Below are positions 1-64,000 of a stretch of 64,000 nucleotides of DNA, in pieces. Position numbers and translations under genes: made by a program. Position 1 is the first letter of the stretch. Each line of letters opens with the position of its first letter. The notes beneath the pieces are model-generated. The model did not search any database, had not been told where the DNA came from, and saw nothing but the letters and a program-made list of their open reading frames with translations. This DNA comes from Furfurilactobacillus milii (GTDB lineage: Bacteria > Bacillota > Bacilli > Lactobacillales > Lactobacillaceae), in NCBI RefSeq assembly GCF_009863985.1, contig NZ_WEZT01000012.1, positions 1 through 64,000 of the forward strand, written 5' to 3'.

Positions 1-1
1 A

Positions 2-85
2 GCACTTGAACTAATTAATCAACGACCATTAAAAATACATCATCAACAGACTGCCATTGAAAGATTCCGGGCTTGTTCGGATTAA
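2..85 (+). CDS. 3' end of a possible IS30-like transposase (partial)
   Basis: An open frame runs in from the left edge and stops with TAA at 83-85, leaving 27 C-terminal residues. The segment INQRPLKIHHQQTAIERF resembles the C-terminal end of DDE transposases of IS30-like elements, where an IN-x-RP motif is followed by a short helix ending in Phe. No terminal inverted repeat can be recognised in the 20 bases after the stop. The match is short and made by eye, so the family is uncertain; it could also be the tail of an unrelated protein. Confidence 0.35.
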   Translation, partial: ALELINQRPLKIHHQQTAIERFRACSD

Positions 86-107
86 ACTTGTAATTTGCCT
101 AACCACG

Positions 108-140
108 AAAAAAACTTCGTTGCGCAAACGAAGTTTTTTT
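108..140. terminator. Bidirectional rho-independent terminator
   Basis: The arms AAAAAACTTCGTT and AACGAAGTTTTTT surround a short GCGC-type loop, with A and T runs on either side. It lies between the open frame from the left edge and the 3' end of galE, so it can end transcription from both directions. Confidence 0.85.
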
Positions 141-173
141 ACGTAAATCAAGTTAACAATAAATCAAAGCAGA

Positions 174-1166
174 CTAACGATCCTCATAACCGTTTGGATG
201 ACTTTGTGTCCAAGCCCATGCAGTCTTAATAATGTCATGAACATCATCATATTGCGGCTTCCATCCAAGGATATTACGAGCATCTTCCGATTCAGCGACT
301 AATGAATCAGGATCTCCGGGGCGCCGTGGTGCGATCTTGGCCGGAATCTCTTTCCCAGTCACTTCACGAGCTGCTTCAACCATCTGTTTAACAGAAAAAC
401 CAGTGGATGAGCCCAAGTTAAACGCACGACTCTCATTGCCTTCGTCCAAGTATTTCAATGCCAAAATATGAGCATCTGCTAAGTCCAGAATATGAACATA
501 GTCACGCACATTAGTGCCATCTGGTGTATCGTAATCGTCACCGTACATATCAATATGGTCACGTTCACCAAGTGCCGTTTGCAAAATAATTGGAATTAAA
601 TGTGTTTCTGGGTGGTGATCTTCACCAATGGAACCATCAGCTTTAGCACCAGCCGCATTAAAGTAACGAAGCGCAACCCATTTAATGCCGTAAGCAACGT
701 CACACCAATGAATCATGTGTTCCATAATCAGCTTACTTTCACCATAAGGATTGATTGGCTTTTTCTGATCGTCTTCATGAATCGGAATCCGTTCAGGAAC
801 ACCATATGTAGCAGCAGTTGATGAGAAAATCATCCGTTTGCAACCCTGTTCATGCATCACTTCCAACAACGTAATCATGCCATAAACATTGTTGTCAAAG
901 TACTTCAATGGATCTTTCATGGATTCTGGCACAATGGAAAATGCGTCCATGTGGATAACACCATCAATGTTTTCTTTTTCGAAAACGCTGGTCAGAAACT
1001 CGCGGTCACGGGTATCGCCTTGATAAAAGCGTGCCTTTTCATTAATAGCAGCGCGATGACCAGTAGATAAATTATCTACAACAACCACGTCGTAACCCTT
1101 TTCAATTAAACGATCCACCATGTGTGAACCGACGTAACCGGCACCACCGGCAACTAAAATTGACAT
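174..1166 (-). CDS. galE: UDP-glucose 4-epimerase
   Basis: The 330-residue protein interconverts UDP-galactose and UDP-glucose in the Leloir pathway and supplies UDP-sugars for cell-wall and exopolysaccharide synthesis. It is an extended short-chain dehydrogenase: the NAD-binding GGAGYVGSH motif is at the N-terminus, and STAATYG plus the catalytic YGESK (Tyr-x-x-x-Lys) lie near residues 120-150. The start at 1166 is chosen because TTGGAGGAAAAT precedes it; a longer frame to 1232 adds 22 unrelated residues. The usual HxAAxSxVxES segment reads [11 protein letters not shown] here, a small deviation. It is not next to other Leloir genes. It is the last minus-strand gene before the terminator at 108-140. 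Confidence 0.93.
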
Positions 1167-1249
1167 TTTATTTTCCTCCAAATCGTTAACATCGGTACTA
1201 TCATAGCATAACCTGATTGACCACAACAGCACCGGTCAGCACAGATGCA

Positions 1250-2026
1250 TTAATCCACTGTTGTTGCGGATAACGGCCGCCATGTCAGCGTTGCTTCAGC
1301 ATATCGCTCATCATCACCCATGATGTGATGATGGGTAGTTACTGTTCCATCTTCATTGTTAACCGGCGCGGTCACTTCACTTTTTACCGTGCTTCCATAA
1401 CGGACTTCATTTTCAAACCGAATCGCCAGATGGCACAACTCGTGATGAATCAAAAATTCTTCATCTAGAGCATCCATCAGCCAATCAAAATAGTGTGAAT
1501 TGTTTACGTGATGATTTGAATCTAAGTCAAAATAGCGCACCCGATACGCCTTGGTTGCCGCCACATCTGACTCTTCAAAACTAGTTGGTCGTGATAAACG
1601 AGGAATCCGTTTGACCATTTCAGAATGGTAAGGCGCCACGGCGTCGTCTGGAATAGCGACCATTTTACGGGCTTCCAAGTCCATCACAACGCAGATTGTA
1701 TCTACATGAACCAGCTCGTTGCCCTGCTCATCTTCTAAAAAGAATTGGCGGTACGCAAAATAACGATTATTAGAAGTCGCTTCGGTCACCAAATGCACCT
1801 TTTCGTGGTCTCGAGGCAACCGCTTAATATCTATTTCGTACTGAGCAATAACCCAGCCATAGCCCTTGGATAGCATGTACTCCGTGCCAACACCAAAGCT
1901 GTCAGCCTGATCGTATGAAGTTAGCACCAGCATGTTGATTAACATGCCTAACGTTACCTTACCCGTTAAATCTGTTTCGTAATACTGAATTTTATGTTCT
2001 TCATCATACCGGTTCTGTTGCGTCAT
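1250..2026 (-). CDS. Acyl-ACP thioesterase (FatA/FatB family)
   Basis: This 258-residue protein belongs to the acyl-ACP thioesterase family, which hydrolyses acyl-ACP to free fatty acid. It shows two hotdog halves. The first starts near YYETDLTGKVTLGML and the second near YFDLDSNHHVNNSHYFDW, which carries the Asn-x-His motif of the family's active site. The ATG directly abuts the TAA stop of rsmI, so the two are almost certainly co-transcribed and translationally coupled. In lactic acid bacteria the physiological role is thought to be adjustment of the fatty acid pool, but this is inference here. Confidence 0.85.
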   Translation of the reverse strand: MTQQNRYDEEHKIQYYETDLTGKVTLGMLINMLVLTSYDQADSFGVGTEYMLSKGYGWVIAQYEIDIKRLPRDHEKVHLVTEATSNNRYFAYRQFFLEDEQGNELVHVDTICVVMDLEARKMVAIPDDAVAPYHSEMVKRIPRLSRPTSFEESDVAATKAYRVRYFDLDSNHHVNNSHYFDWLMDALDEEFLIHHELCHLAIRFENEVRYGSTVKSEVTAPVNNEDGTVTTHHHIMGDDERYAEATLTWRPLSATTVD

Positions 2027-2914
2027 TTAATTGTCCTCGTTCAAGTGATGGTAGGTTGCATAAACCTCTTGCTTGCGTAACTGGCGAGCTTTAGCGACAG
2101 CCTTAATTGCATCGTTAGGCTTGTCACCTCGAGCAATCAACGTCTTAACGTGCTCTTCCACCGACTGACTCAGCAGCGGATCCTGCTCTTCAACAGGCGG
2201 ATTAGTGTTCCCGCCAATTAAAATGACAAACTCACCGCGCGGCGAGTTTGTAGCCAACCAATCCAAAATTTCACTAGCAGTCCCACGAATAAACTCTTCA
2301 AACTTTTTAGTTAATTCGCGGCAAAGCACCAGTGGGCGATCCGGACCGACCGCGTTTGCGATCGCAGTCACCGTCTTCGCTAATCGGTGCGGTGCCTCAT
2401 AGACAATCACCGTTTCCGGATGTTTAGCCAACTCGGTAAGCTCAGTCTTTTGTTCCTTAGTCTTGCGGTCTAAAAATCCGTAAAAATAAAACGGTTGTGG
2501 TACTAGACCACTCGCAATTAGTGCCGTTAGGCCGGCATTGGCCCCGGGTAGTGGCACTACTGGCAACTGGGCTGCTACAGCAGCAGCAACTAATTCCGTA
2601 CCTGGGTCGCTGATTGATGGCATCCCTGCGTCGCTCACCTGAGCTATATTGACACCAGCGCGAAGTTTATCCAATAATTCCGGGATTCGCTCTTGCGTAT
2701 TGTGCTCATGAAAACTAATTTGTTTTGTCTCGATATCAAAGTTGTTTAATAATTTCTGCGTGTTGCGCGTGTCCTCAGCCGCAATCAAGTCGACCTGTTT
2801 TAGCGTTGCAACCGCCCGGTACGTCATGTCCTGCAAATTACCAATCGGTGTTGGTACTAAAAACAGCGTACCGGATTCGTGTGGTGCAAAACTGCGCTGA
2901 CTTGTTGCTACCAT
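2027..2914 (-). CDS. rsmI: 16S rRNA 2'-O-ribose C1402 methyltransferase RsmI
   Basis: RsmI methylates the 2'-O of C1402 in the decoding centre of 16S rRNA, using SAM. The 295-residue protein has the tetrapyrrole-methylase fold: GTLFLVPTPIGNLQDMT at the N-terminus, AAEDTRNTQKLL, and the glycine-rich SDAGMPSISDPG SAM-binding segment. The ATG at 2914 is preferred because AGGGGTGG lies eight bases upstream; a GTG four codons earlier overlaps that site. The yabA stop codon overlaps the ribosome binding site, which indicates tight coupling. The order yabA-rsmI is conserved across Firmicutes. Confidence 0.95.
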   Translation of the reverse strand: MVATSQRSFAPHESGTLFLVPTPIGNLQDMTYRAVATLKQVDLIAAEDTRNTQKLLNNFDIETKQISFHEHNTQERIPELLDKLRAGVNIAQVSDAGMPSISDPGTELVAAAVAAQLPVVPLPGANAGLTALIASGLVPQPFYFYGFLDRKTKEQKTELTELAKHPETVIVYEAPHRLAKTVTAIANAVGPDRPLVLCRELTKKFEEFIRGTASEILDWLATNSPRGEFVILIGGNTNPPVEEQDPLLSQSVEEHVKTLIARGDKPNDAIKAVAKARQLRKQEVYATYHHLNEDN

Positions 2915-2928
2915 GCCTGTGTCCACCC

Positions 2929-3279
2929 CTAACTTGCTTTAATTGTTCGATCCCGTTCTCCATAAATGACGTCTAAACAAAATGCGCAAGAGTCATTTTC
3001 TTCTCTCCGTTGACCATAAAACTCACGGCAAACGTGAAAACCGGTCTCGTACAATCGTTCTAAATTCTGTAGTGATTTAGACAATCGTTGCTGTGCTTCA
3101 GTCGTATCTGTATCAGTACCGAGCAATTCACGTAAATGCTGGTTTTCGACGGTTAATTCAGCATTCTCTTCTGACAATGCCGTAACCTGCTTTTTTAATG
3201 CGGCCAACTGATCCAAAATTCCTGTCGTCTGATCTTGCAAGTGCTCAAAATCGTCGAGCATTGTTTGTCGTTTATCCAC
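2929..3279 (-). CDS. yabA: Replication initiation control protein YabA
   Basis: YabA bridges DnaA and the sliding clamp DnaN and restrains over-initiation at oriC. The N-terminal half is a leucine-zipper coiled coil (segments LQDQTTGILDQLAALKKQV and ENAELTVENQHLREL). The C-terminal part carries the expected zinc-binding cluster, HVC followed by CAFC. A GTG start at 3279 gives 116 residues, close to the family length, with GGAGG seven bases upstream. The alternative frame to 3327 adds 16 residues without a good binding site. It sits between holB and rsmI, as in other Firmicutes. Confidence 0.9.
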   Translation of the reverse strand: MDKRQTMLDDFEHLQDQTTGILDQLAALKKQVTALSEENAELTVENQHLRELLGTDTDTTEAQQRLSKSLQNLERLYETGFHVCREFYGQRREENDSCAFCLDVIYGERDRTIKAS

Positions 3280-3330
3280 GATTACACCTCCATCAGTGTC
3301 ATCATTGCATCGTTTCAAAACTGGCAATCA

Positions 3331-4344
3331 TCATTTAGAAAGAACGTTAAATGCCTTCAACGTCAATGATTCGGCCACATTTTGAAAACTAACGTTGCGT
3401 TCGAGCAACTGCTTTGATTGTAACCCTAAATCTGTAACGTCGACGAGTTGCTTTTTAGAATAACGCGTCGTTAATTCCTGTAAATCCTTGCGATGACTCG
3501 GAAAACTCATGACAAATTTTTCCTGATCAATATTTTCTAATAGCATGTCACGAAAGCCAGCCAAAATAATATCTAAAACAATTCGCTGATGCGGACGATC
3601 CTTTGCCAATGGCACAAGTGTCGTTCCCACAGTAACAAACGCACTCATATCAGGCTTCAATAGTTGACTTTCCCACTGCCATACAGCAGCCGCAGTTTGA
3701 CCAAGCCAGTCATCGACTAACCACTCAGCCGCTTGATCCGGACTATTAGTCAGCCGGCTGGTCAACGCTAATAAGTGCTTTCCAACACCGGCTGATTCGA
3801 GCTGGGACTGAAGTTCATTGACTGCTAATGGTTGCATCTCCATTTCCTGAGTCCGTGAAATGACAGTCGGTAAAAGCAAATTGGGATTGGTCGTCAGCAA
3901 CAAGGCCGTAATGTTACCGCTGGGCTCTTCAAGAAACTTTAGCAAACTGTTGGCTGCGCTGGCAGTCATCGTTTCAGCTCCGGCAATAATGAAGACTTTT
4001 TTATTGCCTTCCATCCCACTTTTGGAAAACTCAGATTTCAGCAAACGAACTTGGTCAACTTTAATGGAGTTCCCTTCTGGTTCAACAATCAATACATCCG
4101 GGTGCTCACGTTGACTAATTCGCTGGCATTCCTCACATTTGCCACAAGGCTGACCATCTTGCAGGTTAATACAAAAAAGGCGCATCGCAATCCACATTGC
4201 GAGCTCCTCCTTGCCACTGCCGTTTGGTCCGGCAAATAAGTACGCATGGGCCAGTTCATTTTTTTTAATTACATTTTTAAAATGCTGAACCAGCACAGGT
4301 TGGCGCTGTTCAGCAATCGTTAAAACATCGTTATTTGTTGGCAT
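3331..4344 (-). CDS. holB: DNA polymerase III delta' subunit
   Basis: The delta' subunit is the stator of the clamp loader, working with the DnaX and delta subunits to load the beta clamp. The 337-residue protein has an AAA+ fold with AYLFAGPNGSGKEELA at the P-loop position, a zinc module (CGKCEECQR preceded by a Cys), and the LLKFLEEPSGN and SRTQEM segments typical of DnaX/HolB proteins. The start is preceded by GAGGAAAT. It is followed by yabA after four bases and preceded by the c-di-AMP receptor gene, the classic tmk-darA-holB-yabA order. Confidence 0.95.
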   Translation of the reverse strand: MPTNNDVLTIAEQRQPVLVQHFKNVIKKNELAHAYLFAGPNGSGKEELAMWIAMRLFCINLQDGQPCGKCEECQRISQREHPDVLIVEPEGNSIKVDQVRLLKSEFSKSGMEGNKKVFIIAGAETMTASAANSLLKFLEEPSGNITALLLTTNPNLLLPTVISRTQEMEMQPLAVNELQSQLESAGVGKHLLALTSRLTNSPDQAAEWLVDDWLGQTAAAVWQWESQLLKPDMSAFVTVGTTLVPLAKDRPHQRIVLDIILAGFRDMLLENIDQEKFVMSFPSHRKDLQELTTRYSKKQLVDVTDLGLQSKQLLERNVSFQNVAESLTLKAFNVLSK

Positions 4345-4372
4345 ATTTCCTCGTTAGCAGTGCGGTTAACGA

Positions 4373-4702
4373 CTAAAACTGTTGAAATGCCTCAACTGGC
4401 AGTACAAAACAAGTTGCCCCACCAACTGTGACTTCAACCGGATATGAAGCAGTCTGGTCCATTGAAACATCCATATTAACTGGCGGTGTCATGAATTGAT
4501 CCCGAGTGTGTGATGTCTCCTTAATGAGATCCATGACTTCCTGAACGCGATCATCTTCGATCCCGATCAAGAACGTGGTATTACCTGAACGTAAGAAACC
4601 ACCGGTCGTTGACAGCTTTGTGGCTCTAATATTTTGTTCGATAAACTGATTACTCAGCCGATTACTATCCTTATCTTGGACAATAGCAATAATCATTTTC
4701 AT
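4373..4702 (-). CDS. darA: PII-like cyclic-di-AMP receptor (DarA/PstA family)
   Basis: This 109-residue protein matches the DUF970/YaaQ family, trimeric PII-like proteins that bind cyclic di-AMP in Firmicutes. It opens with MKMIIAIVQDKDSNRLSN and carries the conserved TTGGFLRSGNTTFLIG segment that forms the nucleotide pocket. GGAGG lies ten bases before the ATG. The gene lies between tmk and holB, the usual site. The output partner is unknown in most species. Confidence 0.92.
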   Translation of the reverse strand: MKMIIAIVQDKDSNRLSNQFIEQNIRATKLSTTGGFLRSGNTTFLIGIEDDRVQEVMDLIKETSHTRDQFMTPPVNMDVSMDQTASYPVEVTVGGATCFVLPVEAFQQF

Positions 4703-4758
4703 ATGCGTAATTCCTCCTGTGAAAAAGCTCGCGACCGCGATAACGGGGCTCCGTACAA

Positions 4759-5400
4759 TTAAAACAAATTCGGGAACCGTTGAGCAATCACCTGTTTCGT
4801 GTCGGTAATCACTTTTTCCAGCGGTTGGTTCGCGTCAATTAGTGTAATGCGTTGTGGTTCGTCTTGCAACAATTTAAGGTAAGCGTGCCGTACACGACGA
4901 TGAAATGACAGTTCTTCATTATCCAAACGATTGATTTCATCTGATCGATATTCATGAATTCGTGTTAATCCTACCTCTGATGGTACATCAAAGTAGATTG
5001 TTAGGTCTGGTGTAAGTCCTTTCGTAGCAAAAAGATTCATTTCTGCTACGGCAGCCTCGCCAATTTCACGGCCAGCGCCCTGATACGCAATCGAACTATC
5101 AACGTACCGATCAGAGAACACAACCTTACCCGCATCTAAAGCTGGCAAAACCGTTTGGACCAAATGCTGGCGTCGCGCCGCTGCGAACAGTAAAGCTTCG
5201 GTACGCGCATCCATCTCCGTGTTGGCTTTATCCATGATAATCGCACGAATTGCTTCTGAAATCTTATTACCACCCGGCTCACGGGTTGTCAGCAATTTCT
5301 CCCCTAGTTGCAATGAATAATCATCGATCAGCGCATTCAGAACACTGGTTTTTCCTGCCCCATCGGGCCCCTCAAAAGTTATAAATGCGCCTGTTTTCAC
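4759..5400 (-). CDS. tmk: Thymidylate kinase
   Basis: Tmk phosphorylates dTMP to dTDP with ATP. The P-loop FEGPDGAGKTSVLN, the TREPGG motif, the DRY segment (VVFSDRYVDSSIAYQGAGR) and a lid region are all visible. A GTG start at 5400 gives 213 residues, the normal family length, with GGGAG nine bases upstream. A longer frame starting at 5433 would add eleven residues. It heads the darA-holB-yabA-rsmI group. Confidence 0.95.
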   Translation of the reverse strand: MKTGAFITFEGPDGAGKTSVLNALIDDYSLQLGEKLLTTREPGGNKISEAIRAIIMDKANTEMDARTEALLFAAARRQHLVQTVLPALDAGKVVFSDRYVDSSIAYQGAGREIGEAAVAEMNLFATKGLTPDLTIYFDVPSEVGLTRIHEYRSDEINRLDNEELSFHRRVRHAYLKLLQDEPQRITLIDANQPLEKVITDTKQVIAQRFPNLF

Positions 5401-5467
5401 TATTCCAAACTCCCTTATCGTCAATACGTTCATTGTACTTTAGAATAGGGGTCGCTGTCTAACGTAA

Positions 5468-6376
5468 TTACACGGCAGCTGGCAATTCCAATTTGGTTCC
5501 GACCGTTAAATGACTTTGGGGCGCGCGATGGTTGACCTTCGCCAATGAATCTATTGGCAACTGCAAGGTCTTCTCAATCCGATGTAGTGTATCTCCTGGT
5601 TGCACGGTATAATCCTTCATTTGTGGTAACCACAGCCATTGACCTGGATAAATCCACCACCGAATCGGTGTTTGACTCACTTGACTAATTCGGCCCATTG
5701 AAATACCACTGGCCATGCTGATTCGCCACCAGCTGTCACCCGGTTGAATCACGTACCGCCGCAAAGTATCTTGTTGACGGGGTTGATTAGCGCTGTCCGA
5801 CGTTTCAACTGAGTTAGGCGCCGCCACTGTTGGGTGTTGACCAATGTCTGATTTTTCCTGATCCCATCGGGTTAAATTATTAGCCCGGATGATTTGCATT
5901 AATTCATCCGCATATGCAGGATCAGTAGCATAACCATCGCTTTGCAATTTCTGTGCAGCCAGCCATGCATCTCGCTCACCTAAAACATTGTGATACCGAC
6001 TATTCACGCTCAAAAATTGACCGTGATCCGCAATACTTTCAATAAATGACGGGTAAGCTCGAAAATTTGCCCACACAGACAGTGAATACCCGTTAACAAC
6101 CTCGCGGGTTGGCATGCGAACCGTTGCCCCATCAATATTAGCTCCTTTAATGCCAAATAGATTATGAGCATTAGTGGCCAGTTGTGACGTCCCCCATCCG
6201 CTTTCCAAAATAGCTTGTGCACCAGTCACCGAGGGTAAAATTCCATAATGAGCCCAATTTTGTTGAGCACCTGACTCAACTTGCATTAAAAAATCTGTTT
6301 TATTCATTGCCCTTCCAGGCTCGCATAACCCCAATATGAGACCAATTACCGATACTGCTATTGCTAAACGTTTCAT
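5468..6376 (-). CDS. Secreted GH73 peptidoglycan hydrolase with two LysM domains
   Basis: The 302-residue protein starts with a signal peptide (MKRLAIAVSVIGLILGL) and is followed by a glucosaminidase domain of family GH73, shown by AILESGWGTSQLATNAHNLF, whose Glu is the expected catalytic acid. A Gln/Ser-rich linker then leads to two LysM repeats (YVIQPGDSWWRIS and YTVQPGDTLHRIE), which bind peptidoglycan. The start at 6376 is chosen from GGAGG eight bases upstream and from the signal peptide. It probably cleaves cell-wall glycan during growth or separation. A terminator at 6454-6504 separates it from yaaL. Confidence 0.9.
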   Translation of the reverse strand: MKRLAIAVSVIGLILGLCEPGRAMNKTDFLMQVESGAQQNWAHYGILPSVTGAQAILESGWGTSQLATNAHNLFGIKGANIDGATVRMPTREVVNGYSLSVWANFRAYPSFIESIADHGQFLSVNSRYHNVLGERDAWLAAQKLQSDGYATDPAYADELMQIIRANNLTRWDQEKSDIGQHPTVAAPNSVETSDSANQPRQQDTLRRYVIQPGDSWWRISMASGISMGRISQVSQTPIRWWIYPGQWLWLPQMKDYTVQPGDTLHRIEKTLQLPIDSLAKVNHRAPQSHLTVGTKLELPAAV

Positions 6377-6453
6377 TCGAATCTCCTCCGTCTTTTGTGA
6401 TCTACCCATTACATACGCAACATACGCAAAAGACCAGAGAAATTAACGCCATC

Positions 6454-6504
6454 AAAAAAAACGTTTGCCAGAGTTCAATGCACAATTCTCCAGCAAACGT
6501 TTTT
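6454..6504. terminator. Bidirectional terminator between yaaL and the GH73 gene
   Basis: The arms AAAAAACGTTTGC and GCAAACGTTTTT enclose an AT-rich loop with an inner GAG/CTC pairing. It ends the dnaX-ybaB-recR-yaaL transcript. Confidence 0.85.
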
Positions 6505-6533
6505 CAATTATTGTGTCTAAATCTTAACCATCA

Positions 6534-6779
6534 TTAATTATCAATCACTGAGGCCTGCAATCTGCCCCGAACTTTTCGTTCTCGTGCCTCACGGAACAAT
6601 AGCATATATTTTTGTCGAGCCAACGCAGTTTGTGCCGAAAGTTCACGGCCATTACCTTCATCTACGACCGCAGTTTGAGTCTCAACAGCTCGGTCCCAGC
6701 TACGCTTTGCTCGATCAATATCATCCAATAACGCTTCATTATATTGCCCACGCAAGCGTGGACGACGACTAAATAACAT
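6534..6779 (-). CDS. yaaL: YaaL family protein (DUF2508)
   Basis: This 81-residue protein matches the YaaL/DUF2508 family: a basic start (MLFSRRPRLRGQYNEALLDDI) and a helical body with KRSWDRAVE and ARQKYMLLFREAR. Its function is unknown. It follows recR, as in Bacillus and other Firmicutes. The ATG at 6779 has GGAGG six bases upstream; the frame could start five codons earlier but without a binding site. Confidence 0.85.
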   Translation of the reverse strand: MLFSRRPRLRGQYNEALLDDIDRAKRSWDRAVETQTAVVDEGNGRELSAQTALARQKYMLLFREARERKVRGRLQASVIDN

Positions 6780-6845
6780 TTTGACCTCCAACATCGCTCA
6801 CGCTGATACAATTTCCATTCGTATGAGAGTACCAGCGTCTATCGT

Positions 6846-7445
6846 CTACATTTCAGTCCGACCCTCAACAGCTTTAAGTAAGGTCACTTCATCAGCGTAA
6901 TCAATGTCAGACCCTACTGATAGACCATGAGCTAACCGGGTCACCTTGATGCCCGCTGGCTTAATCAACCGTGATAGGTACATAGCGGTAGCTTCCCCTT
7001 CAGGCGTGGCATTTGTTGCCACAATGACTTCCTTCACTTCGTCATGTTCCTGAAGCCGTTTGACCAAGCTAGTGATGTTAATATCTTCAGGCCCCTTACC
7101 TTCAATCGGGGACAAAACGCCGTGCAAAACATGGTATAAACCATGGTATTCACGCATTGATTCCATCGACATAATATCTTTGGGCTCTTCGACCACTAGA
7201 ATCGTACTTTGATCACGCGATTTATCGGAACAAATCGCGCATGGATCTTCTTCAGTGATATTGCCACAGATTGAACAGAAATGTAAGTCACGTTTGGCCG
7301 AAATCAATGATTTAGCAAAGCCAGTCACATCATCGCCATCCATATCAATTGTATAAAAGGCTAGCCGTGTGGCAGTTTTTGCACCAATACCCGGTAACTT
7401 CATGTAACTTTCGATTAATTGTGCAATTGGTTCTGGATAATCCAT
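6846..7445 (-). CDS. recR: Recombination mediator RecR
   Basis: RecR works with RecO (and RecF) to load RecA on SSB-coated DNA during gap repair. The 199-residue protein has the helix-hairpin-helix start ([17 protein letters not shown]), a zinc finger ([16 protein letters not shown]) and a TOPRIM domain ([16 protein letters not shown]). Length and domain order are normal for the family. It lies 18 bases after ybaB in the dnaX operon. Confidence 0.96.
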
Positions 7446-7463
7446 TGTTTACCTCGTTTGTAC

Positions 7464-7769
7464 TTACATCCCCAGGCCACGGCTGTATTTACCCATGGTA
7501 CTGTCCGTTGCCGTGTCAATTTGTGTCATTGCATCATTAACGGCTGCCAAAACCATGTCAGCCAACATGTCAGGATCATCCGGATCAATCGCATCAGGAT
7601 TAACGACTAAGTCAGTCATCTTGTGGTCCCCTGTAAATGTGGCCTTCACCATATCATCTGGCGCAGAACCAGTGAAAGTTTGTGCTTCTAGTTTTTCTTG
7701 ATCTGCCTTCATCTGTTTTTGCATCTTTTGTGCCTGACGCATAATATTTTGCATGTTGCCACCCATCAT
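7464..7769 (-). CDS. ybaB: Nucleoid-associated protein YbaB/EbfC
   Basis: This small dimeric DNA-binding protein is almost always found between dnaX and recR. The protein is Met- and Gly-rich at the start ([20 protein letters not shown]), then shows the conserved [10 protein letters not shown] and [13 protein letters not shown] segments. The ATG at 7769 gives 101 residues with GGAGG ten bases upstream. The first in-frame ATG at 7778 is only one base from that site and is unlikely to be used. Confidence 0.94.
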
Positions 7770-7822
7770 AATCTTCATTCCTCCAAAAATAAGTTATTCA
7801 TAATTGGTCATCAACTGACCGT

Positions 7823-9736
7823 TTAATCGTTTTTGATAGTTACGTTATCAGCGCCAAACAGCTGTTGCGCTTTTGTTACCAATCCATTCTCCGGCTCACT
7901 GATACCAGCGTCTTCCGATGGCGAATCAAGTGGTGCTGACGCCGGCTCATCTGAAACTGGCGATTGCTGCCGATCAGTAGTAGGCCCAGCTGGGGCCGCT
8001 CCGCCCGTTAATTCTTCTTTATGATCCGTCAAAAAGTCCTTACGAATCTGCGGCCACTGATCCTCTGGAACAAACCAAACATCCGTTGTATCGCCAGTCA
8101 ATCGGTTAAGATTGTTCTCCAATGCTGTTCGCAAACCATCATCGGTAGCTGCCTTATCGAAGAAGAAAGCATAACTAAATGAAACAATTACACCCTCATT
8201 ACTAGCAGCAACAGGCTTTGAAACATGCATCATCGCTTTTTGTGTCACGGGCAGCGTACCCAATAAGTCGTCCCATACGTCACGCATCGCATCTAAATCA
8301 TGCTTTGTGGCGGCTCGTAACACTGGATAAATTTTCGCCAAGTTAACGTTTGCACTCGCATGGCTAGCAGTAGCAGTCGTCGTTTTGGCCCGTGCCGGCT
8401 TTCCTGTCTGCGTGCCCGTAGTTGATGCTGGCTGATTTGTTGGTGCTGGCGTCGCGCTAGTTGTCGAGGTCGTTTGAGTACCTTGAACACTATGAGACGA
8501 AGCTTCTACAGTAGGTGCTGGCTGTTGCGGTTGGGTCGTCGTTGCGCTTAAGCGGCTGACCGTTTGCTTCAACTGCTGAATTTGCGTCTCCAGTTCAGCT
8601 ACTTCAGCCGCATTAGAAGCGTTCCCTGATGTAGGGGCCTTAGTTGTGCCCACATTCGGATATATCTGTGCAAGCTTAACCGTCAACACTTCTAAATAGA
8701 CATCGGGATGCGTTGTAAATCGCAGCTGCGCAGCTACCTCATTTAAAGCATTGATCATTTGGTAAAAAACGTCAGGATCTGTATTCTTGCTCAACTGTTG
8801 AAAGACATCGCCGGTGGTATCACTACCGGTTACCATGTCAGGCGCTTCTTTATAAAGAAGCAGGTCACGAACGTAGCTAATTACGTCCTCTACAAACCGC
8901 CCAGCATCTTTACCATCGTCCAGGACCTTTTGGAGGGCCGCTAACCCAGCCGTCGTTTCATGAGCAACCACCTGTTTGACATAGTCAGCCAATAAGCTTT
9001 CCGTCACACTACCCGTGACCAACAGAGCATTATCGAGCGTCACTTCATTATCACCAAACGAAATCGTTTGATCCAAAATACTCAAGGCATCACGCATTCC
9101 GCCTTCTGCCGCATTAGCAATAACCTTTAAAGCTGGTTCCTCAAAATCAACTTGCTTTTGCTTCAAGATGTAAACCATTCGGTCAAAACTTTCTTGAGCC
9201 GTAATTCGTTTGAAATCAAAACGCTGCGTCCGTGAAATAATGGTCGCCGGAATTTTATGTGGTTCCGTGGTGGCCAAAATAAAGATCACATTTGCCGGTG
9301 GTTCTTCCAAAGTCTTCAATAAAGCATTAAAAGCACCAGTTGATAACATATGCACTTCATCAATAATGTAAATTTTATAAGTGGCCTGTGTCGGTGCGTA
9401 CTTGGCCTTATCACGAATGTCACGAATTTCTTCAACACCGTTGTTAGAAGCAGCATCAATTTCAATGACATCGTTTAGCTGACCGGCCGTGATTGCTTTA
9501 CAAATATCACAATTATTGCACGGTTCGCCATCTTTCTGATTTGGACAATTAATGGCCTTGGCAAAAATCTTCGCCGCTGATGTCTTACCGGTCCCACGTG
9601 GTCCACAGAAAAGGTAAGCATGACTCGTCTGCTGGGTCACAATAGCATTTTTTAATGTTTGTGTAATGACGGTCTGCCCAACAATTTCATCAAACCGTTG
9701 TGGCCGCCATACCCGATAAAGGGCTTGATAACTCAT
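7823..9736 (-). CDS. dnaX: DNA polymerase III subunits gamma/tau
   Basis: DnaX is the motor of the clamp loader and, as tau, connects it to polymerase and helicase. The 637-residue protein shows the Walker A GPRGTGKTSAAK, a zinc module (CPNQKDGEPCNNCDIC), Walker B YIIDEVHML and the SRTQRF sensor. Residues about 390-460 form a Thr/Ser/Ala/Gln-rich linker (LSATTTQPQQPAPTVEASS) before the C-terminal tau-like part. The length fits full-length tau; no frameshift signal for a short gamma form was identified. It is the first gene of the ybaB-recR-yaaL group. Confidence 0.96.
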   Translation of the reverse strand: MSYQALYRVWRPQRFDEIVGQTVITQTLKNAIVTQQTSHAYLFCGPRGTGKTSAAKIFAKAINCPNQKDGEPCNNCDICKAITAGQLNDVIEIDAASNNGVEEIRDIRDKAKYAPTQATYKIYIIDEVHMLSTGAFNALLKTLEEPPANVIFILATTEPHKIPATIISRTQRFDFKRITAQESFDRMVYILKQKQVDFEEPALKVIANAAEGGMRDALSILDQTISFGDNEVTLDNALLVTGSVTESLLADYVKQVVAHETTAGLAALQKVLDDGKDAGRFVEDVISYVRDLLLYKEAPDMVTGSDTTGDVFQQLSKNTDPDVFYQMINALNEVAAQLRFTTHPDVYLEVLTVKLAQIYPNVGTTKAPTSGNASNAAEVAELETQIQQLKQTVSRLSATTTQPQQPAPTVEASSHSVQGTQTTSTTSATPAPTNQPASTTGTQTGKPARAKTTTATASHASANVNLAKIYPVLRAATKHDLDAMRDVWDDLLGTLPVTQKAMMHVSKPVAASNEGVIVSFSYAFFFDKAATDDGLRTALENNLNRLTGDTTDVWFVPEDQWPQIRKDFLTDHKEELTGGAAPAGPTTDRQQSPVSDEPASAPLDSPSEDAGISEPENGLVTKAQQLFGADNVTIKND

Positions 9737-9805
9737 GTTAAACTCCTCATATTGATGTTCCTTATCGTGCGAAGTATCCGCACTTCGTTAGCATTCCTTT
9801 AAATC

Positions 9806-9834
9806 AGTATAAAGGTTTTAGACCCGAAAGATAA
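9806..9834 (-). promoter_or_regulatory. Candidate dnaX promoter
   Basis: On the minus strand a -35-like TTATCT and a -10 TATACT are separated by 17 bases, about 70 bases upstream of the dnaX ATG. The leader contains a short hairpin built from GTGCG and CGCAC. Confidence 0.5.
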
Positions 9835-9869
9835 CACCAGTGCTTCCAAATCTCAACTTGTATTTAAAA

Positions 9870-9916
9870 ATAAATAAAAAGCGCTCAACCAGTTGTTAAA
9901 GCCATTGGTCAAACGC
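9870..9916 (-). terminator. Terminator of the SRP RNA gene
   Basis: On the minus strand GGCGTTTGACCAAT pairs imperfectly with ACTGGTTGAGCGC and is followed by TTTTTATTT. It lies about 20 bases after the 3' end of the SRP RNA. Confidence 0.8.
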
Positions 9917-9933
9917 CGTTAATTTCAATAAAA

Positions 9934-10013
9934 CATGAAGCACAAACCGTCGCGGACTTAGTGCTGCTACCTTCCGGTCCTGACACAATTCGTGAGGACG
10001 GCCTTGCCTCATG
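9934..10013 (-). ncRNA. ffs: Small signal recognition particle RNA (4.5S-like)
   Basis: The minus strand contains GTCAGGACCGGAAGGTAGCA, the near-invariant SRP RNA apical domain with its GGAA tetraloop, which binds Ffh. Flanking sequences pair to extend the hairpin: CATGAGGCAAGGCCGTC at the 5' side with GACGGTTTGTGCTTCATG at the 3' side. The core is about 80 nt and the mature RNA may extend a few bases further at each end. Its place between tadA and dnaX is the usual one in Firmicutes. Confidence 0.95.
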
Positions 10014-10072
10014 GCCTTTCGGCAATTAATAATACTACGCTATTTACGTCATAAAAGCTAGTGTTTTGCTTG

Positions 10073-10591
10073 TCATTTTGTTCGTTGTGAACTCGGTTTT
10101 TTTGCACCACGTCCTCGACGGATTGCCCGGAAAAAATTCTGCATAAGCGCGCTGGCTTGATCTGCCATGAGTCCCTCATGAACAATAACTCGATGATTAA
10201 AACGTGGGTCTTCCAGCAATTGGTATAAAGAACGCACTGTACCAGCCTTAGGGTCTCGGGCACCAAAATAGACTTCAGGAATCCGAGCGTTGATAATGGC
10301 ACCACTACACATGGGACATGGCTCGATGGTGACAAACAACTGACAATCTTCTAGTCGCCAGGTGTTAAGTGTCTGATTAGCTTCACTGATCGCCATGATC
10401 TCCGCATGCAACGTTGCATCTTGAGCATGCTCACGCAGATTATAGCCACGACCCACAATTTTCCCCTGGTGCATGACGACTGCACCAATCGGCACTTCAC
10501 CAACACTGCCGGCGATTCGCGCTTGCTTCAAAGCCTCTCTCATCCCTGCTTCAGCAATGGTCGGCGTTATATTTTCGTTCATCTCAGCCAT
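10073..10591 (-). CDS. tadA: tRNA-specific adenosine deaminase
   Basis: TadA converts A34 to inosine in tRNA-Arg(ACG). The protein has the cytidine-deaminase fold: HAEIMAI supplies a zinc ligand and the catalytic Glu, and PCPMCSGAI supplies the other two zinc ligands. The ATG at 10591 overlaps the stop of the upstream methylase by eight bases (ATGGCTGA), suggesting translational coupling, and gives 172 residues. Starts at 10582 or later are possible. Confidence 0.93.
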   Translation of the reverse strand: MAEMNENITPTIAEAGMREALKQARIAGSVGEVPIGAVVMHQGKIVGRGYNLREHAQDATLHAEIMAISEANQTLNTWRLEDCQLFVTIEPCPMCSGAIINARIPEVYFGARDPKAGTVRSLYQLLEDPRFNHRVIVHEGLMADQASALMQNFFRAIRRGRGAKKPSSQRTK

Positions 10592-11204
10592 TAGCCTGAT
10601 CACTCGCAATTGATTCCAAGATATAGTAACCTTTATCTTTTTTGATAATTTCACAATTGCCAAAAATTTTCTGCATTAGTTTCTTTGCAGAAGGTGCACC
10701 TTGTTTTTTTTGCAAAACAACGGTTAGGCGACCATTAGGCAACAAATGCGTTTGGGCACCTGAAATCATGCCATCAACAACCGCTTTTCCTGCGCGAACA
10801 GGTGGGTTGGTAACAATGGCTGCATATTTATTAGTCACCTTTTCGTACTGATCAGACGTGTGGATGGTTGCATTATGAATTTGATTTTGATCTGCATTCC
10901 GTTTGGCCAGGGCTAGTGCCCGCTCATTTACGTCGACTAACTCGACGGTACGATCAGGATTGTCTAAAGCAATTGCAAGTCCAATAGGACCGTAACCACA
11001 ACCCATATCTAAAATTGAACCTGACGGAATGTCATGTAGGTTTACCGCATCCAATAAAACCCGTGAACCATAGTCAACAGTACGTTTCGAGAAGACACCG
11101 TTGTCCGTAGTAAACATCATTTCATGACCTAATAGACGAAAATTCCACGTCGCTTCGTCGTGTACAACGTCCGGATTTGGCGTATAATAATGGTTGTTCA
11201 TCAT
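10584..11204 (-). CDS. RsmC-like class I SAM-dependent methyltransferase
   Basis: The 206-residue protein has motif I (ILDMGCGYGPIGLA) and the NPP motif (AIVTNPPVRAGK) of the RsmC/YbxB family of rRNA guanine-N2 methylases. It corresponds to the single C-terminal catalytic domain of E. coli RsmC, the form usual in Firmicutes. A 16S rRNA target is likely by family but the exact base is not shown. It overlaps tadA by eight bases; GAGG lies nine bases before the ATG. Confidence 0.85.
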   Translation of the reverse strand: MMNNHYYTPNPDVVHDEATWNFRLLGHEMMFTTDNGVFSKRTVDYGSRVLLDAVNLHDIPSGSILDMGCGYGPIGLAIALDNPDRTVELVDVNERALALAKRNADQNQIHNATIHTSDQYEKVTNKYAAIVTNPPVRAGKAVVDGMISGAQTHLLPNGRLTVVLQKKQGAPSAKKLMQKIFGNCEIIKKDKGYYILESIASDQANG

Positions 11205-11292
11205 TTAAGTTAACCTCGTTTCTGTTTTCATCATAATGGAATCGCGGATAAAAGTAACGAAAAAAATTCGAAATTTTATAAACCCTTTGAGG

Positions 11293-11308
11293 ACACCATA
11301 TCTTGTGG
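11293..11308. promoter_or_regulatory. NrdR box 1
   Basis: ACACCATATCTTGTGG fits the NrdR consensus acaCwAtATaTwGtgt with three deviations. NrdR is the dATP/ATP-sensing repressor of ribonucleotide reductase operons. Confidence 0.75.
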
Positions 11309-11324
11309 ATGCATCGTATAAATG

Positions 11325-11340
11325 CCACAAAATATGGTAT
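11325..11340. promoter_or_regulatory. NrdR box 2
   Basis: Read on the minus strand this is ATACCATATTTTGTGG, a close match to the NrdR consensus. The two boxes start 32 bp apart (three helical turns), the usual spacing for cooperative NrdR binding, and are inverted relative to each other. Confidence 0.75.
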
Positions 11341-11347
11341 TTTTTTG

Positions 11348-11375
11348 TTGCATTTCAATCTCCAGCCACTATACT
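11348..11375 (+). promoter_or_regulatory. Candidate nrdHEF promoter
   Basis: TTGCAT and TATACT are separated by 16 bases, just downstream of the second NrdR box and about 60 bases before nrdH. Confidence 0.55.
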
Positions 11376-11434
11376 TAGGTCATCAGCAAAACCAGTTTTT
11401 AAGTTCAAATGTGCAGAGAGAGGAAGTGGCCATT

Positions 11435-11662
11435 ATGGCTAAAGTTGTTGTATTTACAAAGGATAATTGCATTCAGTGCAAGATGACAAAGCGTTTTTTG
11501 AACGCACATAACGTTGATTTTGAGGAACGTAATATTAATCAGCATCCAGAACTGATCGACTACTTAAAGGGTCGCGGTTTTCAAGCAATGCCGGTTGTTG
11601 ATGCAGATGGTGTCGATGCAGTGTCTGGTTTCCGTCCAGACGTGCTGGCAAAGCTGGCTTAA
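11435..11662 (+). CDS. nrdH: Glutaredoxin-like NrdH
   Basis: NrdH is the thioredoxin-reductase-dependent electron donor for class Ib ribonucleotide reductase. The 75-residue protein has the CIQC redox motif near residue 11 and the MPVV and SGFRPD segments of the family. The ATG at 11435 is set by AGGAAG nine bases upstream; a longer frame begins inside the regulatory region. It is the first gene of nrdHEF. Confidence 0.95.
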   Translation: MAKVVVFTKDNCIQCKMTKRFLNAHNVDFEERNINQHPELIDYLKGRGFQAMPVVDADGVDAVSGFRPDVLAKLA

Positions 11663-11760
11663 TTTCCCATCATTTTGTCAATGAACACGGCTCAGGCGTA
11701 CGCGGAGCGTTGGCGTGCGTCTTTTCTTTTATCAAAAATCAATCAGGGAGTGACAGAAAA

Positions 11761-13926
11761 ATGGCATTAAAGGATTTAAAGGACGTCACGTATTACGATT
11801 TGAATAATGAGATTAACATTCCCGTTAACGGGCAAATTCCGTTGAATAAGGATAAGGAAGCCCTCGCTGCCTTCTTAACAGAAAACGTTGAACCCAACAC
11901 CATGAAGTTTGACTCGCTTCGCGAACGCTTTGATTACCTGCTTGATAACAATTACATTGAACGTGACTTTTTTGAAAAGTATGATTTTTCTTTTGTGGAA
12001 AAACTGTATGACTATTTGAACGCACAAGATTTTCATTTCAAGACATTCATGGCAGCCTACAAATTTTATGCCCAGTACACACTCCGTACAAATGATAATC
12101 AACAGTATTTAGAAGGCTTTATCGATCGTGTTGCAATGAATGCACTGTTCTTCGCAGACGGCGATGAGCAACTAGCTATGGACCTAGCCGATGAAATCGT
12201 CCACCAACGTTACCAACCAGCCACACCTAGTTTCTTAAACGCTGGTCGAGCTCGTCGTGGTGAATTGGTATCTTGTTTTGTCCTCCAAATGACAGATGAC
12301 ATGAATGCCATTGGCCGTGGTATAAACTCCGCTCTGCAACTGTCACGTATTGGTGGTGGAGTCGGTATTAACCTCTCAAATTTACGTGAGGCCGGGGCGC
12401 CAATCAAAGGTATCGCCAATGCTGCATCCGGTGTTGTACCTGTTATGAAATTACTAGAGGACTCTTTCTCCTACTCTAATCAATTAGGACAACGTCAAGG
12501 TGCCGGTGTGGTTTACCTCTCCGTTTTCCACCCAGATATTATCGGCTTCCTTGGTGCCAAAAAAGAAGCTGCCGACGAAAAGGTACGTGTTAAAACGCTT
12601 TCGCTTGGTGTAACCATACCGGATAAGTTTTACCAATTAGTGGCGGCTGATGAAGATATGTACCTATTTTCACCGCAAAGTGTTGAAAAGGAATATGGCA
12701 AACCATTTTCATATGTTGACATCACTAAAGAGTATGACAATTTAGTCGCCAACCCCAACATCGCCAAAAAGAAAATTCGTGCACGAACGCTAGAAACTGA
12801 AATCAGCAAGCTTCAACAAGAATCCGGTTACCCTTACGTCGTTAACATTGACACGGCCAACCTGCATAATCCAATTGCCGGCAAAATCATCATGAGTAAC
12901 CTTTGTTCAGAGATTTTACAAGTCATGACCCCTTCTAAAATCAATAACAAACAAGAGTATGACGTTCTTGGTAAGGACGTTAGTTGTAACCTTGGCTCAA
13001 CAAACATCGTTAACCTAATGGCCTCGCCTGACTTCGGTCACTCCGTTGAGGCAATGGTTCGTGCCCTCACTTACGTCACGGATCACAGCAATATCGATGT
13101 TGTCCCTAGTGTTCAGTACGGTAACCAGCAAAGTCATGCAATCGGTTTAGGTGCCATGGGATTGCACGCCTACTTTGCAAAGAACCATATGCACTATGGT
13201 GATGAAGACTCCCTTGACTTCACAAAGGTTTACTTCATGTTGCTGAATTACTGGTCACTTAAAGCGTCAAACGAAATTGCTCGTGAACGCCATGAAACGT
13301 TTGCTGGATTCGACAAATCTGACTACGCCAATGGAACCTACTTCGACAAGTACGTGACGAAGGATTGGGGCCCAAGCCGTGATAAGGTGGTTGAACAGTT
13401 TAAGGGAATTTTTATCCCCACTAAGGATGACTGGGCAGCATTGAAAGCAGATGTTATGAAGGATGGCTTGTATCACCAAAACCGGATGGCCATTGCGCCA
13501 AATGGTTCCATTTCCTACATTAATGACACAACTGCTAGTTTGAACCCCATCGTCAACCGAATTGAAGAACGGCAAGAAAAGAAGATCGGTAAGATTTACT
13601 ATCCAGCACCATATTTATCCAATGACACCCTGCCATACTATCAGTCAGCCTATGACACAGACATGCGTAAAGTAATCGACATTTATGCCACCGCGCAAGA
13701 ACACATCGATCAAGGAATGGCCTTAACCCTGTTTATGCGATCAACGATGCCTGAAGGCCTCTATGAATGGAAAAATGGTCGCACCGACAAAATGACCACG
13801 CGTGACCTTAACATTCTGCGTAACTATGCTTGGAAAAAGGGTTGTAAGTCTGTCTACTACGTTCGTACCTTTACCGACAACAACGGTGAAGTCGGCGCAA
13901 ACGAATGTGAAAGTTGCAGTATTTAG
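11761..13926 (+). CDS. nrdE: Class Ib ribonucleoside-diphosphate reductase, alpha subunit
   Basis: NrdE holds the active site that reduces NDPs to dNDPs. The 721-residue protein lacks the N-terminal ATP cone of NrdA, as expected for class Ib. It carries the active-site stretch NLCSEI, and ends with the mobile redox pair in ECESCSI, which passes electrons from NrdH. The ATG at 11761 follows GGGAG; a frame extension to 11710 is not supported. A 264-base gap with a large hairpin separates it from nrdF. Confidence 0.96.
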   Translation: MALKDLKDVTYYDLNNEINIPVNGQIPLNKDKEALAAFLTENVEPNTMKFDSLRERFDYLLDNNYIERDFFEKYDFSFVEKLYDYLNAQDFHFKTFMAAYKFYAQYTLRTNDNQQYLEGFIDRVAMNALFFADGDEQLAMDLADEIVHQRYQPATPSFLNAGRARRGELVSCFVLQMTDDMNAIGRGINSALQLSRIGGGVGINLSNLREAGAPIKGIANAASGVVPVMKLLEDSFSYSNQLGQRQGAGVVYLSVFHPDIIGFLGAKKEAADEKVRVKTLSLGVTIPDKFYQLVAADEDMYLFSPQSVEKEYGKPFSYVDITKEYDNLVANPNIAKKKIRARTLETEISKLQQESGYPYVVNIDTANLHNPIAGKIIMSNLCSEILQVMTPSKINNKQEYDVLGKDVSCNLGSTNIVNLMASPDFGHSVEAMVRALTYVTDHSNIDVVPSVQYGNQQSHAIGLGAMGLHAYFAKNHMHYGDEDSLDFTKVYFMLLNYWSLKASNEIARERHETFAGFDKSDYANGTYFDKYVTKDWGPSRDKVVEQFKGIFIPTKDDWAALKADVMKDGLYHQNRMAIAPNGSISYINDTTASLNPIVNRIEERQEKKIGKIYYPAPYLSNDTLPYYQSAYDTDMRKVIDIYATAQEHIDQGMALTLFMRSTMPEGLYEWKNGRTDKMTTRDLNILRNYAWKKGCKSVYYVRTFTDNNGEVGANECESCSI

Positions 13927-13940
13927 TAAGGTGAGCGTGA

Positions 13941-14045
13941 CCAGACCGAGGTTGAATCCGAGCAACAACAAGAGATTAGTATTGTACAAGCGGTCTTGGC
14001 TTGTACGGTACTAGTCTCAGGTTGTGCACAGGATTCAGGTCTGGG
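13941..14045 (+). repeat. Long imperfect palindrome between nrdE and nrdF
   Basis: The left arm (13941-13991, starting CCAGACC and ending TACAAGC) pairs with the right arm (about 13998-14045, starting GCTTGTAC and ending GGTCTGG) around a 6-7 base loop. Reading both arms in the same sense, blocks CCAGACC, TGAATCC, CAAC, GAGA/GAGACTAGTA and GTACAAGC line up, with a few short bulges. In RNA this is a stem of roughly 45-50 pairs inside the operon. It may be a processing or attenuation structure, or a small palindromic insertion. No T run follows directly, so it is not a simple terminator. Confidence 0.75.
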
Positions 14046-14190
14046 AGCGCGTTATCGCTACATAAAGGTATGCGATAGATTTTTGAGAATATATATTTCC
14101 AAAATTCACTAATGACAAACACCCATTCTCGTTCTACGATAATCATAATTAACTGATAGCATACAGAGACATCCGACACAGGAGGACAAT

Positions 14191-15168
14191 ATGGAAAACG
14201 GCAATTATAAAGCCATTAACTGGAATCAAGTTTCAGATGAAATTGATAAAGCAACTTGGGAGAAACTCACTGAGCAGTTCTGGCTCGACACGCGGATTCC
14301 CGTTTCAAACGACATGGATGATTGGCGCACCTTGGATGACGATCACAAATGGGTGGTCGGTCACGTTTTCGGTGGTCTAACCTTGCTGGACACGCTTCAA
14401 TCACAAGACGGCATGGCTGCACTACGTCGCGACGTCCGGACGCAACATGAAACGGCCGTTTTGAACAACATTCAGTTCATGGAATCTGTTCATGCCAAAA
14501 GTTATTCGACCATTTTTGAAACATTGAACACACCCGATGAAATCGACGAGATTTTCGACTGGAGCGATTCTGAAGATCTACTGCAGAATAAGGCAAAACG
14601 GATTTATACGTTGTACCACGACGATGAGAACCCACTCAAAAAGAAGATCTCCAGTGTTTTCCTCGAAACGTTCCTGTTTTACTCTGGTTTTTACACACCA
14701 CTTTATTATTTGGGTCATAACAAGCTAAACAACGTTGCCGAGATCATCAAACTGATTTTGCGTGATGAATCTGTCCATGGTACTTACATTGGCTACAAGT
14801 TCCAACTAGGAATGAAGGAATTAACAGAAAACGAACAGCAGTCCTTAAAGGATTGGATGTATGATTTTCTTTATTATCTTTATGACAATGAAGAAAAATA
14901 CACGCACCTTGTTTATGACCGTGTCGGCTGGTCGGACGATGTTTTGAAGTTCATTCGCTACAACGCCAATAAAGCACTGATGAACTTGGGTCAAGAACCC
15001 CTTTTCCCTGATACCGCTGAGGACGTTAATCCAGTCGTTATGAACGGAATTTCAACATCTACTTCTAACCATGACTTCTTTAGCCAGGTCGGAAATGGTT
15101 ATCTACTAGGAAACGTAGAAGCCATGAACGACTCGGACTACGATATTGGTGGTAAGAAGAAAAATTAG
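14191..15168 (+). CDS. nrdF: Class Ib ribonucleoside-diphosphate reductase, beta subunit
   Basis: NrdF carries the dinuclear Mn or Fe site and the tyrosyl radical used by NrdE. The ligands can be placed: Asp in LLDTLQ, Glu and His in FMESVHAKSY (the Tyr is the likely radical), Glu in FLETFLFY, and Glu and His in RDESVHGTYIG. The length, 325 residues, is typical. AGGAGG is eight bases before the ATG. NrdI, the flavodoxin needed for Mn-site activation in class Ib enzymes, is not in this operon. Confidence 0.96.
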   Translation: MENGNYKAINWNQVSDEIDKATWEKLTEQFWLDTRIPVSNDMDDWRTLDDDHKWVVGHVFGGLTLLDTLQSQDGMAALRRDVRTQHETAVLNNIQFMESVHAKSYSTIFETLNTPDEIDEIFDWSDSEDLLQNKAKRIYTLYHDDENPLKKKISSVFLETFLFYSGFYTPLYYLGHNKLNNVAEIIKLILRDESVHGTYIGYKFQLGMKELTENEQQSLKDWMYDFLYYLYDNEEKYTHLVYDRVGWSDDVLKFIRYNANKALMNLGQEPLFPDTAEDVNPVVMNGISTSTSNHDFFSQVGNGYLLGNVEAMNDSDYDIGGKKKN

Positions 15169-15192
15169 TCATTTATAGTAAAAGATGCAGTG

Positions 15193-15233
15193 AAATAAAA
15201 ATCATCCTAATTTAAAGGATGGTTTTTATTTTT
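15193..15233 (+). terminator. Terminator of nrdHEF
   Basis: AAAAATCATCC pairs with GGATGGTTTTT and is followed by ATTTTT. Confidence 0.9.
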
Positions 15234-15375
15234 GATTACAGTGCAATCAAACTTAATCGGGAACTCCAAATTCGCTAATTACGCTATTAAACTGCAAATG
15301 AGTCACCATTTACCTTATGGTATACTGAATGCAAGTTAGTATTATGAAACATCGCTTAATTTGGAGATCGTAATT

Positions 15376-15951
15376 ATGACAAAAATCAATTCACTTTGTG
15401 TCTTTTGTGGTTCATTACCAGGTAATCACCCCGAATATTCAGTGCAAGCTGCACTGCTAGGTGGCTATTTGGCCGACCATCATATTCGCTTAATTTACGG
15501 TGGATCTTCTGATGGTTTAATGGGCACGGTGGCAAATGCAACAATCGATGCTGGTGGTCAAGTAACTGGCATTATGCCTCGCTTCCTCAAGCGGATCAGC
15601 ACCGAAAGTAACAACTTAACGGATCTAGTAGAGGTCAGCACTATGGACGAGCGTAAAGAAAAAATGCTCGCTATGTCTGATGCGTTTATTGTGTTGCCTG
15701 GTGGCTTTGGGACCTTCGAAGAATTAGGCACAATGTTGTCTTGGAGCAAAATTGACATTCACACTAAACCCATTGCTCTCTTCAACATTGACCACTTTTA
15801 CGACTCTCTGTGGCAATGGTTTGTCGACGCAGCAGAATCCGAATTTTTGCCACTTAGCGACTTAAAGTTAATGGTTAACGCTAGTTCCATTGATCAAATT
15901 TTTGACTACTTTGCAACATTTAAACATGTGACAGCGATGCCACATGCTTAA
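15376..15951 (+). CDS. LOG family protein (TIGR00730, nucleoside monophosphate phosphoribohydrolase)
   Basis: The 191-residue protein shows the Rossmann-like start LCVFCGSLPGNHPEY and the diagnostic PGGFGTFEEL (PGGxGTxxE) motif of LOG/lysine-decarboxylase-like proteins. Family members hydrolyse nucleoside 5'-monophosphates to base and ribose 5-phosphate; the substrate in bacteria is not settled. An extended -10 promoter (TGG followed by TATACT, 15318-15326) lies upstream, and GGAG precedes the ATG at 15376. It is a single-gene unit ended by the terminator at 15976-16027. Confidence 0.88.
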   Translation: MTKINSLCVFCGSLPGNHPEYSVQAALLGGYLADHHIRLIYGGSSDGLMGTVANATIDAGGQVTGIMPRFLKRISTESNNLTDLVEVSTMDERKEKMLAMSDAFIVLPGGFGTFEELGTMLSWSKIDIHTKPIALFNIDHFYDSLWQWFVDAAESEFLPLSDLKLMVNASSIDQIFDYFATFKHVTAMPHA

Positions 15952-15975
15952 GGCGACATTTTTAAAACGCCCCCC

Positions 15976-16027
15976 AAAAAAGGCCACTCAAGCTGGCAGA
16001 AAATCCTGCCTGCTCGAGTAGCCTTTT
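15976..16027. terminator. Bidirectional terminator
   Basis: AAAAAAGGC, ACTC and GGCAG pair with CTGCC, GAGT and GCCTTTT. It serves the LOG gene on the plus strand and could also stop readthrough from mprF. Confidence 0.8.
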
Positions 16028-16116
16028 GCGTGCTATCCGTTTAAATAAAGCTTTTGCTTTAAATGAACGTCATTATACAAATTTAGAATTGAACGAAAAT
16101 AGCGTAACTTCATGGA

Positions 16117-18699
16117 TTAATTTTTAGCATGAAAAATCAGCAACCGTTTTTCTTTCTTGTTCGTCACTCGTTTGGCATTCACTACCATCGTAATCTGTAA
16201 CATGGTGAAAACCAGCGAATTGCGACGGCGATAAGCAATATACTTTCCATGCCAACTAGTTACGTATTTTTCTTTGTAGTTTCTAAGTCCCTGAAACCCA
16301 TAAAAACGATAGCCATATTCATAAATCAAATGTGCAATTCGTTCTTCAATAAAACTGAATCGAGAGACACCCACATTTGAAAGTGGCGCCATCCCCATAT
16401 TAAAGTCCTCAAAGCCAGACTCGGCATTGTGTTGCAATAAATGGATAAACATAACGTCCATCGTTCCGGATGGTGCATTCTTACCATAACGCATTAAGTC
16501 AATCGAAGAAATGCCTGAATGCGTGGGCATGTTTGTCGTAAAGGCGAGAATTTTGCCTTCAGCAGAACGCATTACATAAATAGACGACTGATCTAAATAG
16601 TAATCGTCAAAGAAGCCGAGCGAAAACCCACTTTCGTTTTGACCATCTAGCCACTCATCAGAAATGACTCGCAATTCGTGTAGCGTATCAGCATCAAACG
16701 GCGGTTTAAGTTCTTCAAACGTAATCCCGACTCGATCAAACTTACTCATCAGATTGCGGTCTGACTTCCGTTTTTTACCTTGCATACTAAACGAAGGCAG
16801 GTTGACGAAGCCCTCCTCACCGAACTTGAAAAAGTCATATCCTTTTTCATGAAGACTCATCGTTAAATCTTCATCGATCTCGTAAAACACGATGGAATAG
16901 CCTTCTTTGTCGGCGACGTCCATAAAATTATCAATAGCTGCATCGCGATATTGTTGATCGCCGACTGGTTCACCCATGACAATTAAACGATCAGCCTTCT
17001 TTTGATACATGAAGAACATCTTATCTTCACCATCGACGGTGTAAAAATAAAGGAGCTTATCGCGTAAGTACGCCAAATGACTGACTTCATTTCCGCCATA
17101 AGTATCAATAACATGAGCGACACGACGCTCATCGAACGGCACCTTAAAGATTGTCGACTTCCCATTATGCATATACCAGTAGACAATCGCCAATACCACC
17201 AACGCAATCGCAATCGCAATTAAACCGCTTAGCCAAACACGCTCGGTCGGAAACAACGCTGCTCTCGGCACATGATGCATCCGCTGATAATTAGGTGTGT
17301 TGTACACGCCAACAATAATATACGTTACAAAAATACCAACAAAGCTGATGCCGTCAAACAACATGGCACCCCATGAATACTCAAAGTGCTCACGATAAAA
17401 CTCTTTGTGGGACAACCATAGGGCCGCCAGCACTAGGACAAGGAAAACACTCATCTTGATAGACGGGTCCTTCCACATTGTGTTCAACGCAGCCATAATC
17501 AACACAACTGTCGTTGGCCAAAATGCGCGTTTAACACGCGAATTAACCCCACGCGCCAAGCCAATCAGTAAGAAACCCATGATGATGTTAATGGCCTGGT
17601 TAGCAAAATAAACAACGTATCCATACAAAGCGCCATAGACTTTGTTGTATTCCTGCAAGTGTGGAAAAGTTGAAACGAGGATAATCATGACCCCAGAAAA
17701 CCATAAGAAAACAGTTAAAAATACGTGCGCGATGCGTTGAAATAACTGCATCGGCAGGCCTTCAAAGGCGTGGTTAATCTTGCTACCGGTATCTTGAATG
17801 AAGAATAAAACACCGACTAAGAATGGCAAAATGTAATAAAAGATTCGGTAGAACAATAACCAAACTAGTGCACCAGCTTTACCTACACCAATAAAACCAA
17901 GCCCCGTTAGCATAAACGTATCAAACGATCCCAAACCACCGGGAATCATGGAAACAACCCCAGCAACTGAGGCAACGGCAAACATTGGCAAAACGGCTGC
18001 AAAATCAACTTTGACACCCATTAATGCACCAATAAAAATAAAGAACAAGGCACAAAACAACCATTCAAAACTGGAACCGGCCATTAATGAGAGTTGCCGT
18101 TTAAGTGTTAAGTCATTAAAAAACTCTGAATCCGTGAAGTGGGTAACTAACATCACGGTTGGAAAGTATAGGGCGCCGCCAACCATCCAAATCCAATAAC
18201 GAGCGAACATGCTGCCAGTATGCAATACAAAAATTTGAAAGAGCGCAATCCAACAAAGCAAAGATAGGCCAGTAACAAGGAACAATGCAATTTTTGAAAT
18301 TGCAAACAGAATCTGTTTGCGAGTTGCACCCTTGCTATAGAAATTTGCTCGCAAACTTGCCCCAAGTAAGCCACCAAATCCAGCAATATTAGTGAACGTA
18401 TTGACCGTCCATCCTGAACGAATAACATACCCTTTTTTAAACTTGCCAGGTAAAAATTTAACAATATTAAAATCGTAATTCAACATTGGAGTAACCGCAA
18501 TAAAGCCTACGACTAACATCAGTAACAGACTAGTTGGCGTTTGCTGCGAGAATGTTTCTGCCACTTCTTGCCCACTGATTTGTTGAATGTCTCGTCCCAC
18601 TTCATGAATCACATACAGCAGCACTGAGAATACAAACAGCAACCTTAGCAGCGTCATGTGGCGATTTATTGCCGCCCACATTTTTCGTAAAGTTTTCAT
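16117..18699 (-). CDS. mprF: Phosphatidylglycerol lysyltransferase / flippase MprF
   Basis: MprF adds an amino acid (usually lysine) from aminoacyl-tRNA to phosphatidylglycerol and moves the product to the outer leaflet, lowering the surface charge and protecting against cationic peptides. The 860-residue protein has about 500 residues of multi-pass membrane domain with a conserved MIPGGLGSFDTFML segment. A cytosolic synthase domain follows (about 530-840), with SGISSIDLMRY, FNMGMAPLSNVG and FQGLRNYKEKYVTSW. Size and two-part structure match full-length MprF. It stands alone, convergent with the LOG gene. Confidence 0.93.
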   Translation of the reverse strand: MKTLRKMWAAINRHMTLLRLLFVFSVLLYVIHEVGRDIQQISGQEVAETFSQQTPTSLLLMLVVGFIAVTPMLNYDFNIVKFLPGKFKKGYVIRSGWTVNTFTNIAGFGGLLGASLRANFYSKGATRKQILFAISKIALFLVTGLSLLCWIALFQIFVLHTGSMFARYWIWMVGGALYFPTVMLVTHFTDSEFFNDLTLKRQLSLMAGSSFEWLFCALFFIFIGALMGVKVDFAAVLPMFAVASVAGVVSMIPGGLGSFDTFMLTGLGFIGVGKAGALVWLLFYRIFYYILPFLVGVLFFIQDTGSKINHAFEGLPMQLFQRIAHVFLTVFLWFSGVMIILVSTFPHLQEYNKVYGALYGYVVYFANQAINIIMGFLLIGLARGVNSRVKRAFWPTTVVLIMAALNTMWKDPSIKMSVFLVLVLAALWLSHKEFYREHFEYSWGAMLFDGISFVGIFVTYIIVGVYNTPNYQRMHHVPRAALFPTERVWLSGLIAIAIALVVLAIVYWYMHNGKSTIFKVPFDERRVAHVIDTYGGNEVSHLAYLRDKLLYFYTVDGEDKMFFMYQKKADRLIVMGEPVGDQQYRDAAIDNFMDVADKEGYSIVFYEIDEDLTMSLHEKGYDFFKFGEEGFVNLPSFSMQGKKRKSDRNLMSKFDRVGITFEELKPPFDADTLHELRVISDEWLDGQNESGFSLGFFDDYYLDQSSIYVMRSAEGKILAFTTNMPTHSGISSIDLMRYGKNAPSGTMDVMFIHLLQHNAESGFEDFNMGMAPLSNVGVSRFSFIEERIAHLIYEYGYRFYGFQGLRNYKEKYVTSWHGKYIAYRRRNSLVFTMLQITMVVNAKRVTNKKEKRLLIFHAKN

Positions 18700-18857
18700 G
18701 CCTTACTCCCCTCAAAATAATCTTCTCTAGTTTACCATGCCAAACAGCAAGTAACGGTGGATTTAGACTTTTTTAAGAGTAGTTTGATGCTCAAAAGACA
18801 ATTTACCCAGCACCACTAGAACATTTGCTTACCACATTTAATCATTCAATAAAAGTA

Positions 18858-18886
18858 TTGTCTTCATTAGGTAATTTATATAATAT
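18858..18886 (+). promoter_or_regulatory. Candidate promoter of the Ser-rich surface protein gene
   Basis: TTGTCT and TAATAT are separated by 17 bases, 30 bases upstream of the ATG at 18916. Confidence 0.55.
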
Positions 18887-18915
18887 AAACGAATCAATAG
18901 CTTTCAGGATGAATT

Positions 18916-19629
18916 ATGCAAATATTCTTAACACTCGTTATAGCAGGCGCTTTCGGTTACGGAACCTACCGACTCTATCGTAAGCAAAACCTCAAACAAT
19001 TAGTGAGATGGCCACTTATTTTATTAACTGGTTTCTTATCATTGATATTTTTAATGAGCGCATTTACTGGCAATTCTACAAAGTCGTCCACTAACAATAC
19101 TTCAACGAGGAATGGTGTCCATGCTCATGTCAAACATCACAAAACTCACAAAAAAGAAGCTCATACGTCTTCAAGCAGTTCAGATGAATCATCATCAACA
19201 AGTGAATCTCAAAGCATCGCAGATAGCGAATCTCAGAGCGCCTCAGAAAGTGAATCGATTTCTGAGAGTCAAAGTAACTCGATATCCGAAAGCCAGAGCA
19301 ATTCCATATCTGAAAGTCAGTCTGTTTCTGCCAGTGAAAGTAGCTCTGTCAGTGTAAGCCAATCCATCACAGAGTCTGTGAGCGAATCAAAAAGTGCTTC
19401 GCAAGCTGCAGAACAATCACAATCAGCTGCCCAAGCTGCCGCTGACGCCCAAAGTTCCCGGCAAACATCTACTGTAGATTCTACTGCAGGACCCGTTATT
19501 GGAGATTCGCGTAGTCACATTTATCATTTACCTGGACAAAGGGCTTATCACATCAGTCCTGCTAACGCAGTGACCTTTAACTCAGAACAAGATGCTATAA
19601 ATGCGGGTTATCGAAAATCATTAAGATAG
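18916..19629 (+). CDS. Membrane-anchored Ser-rich protein with a C-terminal 'sunset'-type domain
   Basis: The 237-residue protein has two N-terminal membrane segments (IFLTLVIAGAFGYGTY and WPLILLTGFLSLIFLMSAF), a His/Lys-rich stretch (HAHVKHHKTHKK), and then about 95 residues of Ser-Glu-Gln low complexity built on SESQS units. The last 50 residues are a compact conserved-looking domain: GDSRSHIYHLPGQRAYH followed by EQDAINAGYRKSLR, which resembles the domain named 'sunset' in lactobacilli and related to Ada-type metal-binding ends. The function is unknown. The Ser-rich region probably spans the cell wall and displays the C-terminal domain. Confidence 0.8.
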   Translation: MQIFLTLVIAGAFGYGTYRLYRKQNLKQLVRWPLILLTGFLSLIFLMSAFTGNSTKSSTNNTSTRNGVHAHVKHHKTHKKEAHTSSSSSDESSSTSESQSIADSESQSASESESISESQSNSISESQSNSISESQSVSASESSSVSVSQSITESVSESKSASQAAEQSQSAAQAAADAQSSRQTSTVDSTAGPVIGDSRSHIYHLPGQRAYHISPANAVTFNSEQDAINAGYRKSLR

Positions 19630-19807
19630 CTCTATGCTAAAGATTTTGCGTAAGGATTGAACACTTAATTATTTTCAAATCTTCTAATTTATCTCAAAAA
19701 AACATCGTTTACGGTCGCTCATAACGTTAGAAAAACCGTATTTATATCACAGATATTAAAACACATTTTTGAACAATCACCATATTTGTATCTGTTTGCT
19801 CAAAGGA

Positions 19808-19843
19808 CAAAAAAAGCACTGATCCCAAGGATCAGTGCTTTTT
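19808..19843. terminator. Terminator of the rplJ-rplL operon
   Basis: AAAAAAAGCACTGATCC pairs with GGATCAGTGCTTTTT around CAA. It directly follows the rplL stop on the minus strand and could also end the Ser-rich gene. Confidence 0.93.
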
Positions 19844-19858
19844 ATTCAATGCATTTAA

Positions 19859-20224
19859 TTACTTAACAGTAACTGATGCACCAGCATCTTCAAGCTTAGC
19901 CTTCAAGTCGTTGGCGTCGTCTTCTGACAAGCCTTCCTTGACGTTCTTAGGAGCTGCGTCAACTAAGTCCTTAGCATCCTTCAAACCTAAGCCAGTAGCT
20001 TCACGAACGGCCTTGATGACCTTGATCTTTGATTGGCCAGCTGAGGTCAATTCAACATCAAATTCAGTCTTGGCTGCAGCGTCACCACCAGCAGCACCGG
20101 CAGCAGCAACTGGAGCAGCTGCACTAACACCGAATTCGTCTTCGATTGCTTTAACCAAGTCGTTTAATTCAACGATGGTTGCGTCTTTTAATTGATCAAC
20201 AATGCTTTGAGTATCTAAAGCCAT
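19859..20224 (-). CDS. rplL: 50S ribosomal protein L7/L12
   Basis: L7/L12 forms the multi-copy ribosomal stalk that recruits translational GTPases. The 121-residue protein has an N-terminal dimerisation domain, an Ala/Gly hinge ([17 protein letters not shown]) and the C-terminal domain with [16 protein letters not shown]. Length and order are standard. GGAGG precedes the ATG. It follows rplJ, its stalk anchor, 106 bases downstream. Confidence 0.97.
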
Positions 20225-20330
20225 GATTGTTTTCCTCCAAATATTGGTTTTGCTGGTATTCCAGCGAATTAGTTTTACGAGTTAAGCTACATCTAATGTA
20301 TCAAACGCACCAAACGATGCATCGTCAACA

Positions 20331-20840
20331 TTAAGCAGCAGGTTCGTCATCCTTGTTGTCAGCAACTTGCTTAACAGCAAATGCGAAGCTGCGAATCGGT
20401 GATTGCAATTCGGAAGCAAGCATTGAAAGCAAGTCTTCGCGACTTGGTAACGTTGCGTAAGTGTTGATTTCGTCAACAGAAGCAACCTTACCTTCCATCA
20501 TGCCACCTTTGATTTCAAGGACATCATGATCCTTGGCAAACTTGGCCAAGATCCGTGCTGGGGCGATTGAATCATCACCATTACCGAAAGCCACAGCAGT
20601 AGGTCCAACGAATGTATCGTCAAGGCCATCAATGCCGGCTTTTTCAGCAGCGCGAACTAGAACTTTGTTTTTGATAACTTCCATGGCAACGTCTGAGTCA
20701 CGTAATTGCTTACGCAAATCCGTAACTTCTTCAACCGTTAAACCACGGTAATCAACAATAACAACTGATTTAGCAGCAGACAACTTCTTAGCGACGTCAT
20801 CAACTACAACAGCTTTTGCTGCAATCGTTTCTTTACTCAC
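20331..20840 (-). CDS. rplJ: 50S ribosomal protein L10
   Basis: L10 is the base of the L7/L12 stalk and, with L7/L12, represses its own mRNA. The 169-residue protein has [20 protein letters not shown] at the N-terminus and a C-terminal helix that binds L7/L12 dimers. The start codon is GTG at 20840, with GGAGG eight bases upstream. It is preceded by a structured leader at 20867-20997. Confidence 0.96.
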
Positions 20841-20866
20841 GTTTTACACCTCCATGATTGATTTTT

Positions 20867-20997
20867 TACCTAAAAAAATCCCGTTGTCCTAAGACAACGG
20901 GTTCAAAGTCATTCATCACGAATTGCTTTGCCTCGGCAGGATATTAAGATAGCTGGATTAACAACCGTCACCTGAGTCTTAGGTAAAATTAATTTAC
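20867..20997 (-). promoter_or_regulatory. Ribosomal protein L10 leader
   Basis: The minus-strand leader of rplJ contains the CCTGCCGAGGCAAAG-type segment and a terminal hairpin CCCGTTGTC/GACAACGGG followed by ATTTTTTT. This matches the layout of the L10 leader of Firmicutes, in which the L10/L12 complex binds the RNA and favours the terminator. The start fits the promoter at 21004-21032. Confidence 0.88.
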
Positions 20998-21003
20998 TTA
21001 AAC

Positions 21004-21032
21004 ACTATAGCAAAGCAGTGGTGCTTCGTCAA
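21004..21032 (-). promoter_or_regulatory. rplJ promoter
   Basis: TTGACG and TATAGT on the minus strand are spaced by 17 bases, starting immediately after the rplA stop. It gives rplJ-rplL a transcript separate from rplK-rplA. Confidence 0.8.
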
Positions 21033-21040
21033 TGTTTGAT

Positions 21041-21730
21041 TTAGAAGCTTGCCAAATCGACAGCAACTGATGGGCCAAACGTTGAAGCTACTGATAAGTG
21101 TTGAACGTATGTGCCACGAACAGCGGCAGGACGTGCACGAACAATAACATCTTCGATAGCTTTAAAGTTACCAACCAATTGGTCAGCACTAAAGGATACC
21201 TTACCAATTTGAACGTGAACGTTTCCGTCACGGTCAGTCCGGTAAGTAACTTGACCACCCTTAGCATCCTTAACGGCTTGCGCAACATTCATCGTTACGG
21301 TACCCGTCTTAGGGTTAGGCATCAAGCCTTTAGGTCCTAATTGACGGCCCAAACGACCTACTTTAGCCATCATGTCTGGTGTTGCAATTGCAACATCAAA
21401 GTCCAACCAGCCATCAGAGATCTTTTGAACTAAGTCGTCGTCACCGACTTCATCGGCACCTGCATCTTTAGCAGCTTGTGCTTGGTCACCACGAGCAAAA
21501 ACAATTACTCGTTGTGTCTTACCAGTTCCGTTAGGCAAAACCATTGCCCCACGTAACTGTTGGTCTGCCTGCTTGGTATCCAAGTTGAGCTTGAAAGCAA
21601 TCTCAACCGTTGCATCGAACTTTGCATAGTCGATGTCTTTTACCAAGGCAACCGCGTCTTCTACGCTGTAAGCTTTAGTCTTATCAACTTGCTTAAGCGC
21701 ATCTTGGTACTTCTTGCCCTTTTTGGCCAT
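21041..21730 (-). CDS. rplA: 50S ribosomal protein L1
   Basis: L1 forms the second, mobile stalk of the large subunit. The 229-residue protein carries the RNA-binding [20 protein letters not shown] segment that is nearly invariant in the family. AGGAGG precedes the ATG. The 148-base spacer upstream includes a small hairpin with a GAAA loop (CAGTGAAAACTG) and could hold an L1 autoregulatory site, though no specific motif can be assigned. Confidence 0.97.
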
Positions 21731-21878
21731 TGTGTTTTCCTCCTAGCAAATGTGGTATGGCGATGTTACACAAGGGTGAAACCAGGTCATCATATGATAG
21801 CCCTGCGCATCCCGTGAACATCTTCCACCTGATACATTCAGTTTTCACTGAGTATCCGTACTTGTCCGTTGTTTAGGC

Positions 21879-22304
21879 TTAGCCTTCTACAGTAAAGCCC
21901 ATGCTCCGAGCAGTACCTTCAACCATGCGCATTGCGGCTTCAACGTCGGCAGCGTTTAGATCTTGCATCTTAGTTGTGGCAATTTCCTTAACTTGATCCT
22001 TGGTTACCGTAGCAACCTTTTTCGTGTTAGGTTCGCCAGAACCATGTTCAACACCAGCAGCCTTCTTCAATAGAACAGAAGCTGGCGGGGTCTTTGTAAC
22101 GAAGTCGAATGAACGATCCTCATATACAGTGATAACAACTGGAATCAACAAACCTGCTTGATCAGCAGTACGGGCATTGAAGTCCTTTGTGAATCCCATG
22201 ATGTTAATCCCTGCTTGACCTAAAGCAGGACCAACCGGCGGAGCAGGTGTTGCTTTACCGGCAGGAATTTGTAACTTAACAACATTAGCCACTTTTTTAG
22301 CCAT
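21879..22304 (-). CDS. rplK: 50S ribosomal protein L11
   Basis: L11 binds the GTPase-associated centre of 23S rRNA and is required for RelA-type stringent sensing. The 141-residue protein has the family start [20 protein letters not shown] and the C-terminal RNA-binding domain ending in [19 protein letters not shown] precedes the ATG. It begins the rplK-rplA transcript. Confidence 0.97.
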
Positions 22305-22385
22305 GTCTAATTCCTCCTTGAGTGTGGTAGTTGATGGCGCGTTAGAATTACGCCTCCCACGATATGCTTAAACGCATACCGTAGT

Positions 22386-22414
22386 AGTTTACCATGATGG
22401 CAAACGGCTGACAA
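22386..22414 (-). promoter_or_regulatory. rplK promoter
   Basis: TTGTCA and TAAACT on the minus strand are separated by 17 bases, directly after the nusG stop codon. Confidence 0.7.
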
Positions 22415-22417
22415 GTC

Positions 22418-22969
22418 CTACTGAATCTTTTCGACCTGATTGAATTCCAATTCGGCAGAAGTTTCACGGCCAAACATCGTTACATTAACCTTCAACTTTT
22501 GTTTTTCGTTATCAACTTCGGTAACCTTACCGACCATGTCTGAAAAGGCGCCATCAGTAATACGAACAGATTCGCCAACTTCGAGTTCAAAGTCGGCCTT
22601 GGCCTTCTTGTCTTCGCCCAAACGGTGAAGAATTAAATCGACTTCGTCAGGCAACAATGGTGTTGGTTTAGAACCACCACCATGTGAGCCCACGAACCCG
22701 GTAACGTTCGGCGTGTTACGCACGATGTACCAAGCCTGATCAGTCATGATCATTTCAACAAGCACGTAGCCAGGAAAGTCGTTTTCGATGACCGTCTTTG
22801 CCTTACCATCTTTTACCTGTTGCGTTTCTTCTTCTGGCACAACCACTCGGAAGATGTAATCAGACATCCCCATTGATTGCGCACGTGATTCCAAGTTGTC
22901 CCGTACTTTGTTTTCATAACCTGAATACGTGTGTAACACATACCAAAGTTTTTCAGCCGTTTCAGCCAT
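22418..22969 (-). CDS. nusG: Transcription termination/antitermination factor NusG
   Basis: NusG binds RNA polymerase and links it to Rho or the ribosome. The 183-residue protein has the NGN domain (WYVLHTYSGYENKVRDNL, then FPGYVLVEMIM and VRNTPNVTGFVGS) and the C-terminal KOW domain (GESVRITDGAFSDMVGKV). The ATG at 22969 is set by GGAGG eight bases upstream; the frame to 22984 adds five residues containing that site. It is separated from secE by a hairpin terminator. Confidence 0.97.
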   Translation of the reverse strand: MAETAEKLWYVLHTYSGYENKVRDNLESRAQSMGMSDYIFRVVVPEEETQQVKDGKAKTVIENDFPGYVLVEMIMTDQAWYIVRNTPNVTGFVGSHGGGSKPTPLLPDEVDLILHRLGEDKKAKADFELEVGESVRITDGAFSDMVGKVTEVDNEKQKLKVNVTMFGRETSAELEFNQVEKIQ

Positions 22970-23003
22970 GTTTAAATCCTCCATTTTTTAAAACAGTGCA
23001 AAA

Positions 23004-23035
23004 TAAAAAAACTTCGACTTAGCCGACGAAGTTTT
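23004..23035 (-). terminator. Terminator or attenuator between secE and nusG
   Basis: AAAAACTTCG and CGAAGTTTTTTT flank a loop on the minus strand. It sits 15 bases before the nusG binding site inside the usual secE-nusG operon, so it probably acts as a partial terminator. Confidence 0.75.
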
Positions 23036-23116
23036 TCGATTAAATGCATTATAACAAAAATTCCACTGTCTTGCTACTGTCAATCATTGTGCCACCAGTA
23101 GCTACAAACGTTCGCA

Positions 23117-23293
23117 CTAGGCTAACCAAGTAATCAGGGCCTGTACGCCCCAGTCAATAAGTGCAAAAAATAACGCAAACGCCACCGAAACAGAAATAAC
23201 AATAGATGAATCTCGCCGATTTTCGCGAGCCGTTGGCCAGCGAACAATTTTCAACTCAGCAAATACGCTCTTTAAAAAACGCCACAAATGCAT
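23117..23293 (-). CDS. secE: Preprotein translocase subunit SecE
   Basis: SecE clamps SecY in the SecYEG channel. The frame encodes 58 residues, starting MHLWRFFKSVFAELKIVRWP, with the conserved amphipathic helix (FAELKIVRWPTARE) and one membrane segment (IVISVSVAFALFFALIDWGV). This is the short single-span form of Gram-positive bacteria. GGAGG lies seven bases upstream of the ATG, immediately after the rpmG stop. It is followed by nusG. Confidence 0.93.
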   Translation of the reverse strand: MHLWRFLKSVFAELKIVRWPTARENRRDSSIVISVSVAFALFFALIDWGVQALITWLA

Positions 23294-23305
23294 GATTCAG
23301 CCTCC

Positions 23306-23455
23306 TTATTTTGTTTCTTGGTGCAGTGTGTATTGTCCACAGTGTTTACAAAACTTGTTTACCTCTAGTCGTTTTGTCCGACTAGGGTTCGCTGTGATGG
23401 TATAGTTACGTGATCCGCAGACTGAACATGCCAGTGCGACTTTTTTTGTGGCCAT
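23306..23455 (-). CDS. rpmG: 50S ribosomal protein L33
   Basis: The 49-residue protein starts [19 protein letters not shown] and carries two Cys pairs (CSVCG and CKHCG), so it is the zinc-binding (C+) type of L33. GGAGG precedes the ATG. The rpmG-secE-nusG order is standard in Firmicutes. Confidence 0.94.
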
Positions 23456-23557
23456 TACTGGCACCTCCGAAATTTCTTAACAATTACGATTTCACGGCTA
23501 TTGACCACTTCAAATCACCAATATTTCTAGGCGAGCGTGAGTCAATAATCAGATAAC

Positions 23558-23586
23558 AGATTATCACGTCCAGACCCCTATGTCAA
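23558..23586 (-). promoter_or_regulatory. rpmG-secE promoter
   Basis: A perfect -35 TTGACA and a -10 TAATCT are separated by 17 bases on the minus strand; the -35 overlaps the stop codon of the upstream sigma-factor gene. Confidence 0.8.
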
Positions 23587-24179
23587 TTAGCGCCACTGGC
23601 TAACAGCACTGTCACCGCCTTTTCGTGACATCGATTGGCCGCATTGCGCACCTTTGTGTATGAACACTGAAAGTGAACTGCGATGTGCTCGATTGTCAGC
23701 CCGATACTTAACCCCCACCAAACCTGTTGCTCGAATTCTGAGAACCGATCGCACAGATAAACAAGTCGATCTTGCAATTCCAAGCGAGTCAGTCCGTCTG
23801 GCTCAATACTAGACAAGTTGCAAACATGACTATCTGCCGATTGGGCCTCTATTGACTCACTAACCTCCTCGTGAAGTCGTTTCTGTGCCTGTTGCCGACG
23901 ACGCAAATCGAAGCCGCGGTTGCGCACATTCAGTCGGTAGTACGTTGCAAACTCACCAACAGTCCGGCCACGATACCGTTTTAGTGTAGTCATTAACACC
24001 ATCCGACATTCTTGAAGCCAATCATCACGTTCTAACAAGCGACCCTTGAAGTTTAACTCGCGAAACCATTTGTTAACCAAGGGCAAATAACGTTGAAAAA
24101 GACTGTCAAACGCTAGTTCATCACCCGCAATTGCCGCTGTAATGACAACATCTTCTTCCTCACGACTCCAATAATTCAT
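23583..24179 (-). CDS. sigH: Sigma-70 family RNA polymerase sigma factor (SigH/ComX-like)
   Basis: The 198-residue protein has a region-2-like domain (GDELAFDSLFQRYLPLVNKW, then ERDDWLQECRMVLMTTLKRY) and a region-4 helix-turn-helix (FEQQVWWGLSIGLTIEHIA followed by CSYTKVRNAANRC). Location between rlmB and rpmG is that of sigH in Firmicutes. In lactobacilli this factor is often the only alternative sigma and is tied to competence-gene expression. The ATG at 24179 has GTGGGGG upstream. The leader contains a perfect 24-bp palindrome. Confidence 0.85.
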   Translation of the reverse strand: MNYWSREEEDVVITAAIAGDELAFDSLFQRYLPLVNKWFRELNFKGRLLERDDWLQECRMVLMTTLKRYRGRTVGEFATYYRLNVRNRGFDLRRRQQAQKRLHEEVSESIEAQSADSHVCNLSSIEPDGLTRLELQDRLVYLCDRFSEFEQQVWWGLSIGLTIEHIAVHFQCSYTKVRNAANRCHEKAVTVLLASGAN

Positions 24180-24205
24180 TATGACCCCCACTTTCCTGCT
24201 TGAAT

Positions 24206-24229
24206 GCAAAATGGTCCAGACCATTTTGC
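24206..24229. promoter_or_regulatory. Perfect palindrome in the sigH leader
   Basis: GCAAAATGGTC and GACCATTTTGC are exact inverted arms around CA, 27 bases upstream of the sigH ATG. It may be an operator or an mRNA hairpin next to the ribosome binding site. It is not a terminator on the minus strand because ATTC, not a T run, follows. Confidence 0.7.
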
Positions 24230-24446
24230 TTAGCAGAGCTACCTTAAGGCCACAATAGTTAATCAGCAACCAAACGAACGTTCGAAAAAGGCCACTTTGT
24301 TGTCAATTATTATGATATTCATTTGTTCGACCATAAATAAATGGCCATTTTTTAAAATTTACCAACACAAGCAGCGAATGTAAGCGATTATTATGCCAAA
24401 CTAAACCACAGAATTTAATAAATTGTTCGGTAGTAATGACGGTACG

Positions 24447-24475
24447 AAAAAAGAGCCAATTTAAACGGCTCTTTT
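24447..24475 (-). terminator. Terminator downstream of rlmB
   Basis: AAAAGAGCC pairs with GGCTCTTTT around an AT-rich loop. It lies about 50 bases after the rlmB stop on the minus strand. The rest of the 344-base gap to sigH is AT-rich and holds no convincing gene. Confidence 0.88.
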
Positions 24476-24523
24476 GTTTAAAAATTTTACGATTATAAAA
24501 ATTTTTTTTCAAAATAATCGATT

Positions 24524-25399
24524 TTATAGTGGGTGACGAGAGTTGAATCCCGCATATATCAGTAAAGAAGCTGCTACCGAAGCATTCAAGCTTTGCACAT
24601 GACCGACCATTGGAATGGTCAGCATTTCGTCAACTGTCTTCTTCAATAGCGCCGAAATTCCCTTGCCTTCGTTACCAATAACTAAAGCAGTTGGACCGGT
24701 TGCATCCCATTGACGGAAGTCCTTGCCCTTCATATCGGTGCCAAAAATCCACAGACCACGGTCCTTCAACTCTTTAACGGTCGCAACTAGATTTGTCACC
24801 CGTGCAACTGGCACATGTTCAATGGCACCTGTAGATGTTTTCGCAACAACAGATGTTAGCCCAACGGCACGACGTTTAGGAATAATAACACCATGAACAC
24901 CCGCTGCATCAGCAGTTCGTAAAATTGAACCTAAGTTATGGGGATCTTCAATAGAATCCAAAATCAAGAAAAACGGTGCTTCCTGAGCTTGCTCTGCTTT
25001 AGCAAACAAATCATCAACACTAGCGTAGGCAAACGGCGGAATGGCAAGGACAACCCCCTGATGGTTTTGACCATTTGTCATAAAGTCAAGCTTCTTCTTA
25101 GGAACGGTACTCATCACAAGATGTCGCCCTGTCGCTAACGATTCAATATTGCGAATTGCATCTGCACGCAAACCCTCTTGAATAAAAACTTTATTAATTT
25201 GTTGATCTGAAGCCAAAGCTGCCTCGACTGGGTGTCGGCCAATAATAAAGTCCGTTGATGAATCATCATTTTGATCCGGTCTTTGTGTGACCCTAACCTC
25301 ACGTTCCTTGTGTTCGTTATTTTTGCGGCGTTGAGGGCGCGACTTGTGATCGTTAAACCGATCATTGTGTTGACCGTTTCGTTGCTGTTTTTCTGCCAT
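24524..25399 (-). CDS. rlmB: 23S rRNA 2'-O-ribose G2251 methyltransferase RlmB
   Basis: RlmB is a SpoU-class knotted methylase acting on G2251 of the peptidyl-transferase P loop. The 291-residue protein has motif 1 (DPHNLGSILRTADAAGVHG), motif 2 (ALVIGNEGKGIS) and motif 3 (VQSLNASVAASLLIY). About 50 charged N-terminal residues rich in Arg, Lys, Asn and His precede the substrate-binding domain (IIGRHPVEAAL). It follows mrnC after eight bases. Confidence 0.93.
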   Translation of the reverse strand: MAEKQQRNGQHNDRFNDHKSRPQRRKNNEHKEREVRVTQRPDQNDDSSTDFIIGRHPVEAALASDQQINKVFIQEGLRADAIRNIESLATGRHLVMSTVPKKKLDFMTNGQNHQGVVLAIPPFAYASVDDLFAKAEQAQEAPFFLILDSIEDPHNLGSILRTADAAGVHGVIIPKRRAVGLTSVVAKTSTGAIEHVPVARVTNLVATVKELKDRGLWIFGTDMKGKDFRQWDATGPTALVIGNEGKGISALLKKTVDEMLTIPMVGHVQSLNASVAASLLIYAGFNSRHPL

Positions 25400-25407
25400 G
25401 TTTCTTT

Positions 25408-25818
25408 CTATCCTTCCGTTCTTCCCGACTCAACTTGATCAATGCACCACTGAGCTAACCAATCCGTGCGTTCCTGCTGAGCAGTGAGCTTAAGATAGCC
25501 AAAGATAGCTTCAAAACCAGTCGAAATTCGATACGTCACAATATTAGTATTCTTTGCACTGTGATGAGTGGTCGCGTTACGACCATGCTTAAACATTGTC
25601 GTTTCCTCTTCCGTTAATATCTCATCCGTTTGCATCAATTTGATCAATGCAGCTTGTGCCTTGGCCGAAACAAAGTGGGTCGCATGATGATGCAACTTTG
25701 TCGGCACCGTGTAACCTTGCTCAATCAAGTGTTGACGAACGTATACTTCATACACCGCATCACCTAAATAAGCTAATGTCATTCCATTTAATTCTCGATA
25801 ATTAACTACTTCAGTCAT
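25408..25818 (-). CDS. mrnC: Mini-ribonuclease III
   Basis: Mini-III is an RNase III catalytic domain without a dsRNA-binding domain; it matures 23S rRNA ends. The signature [17 protein letters not shown] contains the acidic metal-binding residues, and [20 protein letters not shown] the second half of the site. The ATG at 25818 lies within the last codons of cysS (eight-base overlap, ATGACTGA), giving 136 residues. The cysS-mrnC-rlmB order is the Bacillus order. Confidence 0.93.
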
Positions 25819-27226
25819 TTGTTTCCTTCCGCCAACGTGTTCCTTGGGGAGTATCCTCAAGAATAATGCCGCGTGTTTTTAGTTCATCACGGATCTCATC
25901 ACTACGCTGGAAGTCCTTATTTTTTCGTGCGGCCAAACGCTCTTCAATCAGTGCCTGAATTCCCTCATCGGCAGTATCTTCATCCGTAAGTTCAATCCCG
26001 AATACTGATAGTAGCGTCGACAATAACGTTTTAAGGTTAACGAGTGTCTCTTTGGCAACGGTACTTTCATTAAGATAAACGTTGATTAACTTGGCTAATT
26101 CATACACGGACGCGATTCCGTTTTGAACGTTAAAATCGTCGTCCATTGCGGTTTCAAAAGCAACTTGATGTTGTTTGGCTTGTGCCTCAATCGCTTCATC
26201 TCGGCCATCCTTGGCATCGCTCATTCGATAATTTAAATTATTAAACGTCGTTTGCAAACGAGCCAGGTTATTCTTGGCATCTTGTAAGTTACCACTGGTG
26301 TATTGGATTGGTCGCCGATACTGAGTTGTCGCCATAAAGAATCGAACAGCCTGCGGATCTTCACGTTGATTCATTTCGTGTAAGGTCACAAAATTGCCCA
26401 GTGACTTACTCATTTTTTCGTTTTCGTCACCAACAGTCACAAATCCGTTATGCATCCAGTAACGGGCAAACTTTTTCCCAGTATGTGCTTCGCTTTGAGC
26501 AATTTCATTGGTGTGATGGGGAAAAATCAAATCCTGCCCACCACCATGGATATCAAACGTATCACCCAAATACTTGGTCGACATTACTGAACACTCAATA
26601 TGCCAGCCTGGCCGGCCCATGCCCCATGGTGACTGCCATGAAATTTCGCCCGGCTTAGCTGCTTTCCATAATGCAAAATCAATTGGATCCTCTTTTTTTG
26701 CATTATCACCGTCGTCAACACGGTCACTCGCGCCATTCTCTAAATCATCTAACGATTCATGAACGAGTTGGGTGTAATTAGGAAACTTACGTGCGCGATA
26801 GTACACATCGCCAGCAGACTCGTAAGCAAAACCCTTGTCTACCAGATCTGCGACAAAATCAACAATGTCTGAAATATTTTCCGTCGCCCGTGGATTAACA
26901 GTTGCCCGCTCAACGTTCAACGGCTTTGTGTCCTCAAAATAAGCATTGATGAAACGATTGCCCAATTCTGGCACGGTAATGTCTTCTTTGGCCGCTTCAT
27001 TAATCATCTTATCGTCCACATCCGTGAAGTTCGAGACATATTTCACTTGGTAACCCTTATATTCAAAATATCTCCGAATGGTATCAAACGCTACAACCGA
27101 GCGTGCATTACCGATATGAATGTAGTTATACACGGTTGGGCCACAGACGTACATATTGACCTGGCCTTTATGCAACGGAATAAAGTCTTCTTTTTGCCGC
27201 GTAAGTGTATTAAAAATCTGAATCAC
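25811..27226 (-). CDS. cysS: Cysteinyl-tRNA synthetase
   Basis: A class I synthetase that charges tRNA-Cys. The 471-residue protein has the zinc-binding start [11 protein letters not shown] with the HIGN (HIGH) signature close by, [10 protein letters not shown] for the other zinc Cys, and KMSKS. The start is GTG at 27226 with GGGGAG upstream. Upstream of it lies the first pair of inverted structured modules rather than a recognisable T-box leader. Confidence 0.96.
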
Positions 27227-27335
27227 GGTAACGCTCCCCTTCTCGAAAGATCAAGTTATAGTGATTTTACCATAGTTTAGGCTATTAACGCGATTACCAT
27301 AATTCACCGTGGCTAGCGTTTAATCTGTCCGTTCC

Positions 27336-27504
27336 GCTGACTGGAGACGCCGTTCCTTGGGGATCGGTCTCAGCCTTCTGAAAGTCGAAGTCTTCTACCT
27401 CGATTATGAGCTGAAAACCGCATCTCATAACTCGTCCCACACCACTAAATGGCCAACCCCATGCCATTAAGTGGTGTCGACACGGAACTATGTCTCCAGT
27501 CAGC
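27336..27504 (+). repeat. Structured module A1 (plus orientation)
   Basis: A 169-nt module closed by a perfect 13-bp stem (GCTGACTGGAGAC with GTCTCCAGTCAGC). Inside are GTTCC/GGAAC pairing, a TTATGAG/CTCATAA hairpin, and a 15-bp hairpin (ACACCACT...AGTGGTGT) with a single A.A mismatch. It is one of six related modules in the window. Confidence 0.85.
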
Positions 27505-27609
27505 TTCACTCATATAACTCTATCATATCAGCACTCATTTCAAAGCTATGCGAACCATCCGAATAAACCACCGCATTCTGGTAATAACCATGAATATTAG
27601 CCGGAGGGC

Positions 27610-27776
27610 GTCAACAGTGGAACCAAGCCGTGAAAGTGGTGTTAATTCGAACGCTTTTCTCGAATTTACAGCACGAACTGGCGTCAAGACTCGGGGTTCC
27701 ACGAGGCTTAACGGCGAGGTGAAAGACGGTGTGCTTCCGGCTTGAACCGGTCCCACGGCGGCGTTCCACTGTTGAC
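27610..27776 (-). repeat. Structured module B1 (minus orientation)
   Basis: A 167-nt module closed by a perfect 14-bp stem (GTCAACAGTGGAAC with GTTCCACTGTTGAC). Read on the minus strand it has the A-module order: GCCGTGGGACCGGTTCAA, a small hairpin (GTTAAG...CTTGAC plus CTCG/CGAG), a long hairpin with an A.A mismatch, then CACGGC closing the inner stem. It lies 105 bases from A1 and faces it. Confidence 0.85.
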
Positions 27777-27851
27777 AACCGTAGGCGAAAGAAAGCACAA
27801 AAAATGCCACCATACGGCAAATTGCACGCATGATGACATATAAGTGGTGAA

Positions 27852-29339
27852 TTAAAGTGTTTCGATTGTGGCTTGAATATTCCGTAACGTTGCTTTACGA
27901 CCCAACAATTCCATCGATTCAGGTAATTGTGGTCCGTGCATTTCATGCGTAGCGGCAATTCGAAGTGGCATGTAAAGTGCGCGCCCACGAATTTTAGTGT
28001 CTTTTTGAATTGACTTAATCGTCTTTTGAATTTGATAAGCATCAAAGACTGGCAATTTTTCTGCCCGGTTAACAAATTCTGTCAACACTGTCTTCGCCGT
28101 TTCGGCGGCCAGTTCAGCTTTGGCTTCATCATTAATTTGAGCAGGTTCTTGGAAGAACACGTCTTTACTCATCTCAACAATTTGAGCGGTGTATGACATT
28201 TGTTGTTTGTACAGGCTAACCAGCTTACGAACCCATTCCAAATGTAATTGGTTAGGATCCTTTTCAACTAAACCAGCGTTGATCAGTTCTTTCAAGCTGC
28301 TGTCGAAGATCTCGTCTTCTGGCGCTGCTTTCACGTACTGGTTGTTGATCCATTCCAATTTTTTACCATCAAATTTGGCTGGTGACTTGGACAACCGTTT
28401 TTCATCAAACATCTTAATCAGATCTTGACGAGAGAAGATTTCATCTTCACCAACTGGTGACCATCCCAATAAGGTAATGAAGTTCAACATGGCATCTGGT
28501 AAGTAGCCAAGTTCACGGTATTGTTCAATGAATTGAAGCACCGTTTCATCACGTTTGGACAGTTTCTTACCAGTTTCAGTGTTGATAATCAAAGTCATGT
28601 GACCAAAAATTGGTGCTTCCCAGCCAAAGGCTTCGTAAATCATCAATTGTTTAGGTGTATTGGCGATGTGGTCATCCCCACGCAAGACGTGACTGATTTC
28701 CATCATGTGATCGTCGACAACAACAGCGAAGTTGTAGGTTGGCATGCCATCACGTTTTTGAATGACCCAGTCACCACCGATGGTATCTGAGTTAATCGAA
28801 ATCTTGCCCTTAACAATATCGTCCCAACCGTATTCACGATTCTTAGGAACACGGAAACGAACAACAGGTTCCAAGCCAGCCGCTTCAGCTTTTGCTTGAG
28901 CAGCCTTAATTTCATCATCACTCATGCCTTCATATTCGTAAACATAGTGAGGTGCTTCTTTGTTAGCCTTTTGTTTTTCACGGTCAGCAGTTAGTTCAGC
29001 TTCCGTTCGGTAAGACTTGTAGGCCAAGCCACGATCCAATAAATCTTGAATCAGCTTAACATAGATATCCTTCCGCTCGGATTGACGATATGGACCGAAA
29101 TCCCCGGGCTTGTCGGGACCTTCATCCCAGTCAATTCCCAACCATTTTAGATTGTCCAACTGACTTTTTTCACCGTCAGCCACGTTCCGCTTGGTATCCG
29201 TATCTTCAATCCGAATCACAAACGTTCCTTTATTGTGCCGTGCAAATAAATAGTTAAATAGCGCGGTACGGGCATTACCAATGTGCAAATGTCCAGTTGG
29301 TGACGGTGCGTAACGCACCCGAATTTTGTTCTTGGCCAA
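27852..29339 (-). CDS. gltX: Glutamyl-tRNA synthetase
   Basis: A class I synthetase for tRNA-Glu, probably also misacylating tRNA-Gln for GatCAB, as is usual in Firmicutes. The 495-residue protein has the HIGH-type motif [20 protein letters not shown] and the KLSKRD motif. The start codon is TTG at 29339, with AAAGAGG eight bases upstream. It precedes cysS in the order gltX-cysS, but a 625-base gap filled by modules A1 and B1 separates the two. Confidence 0.96.
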
Positions 29340-29546
29340 AATCAGCGCCTCTTTCTATATAAAAAATTAATGTGTCTCATGTTAATGTTACCGTTTTAGC
29401 ATCAAACTTTCAAATTCTTTCATTTTATGATACTGCGTGAATGCCTTGCAGCGCGTATTTTGTTTGTCAAACTAAAAAAGTGACCTCACGTATTGAAACG
29501 CTTAGTCGCTTTCCTATTCACAGTCTAATTAACCGACAACCAGTAC

Positions 29547-30851
29547 CTAGTTTTTCCGTTTCTTAGCTGTTCTGTAATTCTTCTTGGCAGGTGCCTTAGT
29601 GCCGCGAACCGTTCGATCAACGGTGTTGTCAACGGCACTGGAACTTGCCGAAGCCTTTGCAGAGTTGCTCGCGGCAGTCTGCGATTGTGTCGAACTACTC
29701 TCGCTGGTTGCCTGACTATTGCCACTTGTCGCTTTATCACTGATGCCACGTGTAGAATGTGTTGGTTTCGCAAAAATCATTCGACCAGCATCCGTTTGTA
29801 AAGCACTCGTGACAGTCACGTCAATGTGGTCGTTAATAAAGTAGCGCCCATCTTCGACAACGACCATCGTGCCGTCATCCAGATACGCAACCCCTTGTTG
29901 ACGTTCAGTCCCATTTTTAACCACCATAACGTTCAGCAACTCACCGGGAATTACCCGTGGCTTAAGCGACTTAGCTAAGGCATTAATATTCATAATCTGA
30001 ACATTTTGGAACTGACTGACCTTGTTTAGGTTGTAGTCATTGGTAACAACAACTGCCTGTAACTGTTTAGCCAGTTCAATCAGCTTATCGTCCACTTCAG
30101 GAATGTCTTCAAAATCACCTTCGTACATTTCAATCGGCATGACTTTTTCACTTTGCAATTTATTCAAAATGTCCAAGCCTCGACGTCCACGCACACGCTT
30201 GATGCTGTCACTAGAATCCGCAATGTATTGTAGTTCATGCAATACAAAATTCGGTACCAACAACGTGCCTTCAAGGAATCCGGTCTTAATGATGTCGTAA
30301 ATCCGGCCATCAATCAGAATATTGGTATCCAAAATTTTATAGTGATGGAAATTGGGTTCACTTTCATCCAGAATTTCGCCAGTATCCGATGTGCGTTTGT
30401 TACGACGAAAGCCGAGTGCAAATAATCGGCGCCATTCATCTGTTCGTGTAGTCCCAATTCGAAAACCAAGATATCCCATCAGCAGCATTAACACAACCGG
30501 AATCAGGGTATTGGTGACAAACCAACTGGTCCGGAAGAACACCGTCGAAATCAGAATAGCAAATACCAAACCGACGATAATGCCTAGACTTCCGAACAGA
30601 ATGTAAATCGGACTTTGCTTAGCCAGATACTTTTCTAAGCGATTAACAAGTTTTTCAAGGTACCCGACCAACAGGAACGAAAGAAAATACAGAATAATTG
30701 CACCAAGTACGGCGTTGGTCAAAAAGTTATTGATAATGTGATTTTGGGCAAGACCAGTTACTGCCCACAGAATTGGGAAAAATCTGAAACCTAAACCAAC
30801 ACCACCGATCACAAATAACAATTGAATCACGAGTCTTTTCGTCATTTTCAT
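29547..30851 (-). CDS. PIN/TRAM domain membrane protein (YacL family)
   Basis: The 434-residue protein has about four N-terminal membrane segments (such as LFGSLGIIVGLVFAILI). A PIN domain begins at YKILDTNILIDGRIYDI, whose Asp residues fit a metal-dependent nuclease site. A TRAM domain (VIPGELLNVMVVKNGTERQQ) follows. It matches YacL, which sits next to radA and gltX in Bacillus. The last 75 residues are Ser/Ala/Thr-rich and end in a Lys/Arg-rich tail (KNYRTAKKRKN), longer than typical YacL proteins. The substrate is unknown. AAGGAGG precedes the ATG. Confidence 0.88.
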   Translation of the reverse strand: MKMTKRLVIQLLFVIGGVGLGFRFFPILWAVTGLAQNHIINNFLTNAVLGAIILYFLSFLLVGYLEKLVNRLEKYLAKQSPIYILFGSLGIIVGLVFAILISTVFFRTSWFVTNTLIPVVLMLLMGYLGFRIGTTRTDEWRRLFALGFRRNKRTSDTGEILDESEPNFHHYKILDTNILIDGRIYDIIKTGFLEGTLLVPNFVLHELQYIADSSDSIKRVRGRRGLDILNKLQSEKVMPIEMYEGDFEDIPEVDDKLIELAKQLQAVVVTNDYNLNKVSQFQNVQIMNINALAKSLKPRVIPGELLNVMVVKNGTERQQGVAYLDDGTMVVVEDGRYFINDHIDVTVTSALQTDAGRMIFAKPTHSTRGISDKATSGNSQATSESSSTQSQTAASNSAKASASSSAVDNTVDRTVRGTKAPAKKNYRTAKKRKN

Positions 30852-30905
30852 CTATCTTCACCTCCTTTCAATGTCGTTATTAAATCCACAAGGGTTCTTA
30901 TAATG

Positions 30906-32273
30906 TTAAGCCAAGGCTAACTTTAGTGCTTGACTGATCGTTGTCACACCGATTACTTCAATATCGGTGGGCGGTGTCCCTCCCTGAAGATTATTCTTTG
31001 GTATATAAATTCGCTTGAACCCCAGCTTCTGTGCCTCAGCAACCCGCTGTTCAATCCGGTTAACACGCCGAATTTCACCGGTCAGGCCAACTTCACCCAC
31101 AAAACTATCACTCGGATTCGTCTCCTTATCACGATAACTGGACGCGATTGCCACAGCAATCGCTAAGTCAATGGCTGGCTCATCGAGCTTCACACCGCCG
31201 GCCGCCTTTAAATAAGCGTCCTGGTTTTGCAACATCAAGTTAGCCCGTTTTTCCAAAACGGCCATAATTAGCGAGACCCGATTACGATCCAATCCCTGAG
31301 CAGTCCGCTGAGCATTCCCAAAAACTGAGGGTGTAACCAATGCCTGAACTTCCACCAAGATTGGTCTGGTTCCCTCCATCGATACCACGATAGATGAACC
31401 AGTAGCACCCGTGAGTCTTTCTTCTAAGAAGATCTCAGATGGGTTAGCCACTTCCCGCAGGCCGTCTTCTCGCATCTCAAAAATGCCTAGTTCATTAGTT
31501 GAACCAAACCGATTTTTAACGGCTCGCAGAATCCGGTATGTGTGGTGCAAATCGCCTTCAAAGTACAGAACGGTGTCCACCATGTGTTCCAAGATTTTTG
31601 GCCCCGCGATAGCGCCTCCCTTGGTAACATGACCCACGATAAAAATCGTAATCCGATTTGTTTTCGCAATTTGCATTAACTCGGCCGTCACTTCACGAAT
31701 CTGAGAAACTGATCCAACTGCTGAGGTAATATCTGGCTCCTGCATTGTTTGGACCGAATCAATGATGACAAACTCTGGGTTTAATGTCGTTATTTGTTCA
31801 CGAATATTACTCATGTCCGTCTCTGGGTAGAGATAAAAATCGTCGCCACCAACACCGAGACGATCAGCGCGCATCTTAATCTGAGTGGCACTTTCTTCAC
31901 CGGATACGTAGAGGACACGACCCTTGCTACCCAACTGACCAGAAACCTGCGTCAATAACGTCGATTTACCAATACCGGGATCACCACCAATCAATACGAG
32001 TGATCCAGGCACCACACCACCGCCAAGAACACGGTTAAATTCCTTTAAACTGGTTTTGACACGGGGAACCTCTTCAAGACTAACATCCTTGATTAATTCG
32101 GCCTTAGCCGTTTCACCGCCAAGGCTCACCCGTGACTTACGATTGGGAACTTCATCAGCGATTTTCTCTTCAACTAGTGTATTCCATTCACCACAGTTAG
32201 GGCAGCGACCCAAATATCGTGGTGAGTTGTAACCACAGTTTTGACAAACAAATTGTGTTTTAGTTTTTGCCAC
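30906..32273 (-). CDS. radA: DNA repair protein RadA
   Basis: RadA (Sms) is a RecA-like ATPase/helicase that processes recombination intermediates. The 455-residue protein has the N-terminal zinc finger ([18 protein letters not shown]), Walker A ([10 protein letters not shown]), the KNRFG motif and a Lon-protease-like C-terminal domain. The start codon is GTG at 32273 with GGAG upstream. It is followed by the PIN-TRAM gene. Confidence 0.96.
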
Positions 32274-32438
32274 CTTATGCTCCTTTTACTCTTCGCCGTT
32301 GGTCAACCACAATAATGTTTGACCAATATTAACCAAACGATGTTCACAGTTTAACATACGTTTTTTCAGCTGTCATTGTTTGCCCAGCACTTGATAATTT
32401 CTTAATTTATTCGCCTGGCTACGTTAACAATTGTTAGC

Positions 32439-32981
32439 TTATTGACCAGATGAGCCAAACCCACCATCGCGTTCGTTATCTGGGGTTGCTTCGTTGTCAA
32501 CAGTCAGATAATTCACAAAGATACCTTGAGCAATGCGATCACCCTTTTTAATGTGAACATCACGTAGGCCGTAGTTAACCAGCTGAACAAAGATCTCACC
32601 GTCATTGCTATCGTTTGAATAGTAGTCCGCATCAATGACGCCAATCCCGTTTGGTAAAACAAGACGGCGTTTTAATGGCCCTGATGATCGATTGACCAGC
32701 ATCAACACTTCGTTGTAGCGCATATAAGCCTTCACACCAGTAGGCACTAAATATGGCTTCAATTCTTTATCAGCCGCTTGCATTAACGGGTCACTCACCG
32801 TTTCCTTATGCCGCAAGTGCCATAGCACCTTCAAAAAGTTGCGCCGCCAAATGGATGGCAACGTAAAGTCCTCTGAGGCTGCTAGGTCGTAACCAGCTGC
32901 GTATTTTGTTTGTCGCTCTGGCAACGCTATCTTCGTGCCAACCAACCGTTTAACTACTTCAAAACCACGGTCTCTTGTCAT
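32439..32981 (-). CDS. dut: dUTP diphosphatase (trimeric type)
   Basis: Dut hydrolyses dUTP to dUMP, keeping uracil out of DNA and feeding dTMP synthesis. All five motifs are visible in the 180-residue protein: YAAGYDLAA, NRSSG, GVIDADYY, GDRIAQGIF and the C-terminal RDGGFGSSG arm. A roughly 35-residue insertion separates motif 1 from the VPTGVKAYM strand, making it longer than E. coli Dut. This seems normal for lactobacilli. Confidence 0.93.
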   Translation of the reverse strand: MTRDRGFEVVKRLVGTKIALPERQTKYAAGYDLAASEDFTLPSIWRRNFLKVLWHLRHKETVSDPLMQAADKELKPYLVPTGVKAYMRYNEVLMLVNRSSGPLKRRLVLPNGIGVIDADYYSNDSNDGEIFVQLVNYGLRDVHIKKGDRIAQGIFVNYLTVDNEATPDNERDGGFGSSGQ

Positions 32982-33177
32982 TATTCATCACTCACTTTCT
33001 TCGACTTGGCCAAGCTTCCTAACACAAATGTTCAAAACTTGGCACCATGTTACCTATTATAATGGAAGCGTGTGCACATTAATAGCATTCGAAATTGACA
33101 GTTAGTTTGGACCCACCATCACTTGAATTATGATAGGATATTAAAGGAACACAGCAACCGTAATGAAAGGAACGCTA

Positions 33178-33450
33178 ATGGATTTTCAACGTGAAGGACA
33201 ACGTCTTTTTTTAACTGACCAAGACCAGCTCCAGGCTGAGATTACATTCCCAGTCGTGAATGATCAAACTTGGTTAATTGAACATATTTGGGTAAGTGAT
33301 CGTCCTAATAAACGGCTAGTGGCACGGCAATTATTCGATGCCGTCATTGAATTAGCAGATGCCGCCCACGTCGACCTACTCCCGTTAGATCCATTTGCCC
33401 GCCACATTTTTGCTACGGATCCCGCTGTTAAAAAATACCAACATCATTAA
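33178..33450 (+). CDS. Small GNAT-like N-acetyltransferase (YidJ/YjdJ type)
   Basis: The 90-residue protein resembles the minimal one-domain GNAT family: an N-terminal beta region (ITFPVVNDQTWLIEHIWVSD), then the RPNKRLVARQLFDAVIELAD helix at the acetyl-CoA-binding position, and a short end (HIFATDPAVKKY). The substrate is unknown. The ATG at 33178 follows AAAGGAA. It lies 15 bases before rpiA and is probably co-transcribed with it. Confidence 0.75.
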   Translation: MDFQREGQRLFLTDQDQLQAEITFPVVNDQTWLIEHIWVSDRPNKRLVARQLFDAVIELADAAHVDLLPLDPFARHIFATDPAVKKYQHH

Positions 33451-33465
33451 GGAGCAAATTACATC

Positions 33466-34152
33466 ATGGCAATGACACAAGACGAATTGAAACAACAGGT
33501 TGGTCAACGTGCTGTCGACTTTATCGAAGATGGCATGGTTGTCGGTTTAGGAACTGGTTCAACCGTAAAATACATGGTTGATGCACTTGGCAAACGTGTG
33601 AAAGAAGAAGGCCTCAACGTTGTTGGCGTGCCAACATCTGACCGTACCCGGGAACAAGCCCGTTCCCTCGGTATCCCCGTTAAGGGCATTGATGACGTTG
33701 ACCACATTGACCTAACCATCGACGGTGCCGACGAAATCAGCGACGACTTTCAGGGAATCAAGGGTGGTGGTGCTGCGCACCTTTGGGAAAAAATCGTTGC
33801 GACTAACTCCAAGAAAAATATGTGGATTGTGGACGAAAGTAAACTTTCACATAAGCTTGGCAGTTTCCCCTTACCACTTGAAGTCATTCCTTACGGTTCT
33901 TCACAAGTTGTTAAAAAATTGGCTGCCAAGGGGTACAAACCAGAAGTCCGGATGCGTGATGGTCAACACGTTTTGACCGATTCCAAGAACTATGTTGTTG
34001 ACCTTCACCTTGGTGAAATCGATCATCCTCACGAACTCGCCAACGAGCTGATTCAAATGGTCGGTGTGGTTGAACAAGGATTGTTTTTAGATACGGTCAA
34101 CACCGTTATTGTTGGTCGTCCAGACGGCCCCGAAGTGCTTCAGGCCCGTTAG
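33466..34152 (+). CDS. rpiA: Ribose-5-phosphate isomerase A
   Basis: RpiA interconverts ribulose 5-phosphate and ribose 5-phosphate in the non-oxidative pentose phosphate pathway. The 228-residue protein has [22 protein letters not shown] with the catalytic Asp, and [19 protein letters not shown] precedes the ATG; an ATG two codons later is also possible. It is followed by a strong terminator. Confidence 0.96.
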
Positions 34153-34191
34153 TTTGCTAAGAAACGGTCAAACAGCACTTCAGTAACACAA

Positions 34192-34231
34192 AAGACGACG
34201 TTCGCGGAAAAATCCATGAACGTCGTTTTTG
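34192..34231 (+). terminator. Terminator of rpiA
   Basis: AAAGACGACGTTC pairs with GAACGTCGTTTTT around an AT-rich loop. Confidence 0.9.
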
Positions 34232-34286
34232 TATTACCTAAGAAAGCCAGGCCTTGTCACGCCCGCTTGCATCCTATGTCAATTGA

Positions 34287-34958
34287 TTAATCCTCAACAC
34301 CTCGAGAATTACTGAGAAATTTAACTCGTTTTAACTTCGGTGCTAACCAAACATACAAGTATTCGGCACCTTGTAACCATGCATACGCTAACAGAACAGC
34401 ACCAATCGTATCGGTTGCGTAGTGTGCTTGCAGGTAAACCCGGCTAAACATAACTAACAATACCCAAAGGCACAAAATTGTTTGAATCAATAGTCTTTGC
34501 AAATTGTTTTGCATCAGTGGCAGAACAACTAAAAATAAAATTGCGGCAACCATGAACGTGCCCAAAACGTGTCCTGATGGAAAGCTGTAGCCATCATCGC
34601 TAGCCATGTGACCTACTGGACGTTGACGCGCAACAATTTTCTTGATAATGGTACCAAGAACGTTGCCACCAAATCCGTACCCAATTGCCCACAATGCAGG
34701 AATTTTGTATTTAAATCCCCAAAGTAACCCGGCAATAATGATCATGTATAGTAAATCCAATGTTGGACTTGCCAGCGTAGTAATGAGTTTAAAAACGCCA
34801 GTTAGTGCTGTACTATCATGATGAACGTGAGAAATAAGTTCAGAATCAATCAGTGATAAAATTTGGGATTGACGCATTGCGGCAATCGCCAGGAATAAAA
34901 ATAAGACGGTCGTGACGGCTAAAATTGCACCGCGACCACGTTCCTTTTCAATAAGCAT
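34287..34958 (-). CDS. PAP2-family membrane phosphatase
   Basis: The 223-residue protein has about five membrane segments and all three PAP2 motifs: KKIVARQRP, SFPSGH and SRVYLQAHYATD. Such enzymes dephosphorylate undecaprenyl diphosphate or other lipid phosphates at the outer membrane face. A role in lipid-carrier recycling is likely but not shown. The ATG at 34958 is set by GGAGG five bases upstream. Confidence 0.88.
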   Translation of the reverse strand: MLIEKERGRGAILAVTTVLFLFLAIAAMRQSQILSLIDSELISHVHHDSTALTGVFKLITTLASPTLDLLYMIIIAGLLWGFKYKIPALWAIGYGFGGNVLGTIIKKIVARQRPVGHMASDDGYSFPSGHVLGTFMVAAILFLVVLPLMQNNLQRLLIQTILCLWVLLVMFSRVYLQAHYATDTIGAVLLAYAWLQGAEYLYVWLAPKLKRVKFLSNSRGVED

Positions 34959-35168
34959 GTGTACCTCCACCCGTCACTTTGGGTATGTATTCGGTCATTA
35001 ATAACCATCGACAAAGTATAGCACATAAAAATTGCTGTTTTATAAGTTGCTTAATGGTTTTAATCACCCTTAAGCATTTAACCTTTTCTTAATACTTTTA
35101 GTCGAAATTAAACAATTTTAAATGGCATCGCTTACAGAGCATGATAACAGAGTGTTCATGTCCCTTTC

Positions 35169-35211
35169 GTGCTAAAGTAATAGCACAGAGGGGTGCTCAA
35201 AAACTAGCACC
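35169..35211 (+). promoter_or_regulatory. Two tandem GTGCT/AGCAC dyads upstream of the TauE-family gene
   Basis: GTGCT-8-AGCAC (35169-35186) and GGTGCT-8-AGCACC (35192-35211) are two dyads with centres 24 bp apart, ending 19 bases before the ATG of the transporter. They could be paired operators or two small mRNA hairpins. The rest of the 272-base gap back to the PAP2 gene is AT-rich with no gene. Confidence 0.6.
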
Positions 35212-35230
35212 TAATCAAAGGAGAGCCTTC

Positions 35231-36073
35231 ATGACACAAGTAATTCTTATGTTGGCCGTGGGTTTAATTGCCGGTATTGCCGGTGCAATCCTTGGCCTTG
35301 GTGGTGGTATTATCATCACTCCTGTACTTACATTAGCAATGGGGATTAACATCAAGTATGCGATTGGTGCTAGTATCATTGCCGTTATTGCAACTAGCTC
35401 TGGTGCCACCATTGCCTATTTACGTGATAACGTACTGAACTTACGAGTGGCCATGTTTTTGGAAATTTTTACAACTATTGGTGCCATTCTTGGGGCCATC
35501 TTAAACGGTATTTTGAGCCCTGTTGTCCTGTACTTAATTTTTGGATTGTTATTAATTTACTCTGGCTACAACATGATTCGTAAACTACGGGCTGGTAGTG
35601 AGATTCTTCAACGTGTGCACCCAGATCCAATTGCCGAAAAGCTGGAATTAAACAGCAGTTATTACGATAAAGCTGCTGACAAAACAGTGGATTACCAAGT
35701 TGAACACGTGCCCGCTGGGGCCACCGTTATGTTTGGCGCTGGGATTGCCAGTGGTCTGCTGGGAATCGGATCAGGTGCCTTTAAGGTGATGGCCTTGGAC
35801 ACCTTCATGAAGATGCCGCTCAAGCCGTCCACTTCCACTAGTAACCTTATGATGGGTGTTACTGCGGCTGCTTCAGCTACCGTGTATTTCTTCAACGGTT
35901 CGATTCAACCCCTAATTGCGGTTCCACTGGCCCTGGGCATCTTGGTTGGCGCAACGATGGGATCACGAATTATGCAGATTTTGCCATCACGATGGATTCG
36001 CATCATTTTTGTGCCGATTATCTTCTATATTGGTCTCCAAATGTTTCTTAAAGGATTCGGGGTGAACATTTAA
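35231..36073 (+). CDS. TauE/SafE family anion exporter
   Basis: The 280-residue membrane protein shows the family repeat AGAILGLGGGIIITPVL near the N-terminus and GIASGLLGIGSGAFKVMAL in the second half. These proteins move sulfite, sulfonates or related organic anions. A hydrophilic linker of about 50 residues lies between the two halves. The ATG at 35231 follows AAAGGAGAG. The TAA overlaps the ATG of the next gene (TAATG), so the two are coupled. Confidence 0.88.
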   Translation: MTQVILMLAVGLIAGIAGAILGLGGGIIITPVLTLAMGINIKYAIGASIIAVIATSSGATIAYLRDNVLNLRVAMFLEIFTTIGAILGAILNGILSPVVLYLIFGLLLIYSGYNMIRKLRAGSEILQRVHPDPIAEKLELNSSYYDKAADKTVDYQVEHVPAGATVMFGAGIASGLLGIGSGAFKVMALDTFMKMPLKPSTSTSNLMMGVTAAASATVYFFNGSIQPLIAVPLALGILVGATMGSRIMQILPSRWIRIIFVPIIFYIGLQMFLKGFGVNI

Positions 36074-36462
36074 TGGACAATAAAGACGCAGAAAACGCAG
36101 AAGAGGAAAAGATTTCTAAAGAAATGGCCCAAGTTGAGATTATGATTGGTCAAATCCTTAGAATAGGAGTTATTATTTCTGCAGTTATCATGCTAATTGG
36201 TTTTATTGCTTATGGGATTCAGGGCTCGACTGGTTTACCAAGCCACGGTGCTGTCACCATCACTGCAATTGCCACCGGATTATTGTCATTTAAATCTGGT
36301 TCTGTCATGATGCTCGGATTATTTTGTCTGATACTGACCCCTGTATTACGTGTTGTTGTTTCAATTTACGCGTTCTACGTGGAAAAAGATTCCCTGTACG
36401 TTTGGATTACCTCTGCCGTGCTCGTGATTCTGCTATTCGCTTTATTTATCGGACACAGCTAA
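36073..36462 (+). CDS. DUF1634 membrane protein
   Basis: The 129-residue protein has three membrane segments (ILRIGVIISAVIMLIGFI, MMLGLFCLILTPVLRVVV and WITSAVLVILLFALFI) after a charged N-terminus. It fits DUF1634, which is regularly encoded directly after TauE/SafE proteins and is presumed to be an accessory subunit. It overlaps the upstream stop codon. Confidence 0.85.
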   Translation: MDNKDAENAEEEKISKEMAQVEIMIGQILRIGVIISAVIMLIGFIAYGIQGSTGLPSHGAVTITAIATGLLSFKSGSVMMLGLFCLILTPVLRVVVSIYAFYVEKDSLYVWITSAVLVILLFALFIGHS

Positions 36463-36475
36463 CTCGGAGGCTTAC

Positions 36476-37816
36476 ATGGATAACAATAATAACGATTCGC
36501 GAATGAGTCGGGCGGATCGCCGCACCCAAGGCGACCACTTTACCAATGACACAACTGCTAGTGATGGCGCGATAAGCAGTGGTTCCAAACGTCCACAGCG
36601 ACCGCACAAACACCCGATCCGAAACACTTTTTTTGCCATTATTGGTATCATCTTAATCATCGGTGGCGGTTTCGGTTACAAAATGTACAGTAACATCAAA
36701 CATACTAGTAATGAGATGTTTGATTCTGTCAATGGCACAAAAGCGCGAAACGTTAGTAAGTTAATCAAGCAGGGTAAGCCCATTTCCATCCTATTGATGG
36801 GAACTGACGTTGGTGCCCTTGGTCGTAACTCTAAGGCCTGGGCAGGTGGACGAACAGACTCGATGATGCTGGTTACGGTTAACCCTAAGACGAAGACAAC
36901 AACCATGGTCAGTATCCCCCGTGATTCGTTGGTTTCTATCACCGGGCACGAAGAGGAATTCCCGACAAAAATTAACGCAGCCTACTACTTTGGTCAAACA
37001 AAAGCAGCTATCTCAACGACTTCCCGAATGTTCAACGTGCCAATTGACTACTACGCCCTCTTAAATATGGGTGGCCTAGAAAAAGTTATCAATAAAGTCG
37101 GCGGTATCGACATTGTGCCACCGTTGACCTTCACGTATGAGAATCAACACTTTACAAAGGGCAAAAAGATCCATGTTAACGGCGCGCAAGCGTTGAAATT
37201 CACGCGGATGCGCTATCAAGATCCTGAAAGTGACTATGGTCGAACATTACGTCAACGAATTGTCATCACTGCCCTCTTAAAAAAGAGTAGCAACTTGACC
37301 AACCTATTAAATCAAGATTTTCTGGATTCCATTGCCAGCCAATCACGTACTGATTTCACATTCGGTGATATGTTGACCTTAGCCAACACCTACCGTGCCG
37401 CAACCAAGCACATTGTTTCTGACCACGTTCAAGGTGCCAGTGACGAAATTGCCGGTCAAAGCTTCGAAGTTTTGCCAACGACTGAAAAACAGCGTGTTAC
37501 CAACAAATTGCGTAAACAGCTTGGTCTGTCAAAGGCTAAAACTGGTAAACGTTTTGCCAACACCGTTCCAGAGGCACTCAGTGTCTACGAACCACCTATT
37601 GGTTATGGTGAAACGGCTGATACGAAGTCAACTTGGGGTGCCGACACCAATACTGCTTCTGAATACAGTAAAGCATACAGTAGTGATTCCAGTGCTGCTG
37701 ATCTCGATCCTAACTATGGTGCTGATAATACAGACTCCACTAGTCAAACAACAGGCGCCAACGCAACAGGCTCTGACGCCGATCAAACTGGTGGCTACAC
37801 CGGTTATGGATACTAG
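36476..37816 (+). CDS. LytR-CpsA-Psr (LCP) family cell-wall glycopolymer ligase
   Basis: LCP enzymes attach teichoic acids or capsular polymers to peptidoglycan. The 446-residue protein has a cytosolic basic N-terminus, one membrane anchor (FFAIIGIILIIGGGFGYKM) and an extracellular LCP domain: ISILLMGTDVG, GGRTDSMMLVTVNP, VSIPRDSLV and ALKFTRMRYQDPESDYGR with catalytic Asp/Arg residues. About 90 C-terminal residues are Ser/Thr/Asp/Gly-rich (tail ends TGGYTGYGY). GGAGG precedes the ATG. Confidence 0.92.
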   Translation: MDNNNNDSRMSRADRRTQGDHFTNDTTASDGAISSGSKRPQRPHKHPIRNTFFAIIGIILIIGGGFGYKMYSNIKHTSNEMFDSVNGTKARNVSKLIKQGKPISILLMGTDVGALGRNSKAWAGGRTDSMMLVTVNPKTKTTTMVSIPRDSLVSITGHEEEFPTKINAAYYFGQTKAAISTTSRMFNVPIDYYALLNMGGLEKVINKVGGIDIVPPLTFTYENQHFTKGKKIHVNGAQALKFTRMRYQDPESDYGRTLRQRIVITALLKKSSNLTNLLNQDFLDSIASQSRTDFTFGDMLTLANTYRAATKHIVSDHVQGASDEIAGQSFEVLPTTEKQRVTNKLRKQLGLSKAKTGKRFANTVPEALSVYEPPIGYGETADTKSTWGADTNTASEYSKAYSSDSSAADLDPNYGADNTDSTSQTTGANATGSDADQTGGYTGYGY

Positions 37817-37830
37817 CATTTAAGTCAACT

Positions 37831-37893
37831 AAAAAGGAGTTAATCAGGCTAGCGCATTTTAAAGTGCGCTAGACCGACTAACTCCTTTTATTT
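37831..37893. terminator. Bidirectional terminator
   Basis: AAAAAGGAGTTA with inner CTAGCGCA pairs with TGCGCTAG and TAACTCCTTTT. It separates the convergent LCP and ThrE genes. Confidence 0.92.
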
Positions 37894-37899
37894 TGCTTT

Positions 37900-38355
37900 T
37901 TAAACATGCCGCAATCGATATGTTATTCGAACAAGTAATTCAGATAGTAAGAACCCTAGTGCTATCATCCCTGCAATGGCAATAACTTGGCCTAAATAAT
38001 CTAAAGCAATGTTGCCATGACCGGTAACAAGGTTACGAATAACTTGATAGGCCTGCCCACCAGGCACCAATGGCACCAAACTAGGAATATTAAATAAAAT
38101 TACTGGCATGTGTTTGACGCGAGCAGCCCAGTTACTTAAAACACCAATTAATAATCCAGCAGTTAACATGCCTATTGCCATTTGTGCTAACGGAATCTGT
38201 GCGCCTGACTTTAATACAATTAGTTCATATACCGCCCATCCTGCTGCCCCAATCCAACCGGCAACGTTTAGCGCATGACGGGGAATATTCAAAATAATGC
38301 CAAAACCGACTGTCGCGGCATAGGCGAGAATCCCTTCAATTATGATATGTATCAT
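37900..38355 (-). CDS. Threonine/serine exporter, C-terminal-type subunit (DUF3815/YjjB-like)
   Basis: The 151-residue membrane protein corresponds to the C-terminal half of ThrE, with about five membrane segments and the family feature FNIPSLVPLVPGGQAYQVIR. It is encoded after its partner with 44 bases between them, and the two together should form a split ThrE-type exporter of small amino or dicarboxylic acids. AGGAG precedes the ATG. Confidence 0.87.
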   Translation of the reverse strand: MIHIIIEGILAYAATVGFGIILNIPRHALNVAGWIGAAGWAVYELIVLKSGAQIPLAQMAIGMLTAGLLIGVLSNWAARVKHMPVILFNIPSLVPLVPGGQAYQVIRNLVTGHGNIALDYLGQVIAIAGMIALGFLLSELLVRITYRLRHV

Positions 38356-38399
38356 TAACAGAATCTCCTACTCAAAAAGCGTTATGTTGCTTTCATTTT

Positions 38400-39155
38400 T
38401 CACCACAGACTTACCATAATCGCGATACCAAGACCAATCGCACATACCGATAAGACCGCCTCAACTGCCCGGGCCGGACCGCTCAAATAATTACCTGACA
38501 TCGTGTCGCGGAACGCGTTCATAATTGGCACACCTGGGACTAACGGCATCAATGCGCCGATAATGACCGCATCACCAGCAGTGCGCGTAAAACCAAGCCA
38601 ACGAATGCCCACATAAGCCACGAAACCAATTACCAGTGAAGCCAGAAATTCGCTCAAAAAACGGACACGCAATTCATGATTCACATAGTAGAAAACAGCA
38701 TAACCGCCCCCACCGGCCAACATTGCGAACAGTAATTTAACGGGTGCATCAATGCCGGTAAAGGCCACCGTAAGTGTCATACTGACAATAATTGCAGCTA
38801 ATTCCTGTAGCCAAAACGGAAAAGTGGGCACAGCAACTTCAATTTGCCGTAATTGTTGATAGAATGTGGGTAAGTCAATCTCATCGCTGGCAAACTGACG
38901 TGACAACGTATTAACTTGGGCCACTTTTTCAAGGTCGATCGTTCGGCTGTGAATTGGTCGCACCTGTGTTGATTCACCGTCTGGCAAGGACATGGTAATA
39001 CCAGTCAGCAACACAAAAATGTTTGCATACCGATAACCAGCGTTATCCGCAATTCGTTGCATTGTATCTTCAACCCTTGCGATTTCAGACCCGTTTGCTA
39101 GCAATATTTGACCAGCCAGCAACGCTGTATCCATGACTAATTGTGCTTCGTCCAC
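38400..39155 (-). CDS. Threonine/serine exporter, N-terminal-type subunit (DUF1212/YjjP-like)
   Basis: The 251-residue protein has a cytosolic N-terminal domain (GSEIARVEDTMQRIADNAG) and about five membrane segments, including GALMPLVPGVPIMNAFRD. It matches the N-terminal half of ThrE. The start is GTG at 39155 with GGAAGTG upstream; an overlapping ATG is out of frame. The substrate cannot be read from the sequence. Confidence 0.87.
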   Translation of the reverse strand: MDEAQLVMDTALLAGQILLANGSEIARVEDTMQRIADNAGYRYANIFVLLTGITMSLPDGESTQVRPIHSRTIDLEKVAQVNTLSRQFASDEIDLPTFYQQLRQIEVAVPTFPFWLQELAAIIVSMTLTVAFTGIDAPVKLLFAMLAGGGGYAVFYYVNHELRVRFLSEFLASLVIGFVAYVGIRWLGFTRTAGDAVIIGALMPLVPGVPIMNAFRDTMSGNYLSGPARAVEAVLSVCAIGLGIAIMVSLW

Positions 39156-39203
39156 CCATGATCACTTCCTTAACAGATTTAGAGCCTAAAAACGTATCAT
39201 ACA

Positions 39204-39247
39204 AAAAAACGACAGCCGCATCTCGTAAGAGATACAGATGTCGTTTT
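39204..39247. terminator. Terminator of csp
   Basis: AAAAAACGACA pairs with TGTCGTTTTT, with an inner CATCT/AGATG pairing. It is downstream of the csp gene on the minus strand. Confidence 0.85.
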
Positions 39248-39302
39248 TCATTCACATCAAAGCGTTAACCCTAGGAGTTAACACCATTATTTGAATTATT
39301 AA

Positions 39303-39506
39303 TTAGTTTTTAACAACGTTAGCAGCTTGTGGGCCACGGTCGCTTTCTTCAACGTCGAAGCTAACAGATTGGCCTTCTTCAAGCGTCTTGAAGCCGTCGC
39401 CTTGGATAGCTGAGAAGTGAACGAATACATCGTCACCACTTTCGCGAGTAATGAAACCAAAGCCTTTGTCGGCGTTAAACCATTTAACAGTACCTTGTTC
39501 TGACAT
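39303..39506 (-). CDS. cspA: Cold-shock protein (CspA family)
   Basis: A 67-residue single cold-shock domain that binds single-stranded RNA/DNA. RNP1 (KGFGFITRE) and RNP2 (VFVHFSAI) are intact. The ATG at 39506 follows AGGAGG. A longer frame to 39617 runs through the untranslated leader and is not used. An extended -10 (TGATACAAT on the minus strand, near 39641) implies a leader of about 125 nt, normal for cold-inducible csp genes. Confidence 0.95.
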
Positions 39507-39640
39507 GTTAATGAGTCCTCCTGTTGCGTTTGCACGCAGTCTAAGTGTTTTATGTAAATTGGAACTGGTGCAAATGGGGACTGGTAACACCAAAACATGA
39601 ACCGACCTGACCATCATTCCCTTACCAAAGTACAGTTGTC

Positions 39641-39649
39641 ATTGTATCA
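39641..39649 (-). promoter_or_regulatory. Candidate csp promoter (-10 region)
   Basis: TGATACAAT on the minus strand is an extended -10 element; no good -35 is seen. The remaining bases of the 306-base gap between csp and the plus-strand gene at 39813 are AT-rich leader and promoter sequence. Confidence 0.45.
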
Positions 39650-39812
39650 TATAGACTGCTTTCTTTACCATATTTTATAAACAGAAACACAAAATAACCG
39701 GCAACTTTTTTTGTGCAAAGTCAGTCTATCCCCTGTCCCCAACCCTCTCAGCATCGGCTTGGCACCAAAAGTGCTAGAATAGTTAGTGAACAAACATATG
39801 GAGGCTCTCAAC

Positions 39813-40157
39813 ATGGCAGAAAACTTAGTCCCTGTTGACGAACTCGATGAATCCGCACAAACAACGGCCCTAACCGATTTCGCCAACTTTTACATCACGC
39901 TTTGGCGGCGGAACAACTTGGAATTGATTACACAATACGACCAACAACACGGGTATATTCAGGACATCAACCGTGAATTAGCAACAAACCGTTCTTTTAC
40001 ACCGGAACGTGAACGCGATACCAGTATTCAATTCAGCAAGAACGATTATATTCGTTTACTTGATGAAATCGGCGTCAAATTTCATTCGACCGGTAATCCG
40101 GAAACTGACTGGTCAACGTGGTACGATCAGCACTTTGCAGCATTATCTAAATCATAA
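39813..40157 (+). CDS. Hypothetical protein
   Basis: I do not recognise a family. The 114-residue soluble protein starts MAENLVPVDELDESAQTTAL. It has no signal peptide or membrane segment. It is acidic at the N-terminus, aromatic in the middle (FANFYITLWRRNNLELITQYD) and ends with Trp-rich DWSTWYDQHFAALSKS. GGAGG lies eight bases before the ATG at 39813, and an extended -10 (TGCTAGAAT) lies about 40 bases upstream, so it is likely a real single-gene unit. Confidence 0.7.
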   Translation: MAENLVPVDELDESAQTTALTDFANFYITLWRRNNLELITQYDQQHGYIQDINRELATNRSFTPERERDTSIQFSKNDYIRLLDEIGVKFHSTGNPETDWSTWYDQHFAALSKS

Positions 40158-40181
40158 TCCACATTCTTAACAGACAATGAA

Positions 40182-40221
40182 TGGCTCATTTCACGACAAA
40201 ACATAGTGAAATGAGCCATTG
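40182..40221. terminator. Hairpin between convergent genes
   Basis: AATGGCTCATTTCAC pairs perfectly with GTGAAATGAGCCATT. There is no long T run on either side, so it is a weak or non-standard terminator. Confidence 0.6.
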
Positions 40222-40237
40222 CTGTATCTAAATTTAT

Positions 40238-41134
40238 TTACACTTTATCCTTGTTAACAAACAGCGCGTCAGTCTCACCGTGGTGAACTTCAGGCTGAAT
40301 GGTTACGTGACAAATGTGATACCGCTCCGTCAACATACTGGAAATCTGAGCAACGGTCTTTTCCACCTCACTCAGTTTGACATCCTTCATGTTGACGTGT
40401 GCTGAAAAGACAATTTTATTTTCATCAATGAGCCAAGCGTGAATATGGTGAACACGTAGCACACCCGGGATTTCAACAATATCTGCAGCGATTTGATCAT
40501 AATCTAATTTTGGTGCAGTCTGCATCAAAATTTGCACTGTTTCGTGAATCACCGGCCAAGTTTCATAAATAATGTAAAACGACACCAACAGCGTTAGTAG
40601 CGGATCAACCCACGTAATGTCAAAGAGCACAATTAAAATTCCGCCGATGATAACGGCAACAGACGATAACGCGTCTGCCAGGACGTGTAAATATGTCGCT
40701 TTAATATTCAAGCTATCCTTTGAGCCATGGTGCATCAACACCGCTGACAACAAATTAGCCGCTAACCCGATAACGGCAACAATCAACATAATGTCGCCAT
40801 TAATCGGTTCTGGCTTGGCAAAACGCCGTGCGGCTTCAACCATCAGCACAATTGAAACACCAATCAGAAATAGCCCATTGACGAACGCGGCCAAAATTTC
40901 TGCACGGCGGTAACCAAAAGTTCGCTGCCGATTTTGTGGCTTGCCGCTAATTCGTTGAGCAACATATCCCAATACGATTGACAGTGAATCCCCGAGGTTA
41001 TGAAACGCGTCTGACAATAAGGCCAGTGAGCCTGATAGCAATCCCCCAACAATTTCTGCCGCGGTAATGAGTAAATTCAGCACAGTTACAAACAAAAATC
41101 GCATGCCGGTCATTTGTTCTTCTTGGTGATCCAT
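40238..41134 (-). CDS. Cation diffusion facilitator (CzcD-like metal exporter)
   Basis: The 298-residue protein exports Zn2+ or a related divalent ion in exchange for protons. It has six membrane segments, the metal-site motifs SDAFHNLGDS and HVLADALSS (HxxxD type), and a C-terminal cytosolic domain with VHHIHAWLIDEN. A His-containing tail (PEVHHGETDALF) follows. It stands alone on the minus strand. Confidence 0.9.
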   Translation of the reverse strand: MDHQEEQMTGMRFLFVTVLNLLITAAEIVGGLLSGSLALLSDAFHNLGDSLSIVLGYVAQRISGKPQNRQRTFGYRRAEILAAFVNGLFLIGVSIVLMVEAARRFAKPEPINGDIMLIVAVIGLAANLLSAVLMHHGSKDSLNIKATYLHVLADALSSVAVIIGGILIVLFDITWVDPLLTLLVSFYIIYETWPVIHETVQILMQTAPKLDYDQIAADIVEIPGVLRVHHIHAWLIDENKIVFSAHVNMKDVKLSEVEKTVAQISSMLTERYHICHVTIQPEVHHGETDALFVNKDKV

Positions 41135-41273
41135 TTACCCATCCCCGTTTCTTTCGCATTCTTGTGGTAGTCGTTTACTCGTTTAAACCGTCTTGTTAAC
41201 TGAAAAACATTTAGTCATATTATCGCACATCAGGGATAGAAGGGCTACCTGCCCTTAGTCTTGATGGCATTCA

Positions 41274-42248
41274 CTAATCTGACACATGATTTCCAGGATG
41301 AATTTGCACTGTAAACGTTCGATCAACGTCAGCGAACAAACGATATGGTGGCTGGACATCTGCTCCCCAGCTATCAATGCCCCCAACGCCACGAACCGCT
41401 CCATAAATTGACAAAACGGTCCGTCTTGCCAATGGCAGTTCTTCGACGTGTGTTGCGGCTTCAAGTTCCATTGCAGTATACGGTAAACAACTGAAAGCAA
41501 ACGGTTGATCAGCCATCTCGACACTGAAAGAAAATGGCTGTGCGTCAACGTCCGCATTGTTTAAAGTTCGCTGCCGGGTTACGGTTAGCCATCGTGTTTG
41601 CATATGCATGCCCATTTCCTGAGGCACTAGGTAAGGTGTCACTGGTAAGCCAGCCACATAATACTGGCCCCGGCTACCGCCAGCCATGCGGTCTGGGTAA
41701 GTTTCCCCGGACAAACCGTCATATTCAAATCCAGTAGCGACAGTCGGCATGATTAATTGAACGCCGAAAGCGGGCAGCTCAGGAAGTGCCTCGTTCCCCT
41801 GCAAATGACTCGTGAGTGTCACCATTCCATTGGCAACGATTTGATAATGCATTGTTACTTTTGTTGCTGGCGTTGTGGCTGTTTGAAAATCAAACATAAT
41901 GTCAACCTGATCGGCCGTTTCATCATTTGAATATTGATTATTTTGAGGTGCAATGGGTAGCCCCAAGTCCTTGCCATCCACTTGTACATCAATATTCTGA
42001 CATCGTGTGAAGCAATCCGCACCTAGCCACATTGCGGATTCTTCCGAAAAATGATTGCCCCGGTCATTGTCTGTTGTTGCTCGCCAAAAAATGGGCCGAA
42101 TTGGCCGATATAACCACTCCTTACCGTGACTAACGATTGATTCCAACCCGCCTTTTTCATAACTAAACAAATAATGGACATCATCCGTTGCCACACCTAG
42201 TGTGCCATCTCCAAAAATCACGTGAAGCTTAGTTGTCGTATTGGCCAT
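41274..42248 (-). CDS. lacM: Beta-galactosidase small subunit LacM
   Basis: LacM is the C-terminal part of a GH2 beta-galactosidase, encoded separately in lactobacilli and forming a heterodimer with LacL. The 324-residue protein begins [18 protein letters not shown] and carries [14 protein letters not shown] of the small-chain domain. The ATG at 42248 lies within the last codons of lacL (20-base overlap) with GGAGG twelve bases upstream, so translation is coupled. A longer frame to 42296 is not supported. Confidence 0.95.
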
Positions 42249-44121
42249 AGTAATAGCGCACCTCCTGCATTGCTGGCTTTGCCTGTCTGTTTGCAAACAT
42301 TAATCCGTCCCCAGAAAATTCACCATCCGTATGACGATCATCAAAATCGCCACCATAGCGCAATACCTGTCGGCCGGTAACCTCATCCGTAACCCATAGT
42401 GCCTGGTCAATGAAGTCCCAAATAAACCCACCTTGATAGGACGGAAAGTCATCTAGTAACGCCATGTATTCACCCAAACCGCCTAGCGAATTGCCCATGT
42501 CATGCATATACTCACAATCTAAAAATGGCTTCATTGGCTGATTGCTTAAATACGTGCGAATTTCAGCCGGCGAAGCGTACATTCGGCTCTCCACATCAGA
42601 AATACTGGTTTCATATTTACGATTGCGGACAACACCTTCGTAATGCGTCAACCTTGAGGAATCCATTGTCTTGTAATAGGTGTTCATCGCTTCAATATCA
42701 TCACCGGCGTATGATTCATTACCAAGCGACCAGAATAAGATGGCCGGATGATTCTTAAACGTTTCGTAGTTGCTACGTGCCCGATCTAAGACTGCTTCGC
42801 GCCATTGTGGCAACGATCCTGGCACATTGTCCGAAGGCTCAACAGCCCCCATCTTTTGCCATGTTCCGTGAGTTTCCAGGTTATTTTCAGCCATCATGTA
42901 CACACCAGCCTGATCACACATGTAGTACCACGGAATTTGATCCGGATAATGACAGGTACGGACAGCGTTAATATGGTTTTCAGCAAACGTTTGTAAATCC
43001 GCCTTCATGTCAGCCATTGAGACGGTTCGGCCAGTAGTGGCATCCCATTCATGACGGTTGACACCGTTAATAATCAGTCGTTTGCCATTCAGATAGATAA
43101 CTTGGTTACGCAATTCCAGCCGTCGAAAACCGATATCATAAGGAACCACTTCAATCGGGTTGCTATCCTCATCTGTAATTGTCACAGTCAAGTGATACAA
43201 ATCCGGATTGTGATGCGTCCACAACATAACGTTCTCAAACGGCAGGTGACCAAAACTAATTTGTTTTGCCACTGACCGCTTTTCATCCACAATCAGCTTG
43301 TCCGCCTTATCAAACACCGTTAAGTGGACCCGCGCCTTACTTTCCACGTCCCCAGTCAGTTTCAGGGTCACATTAAGTTCACCACTGTCTAAATTCTCAT
43401 TAACCACTGGTCGAATGTGCATATCAGCAATGTGAACAGTTGGCAATCCGACTAGCCTAACACTGCGAAAAATGCCGGAAAAACGGAACATATCTTGGTC
43501 TTCCAAAAACGATGCCGTACTTCGTTTGAACACTTCCACCGCAAGCACGTTATCACCGTCGACCAAGGCATCGGTCAAATCAAATTCTGAACGTGAAAAA
43601 CTATCTTCGGCATATCCGAGAAAATGACCGTTGAGCCAAACATACATAGCTTCTTCCACGCCGTCAAATTGAACGATCACCCGTTGATTCGTCAGGCCGG
43701 GAGCCAAATGAAAATGCCGAATGTATGCACCAACTGAGTTGTCCGGTGCCTCGCTAAACATACCCTCGCCTGTCTGATCAGGTCCCATTGTGTAAGCTGG
43801 TCGACGATAAATTTTACCTTCCCATGGGTACAAGGTATTGATGTATTGAATCTGCGCATAATTACTCAATTCAATATGTCCCGGCACATGAATCGTCCCA
43901 AAATCACTGGTGTCGTAGTTGGGTTCATAAAAGCCAACGGGTCGATGTTGTGGACGGTCTGCGAACTTAAACTGCCACTGACCGTCCAAGCTTTGTGCGA
44001 AACTGCTGCTCTTTGAACGCGCCTCATCGGCGTCACGATACCAATAGTGATCACTGTGGGCGGGTAATTGTCCGACACGAAAAACTTGTGGATCGTCCAA
44101 CCATTTAATGTCTGCCTGCAT
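42229..44121 (-). CDS. lacL: Beta-galactosidase large subunit LacL
   Basis: LacL hydrolyses lactose and transfers galactose together with LacM. The 630-residue GH2 protein has a jelly-roll N-terminal domain, then a TIM barrel with the acid/base Glu in [13 protein letters not shown] and the nucleophile Glu in [19 protein letters not shown] precedes the ATG, and a CRE site overlaps the start of transcription. No lactose permease or other Leloir gene lies beside it. Confidence 0.96.
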
Positions 44122-44134
44122 GTTTATCCTCCTG

Positions 44135-44148
44135 TGATAGCGTTTTCA
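44135..44148 (-). promoter_or_regulatory. CRE site (CcpA operator) of lacLM
   Basis: TGAAAACGCTATCA on the minus strand is a perfect match to TGWAARCGYTWNCW. It lies just after the -10 of the candidate lac promoter and 13 bases before the ATG, a position that would block transcription when glucose is plentiful. Confidence 0.88.
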
Positions 44149-44150
44149 TA

Positions 44151-44179
44151 ATAATGTTTATTTTACCGCATTTATTCAA
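44151..44179 (-). promoter_or_regulatory. Candidate lacL promoter
   Basis: TTGAAT and CATTAT on the minus strand are separated by 17 bases, immediately upstream of the CRE. Confidence 0.5.
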
Positions 44180-44246
44180 ACGGGGGAAATCTGTGTTGTT
44201 TTGTTCACCCTTGCTATATTGTCACAAACGCGCTTCCACCCCCAAG

Positions 44247-44271
44247 ATGTTTGGGCTATATACCCAAACAT
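44247..44271. repeat. Perfect 9-bp stem hairpin in the lacL upstream region
   Basis: ATGTTTGGG and CCCAAACAT surround a seven-base CTATATA loop. No T run follows on either strand. Confidence 0.6.
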
Positions 44272-44304
44272 GCTGCTGACGCTCAGAAGTCTGTGCATAA
44301 CCCA

Positions 44305-44348
44305 AAACGACGGGTGCAAAGGAAAATTTACCTTCACACTCGTCGTTT
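44305..44348. repeat. Long hairpin in the lacL upstream region
   Basis: AAACGACG pairs with CGTCGTTT, with GTG/CAC and AAGG/CCTT further in and one or two mismatches. On the minus strand it ends in GTTTTG, so it could be a weak terminator. Confidence 0.6.
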
Positions 44349-44387
44349 ACGTTATAGTTCAACTGGTCCCGGGCTTCATTCACTCTA

Positions 44388-44423
44388 AATAAAAAGCACT
44401 CCAGATCCCCTAAACTGGAGTGC
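44388..44423 (-). terminator. Terminator of the candidate ncRNA upstream of lacL
   Basis: On the minus strand GCACTCCAG pairs with CTGGAGTGC and TTTTTATTT follows. It lies about 270 bases upstream of the lacL ATG and ends whatever is transcribed from the region 44423-44700. Confidence 0.85.
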
Positions 44424-44665
44424 CCGTGATGAGCAGTTGATTACACCATGAAAAACTTGGGTTGATTTTCATGAAACACATTGTTTTAAATACGATCACT
44501 AACCATCCCGAAAGGATGATTCTCGAGCGCATAATGCGCAGTTTAGCGAACCTTTTTAATCAAAAAAGTTTTCCAAAAAACACTCACAACATGAAGCAGT
44601 GACCCAGCCGTAAAGATCGGTCACCTCTTAGGGATTTTTGGGTAATCAACCATTCGCCTCACCAC
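44423..44665 (-). ncRNA. Candidate structured non-coding RNA
   Basis: No coding frame explains this stretch. On the minus strand its 5' part (GTGGTGAGGCGAATGGTTGATTA) pairs with its 3' part (TAATCAACTGCTCATCAC) to form a closing stem. Inside are hairpins GGTGACC/GGTCAC, GCGCATTATGCGC, CATCCTTTCGGGATG (with a TTCG loop) and ATGAAAAT...GTTTTTCAT. A terminator follows directly. The layout suggests a free-standing RNA of about 280 nt, or a long leader with attenuation ahead of lacL. A 6S-type RNA is possible because of the long closing stem, but this is not shown. Confidence 0.55.
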
Positions 44666-44716
44666 AAACACAGCTTAGCATGACTAGGAGCAGGCAACAA
44701 GCAAAGTCCCCTAGAT

Positions 44717-45172
44717 TCAAGCTTTTTTCTGGAGTTCGAACCGAGTCTTACCGTCACGCAAACGCGCTACAAGTTCATATCGTGGATCTGGATCAAACAA
44801 GCCTAAGCTGACAATTTGGCTACCATCCTCGTCCGTACCGACCCCTTCTAGTCGGTTCATCATGACATCTTTTAACAAATGAATAACTTCGCGGTGCTTT
44901 TGCATCCGTTTGGTAGCAGCGACCAACGTAAAGCCCTCATCCATATACGCCTTGATCGCACGAACCTTAAACGCAGTATCGTACGTATACTTACGATTGC
45001 CTTCCTCCTGATTGACGACGTGAATATACCCTTTATCCGTCCAGTAACGTAGCTGCGCGGTTGAAACATCCGTCGCTCGAGATAAATCACCGACACCAAT
45101 CAATATATCATCACTCTTAATAATGCTTCTTAACCATTCGGGCGAGCCCTCGGTTTGGGGTGTTCTTTCCAT
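44717..45172 (-). CDS. MerR-family transcriptional regulator
   Basis: The 151-residue protein has an N-terminal winged helix of the MerR type (IGVGDLSRATDVSTAQLRYW followed by KGYIHVVNQEEGNRKYTY) and a helical C-terminal part without obvious metal-binding Cys residues. Divergent orientation to the MFS efflux pump suggests it controls that pump. The ATG at 45172 follows GAGG at nine bases; a longer frame to 45223 runs through the promoter region. Confidence 0.82.
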   Translation of the reverse strand: MERTPQTEGSPEWLRSIIKSDDILIGVGDLSRATDVSTAQLRYWTDKGYIHVVNQEEGNRKYTYDTAFKVRAIKAYMDEGFTLVAATKRMQKHREVIHLLKDVMMNRLEGVGTDEDGSQIVSLGLFDPDPRYELVARLRDGKTRFELQKKA

Positions 45173-45264
45173 ATAATTAAACCTCTTATTTCTTGAAATC
45201 GTTATCATAAAATCTGACGTCAATATTATATTTACTGGAACAATTATATATTTTAAAATAACTT

Positions 45265-45281
45265 TGTCAACTTACTTGACA
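45265..45281. promoter_or_regulatory. Candidate operator in the MerR/MFS divergent region
   Basis: TGTCAA and TTGACA are perfect inverted half-sites separated by five bases, and the right half is the -35 of the MFS promoter. It is a candidate site for the adjacent MerR-type regulator. Confidence 0.55.
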
Positions 45282-45304
45282 TGATTATCTGAAAGCATTA
45301 TATT
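45276..45304 (+). promoter_or_regulatory. Promoter of the MFS/DUF4811 operon
   Basis: TTGACA and TATATT are separated by 17 bases, about 55 bases upstream of the ATG at 45359. Confidence 0.8.
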
Positions 45305-45358
45305 AACTCTCGTACTTTTTTAAGCAAACTAATTAATCAAATGAAAGAAGGACCTCTT

Positions 45359-46867
45359 ATGTCAGAAGCTGTCGACACAAATGGCAAACCTTATAACCGC
45401 GGACTGATGGTTATGGTTTTGCTGATTGGTACGTTCTGTACCGTTTTGAACCAGACGATTTTGACGACCGCTTTCCCTACATTAATGAAAGCCTTCGATA
45501 TTTCCACCTCTACGGTTCAATGGTTAACCACTGGATTTTTAATGGTTAACGGGATCATGATTCCTATTTCTGCCTACTTGTCTAACCGATTCAATTCAAA
45601 ATGGCTCTATATTGGTGCCATGACGATTTTTGAAATTGGCACGATCATGGCCTACATCGCACCTAATTACGGCACCTTACTTGCTGGACGTTTAGTTCAG
45701 GCGATTGGTGTTGGGGTTACCATGCCATTATTGCAAACATTAATGTTGACGATCTTCCCAGCCAGTTCTCGTGGTGCTGCCATGGGGCTAGCCGGTATTG
45801 TTATCGGTGTTGCACCTGCTATTGGACCAACACTCTCTGGGTGGGTCATTGATAAGTTCCAGTGGCGTGATTTGTTTGGCATGATCATTCCAATCGTCGC
45901 TCTAGTTATCATCTTAGCGTTCTTCTTTATGAAGTCCGTTATTGAAACCTCTAAGCCAAAACTTGATTGGCTTTCGGCTAGTTTATCTACCATTGGTTTT
46001 GGTTCCTTGCTTTACGGATTCTCCTCCGTCGGTGACGATGGCTGGACATCCACTAAGGTGCTGTCCTTCCTCGCAGTCGGTGTTGTTGTCATTGCACTAT
46101 TCATTTGGCGTCAACTCACTATGAAGAACCCATTCTTACAATTACGTGTTTTCAAATCCTTTGAATTCACCATTGCCGCAGTTTTGAGTTCCGTTGTTAC
46201 AATTGCGATGACTGGTGTTGAACTGGTTCTGCCACTTTACCTGCAAATTGTTCACGGTATGAGTGCCTTCCATTCTGGATTAACACTACTGCCTGGGGCC
46301 TTAATGATGGCTGTCATGAGTCCAATTACTGGTCAAACATTTGACCGGATCGGTGCTCGGCGGATGGCTGTTGCTGGGATGTTCCTCTTAACGGCCGGCA
46401 CTTTACCATTTGTTATGATTACCAAGAGCACACCTGTCATTTATGTTACCTTCTTATATGCCGTGCGGATGTTTGGGATTTCAATGGTTATGATGCCTGT
46501 AACAACGGCCGGTATGAACGCCCTGTCCTTTGACATGATTTCCCACGGGACTGCCGTTAATAACACAACACGTCAGGTTGCCACTTCAATTGGTTCAGCG
46601 ATCTTAGTTTCCGTTTTATCAAACGTTACAAAGAACGCTATGCCAGCACATCACGTGTTGACACAAACGCCATTAGCATATAAAGTTCGTGCCATCAATG
46701 CCACAATGAGTGGTTATCATGCAACATTCTGGGTTGCTGTCGGCTTCTGTATCGTTGGTTTCCTGTTAGCCTTCTTCTTAAAGGGTGCTAATCACTCTAA
46801 TGCTACCGTTACCAGTGACGATCTAAAAGATGCTTCAGAACCCGCTAATAATGGAGGTGAAGCCTAA
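45359..46867 (+). CDS. DHA2-type MFS multidrug efflux permease (EmrB/LmrB-like)
   Basis: The 502-residue protein has about 14 membrane segments and the DHA2 signatures: LNQTILTTAFPTLMKAF in segment 1 and GRLVQAIGVGVTMPLLQTL in segments 4-5. It should export drugs or toxic organic compounds using the proton gradient. The ATG at 45359 follows GAAGGA. Its stop overlaps the ATG of the DUF4811 gene (TAATG). Confidence 0.9.
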   Translation: MSEAVDTNGKPYNRGLMVMVLLIGTFCTVLNQTILTTAFPTLMKAFDISTSTVQWLTTGFLMVNGIMIPISAYLSNRFNSKWLYIGAMTIFEIGTIMAYIAPNYGTLLAGRLVQAIGVGVTMPLLQTLMLTIFPASSRGAAMGLAGIVIGVAPAIGPTLSGWVIDKFQWRDLFGMIIPIVALVIILAFFFMKSVIETSKPKLDWLSASLSTIGFGSLLYGFSSVGDDGWTSTKVLSFLAVGVVVIALFIWRQLTMKNPFLQLRVFKSFEFTIAAVLSSVVTIAMTGVELVLPLYLQIVHGMSAFHSGLTLLPGALMMAVMSPITGQTFDRIGARRMAVAGMFLLTAGTLPFVMITKSTPVIYVTFLYAVRMFGISMVMMPVTTAGMNALSFDMISHGTAVNNTTRQVATSIGSAILVSVLSNVTKNAMPAHHVLTQTPLAYKVRAINATMSGYHATFWVAVGFCIVGFLLAFFLKGANHSNATVTSDDLKDASEPANNGGEA

Positions 46868-47610
46868 TGATTCTAGCTACACTTGTCATTGGTGCCATTG
46901 CCCTGTTCATTTGTTTCGTCTACATTAATAACCGGACTTGGCAAATCATCGGTACCTTACTATCAATCATCGTGCTATGTGGCTCACTCTTTATGATCAC
47001 AGCCAACGACCACAGTCACTTTGGGATGCACAAAGTCACCACAACGACGACTAAGCAGATTTATTCCGCTAGTGGCAGTAGCGCTAACGGTGTCAATATG
47101 GTGCTCTACCAAAACGTTGGGACTAAAGGCACTGAAAACGTTCAAATTTATGCGACCAAGGCTAACCAAAAGAAGCCTGGTCACACACAGGCCGATGAAT
47201 TCACCACTAATACAATTAAAAAAGCTAGCGGTAATAAGGCAACGTTAAAAACATCAGAAACACGTTGGGAATATAAGAGCCACACTGCTAAAGTTTGGTT
47301 CGGTATTGCCAAGGAAGACCATAAACTGACAAAACGGACAAATACATTCTATCTGCCAAGTTCATGGTTGCATCTCTCAACTAGCCAAGCAAAGAAGTTG
47401 CAAGGCCAGATGGCGAAGATGCAAACACCTCAGGCCAAGGCTCAAATGAAACAACAAGCTGAAGCCTACGTTAAAGCAAAGATGCAAGCGGCCGTTACTA
47501 AGGATCCAAAGCTTGCAACGGATCAAGCAGCTCAAGCAAAACTGACTAAACAATATGCGGCTGAATTTCAATCTCAGTTGATTAAAAAAGCAGTAGCATC
47601 AGTTAAGTAA
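46867..47610 (+). CDS. DUF4811 membrane-anchored protein
   Basis: The 247-residue protein has two N-terminal membrane segments (ATLVIGAIALFICFVYI and IIGTLLSIIVLCGSLFMI), an extracellular beta-rich region and a Gln/Lys/Ala-rich helical C-terminus (KAQMKQQAEAYVKAKMQ). It matches DUF4811, which accompanies DHA2 efflux pumps in lactic acid bacteria. Its role is unknown; it is translationally coupled to the pump. Confidence 0.85.
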   Translation: MILATLVIGAIALFICFVYINNRTWQIIGTLLSIIVLCGSLFMITANDHSHFGMHKVTTTTTKQIYSASGSSANGVNMVLYQNVGTKGTENVQIYATKANQKKPGHTQADEFTTNTIKKASGNKATLKTSETRWEYKSHTAKVWFGIAKEDHKLTKRTNTFYLPSSWLHLSTSQAKKLQGQMAKMQTPQAKAQMKQQAEAYVKAKMQAAVTKDPKLATDQAAQAKLTKQYAAEFQSQLIKKAVASVK

Positions 47611-47640
47611 TTTTTGAGAGCAAGTAACTAATATGTATCT

Positions 47641-47677
47641 AAAACGACTCACGTCCAAACGGGCGTGAGTCGTTTTA
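47641..47677 (+). terminator. Terminator of the MFS/DUF4811 operon
   Basis: AAAACGACTCACG pairs with CGTGAGTCGTTTT. It is nearly symmetrical and also lies downstream of tkt on the minus strand. Confidence 0.9.
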
Positions 47678-47721
47678 GTCGTCATTCTTAAAGCAGGATG
47701 AGCTTTGAACAACCACTTATA

Positions 47722-49755
47722 TTATCGTGCGGAAACGTTCTCGTTAAGTGTATGCAACCGTGTATTAATTAGGCTGGCATACGTATCAACGACCGTTTCA
47801 GGCGTGAAACCAAAGTGCTTAATAATTTCACTCCCCTTACCGCTTAGACCAAAGGTATCGATACCAATTACCTTACCGTCTAAACCGTCATATTTACCCC
47901 AGTCACTCGTGCTCCCCATTTCAATAGACACCCGATTACGGACATCACGCGGCAACACTTCGTCCTTATAGTCCTGCGGTTGAGCATCAAACAAATCCAT
48001 ACTTGGCATTGAGACCACAGATACGTCCTCGCCACGTTCCCACAGCTTTTGCTGTGCAGTCAAGGCCAATTGAACCTCTGAACCGCTAGCAATTAAAATA
48101 CCATCTGGTTTGAGACCCTTTTGTGCGGAAATAACGTAAGCCCCCCGACTCACACCTTCCGGATGCGCCTTAGCACCAGTCAAGACTGGTAATGTTTGTC
48201 GTGTCATAATTAGCACAGTTGGGTGATCATGCGCCCCCATCGCCTGTTGCCAGGCCGCAATTGTTTCGTTTGCATCAGCTGGACGAATAACAGATAGCCC
48301 TGGCATGGCCCTTATGCTGGCAAGTTGTTCAATCGGTTCATGAGTTGGACCGTCCTCGCCAACCGCCACGGAGTCATGGGTGAACACATACGTAACGGGT
48401 AGCTTCTGTAAGGCAGCCAACCGCATGGCACCACGCATATAATCTGAAAAGACCATAAACGTACTGCCGTATACACGTGAACCACCATGCAAGGCAATTC
48501 CGCTCATCGCACAACCTTCAGCGAACTCACGGACGCCAAACCACAGATTTCGGTTGACTGCGCTGTCCACGTCAAAACGCCCATTATCCTTAATATTCGT
48601 TTTGTTTGAAGAAAACAGGTCGGCTGAACCACCCCATAGTGAGTGTTCCCGTTTACTCAACGTTTGCAAAACCTTGGCACTAGTCAATCGAGTCGCTTCG
48701 GCATCACCAAGCTCATACTGGTCAGTTAAATCACTTAAGTCCACGCTCTTCATTTGACGAACATCGTCGGCAAAGTAAGCTGCAAGCTCAGGATACTGAG
48801 TCGCATAACTTTCCATCATGTGATTCCAGTCTTCTTCTGCTTTATGTCCGCGACGTTGAATCGTCCGGTAAAAACGATCATACACTTCGCCAGGAACATA
48901 GAACGGTGCATAAGGCCATTGATAATTTTCCTTGGCAACACGCAAATCTGCCGCGCTTAATGGCGCACCGTGAACTGCATGGGTGCCTTGCTTTGGTGCA
49001 CCATAGCCAATCGTCGTTTTGACCTCAATAATTGTTGGCTTGGTTTGATCCATCTGCGCCGTTTTAATCGCCTTGTCGATGCTGTTCAAATCATTACCAT
49101 CATCAACCCGCCGATAGGACCAGCCATAACTTTCAAACCGTTTCTGAATATTCTCGGCAAAAGCGTTGCTCAGTGGGCCATCCAAAGACACGTCGTTAGA
49201 ATCATAGAGTACAATCAGTTTGCCTAATTTTAAGCGACCAGCTAGACTAGCTGCTTCATGGGAAATGCCTTCCATGAGATCACCGTCACCAACGAGCGTA
49301 TATGTATAGTGATCAACAACTTTAAACCCAGGACGATTATACATTGCGCCTAAGTGCCGCTCTGCCATCGCCATCCCAACGGACATTCCTAAGCCTTGGC
49401 CTAATGGTCCAGTTGTTGCCTCAACGCCGTCAGTCCAACCATATTCTGGGTGCCCTGGTGTCTTGCTACCCATTTGACGAAAATGCTTAAGATCTGTGAT
49501 GGAAACTTGATAACCACTCAAATGCAGCAGACTGTATAGCATCGCTGATCCATGACCAGCTGATAGCACAAAGCGATCACGGTTAAACCAATGTGAATCT
49601 TTAGGGTTAACCGTCATATTTCGAGTCCACAGCGCGTAAGCCATCGGAGCTTCGCCCATCGGCAAACCAGGATGGCCAGATTGTGCCTTATCGATTGCAT
49701 CCAAGCTTAATGTCCGTACACTATTTACTGCTAATTGGTCGATTGAATCAAACAT
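47722..49755 (-). CDS. tkt: Transketolase
   Basis: Transketolase moves two-carbon units between pentose and hexose phosphates with thiamine diphosphate. The 677-residue protein has the TPP motif ([19 protein letters not shown], with metal ligand further on in [10 protein letters not shown]), the catalytic [15 protein letters not shown] and [17 protein letters not shown] segments. The ATG at 49755 is preferred because AAAGGA lies at a proper distance; an ATG three codons earlier overlaps that site. With rpiA it supports the non-oxidative pentose phosphate pathway. Confidence 0.95.
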
Positions 49756-50134
49756 ATTTATCATCCTTTTTCATAACCATTTAATAGACACGTCTGTTTT
49801 TCTTTCTTTGGTCTATGTTTGTCACAATACCGATTTCAATTTTAAACGGCAAGAATAAAATGATGATAAAAGTGGCATTTTGATTAAAATACGATTAATT
49901 AGCGTCTCTGAAATCATTGAATATTTCAGCAATAGAAAGGAGTCAAACGATTGGTCTAGATTTTGACATTCGTTTGCATTTTTTAATTATTTTATTGTAT
50001 TACGACTTCATAAAGTTGCTTAAATTAGTCCTTTTATATAAATTGGTATAGCTGATATGGCCGGACGTTTTCAGCTTCTATACCTTTGCTTTCATTTTTG
50101 GACCTATTTTTGAACAATTCCTTTCATACGAAAT
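49756..50134. other. Gene-free stretch upstream of tkt
   Basis: About 380 AT-rich bases with no supported gene. It contains a weak minus-strand promoter-like pair (TTGAAA and CATAGA) about 65-90 bases upstream of tkt and a small hairpin (GCTGA...TTCAGC near 50053-50079). Otherwise nothing is recognised. Confidence 0.4.
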
Positions 50135-50167
50135 AAAAAGCATCCTCCAATTCGAAGGATGCTTTTT
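50135..50167 (-). terminator. Terminator of the APC permease gene
   Basis: AAAAAGCATCCT pairs with AGGATGCTTTTT. It lies about 50 bases after the stop of the minus-strand permease gene. Confidence 0.9.
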
Positions 50168-50216
50168 GGTACCTAAAGTAAATGCATACAAGTGTATCTC
50201 TGTAACCTAATAATCA

Positions 50217-51527
50217 CTATAACTTCTGATTTTTATTTTTTTGCTGCGCCTCAATTTCTTGGCGATTCTTCTTCGTCAAGAAATAAAACGGAACAGCGAC
50301 TAATAACGCACCAAGACCCCAAAATAGGTTAATCGGTTTGGCCTGTGCTAGTAACCAGCATGAAACCAAAATTGCAATTACCGGAATCACTGGACCAAAT
50401 GGTACTTTAAAAGAACGTGGTTGATCTGGTCGGGTCCTCCTGAATACTAAGACAGCAATGATCGTTGGCACATACTGAGCAAACCGTGACACAACAGAAA
50501 TGGCAGCCAAAGTGCTAAACGTTCCTGTCAGTGCAAGAGGCAACGCTAAAGCAACTGAAATAATCACGGCCACGTACGGCACACCACGACGATTAACACG
50601 ACCGACAATCTTTGGCATGACGCCATTGTCAGCCATTGCTTGCCCACTACGAGGAACGGTAAAGGACTGGGCAACGGAAATCCCTGTGATGGAAATAATC
50701 GTCCCCGCACCGATAATGTACTTCCCGACTGGTCCAATAATCTGAGTTAACGCCTCCTGCATTGGGGCCGTCGTTGTTGCTAGCTTAGTCCCTAAGACTC
50801 CGATTGACACCGTTTGAATGAGAAAGTACAACAATGCCACTATTCCCATCACCGTAATGATTGCACGCGGAACATCATGTTGGGGATTTTTCATGTCCTC
50901 AGCAGCAATCACAATGGCCTCAAAACCAGTAAAAGCGTAAAACATGACGATGGCTGCCTGACCGAATGAACCCGCAACATAATGACCGTGTGGGAAAAAT
51001 GGTGTAAAGTTTCCTGCATGAAGGAAGAATAGACCAATGGCAACAAACAGCACTAATGGAATAATCTTCGCAACAGTGACCACATTGTTCAACCATTTTG
51101 TCACACTAACACCCAGAATATTGATTACACCCAGTCCGACTAGTAACACCGTAATAATGGTGGCATGCCAAACAGGTTTAGCCAATACAGGCCAAAAAGC
51201 GCCCAGAGCTGTCGCCAGCCCAGCGGCCATTGTGGCCCAGGCAATAATACTAATAACCCAAATAATGAAGCCAACTTCATAGCCAACAAAGTCACCAAAT
51301 GCTGCCTTGGCATAGACGTAAGGTCCGCCATTCTGTTTGAATAAACTGGCATCCTCGGCAAAACACAATGCAATACTAATAACCAAAAACATGTCAAAGA
51401 CAAACACCAGTAGACTAGCCGGACCAATTAGTTTCATCGCCGTATTAGGCAACAAGAAAATGCCTGATCCGACAATGGCGTTGATCCCGAATAATACAAT
51501 ACTTAAAAAGCCAAAACGACCTTTCAT
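50217..51527 (-). CDS. APC-family amino acid permease
   Basis: The 436-residue protein has about 12 membrane segments and the APC signature GINAIVGSGIFLLPNTA in segment 1, plus FYAFTGFEAIVIAAEDMKNP in segment 6. The substrate is probably an amino acid but cannot be named. GGAGG lies nine bases before the ATG. It is a single-gene unit. Confidence 0.88.
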   Translation of the reverse strand: MKGRFGFLSIVLFGINAIVGSGIFLLPNTAMKLIGPASLLVFVFDMFLVISIALCFAEDASLFKQNGGPYVYAKAAFGDFVGYEVGFIIWVISIIAWATMAAGLATALGAFWPVLAKPVWHATIITVLLVGLGVINILGVSVTKWLNNVVTVAKIIPLVLFVAIGLFFLHAGNFTPFFPHGHYVAGSFGQAAIVMFYAFTGFEAIVIAAEDMKNPQHDVPRAIITVMGIVALLYFLIQTVSIGVLGTKLATTTAPMQEALTQIIGPVGKYIIGAGTIISITGISVAQSFTVPRSGQAMADNGVMPKIVGRVNRRGVPYVAVIISVALALPLALTGTFSTLAAISVVSRFAQYVPTIIAVLVFRRTRPDQPRSFKVPFGPVIPVIAILVSCWLLAQAKPINLFWGLGALLVAVPFYFLTKKNRQEIEAQQKNKNQKL

Positions 51528-51706
51528 TCACCACTACCTCCTCACGTCAATCAAATAACTATGTAAAAAAGATTAATGCTTATTATAGTACATTCAATAC
51601 GTATCGGATTGTCCACTTTAATAAACAACACTCTTTTATCAACAACACTAATCAGCTTACGCCCTTCGAGTAGCTGTAAAGCAATGATGAATTTAGGATT
51701 TTGGAG

Positions 51707-51744
51707 CAAAAAAAAATCATCCACTACAAAGTGGATGATTGATT
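51707..51744 (-). terminator. Terminator of the Apf-like gene
   Basis: AATCATCCAC pairs with GTGGATGATT, with an eight-T run on the minus strand. Confidence 0.88.
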
Positions 51745-51778
51745 ATCAAAAATAATTTTCGGCGTCAGCCGGGGTTGT

Positions 51779-52414
51779 TTACCACCAACCCTGTGACTGC
51801 CAAGCGGCTTGGGCGCCAGCCCATGAACCGTAACGTGAAACTGCGTATTGTGTTGCAACAGCTTCTTGGTGTTGTGGTGATAAGTCACCACCCAATTTGT
51901 CTAGGCTCAATTGGTACTTACCGTAGTATTGACCGTTTTGAGCAGTGTATGAACCGCCTGATTCACGAGCAGCAATCCATGCTTGAGCTGATGAGTCACC
52001 AGTAGAAGCGGCAGGTGCAGCTGCTTGAGTAGTCTGTGTCGTAGCAGCTTGTTGTGCAGGCTGTGCTTGAACAGTTTGCTGTTGTGCAGGTTGCGCTGCT
52101 TGTTGTACTGGAGCAGCTTGTTGTGTCTGTTGAACAGGAGCAGCCTGTTGTGCAGGTTGTGCTGCTTGAGTACTTTGCGTACCGTTAGCACCAGGAATAT
52201 CTAATGATTGGTCAACAAAGATTAAGTTACCACCGTTTTGTAAGTGGTTAGCGTTAACGATTGCATCAACAGTAGTGTTGTTAGCAGAAGCTAATTTTGA
52301 AACAGTGTCACCGCTCTTAACAGTAACAGTGGTGTCGGCATTTGCAACAACAGTACCAATTGAAAGTAACGCACCGGCACTAACAGTAGAAAGCATTAAT
52401 TGTTTGATCTTCAT
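51779..52414 (-). CDS. Secreted LysM protein with Apf-type C-terminal domain
   Basis: The 211-residue protein starts with a signal peptide (QLMLSTVSAGALLSIGTVVA, cleaved near ANA-DT), followed by one LysM domain (VTVKSGDTVSKLASANNTTV). A Gln/Ala/Pro-rich linker (repeats of QQAAPVQQT type) leads to a compact C-terminal domain: WIAARESGGSYTAQNGQYYG, then YGSWAGAQAAWQSQGWW. This C-terminus is that of aggregation-promoting-factor-like and transglycosylase-like cell-surface proteins of lactobacilli. The start at 52414 is set by the signal peptide and an upstream AGGAG. Confidence 0.88.
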   Translation of the reverse strand: MKIKQLMLSTVSAGALLSIGTVVANADTTVTVKSGDTVSKLASANNTTVDAIVNANHLQNGGNLIFVDQSLDIPGANGTQSTQAAQPAQQAAPVQQTQQAAPVQQAAQPAQQQTVQAQPAQQAATTQTTQAAAPAASTGDSSAQAWIAARESGGSYTAQNGQYYGKYQLSLDKLGGDLSPQHQEAVATQYAVSRYGSWAGAQAAWQSQGWW

Positions 52415-52701
52415 ATAGTAAGTTTCACTCCTAATTTTGTATGGTGAGCTCTTTTTCACTCACGCTGGCTAATAGATAAATCTTACGCGATGATTCGCTT
52501 GTGTTGTTTATTAACAACTCAACGATGACTACTATACAGCGCGTAAATAACAGAGAAATACCGTCAGCATTACAAATTTAGGCGTTTTTGTCATAAAACT
52601 CGAAATCTGAAATATATTGTAATATTTAAGGATGTTTCTTATTGAGCCATAAAACCGTTTGTTTGCAATCCACTCGTCTCAATTCAACGGACAGTTTGCG
52701 C

Positions 52702-53910
52702 CTAAGCCGTTGTATGTTTGCGGAAAACAAGGTCGGTAAGTCCTAGACAGAGCGCAAGCAGAATCCCCATTAAAACGAAGGTTCCGTCTCCCAGCCAGTC
52801 AATAACAAAACCAAAAATAAAATTGCCTAGTGGATGCATGAAGTCTACAGAGATAAACCAAATACCAAACACACGGCCCAAATAAGCCACATCCGTTACA
52901 TTTTGCACTAGCGTAAACAAACCTACCCCGATTCTTGAGATCAAGAATCCATACAATCCTGTCATCACCAGCAACACTGGATACGGTCGCCAAAACCCTG
53001 CAATCAGCATAACGACGGCCAGTAGATAAATGTCACGCTCAATCTGAGGTAACGCACGGGCACTGCGAGCTCTTACCAAACTCAGACCGCCCAGCATGCC
53101 ACCAATGGCCATTACAGCCATCAAATAACTATAAAGGTGTTCATTACCACCAAAGTAATGTTTCACATCATATGGAAGCAACAAATTAAACGCTGCGTAA
53201 AAAATGTTCACAACACTGTCGATGACAACCATTTTGACCAGCACCGGCTTACCCATGACATACTTAAAACCGTCTTGTAGACTAGTCCAAATCGACAGCC
53301 GACCACTCTTACTGGGTTGATACCGATACCGAATCCCCAGCAACAACGCAATCGACAATAGGAATGAAAAAGCATTAATTAATAGAAATTCTCGAAAGTT
53401 AATCCATGAAACAGCAAGTAACGCGCCACCAAGCAATGGTGCAAAAATGTCTGCCAAACTAAGTGACGTATTTGAAATCGCATTAAATCGTTGTAGCGCC
53501 GAATCTTGAATGAGTTCTGGCACCATTGCCTTTGCTGCAGGAAAGTTGAAACCCAATCCAATATCTAAAATAGCCGTTAATAAAACCAGCTGATAGAAGA
53601 TTGGATGGTTGACATCTACAATCAGAGCCATTAACAAACAAGCAACAAAACTAATAATATCTGACCATAACATGACTCGTTTACGATTCACACTATCGAC
53701 AAGTGGTCCTGCCAGCACATCGGCAGCAACCAATACGAGGCCACCGATTCCCTGAACGACCCCTAAGATAGACGCCGTTCCAGTTGCTTTCACAATAAAC
53801 CAGTTCAAGCCAAAAATATAAAGTGCGTCGCCGAGCCGTGAAATAAACGGGCTTAAGAAAAGCGGCCAACTAAATTTACGTTTTTGATTAAGTGGTGCGT
53901 TTTGTGCCAT
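52702..53910 (-). CDS. MFS transporter
   Basis: The 402-residue protein has about 12 membrane segments and an N-terminal half (FLSPFISRLGDALYIFGLNW, then GPLVDSVNRKRVMLWSD) like MFS permeases of the enterobactin exporter/macrolide efflux (MefA-like) type. The substrate is unknown. The ATG at 53910 follows GGGGGAGAG. Upstream is the second module pair. Confidence 0.82.
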   Translation of the reverse strand: MAQNAPLNQKRKFSWPLFLSPFISRLGDALYIFGLNWFIVKATGTASILGVVQGIGGLVLVAADVLAGPLVDSVNRKRVMLWSDIISFVACLLMALIVDVNHPIFYQLVLLTAILDIGLGFNFPAAKAMVPELIQDSALQRFNAISNTSLSLADIFAPLLGGALLAVSWINFREFLLINAFSFLLSIALLLGIRYRYQPSKSGRLSIWTSLQDGFKYVMGKPVLVKMVVIDSVVNIFYAAFNLLLPYDVKHYFGGNEHLYSYLMAVMAIGGMLGGLSLVRARSARALPQIERDIYLLAVVMLIAGFWRPYPVLLVMTGLYGFLISRIGVGLFTLVQNVTDVAYLGRVFGIWFISVDFMHPLGNFIFGFVIDWLGDGTFVLMGILLALCLGLTDLVFRKHTTA

Positions 53911-54113
53911 CGATTCTCTCCCCCGTTTCACAGAATGTCAATCCATCATAACAGATTGCTTCTATAAATAGATAATTATTTCAATAATGGTGCTAAATTT
54001 CGTTATTGCCGATCTTTCTGCAAAGAAAAACATCCCAGTCCTTATCGACTAGGATGTTAACCATTGATTCAGCAATAACAAAAACTTTGCGACTAATGGA
54101 TTCATGACGTTAC

Positions 54114-54282
54114 GATGACCAGAAACGCCGTTCCATGAGGACCGGATTCAATCCGCACAATTCGCGTTTTTCATCCTTGATTATGAGCCGAAGTTCACGT
54201 CTCATAAGTCATCCCGCAACACTAAGCGGCCAAAATGCCGGCCGCCAAGTGTTGCCGACACGGAACTTTGTTTCCAGCCATC
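54114..54282 (+). repeat. Structured module A2 (plus orientation)
   Basis: A 169-nt module with the same order as A1: closing stem (GATGACCAGAAAC with GTTTCCAGCCATC, three mismatches), GCCGTTCC/GGAAC, TTATGAG/CTCATAA, and the long hairpin GCAACACT...AGTGTTGC. The hairpin stem differs from A1 and A3 by paired changes. Confidence 0.85.
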
Positions 54283-54358
54283 TCCACTTTTGCCATAATT
54301 TGTCAGTCATTGGCAAATGCCTCCACTGACCATCATCACGCTATATCAGCTGGAGAGC

Positions 54359-54525
54359 GTCAACAGTGATACCGAGTCGTGAAGGTGCTGTTAATTCGAG
54401 TGGTCCTATCGAATTTACAGCACGGACGGTCGCAGAGACTCAGCTTTTACGAGGCTCTGCGGCGAGGTGAAAGACCGTGAACTTCGGGCTTGAACCGGTC
54501 CCACGACGAGCGTGTCACTGTTGAC
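54359..54525 (-). repeat. Structured module B2 (minus orientation)
   Basis: A 167-nt module closed by GTCAACAGTG/CACTGTTGAC. Its inner stem is GTCGTG/CACGAC where B1 and B3 have GCCGTG/CACGGC, a compensatory change. The small hairpin is GCAGAG/CTCTGC and the long one GTGCTGT/ACAGCAC. It lies 76 bases from A2 and faces it. Confidence 0.85.
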
Positions 54526-54559
54526 AACCGCAAGCGTTATCTACCATTACAGTTAAAAT

Positions 54560-55486
54560 TTAGTACTGACGCAAATAAACGGCATCGATAGCGTGATGCT
54601 GACGCTTGTGCAGAATGACATTGGCACGATTACGAGTAGGCAAAATATATTCGTTTAAATTGCGCAAATCTACAGCATCCCACACCTGACGCGCATACAA
54701 AAACGCATCTTCACGGGACCCCGTGGCTAGTTCATGATAATAATTCGTCTTATCGTTAAACGCCGAATCCAGCAAAATGCTGAACCGTTCCAAGAACCAG
54801 TGCTCAATTAACTTTGGCTCAGCATCGACGTAAATCGAGAAGTCAAAGAAGTCACTAACGAAAATTTCCGCCTGTGATGGTAACTGCAGAACATTGATTC
54901 CTTCGACAATTAAGATATCTGGTTGATCAATCTCATCGTATTCATCAGGAATTACATCATAAACCTGATGTGAATATCGAGGTGCTTTGACATTTGGTCG
55001 TGACTGTTTCACGTCGTTTAAAAATTGAATTAGCCGCGGCATATCATAGCTGTCAGGAAAGCCCTTGTCGTCACTAATGCCCTTTTCTTCCAGTACATTA
55101 TTAGGATATAAAAAGCCATCCGTGGTGATTTGCTGAACCTTCAATTGTGCATACAAATGTTTCAACATCAACGCTAACAAACGTGCCGTGGTTGACTTAC
55201 CTACTGCCACAGATCCTGCAATACCAATCAAAAATGGCACATGTCGACGCGGCACCTTCAAAAAGTCGCTACGAGCATTATTGGCCAACTGAAATTCATG
55301 GTATTTAAGGAGAATATAGTGCACCAACGGCATGTAAATTTCCTTTACATCCGCTAATGAAATTCGGTCATTCAGAGACCGAATCTGATCCAAATCTGCT
55401 TCTGTTAATGGAACTGCCTCTGCATCAAATAAATCCCGCCACCGGTCACGCTCAAAACGATCATAGTTGCCTAATTTGTCTGCCAT
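54560..55486 (-). CDS. coaA: Type I pantothenate kinase
   Basis: CoaA phosphorylates pantothenate, the first step of coenzyme A synthesis. The 308-residue protein has the P-loop IGIAGSVAVGKSTTARLL, the TTDGFLYPN segment and the IDVIVEGINVLQ-like stretch ILIVEGINVLQLPS. Length is normal. It is a single minus-strand gene between the second module pair and helD. Confidence 0.95.
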   Translation of the reverse strand: MADKLGNYDRFERDRWRDLFDAEAVPLTEADLDQIRSLNDRISLADVKEIYMPLVHYILLKYHEFQLANNARSDFLKVPRRHVPFLIGIAGSVAVGKSTTARLLALMLKHLYAQLKVQQITTDGFLYPNNVLEEKGISDDKGFPDSYDMPRLIQFLNDVKQSRPNVKAPRYSHQVYDVIPDEYDEIDQPDILIVEGINVLQLPSQAEIFVSDFFDFSIYVDAEPKLIEHWFLERFSILLDSAFNDKTNYYHELATGSREDAFLYARQVWDAVDLRNLNEYILPTRNRANVILHKRQHHAIDAVYLRQY

Positions 55487-55610
55487 AACTCATCCACCAT
55501 GTTTTCTTCAAAAATCCCTTAAAGTATAGCATAGCTCAATCTGTGATACTGGAATTGAACACAGATACTCCGAAATTTCAGCGAAAACGTTACTATTGCA
55601 CTTCCATTAC

Positions 55611-57902
55611 CTATTCACGCACGTATAAATCTGAATCCACGTGATCCATCAACGGCGTCAGTTCACCGTTTGCCAAAATTGTGAGCTGGTGCATCGCACG
55701 TGAACAAATCGTGTACAGCAATTGCCGTTCACTTTCATCGTGATAAACGGCTTTCGAGGCATCCCAAACGACGATGGCATCGAATTCAAGCCCCTTAGCC
55801 AAGTACGCCGGGATAATCAATGTGCCGGGCACTAACCGCTGATTTTCGGTCCGAATTAATGTGGCATGGACGCCATCAGCTTTGAGGCGATCAGCAACAG
55901 CCTCACACTCAGCCAGTGTTTTGCCGATGATAGCAGTCGTTTCATCGGCCTTATCATTGACCGCTAATTGTTGTTCCAAACGTTGATACAAGGCTTCTCT
56001 GTCATTGGCGACTAATACGGCTGGCTTGTCGCCATTACGATCAAAGGCTGTAATTTGTTCACCATCAACCAAAAGGTCCTTCGTGAAATCAGTGATTTGT
56101 TGTGTGGACCGGTACGATTTCGTCAGTTGAACTACCCGCGTTTTGTCCGGATCAAACATCGTGGACAGTTCGCCCAGAAGCGTTCGACTGTTTTCTTGCG
56201 TAAAGATTGCCTGGTTTAAGTCACCAAGCAAAGTGAACCGTGCACGAGGAAAACTAAACTTTAAAAAGGCCAATTGAAAGGCAGAATAATCTTGAACTTC
56301 ATCGATAAAGACAAAACGGATTTCCTTTTCACCTTTTTTACCCGTCATTAAATCATACAAGTAAAGGTAAGCTGACGTATCCGCCAATGATAAGCGGTGG
56401 TCACGATAACCATTCAATGTTGCGTCAACACCGGCCTGCCACTGTTCCCTAGTCACATCGTGTTTACTAAGCTCAATCAGATTAGGCACATGTCGTAAGA
56501 AATGAGCATACTGCGCATTAATGTTTAAGTAACGACTGCGGACGATGGCGAGCTGGACTGGCTTGTAGGCTTGCATCACGATCTGACGAGCCAGGAAACG
56601 ATATTCCTTATCCTGACTGTCAAACTCACGCGGTTGATCGCCAAACATCGTGTCAACCTGCTCTTTAGTTAAGTTTTGAACGGTTTCTTCAACCCACTTA
56701 TCGTGCAAAGAAGAACTGATGCGCCGGTTCAACATCTTGATCAACTCTTCTCGAGTCGCAGATAATCGATTACCTAAATGATAGTTTTCATTAAATGAAT
56801 AGTAAATTTCGGCAATCTTTTCCTTACTAATAAATACTTGATCCTGAAACTTAATGTCCCGGAACCGCATGTCAGCCTGTTCAAGATGATTGGCATAGCG
56901 CGTAATCACGTCGAAGTAAGCCAAGCTACCTTTCAAGGCATTGACCGTCTTAAATTTAGTGTCAGTGGTGGCATCAAAACGTTGTTGCAACGTTTCAACC
57001 TGAATTTTCGGCAAACGCCGGTTAGTGTATTGCAGATAAGTCATCTGCACCATGTTTTGTTCGCCCAATTCAGGCAACACCTGGTTAATATAATCGTTAA
57101 AAAGTTGGTTTGGTGAGAACAAGACCACTTGTCCAGACGTTAAGTTACCGCGGTATCGATACAATAGCCATGCCACTCGTTGTAAGACAGCAGCCGTTTT
57201 ACCGGACCCAGCGGCCCCCTGAACAAATAACAAGTCAGATTGCGTATCTCGGATAATTTGGTTTTGTTCCTTCTGAATGGTAGTGACAATGCTCTTCATC
57301 TTGGTGTTGGATGAGTTTCCCAACGCTTCCATAAGCATTTGATCGCCGACCACTTCATCTGTATCGAAGACAGTAAGGATGACGCCGTCTTTGATTTGGA
57401 ACTGACGTTTTAACTTAACATCAACGGTTTGCGGTCCATCCGGCGTTTGGTACGTGATGTCGCCAAGGCCACCGTCATAATAGATAGAAGAAATTGGTGC
57501 CCGCCAGTCATAAACCAAGAAATGATCTGGTGAGTCAGCAAACGAACCCAACCCAATATAAATTGTCTCAGGACCGCGAGTACCATCTTCCTGAAAGTCA
57601 ATGCGGGCAAAATATGGGGTACGTTCCAATTTTTGTAACACATCAAGTCGTTGAGTAGCGTGTTGCCAGCTGTTTTGCCGTTCATCAAGCATTTGTTGCT
57701 GTGCACGCAACGACATGGCAGTGTCGGTCATCCCCTCGTAACTACCGGTATTGAGGTGAACCTCACCAAACGCCCGCTCAATTTCCTTTGTATCACGCGA
57801 GGCAGTTTGAATATCCTGTTTGGCCACAACTTCAGCCTGTTTGACTTTTTTAACGACAGCATCTAAATGTTTTTGTTCTTGCTGCTTTACTGTTTCCGTC
57901 AA
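55611..57902 (-). CDS. helD: RNA polymerase recycling motor HelD (UvrD-like helicase)
   Basis: HelD strips stalled RNA polymerase off DNA in Firmicutes, using a superfamily 1 helicase core. The 763-residue protein has an N-terminal coiled coil (QEQKHLDAVVKKVKQAEVV), Walker A (VQGAAGSGKTAAVLQR), motif II (FIDEVQDYSAFQ) and the LTKSYRSTQQI motif. The start codon is TTG at 57902, eight bases after GGGGG. The size and N-terminal arm separate it from PcrA/UvrD. Confidence 0.9.
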   Translation of the reverse strand: MTETVKQQEQKHLDAVVKKVKQAEVVAKQDIQTASRDTKEIERAFGEVHLNTGSYEGMTDTAMSLRAQQQMLDERQNSWQHATQRLDVLQKLERTPYFARIDFQEDGTRGPETIYIGLGSFADSPDHFLVYDWRAPISSIYYDGGLGDITYQTPDGPQTVDVKLKRQFQIKDGVILTVFDTDEVVGDQMLMEALGNSSNTKMKSIVTTIQKEQNQIIRDTQSDLLFVQGAAGSGKTAAVLQRVAWLLYRYRGNLTSGQVVLFSPNQLFNDYINQVLPELGEQNMVQMTYLQYTNRRLPKIQVETLQQRFDATTDTKFKTVNALKGSLAYFDVITRYANHLEQADMRFRDIKFQDQVFISKEKIAEIYYSFNENYHLGNRLSATREELIKMLNRRISSSLHDKWVEETVQNLTKEQVDTMFGDQPREFDSQDKEYRFLARQIVMQAYKPVQLAIVRSRYLNINAQYAHFLRHVPNLIELSKHDVTREQWQAGVDATLNGYRDHRLSLADTSAYLYLYDLMTGKKGEKEIRFVFIDEVQDYSAFQLAFLKFSFPRARFTLLGDLNQAIFTQENSRTLLGELSTMFDPDKTRVVQLTKSYRSTQQITDFTKDLLVDGEQITAFDRNGDKPAVLVANDREALYQRLEQQLAVNDKADETTAIIGKTLAECEAVADRLKADGVHATLIRTENQRLVPGTLIIPAYLAKGLEFDAIVVWDASKAVYHDESERQLLYTICSRAMHQLTILANGELTPLMDHVDSDLYVRE

Positions 57903-58090
57903 CTGGTTTGCCCCCGTTTTTTGGCCGTTATTACGCGACCATTCTCATCAATAAACTCAAAAATTGTACTAAATATTATAGCGCATTTTCACAGTTGGTG
58001 ACAAATTCTACTCACCATTCGAGTCATAAAACATCTAATTTCTAGCAAACCTGTATTACATCTGATTACAAATCCGCTTACTGCCGTTAC

Positions 58091-58255
58091 GCTGATCTGA
58101 AACGCCGTTCCCTGGGACCAGGTTCAACTCGCACAAACCGCGATTTTCACCTTTGATTATGAGCCGAAAAACATGTCTCATAAGTCATCCTGTAACACTA
58201 AACGGCCCACCCCGCCGCTAAGTGTTACCGACACGGAACTCTGTTTCCAATCAGC
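58091..58255 (+). repeat. Structured module A3 (plus orientation)
   Basis: A 165-nt module: closing stem GCTGATCTGAAAC with GTTTCCAATCAGC, GCCGTTCC/GGAAC, TTATGAG/CTCATAA, and the long hairpin GTAACACT...AGTGTTAC with the conserved A.A mismatch. The 188 bases between it and the helD start hold nothing recognisable. Confidence 0.85.
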
Positions 58256-58284
58256 TCCACTCCCGCAGTACCTACAGTAGCTAG

Positions 58285-58374
58285 TGAAACTTTGCGTAAA
58301 CTACTACGCACTCAATCAGATGTATGAAACTTTGGGTAAACTGATACGCATTCGATTAGAGGTTTGAAACTTGC
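58285..58374 (+). repeat. 40-bp tandem repeat, about 2.25 copies
   Basis: Units start at 58285, 58325 and 58365 with TGAAACTTTG (the third unit is cut short). Full units read TGAAACTTTG-GTAAACT-TACGCA-TC with several differences, and the first contains TGCGTA...TACGCA. It lies in the spacer between modules A3 and B3. Confidence 0.8.
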
Positions 58375-58394
58375 CACTCTGTCAGCTGGAGGGT

Positions 58395-58563
58395 GTCAAC
58401 AGTGATACCGAGCCGTGAAAGTGGTGTTAATTCGGGACGATTTAACCGAATTTACACCACGGACGGTCGCAAAGACTCCGATTTTCAGGAGGCTTGGCGG
58501 CGAGGTGAAAGACCGTGAACTTCGGGCTTGAACCGGTCCCACGGCGAGCGTGTCACTGCTGAC
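58395..58563 (-). repeat. Structured module B3 (minus orientation)
   Basis: A 169-nt module closed by GTCAACAGTG/CACTGCTGAC (one mismatch). Inner stem GCCGTG/CACGGC, small hairpin CTCC/GGAG, and long hairpin GTGGTGT/ACACCAC, where B1 and B2 have GTGCTGT in this arm. It lies 139 bases from A3 and faces it. The bases from 58564 to 58700 are the leader of the DedA gene and show nothing else. Confidence 0.85.
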
Positions 58564-58700
58564 AACCGGAGGCAAAATTGCCATTGCACTATTTTCAATC
58601 ACACTTTGCCTTAACTCATAAGTTTTCTCAAAGCTGAATGATTAGTTTCGCTATTCATCGTTCAGTTGCTTACACTGTAGGTAAAAATGGGAGGTCGCCT

Positions 58701-59348
58701 ATGGATCAGTTGATTCACATCTTGAGCCATTTACAGGATTATATTCTGCCCTTGTTCTCGTGGATGGGCAACTGGAGCTACGTGACCTTGTTTCTGTTGA
58801 TCTTTGCTGAAACTGGCTTGGTCGTTTTTCCGTGGTTGCCGGGTGAATCATTGATTTTTGTGACGAGTGCTATCGCGGCAGCCACCCAATCCAGTTTGGA
58901 CATCAAAGTTCTGGTTCCCATCTTCTTCTTTGCCGCCGTTCTCGGTGACACTCTGAACTTTCGAATCGGCATGTGGTTAATGCACTTTAAGTTTATTAAT
59001 CGACGTCTTCATGGTGGTTTAAAACGTGGCGAAGCATTTTTCAAACGTTATGGTGGCCGAGCTGTGATCTTTGGCCGGTTTGTACCACTGATTCGAACCT
59101 TCGTCCCACTTTTGGCGGGCACGACAAAAATGAGTGAACGTCGTTTTGCCGTCCTCAATGTTATTGGTGTCGCACTGTGGGTCACGGTCGGTAGCGTTTT
59201 AGGTTATTACTTTGGCCGTTTGCCATTCGTAAAGTCACACTTTGCCCTCATTTTCCTCGGTGTGGCAGTGATTGGTATCTTGCCAGGATTCATTGTCGGT
59301 GCGACGCGCTACCTCCGCCGTCACAGTAATCATTTTTATGAACCATAA
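58701..59348 (+). CDS. DedA family membrane protein
   Basis: The 215-residue protein has several membrane segments, the FPWLPGESLIF motif and GRFVPLIRTFVPLLAGTTKM. DedA/SNARE-associated proteins are lipid scramblase-like and include carriers that recycle undecaprenyl phosphate or phosphatidylethanolamine. The precise lipid is not known here. The ATG at 58701 follows GGGAGG. Confidence 0.9.
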   Translation: MDQLIHILSHLQDYILPLFSWMGNWSYVTLFLLIFAETGLVVFPWLPGESLIFVTSAIAAATQSSLDIKVLVPIFFFAAVLGDTLNFRIGMWLMHFKFINRRLHGGLKRGEAFFKRYGGRAVIFGRFVPLIRTFVPLLAGTTKMSERRFAVLNVIGVALWVTVGSVLGYYFGRLPFVKSHFALIFLGVAVIGILPGFIVGATRYLRRHSNHFYEP

Positions 59349-59410
59349 CGTGGTCTCATCCCAAACGTTGATATGCTATGATAGAACCATCATAAATTGT
59401 GGAGGTTCTC

Positions 59411-60067
59411 ATGTCATTTAACGTTTACATGGTTCGTCATGGTCAAACTTATTTAAACTTGTATCACCGGATGCAAGGCTGGTCAGACGCACCGCTTACT
59501 GAAAAAGGCCAGAATGACGGCAAACATGCCGGTCAGTTACTGAGCCATGTTAAGTTTGACGCTGCATACTCTAGTGATCTTGCTCGGGCGCAAACTACAG
59601 GACGGTTGATTCTTGCCGAAAACCCTAGCACCCTCACCGAACCAGTCGCCCGCAAAGAATTCCGCGAAGAATTCTTCGGGTATTGGGAAGGCTATGACGA
59701 CATGTTAATGTGGCATCAAATTGGCTCTCCTAAGGGTGGTAACACCTATAATGAGTTGGTCGAAAAGTTTGGCCTGCAAGAAACAACAGACCTAGTGGCC
59801 AATGCGGATCAGTATCACGACGCCGAAACGTACGCGCAATTGTGGGAACGAATCCAAGCTGGAATGCAACTGTTACGGGATAACGCCAAGGACGGCGATA
59901 ACATTTTGCTAGTCACTCACGGCACGTACCTGCGCCACATCATGGATCATTACTCTGACACAATTGGTGCCTTCCCCGGCCCACGAAATGGCAGTGTTAC
60001 CAAACTAGTTGTAGACAATGATAGTGTGAAAGTACTGTATACCGACCGATTAGATAATATTGAATAA
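59411..60067 (+). CDS. Histidine phosphatase / phosphoglycerate mutase family protein
   Basis: The 218-residue protein has the catalytic RHG motif (YMVRHGQTYLNLYHRMQGW), the Glu region (EFREEFFGYWEGYDD) and the second His (LLVTHGTYLRHIMD). It is a phosphatase of the PhoE/GpmB type rather than a glycolytic mutase; the substrate is unknown. The ATG at 59411 is set by GGAGG five bases upstream, after an extended -10 (TGCTATGAT). Confidence 0.88.
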   Translation: MSFNVYMVRHGQTYLNLYHRMQGWSDAPLTEKGQNDGKHAGQLLSHVKFDAAYSSDLARAQTTGRLILAENPSTLTEPVARKEFREEFFGYWEGYDDMLMWHQIGSPKGGNTYNELVEKFGLQETTDLVANADQYHDAETYAQLWERIQAGMQLLRDNAKDGDNILLVTHGTYLRHIMDHYSDTIGAFPGPRNGSVTKLVVDNDSVKVLYTDRLDNIE

Positions 60068-60080
60068 CTTTAATATAAAT

Positions 60081-60127
60081 AAGCACGATCAGCGAAATTT
60101 CCAAAAATTTCGTTGATCGTGCTTTTT
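60081..60127. terminator. Bidirectional terminator
   Basis: AAGCACGATCA with GCGAAAT pairs with ATTTCGTTGATCGTGCTT, followed by TTTC. It separates the phosphatase gene from convergent pepF. Confidence 0.93.
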
Positions 60128-60146
60128 CGATACAGCTAATATGCAA

Positions 60147-61955
60147 TTATTTGCCTAATAATTCCTTTAATTCTGCAATCCGCTTGTCCAACACGGCAAA
60201 CGCATCGTCCAAGTATTGTCGAGATGTGACGTCCACCCCTGCTTGCTTGATCAACTCAATTGGTGCTTGTGAGCCACCAGCTTTGAGGAATGTCTTGTAT
60301 TGGTCCAACGCACCAGGCACCTTGCGATAAATTCGGTCCGCAATGGTCGTGGAGATGGCCATCGATGTCGCATATTGGTAAACGTAGTAATTGTAATAGA
60401 AATGTGGCACGCCGGCCCAGCCTGTATTCTTCTCATCTTCAAAGGTAACAGCCGGACCGTTGTATTGTTCGCCTAATTTAGCATACATCGTACTCAAATA
60501 ATCGGAAGTTAACGCTTCGTCACTTTCAACTTTTTCATAGGCTTGATGCTCAAATTCTGCAAATAAAGTTTGCAAATTAACCGTGCCGATAAACGTTTGG
60601 ATAGATTGTTGTAATAAGTACGCCTTAACTTCCTTGTTATCGGCATATTTATCCAACATGTAGTCCATCAGCAAGTTTTCGTTAGTTGTCGAAGCAATTT
60701 CCGCCGTGAAGATTGGATAGTCTGCATCCTGAAGGGGCTGTGTTGCATCAGTAAAGTAAGATTGCATCGCATGTCCAGACTCATGAGCCAACGTGGTTAA
60801 GCCATAATAATTGTCCGACCAGTTCAGCAAGATATACGGGTGAACATCGTAAACTTCGCTCTCATAACCGCCGGAACGTTTGCCAACATTTTCGGCTGCA
60901 TCGATCCAGCTACCGGAAAATTCAGCCCTCAAACCATCCAAATAATCATCACCAAGCACCTTCAATGCATCCAGTACGATGGCCTTAGACTCGTCAAACG
61001 TAAATTTCAATTTGGGGTCGCCCAGTAAAGGCGCAGAACGATCGTAATTGTACATTGGCTTTAAGCCCAGCACATCTTGACGTAACTGCATGTAATCATG
61101 TTCGCCCTGCAAATGATCATGCACGGTCGCTACCAACGTGTCATAGACGCTTTCTGGGATTTCATTATCGAACAATTCCCCTTCTCGCGCTGTCGCAAAA
61201 TGATGGGCACGGTTCTTAAGGACCGTCCCTTCCATATGAGTCGACAGGGTTGTGGCAAAAGTATGTTGAAGCCCATCATAGGCCTTTTTAATCAAGTGAC
61301 TTGTCCGTTTGCGTAAATCGCGGTTGGTTGACTGCATAAATTCACTGATTTTAGCATCTGTTAATTCAACCGTTTCGCCATTTTCATCCTCAATGTCGCC
61401 ATACTTCATATCGCCATCATTTAACATGGAGAAAATGTTTTCAGCACCCTCAAACACCTTGCTACTTTGCGCTAACAATTTTTCTTCAGCTAATGGCAGC
61501 ACATGTCCCTGATTGCGTAAAAAGTTCAACTCCAGATATCGCCGATAGTCCTGTAAACGAGGTTCATCTTTTAGATACTGGTCAAACTTTTCTTTGGACA
61601 GCGCCGTGATTTCAGTCGTTAAAAAGCTGCGGGCCGTTTGCGTTTGCGCGTAAAGCGCCTGCGCCTGACCAGCTAGTTTGGTACCAACCGGATCCGTCGT
61701 GTCACTATCATTACGGGCGTTAGCATAAAAATAAATTCGCATTAGCACACCAGATAAGCTTACCGCTTCACTGGCTGTTTCATAAAGCGTTTGTGCACTC
61801 TCCGTTACGTGCCCTTCATATTTGCTAAACTCGGCTAATTGCTGCTTATACGCTGTAACAGCTTTTTCAAATGCGTCATCACTTGGATATAAATCCTTCA
61901 AATTCCATTTCAATTCATCCGGGACTTCCGCTCGGGTTGCTAACTTCTTTGTCAT
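60147..61955 (-). CDS. pepF: Oligoendopeptidase F
   Basis: PepF is a cytosolic M3-family zinc peptidase that cuts peptides of about 7-17 residues. The 602-residue protein has the active-site motif LAHESGHAMQSYF (HExxH) with the downstream Glu in FTAEIASTTNENLLMDY. Length and layout match the family. GGGGG precedes the ATG. It is a single-gene unit. Confidence 0.95.
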   Translation of the reverse strand: MTKKLATRAEVPDELKWNLKDLYPSDDAFEKAVTAYKQQLAEFSKYEGHVTESAQTLYETASEAVSLSGVLMRIYFYANARNDSDTTDPVGTKLAGQAQALYAQTQTARSFLTTEITALSKEKFDQYLKDEPRLQDYRRYLELNFLRNQGHVLPLAEEKLLAQSSKVFEGAENIFSMLNDGDMKYGDIEDENGETVELTDAKISEFMQSTNRDLRKRTSHLIKKAYDGLQHTFATTLSTHMEGTVLKNRAHHFATAREGELFDNEIPESVYDTLVATVHDHLQGEHDYMQLRQDVLGLKPMYNYDRSAPLLGDPKLKFTFDESKAIVLDALKVLGDDYLDGLRAEFSGSWIDAAENVGKRSGGYESEVYDVHPYILLNWSDNYYGLTTLAHESGHAMQSYFTDATQPLQDADYPIFTAEIASTTNENLLMDYMLDKYADNKEVKAYLLQQSIQTFIGTVNLQTLFAEFEHQAYEKVESDEALTSDYLSTMYAKLGEQYNGPAVTFEDEKNTGWAGVPHFYYNYYVYQYATSMAISTTIADRIYRKVPGALDQYKTFLKAGGSQAPIELIKQAGVDVTSRQYLDDAFAVLDKRIAELKELLGK

Positions 61956-62118
61956 ATATAGATCCCCCTAATATGGTTATTAGTATAACAGTTTTTCACA
62001 TTTTTCTTTAACCGTTTTATTATTTGTTTTGTGATTTAACGATTGTTATCAAATGGTAATCGTTTGATTCGAATGATTGTGTTATTAATGAAATAAGTCA
62101 ATAAATTAGGAGTTCTCC

Positions 62119-62949
62119 ATGAAAACGGTCATTAACGACACCACGATTCATTATGAAGTGAATGGTTCCGGCACCCCGATGCTGATCATTCACGGACTGG
62201 CGCAAAATATTGATAGTATGCAGATTCCGCTCATGCCTGTGCTGGCAGCGGCTAACATCCAACAAATATACGTCGAACTGCCTGGCATGGGCGAATCCTC
62301 TGCCAACATAGGTGTCGGTAGCAGTGACGCCATATTGGCATTATTAGAAACTTTCGTTAATCAAATCATCGGTGATCAACCGTTTTATGTTGTTGGTCAC
62401 TCTTACGGCGGATATCTTGCCTTGGGATTGATCCATGACTGGCCCACTCGCATCCTCGGCGCCTTTCTCACTTGCCCTGTGACCATTGCGGATGCACCAG
62501 ATCGCCATGTGGCTCATCATTACGTTGCCGTTCAAACGGACTTCCCAGTGAAATATAATCAAGATGCATTCGCTGCATTTAAGGATATGAACGTTAACCT
62601 AAACGCCGACGCTTGGAGTGCTTATCAATTGCAAATTTTGCCTGGATTACAGCAAGCCAACCGCGACTTCATTCATTTATTACGCAAGCACTACCAATTT
62701 TCGTTTGAATCCAGCTTAATGCAAACGCCGTTCAAGCAACCCGTCACCCTTTTACTGGGTCGTCAGGACGACATTGTCGGCTTTCAGGATCAATTGCCAC
62801 TGCTTAACAACTTTAGCCGACTGACCCTGGGTATTGTGGACCGTGCCGGCCACAATCTGTCACAAGACCAACCAAAACTTTTTAAAGACTACTGGCGACA
62901 CTTTTTGACCTCAATTAACAACGACGCTTTCACGCCTCATGCTGAATAA
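62119..62949 (+). CDS. Alpha/beta hydrolase
   Basis: The 276-residue protein shows an oxyanion-loop LIIHGLAQN, the nucleophile elbow GHSYGGYLAL, an Asp in LLGRQDDIVGF and a His in DRAGHNLSQDQP, the full catalytic triad. The natural substrate is unknown. AGGAG precedes the ATG. It is followed by a strong terminator. Confidence 0.87.
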   Translation: MKTVINDTTIHYEVNGSGTPMLIIHGLAQNIDSMQIPLMPVLAAANIQQIYVELPGMGESSANIGVGSSDAILALLETFVNQIIGDQPFYVVGHSYGGYLALGLIHDWPTRILGAFLTCPVTIADAPDRHVAHHYVAVQTDFPVKYNQDAFAAFKDMNVNLNADAWSAYQLQILPGLQQANRDFIHLLRKHYQFSFESSLMQTPFKQPVTLLLGRQDDIVGFQDQLPLLNNFSRLTLGIVDRAGHNLSQDQPKLFKDYWRHFLTSINNDAFTPHAE

Positions 62950-62964
62950 TCTGACTATGTAACG

Positions 62965-63010
62965 AAATGGGCTCCTAACAGTTAGTAAATCCACTGCTAG
63001 GAGCCCATTT
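62965..63010. terminator. Terminator of the hydrolase gene
   Basis: AAATGGGCTCCTA pairs with TAGGAGCCCATTT around a loop. It also lies downstream of the minus-strand DUF2316 gene. Confidence 0.85.
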
Positions 63011-63100
63011 CATATTAAACATCATGGATATTTCCGTTTGACTTGCAGGTTCAATAGAACTCTGCATAAGCGCCACGAATTGCGGCATTAATGTGCTAAC

Positions 63101-63412
63101 CTACTTGTTACCCGCCGACATAACGCCTGAGTCAATAATCTGCGCATTCAAAAACCAATAGTCATGCCAGTCGCCTCGCAATGAAGCAAATGCCACCGGT
63201 TGTTTGCCCGCGGCTTTTACCTTAGCAATCAGATAATTACGCATAATCCAAGCATCTTCGAAAGACCGCTGCGTCAAATGCATAATATGACTCAACTTTG
63301 TCGTACTAATGTTCAGTTCCTCTGTCGCCTGTGCAACAGTGAGCCCTGCCAACTGAAAGTTCTTTTGTAATTCTTGCTCTGTATTAATTTTTTCTTGTGG
63401 ATTTAATGTCAT
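63101..63412 (-). CDS. DUF2316 family protein
   Basis: The 103-residue protein fits DUF2316: a helical start with a predicted helix-turn-helix (LAGLTVAQATEELNISTTKL), the conserved DAWIMRNYLI and GDWHDYWFLNAQIIDSG segments. Its function is unknown, and it could bind DNA. The ATG at 63412 follows AGGAG; a TTG two codons earlier is less likely. It lies 38 bases after the MarR gene and is probably co-transcribed. Confidence 0.82.
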   Translation of the reverse strand: MTLNPQEKINTEQELQKNFQLAGLTVAQATEELNISTTKLSHIMHLTQRSFEDAWIMRNYLIAKVKAAGKQPVAFASLRGDWHDYWFLNAQIIDSGVMSAGNK

Positions 63413-63450
63413 TTTCAAAGTCTCCTAAAACAACGCTGTTTGCAAACCGC

Positions 63451-63885
63451 TCATGCATGATCAACCAATTGTTTAACCAGTGTCTCGATCGCCTCACTGG
63501 TTGCCGCTTGCACCTCTGCAGGCAACACTTGGTTCACCTGCTCATCCAACTTATCAAAGCACTGTTGAACACGCTCGTTAATTTGCTGCCCGTTAGCGGT
63601 TAATAACAAATGTTTTGTTCTCACGTCTCCATCTTCATAGCGACGCTCAATTAATTTCTTCGTTTCCAAACTTTTCAACAGGTTAGTCAAACTCGCTACA
63701 TTGCGGCTTAATAATCTAGCAACCGTTTGCTGATTAACGCCTGGGTGAGCACCAACATATCGAATCACGTTCGCCTGATCGGTATTGAGTCCCAGCGTAC
63801 GTAACTGGCGATTCATCGTTGCCGTTTGCCATGCGGCCAATCTGTGTATCATGCCTGCCAATGTTTCGTGTTCGTCTAGCTTCAT
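63451..63885 (-). CDS. MarR-family transcriptional regulator
   Basis: The 144-residue protein has the winged helix-turn-helix of MarR proteins (HPGVNQQTVARLLSRNVASL followed by the wing in RRYEDGDVRTKHLLLT) and helical dimerisation ends. The ligand is unknown. The ATG at 63885 follows AGAGGTG; the frame to 63939 would run through the promoter. Palindromes in its promoter suggest autoregulation. Confidence 0.88.
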   Translation of the reverse strand: MKLDEHETLAGMIHRLAAWQTATMNRQLRTLGLNTDQANVIRYVGAHPGVNQQTVARLLSRNVASLTNLLKSLETKKLIERRYEDGDVRTKHLLLTANGQQINERVQQCFDKLDEQVNQVLPAEVQAATSEAIETLVKQLVDHA

Positions 63886-63895
63886 ATTCTCACCT

Positions 63896-63908
63896 CTTGT
63901 CGAACAAG
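63896..63908. promoter_or_regulatory. Dyad downstream of the MarR-gene -10
   Basis: CTTGT and ACAAG flank CGA. It lies between the -10 region and the start codon. Confidence 0.4.
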
Positions 63909-63911
63909 AAT

Positions 63912-63939
63912 ATCTTATCACGTTAAGTTGTAATTGCAA
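63912..63939 (-). promoter_or_regulatory. Candidate promoter of the MarR/DUF2316 operon
   Basis: TTGCAA and TAAGAT on the minus strand are separated by 16 bases. Confidence 0.55.
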
Positions 63940-63941
63940 CT
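63926..63941. promoter_or_regulatory. Candidate MarR operator
   Basis: AGTTGTAATTGCAACT is a nearly perfect palindrome (arms AGTTG and CAACT) overlapping the -35. Its form is like known MarR-family operators. Confidence 0.6.
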
Positions 63942-63965
63942 GTTTTATCCAAAACTATTAGATCT

Positions 63966-63998
63966 AAAAAAACCGAAAGCACTGATGGCTTTCGGTTC
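63966..63998 (-). terminator. Terminator of a minus-strand gene beyond the right edge
   Basis: AACCGAAAGC pairs with GCTTTCGGTT, and on the minus strand a seven-T run follows. Confidence 0.8.
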
Positions 63999-64000
63999 TC

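Follow-up and report, generated by a model that had tools for sequence, protein, structure and literature searches.

Three gaps between genes in the window, the whole 64,000-nt stretch of Furfurilactobacillus DNA analyzed here, each contain two large palindromic modules, A and B, that face each other. This raises the question of what kind of unit the A-B pair is. A preliminary description of the locus offered three readings: two converging RNAs, a two-site protein-binding array, or a non-autonomous element whose ends are the modules. The units in the window are as follows.

27328 to 27517, plus strand: unit 1 module A, a four-helix cloverleaf palindrome with feet CCGTTCCG ... GCTTCACTCATATA
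27518 to 27593, no strand: unit 1 spacer; the units do not share a conserved spacer
27594 to 27789, minus strand: unit 1 module B, a cloverleaf palindrome with feet CGCCTACGGTTG ... CTCCGGCTAATAT
54105 to 54290, plus strand: unit 2 module A, mostly deleted in F. rossiae
54343 to 54538, minus strand: unit 2 module B; over the module F. rossiae and F. milii are identical, while their spacers differ
58082 to 58263, plus strand: unit 3 module A
58379 to 58578, minus strand: unit 3 module B

Homology, orientation and distribution of the modules

The profile cores of A (plus strand) and B (minus strand) are located at 27343-27494 and 27599-27781, 54119-54272 and 54348-54530, and 58097-58245 and 58384-58568, respectively. 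In all three gaps a plus-oriented A is followed by a minus-oriented B, and the core-to-core gaps of 104, 75 and 138 nt agree with the 76-139 bases given in the preliminary description. The units lie between ORFs and are overlapped by short ORFs only. Iterated profile searches placed A and B in separate classes. However, each profile matches the other class with E values down to about 1e-20, which indicates that A and B are homologous. They share a common cloverleaf and a mean identity of 48%, and the earlier proposal that they are diverged members of one fold is borne out. In the tree, the A and B clades have supports of 1.0 and 0.89, respectively, and each contains members from both Furfurilactobacillus and Lactiplantibacillus. 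The two-class arrangement is therefore older than the split between these genera. In L. daoliensis, each classified pair is composed of one A and one B, and the alignment covers the whole unit along with its spacer. This conservation of the spacer indicates that the pair is a single unit, as had been suggested.

A covariance model built from 28 modules identified about 126 modules in the window genome at a cut-off of E below 1e-4. Pairing by distance gave 41 adjacent pairs, every one plus-then-minus, and 44 solitary modules. The same facing orientation is observed in 110 of 110 two-module groups in four Furfurilactobacillus species, in all 44 pairs in L. daoliensis (G172) and in 12 of 12 pairs in G020, which belongs to another genus. 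Random orientation is expected to produce facing modules in about a quarter of pairs, and the observed orientation is far beyond chance. The modules had been described as always occurring in facing pairs. The facing part of this statement is exact, and it holds for adjacent pairs in the related genomes as well. The pairing is not universal: solitary modules occupy 44 of 85 sites in the window genome and 53 of 97 in L. daoliensis. The A-B spacing ranges from 39 to 321 nt in Furfurilactobacillus; most of the 44 L. daoliensis pairs have a gap of 70-74 nt.

The Furfurilactobacillus relatives compared include F. rossiae DSM 15814 (G004), F. milii FUA3430 (G005) and strain C5 (G002). Module numbers are comparable in four species, G001 contains diverged copies, and no modules were found in the relative G003. 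Across the Lactobacillaceae, matches are found in 24 of 151 genomes and 9 of 40 genera, with at least about 145 modules each in G020 and L. daoliensis, for which no more than 150 candidates were scored. Further matching loci are found in Lactiplantibacillus pingfangensis, Companilactobacillus and an uncultured Lactobacillus, where every two-module locus is facing. No module match was found in phage sequences. We found no published account of a paired cloverleaf element in the open literature, and the family does not appear to have been annotated or described before.

Plasmids of Pediococcus damnosus (NZ_CP012291.1 10967-11168; L053:6001-6202) and Loigolactobacillus backii carry a common solitary B module. 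It is 82% identical to the query B and adjoins a MerR regulator and an SMR efflux gene; the hosts are beer-associated. This module was probably acquired by horizontal transfer from a Furfurilactobacillus.

Genomic sites and element ends

The B module mostly starts a short distance past a stop codon and points the same way as the gene. It is located on the G-rich strand by 64 to 15, and this is also the case at most convergent sites, where the genes set no direction. Convergent gaps are overrepresented (18/47 module-bearing compared to 11% of other gaps of at least 150 nt; odds ratio 4.9, p=2.6e-4). In the window genome (G000), the replication terminus lies near 225-250 kb of contig C45, judging by GC skew. 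The region of this contig from 154.9 to 436.5 kb, about 280 kb, is module-free, where about 15 modules are expected at mean density. In L. daoliensis, the sign of the GC skew changes at 20-40 kb of the 275-kb contig C4, which has one weak match. This avoidance of the terminus in two genera was recognized post hoc and might be due to gene content.

The ends of the element are seen in L. daoliensis. The intact element is about 510-570 bp long and contains the A-B pair inside. A 14-bp terminal inverted repeat, CTAAAGGTTG[AC]AAG, is found at each end, and similarity beyond the modules halts at CTAAAGGTTGAAAG ... CTTTCAACCTTTAG. With one mismatch allowed, the end repeat occurs 83 times in this genome, compared to 3 times for the reversed pattern. 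An AT-rich target duplication of 8 bp, with 7-8 of the 8 bases identical, flanks 13 of the 26 two-ended elements (TTTCTCAT, CAGAAAAA, TTGTTTAG and TTTTTTAA are examples); 0.99 is expected, and the maximum in 1000 shuffles was 5. L. pingfangensis has the same ends. These features support the non-autonomous element among the earlier readings, with one correction: the modules are not its ends, as the inverted repeats lie outside them. Elements with one module (334-456 bp) have the same ends, several of them with duplications, so solitary modules may come from transposition as well as loss. ORFs beside 11 unpaired end repeats were read by eye, and no transposase-like gene was noticed among them. 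At G172:C1:343902-344140 (L381, L409), the 14-bp repeats bound a 239-bp element that lacks a module and shows no clear duplication.

In G020 and Furfurilactobacillus, likeness is limited to the modules. Around the Furfurilactobacillus units we found no ends of the L. daoliensis type, no other inverted repeats with target duplications and no recurrent k-mers. Nearly all module sites are common to the four species, indicating little recent movement in this genus, and no clean insertion polymorphism was found there. Units are absent from the unit 2 and unit 3 sites in G001 and G003. Empty sites in Furfurilactobacillus do not provide evidence of insertion; the single readable case is a deletion, and the rest are not clean. 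Several modules that are solitary in one species are pairs in another, and some solitary modules thus arose by partner loss. F. rossiae has lost most of the unit 2 A module and, at another site, a solitary B by deletion between 8-bp direct repeats GGCGGCAA. The simplest reading is an older amplification, after which ends and spacers decayed and the modules were retained.

Two further observations concern individual sites. The differences between the unit 2 A module (54105-54290) and its F. milii FUA3430 counterpart are located mainly in the first half, with a large part of the second half almost unchanged, a pattern that suggests recombination between dispersed modules. In G003, which has no modules, unrelated large nested palindromes that share a core in opposite orientation occupy the corresponding gap between gltX and cysS, where a unit lies in the window genome (L246:2860-2965 and 3367-3515). 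They belong to another palindrome family.

Fold and conservation of the modules

RNAalifold predicted a single plan for B, for A and for both jointly, in which a long closing stem encloses three hairpins. As RNA, both modules beat all 200 shuffles, with z-scores of -6.6 and -8.9 for the two; folded as DNA, the two have z-scores of -4.2 and -8.3. Among 138 distinct modules, 94.8% of cells are paired, 29 of 31 pairs have double-sided changes, and none of 500 shuffles was as good. The stem sequences run through all four Watson-Crick pairs with pairing kept. Rfam covariance models gave no match over the window units at gathering or relaxed thresholds (E 5), and no credible match in the relatives. 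Elsewhere in the window, an ordinary L10 leader (20864-21001) and a small SRP RNA (9924-10020) are located on the minus strand.

The types of base pairs in the helices are informative on whether the fold acts as RNA or DNA. In the module helices, G-U occupies 53 of 4157 cells (1.3%) and A-C 93 of 4157 (2.2%). In the ribosomal L10 leader of 31 Lactobacillaceae, a control aligned and folded in the same way, the values are 52 of 558 (9.3%) and 4 of 558 (0.7%), respectively. G-T is about equal to A-C in the L. daoliensis and G020 modules, with no G-U excess. When orthologous modules from two species are compared, single changes yield 23 G-T and 23 A-C combinations. G-U tolerance in helices, expected of structured RNA in general, is absent from the modules. 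An RNA fold should favor G-U, whereas a DNA fold, or a fold kept by a DNA process, should not, and in this respect the modules are unlike RNA. Because the covariation is Watson-Crick only and G-U is not favored, the constraint looks like DNA folding. We infer from these sequence comparisons that the fold acts as DNA and not through an RNA copy.

Conservation was compared at orthologous sites between the window genome and F. milii FUA3430. Identity is 93.8% in the modules (1.8% gaps), 83.0% in the spacers (11.2% gaps) and 92.7% in the near flanks, which include coding sequence (4.3% gaps). Within the window genome, no similarity was detectable between the spacer of one unit and that of another. 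The feet, located outside the stem, are conserved. Those of B start with CGCTTNCGGTTG and end with CTCCAGCTNAYATA; those of A start with CCGTTACG and end with GCTCCACT, followed by an AT-rich stretch. In Companilactobacillus, nearly the same feet are found on quite different stems. Inversion of the spacer between two facing sites was also considered and rejected, as the spacers of different species line up in one orientation.

Proposed explanation and comparison with known systems

The unit is likely an old member of a Lactobacillaceae MITE family, the modules of which are kept as a folded DNA pair. A DDE-type transposase acting in trans would have cut and pasted the element via its end repeats. 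The Furfurilactobacillus units would descend from elements with ends like those in L. daoliensis, the relative from which their mobility is deduced. Insertions 3' of genes may have been tolerated best. The modules are proposed to act as folded DNA, either in single strands exposed by replication or as an extruded cruciform. The preserved features would be the Watson-Crick complementarity, the conserved feet and the junction bases, and a structure-recognizing protein, from the element or the host, probably acts on the facing A-B pair. Solitary modules may derive partly from pairs by deletion, and some one-module elements may also have transposed. More tentatively, the A-B pair could be a transposon-delivered DNA-structural element with a four-way junction, selected at about 100 sites per genome in several Lactobacillaceae genera, at gene ends and outside the terminus, and read by a structure-specific protein.

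The modules might instead be neutral relics, in which template-switch correction of quasi-palindromes keeps complementarity without function. Such template switching is a documented process (PMC8794818) and would yield Watson-Crick-only covariation, and the 14 double changes between orthologues are consistent with it. However, single mismatches between orthologous modules exceed the double changes, 73 to 14. Unpaired module positions differ at 9.1% compared to 17% for spacers. In addition, conservation of feet and junction bases extends across genera, and facing A-B pairs persist despite the divergence of A and B. We therefore regard this explanation as unlikely.

The converging RNAs of the preliminary description are disfavored by the intolerance of the helices to G-U pairs. 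Strong single-strand folding and strong covariation would suit a pair of structured RNAs with converging transcription, or a single 3' UTR element, as would the location of B more often than not on the sense strand just past stop codons. However, G-U is rarer than A-C in the modules, opposite to the L10 leader, and it is not in excess in the two other genera. Equal numbers of G-T and A-C changes between orthologues and the lack of an Rfam family match also argue against a fold acting as RNA, which we consider improbable. A double-stranded array in which a sequence-specific protein binds A and B as its two sites, also suggested earlier, is very doubtful: the orientation and paired arrangement are conserved and the terminus avoidance recalls chromosome-organizing sites, but a protein reading the linear duplex does not require stems that vary freely while complementarity stays, and the modules of Furfurilactobacillus pairs are anywhere between 39 and 321 nt apart.

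The preferred reading, a MITE family with modules kept as folded DNA, concerns an element spread through the family, with module counts above 100 per genome in three genera. It is among the cleaner cases of covariation pointing to folded DNA and not to RNA, and cautions against relying solely on covariation in the search for RNA motifs. Two possibilities become testable: that the host took over a transposon-borne DNA fold, or that template switching by itself can maintain a complex fold across genus-level divergence.

Several known systems share features with the A-B pair. Integron attC sites are conserved in structure rather than sequence, in folded single-stranded DNA, and form direct arrays accompanied by an integrase and cassettes. 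The modules are likewise conserved in structure rather than sequence. Unlike attC sites, they face each other in pairs, and we saw no cassette array.

The arrangement resembles that of a giant REP/BIME. As in REP/BIME-RAYT systems (PMC3733652), palindromic units with conserved feet are opposed, and are located 3' of genes and between convergent genes. However, REP units are hairpins of 20-40 bp (PMC3733652), whereas the modules measure 150-190 nt and form a four-way junction. The GTAG or CGTC tag on 20-40 bp palindromes was not found, and the feet are CGCTTNCGG / CTCCAGCT. A RAYT (Y1) transposase (PF01797) is absent from the window genome, with controls positive. In L. daoliensis, moreover, the modules sit within an element that has end repeats and target duplications. 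Since unit size, tag and Y1 transposase do not correspond, we classify the element as a MITE variant and not as a REP.

Similar to bacterial MITEs, the element is short, intergenic and high in copy number, with no coding capacity, and it has inverted repeats at both ends in L. daoliensis and L. pingfangensis and a fixed-length 8-bp target duplication, the latter seen in L. daoliensis only. It differs from them in carrying two large covarying cloverleaf palindromes in a fixed facing order, which are conserved after the ends have eroded.
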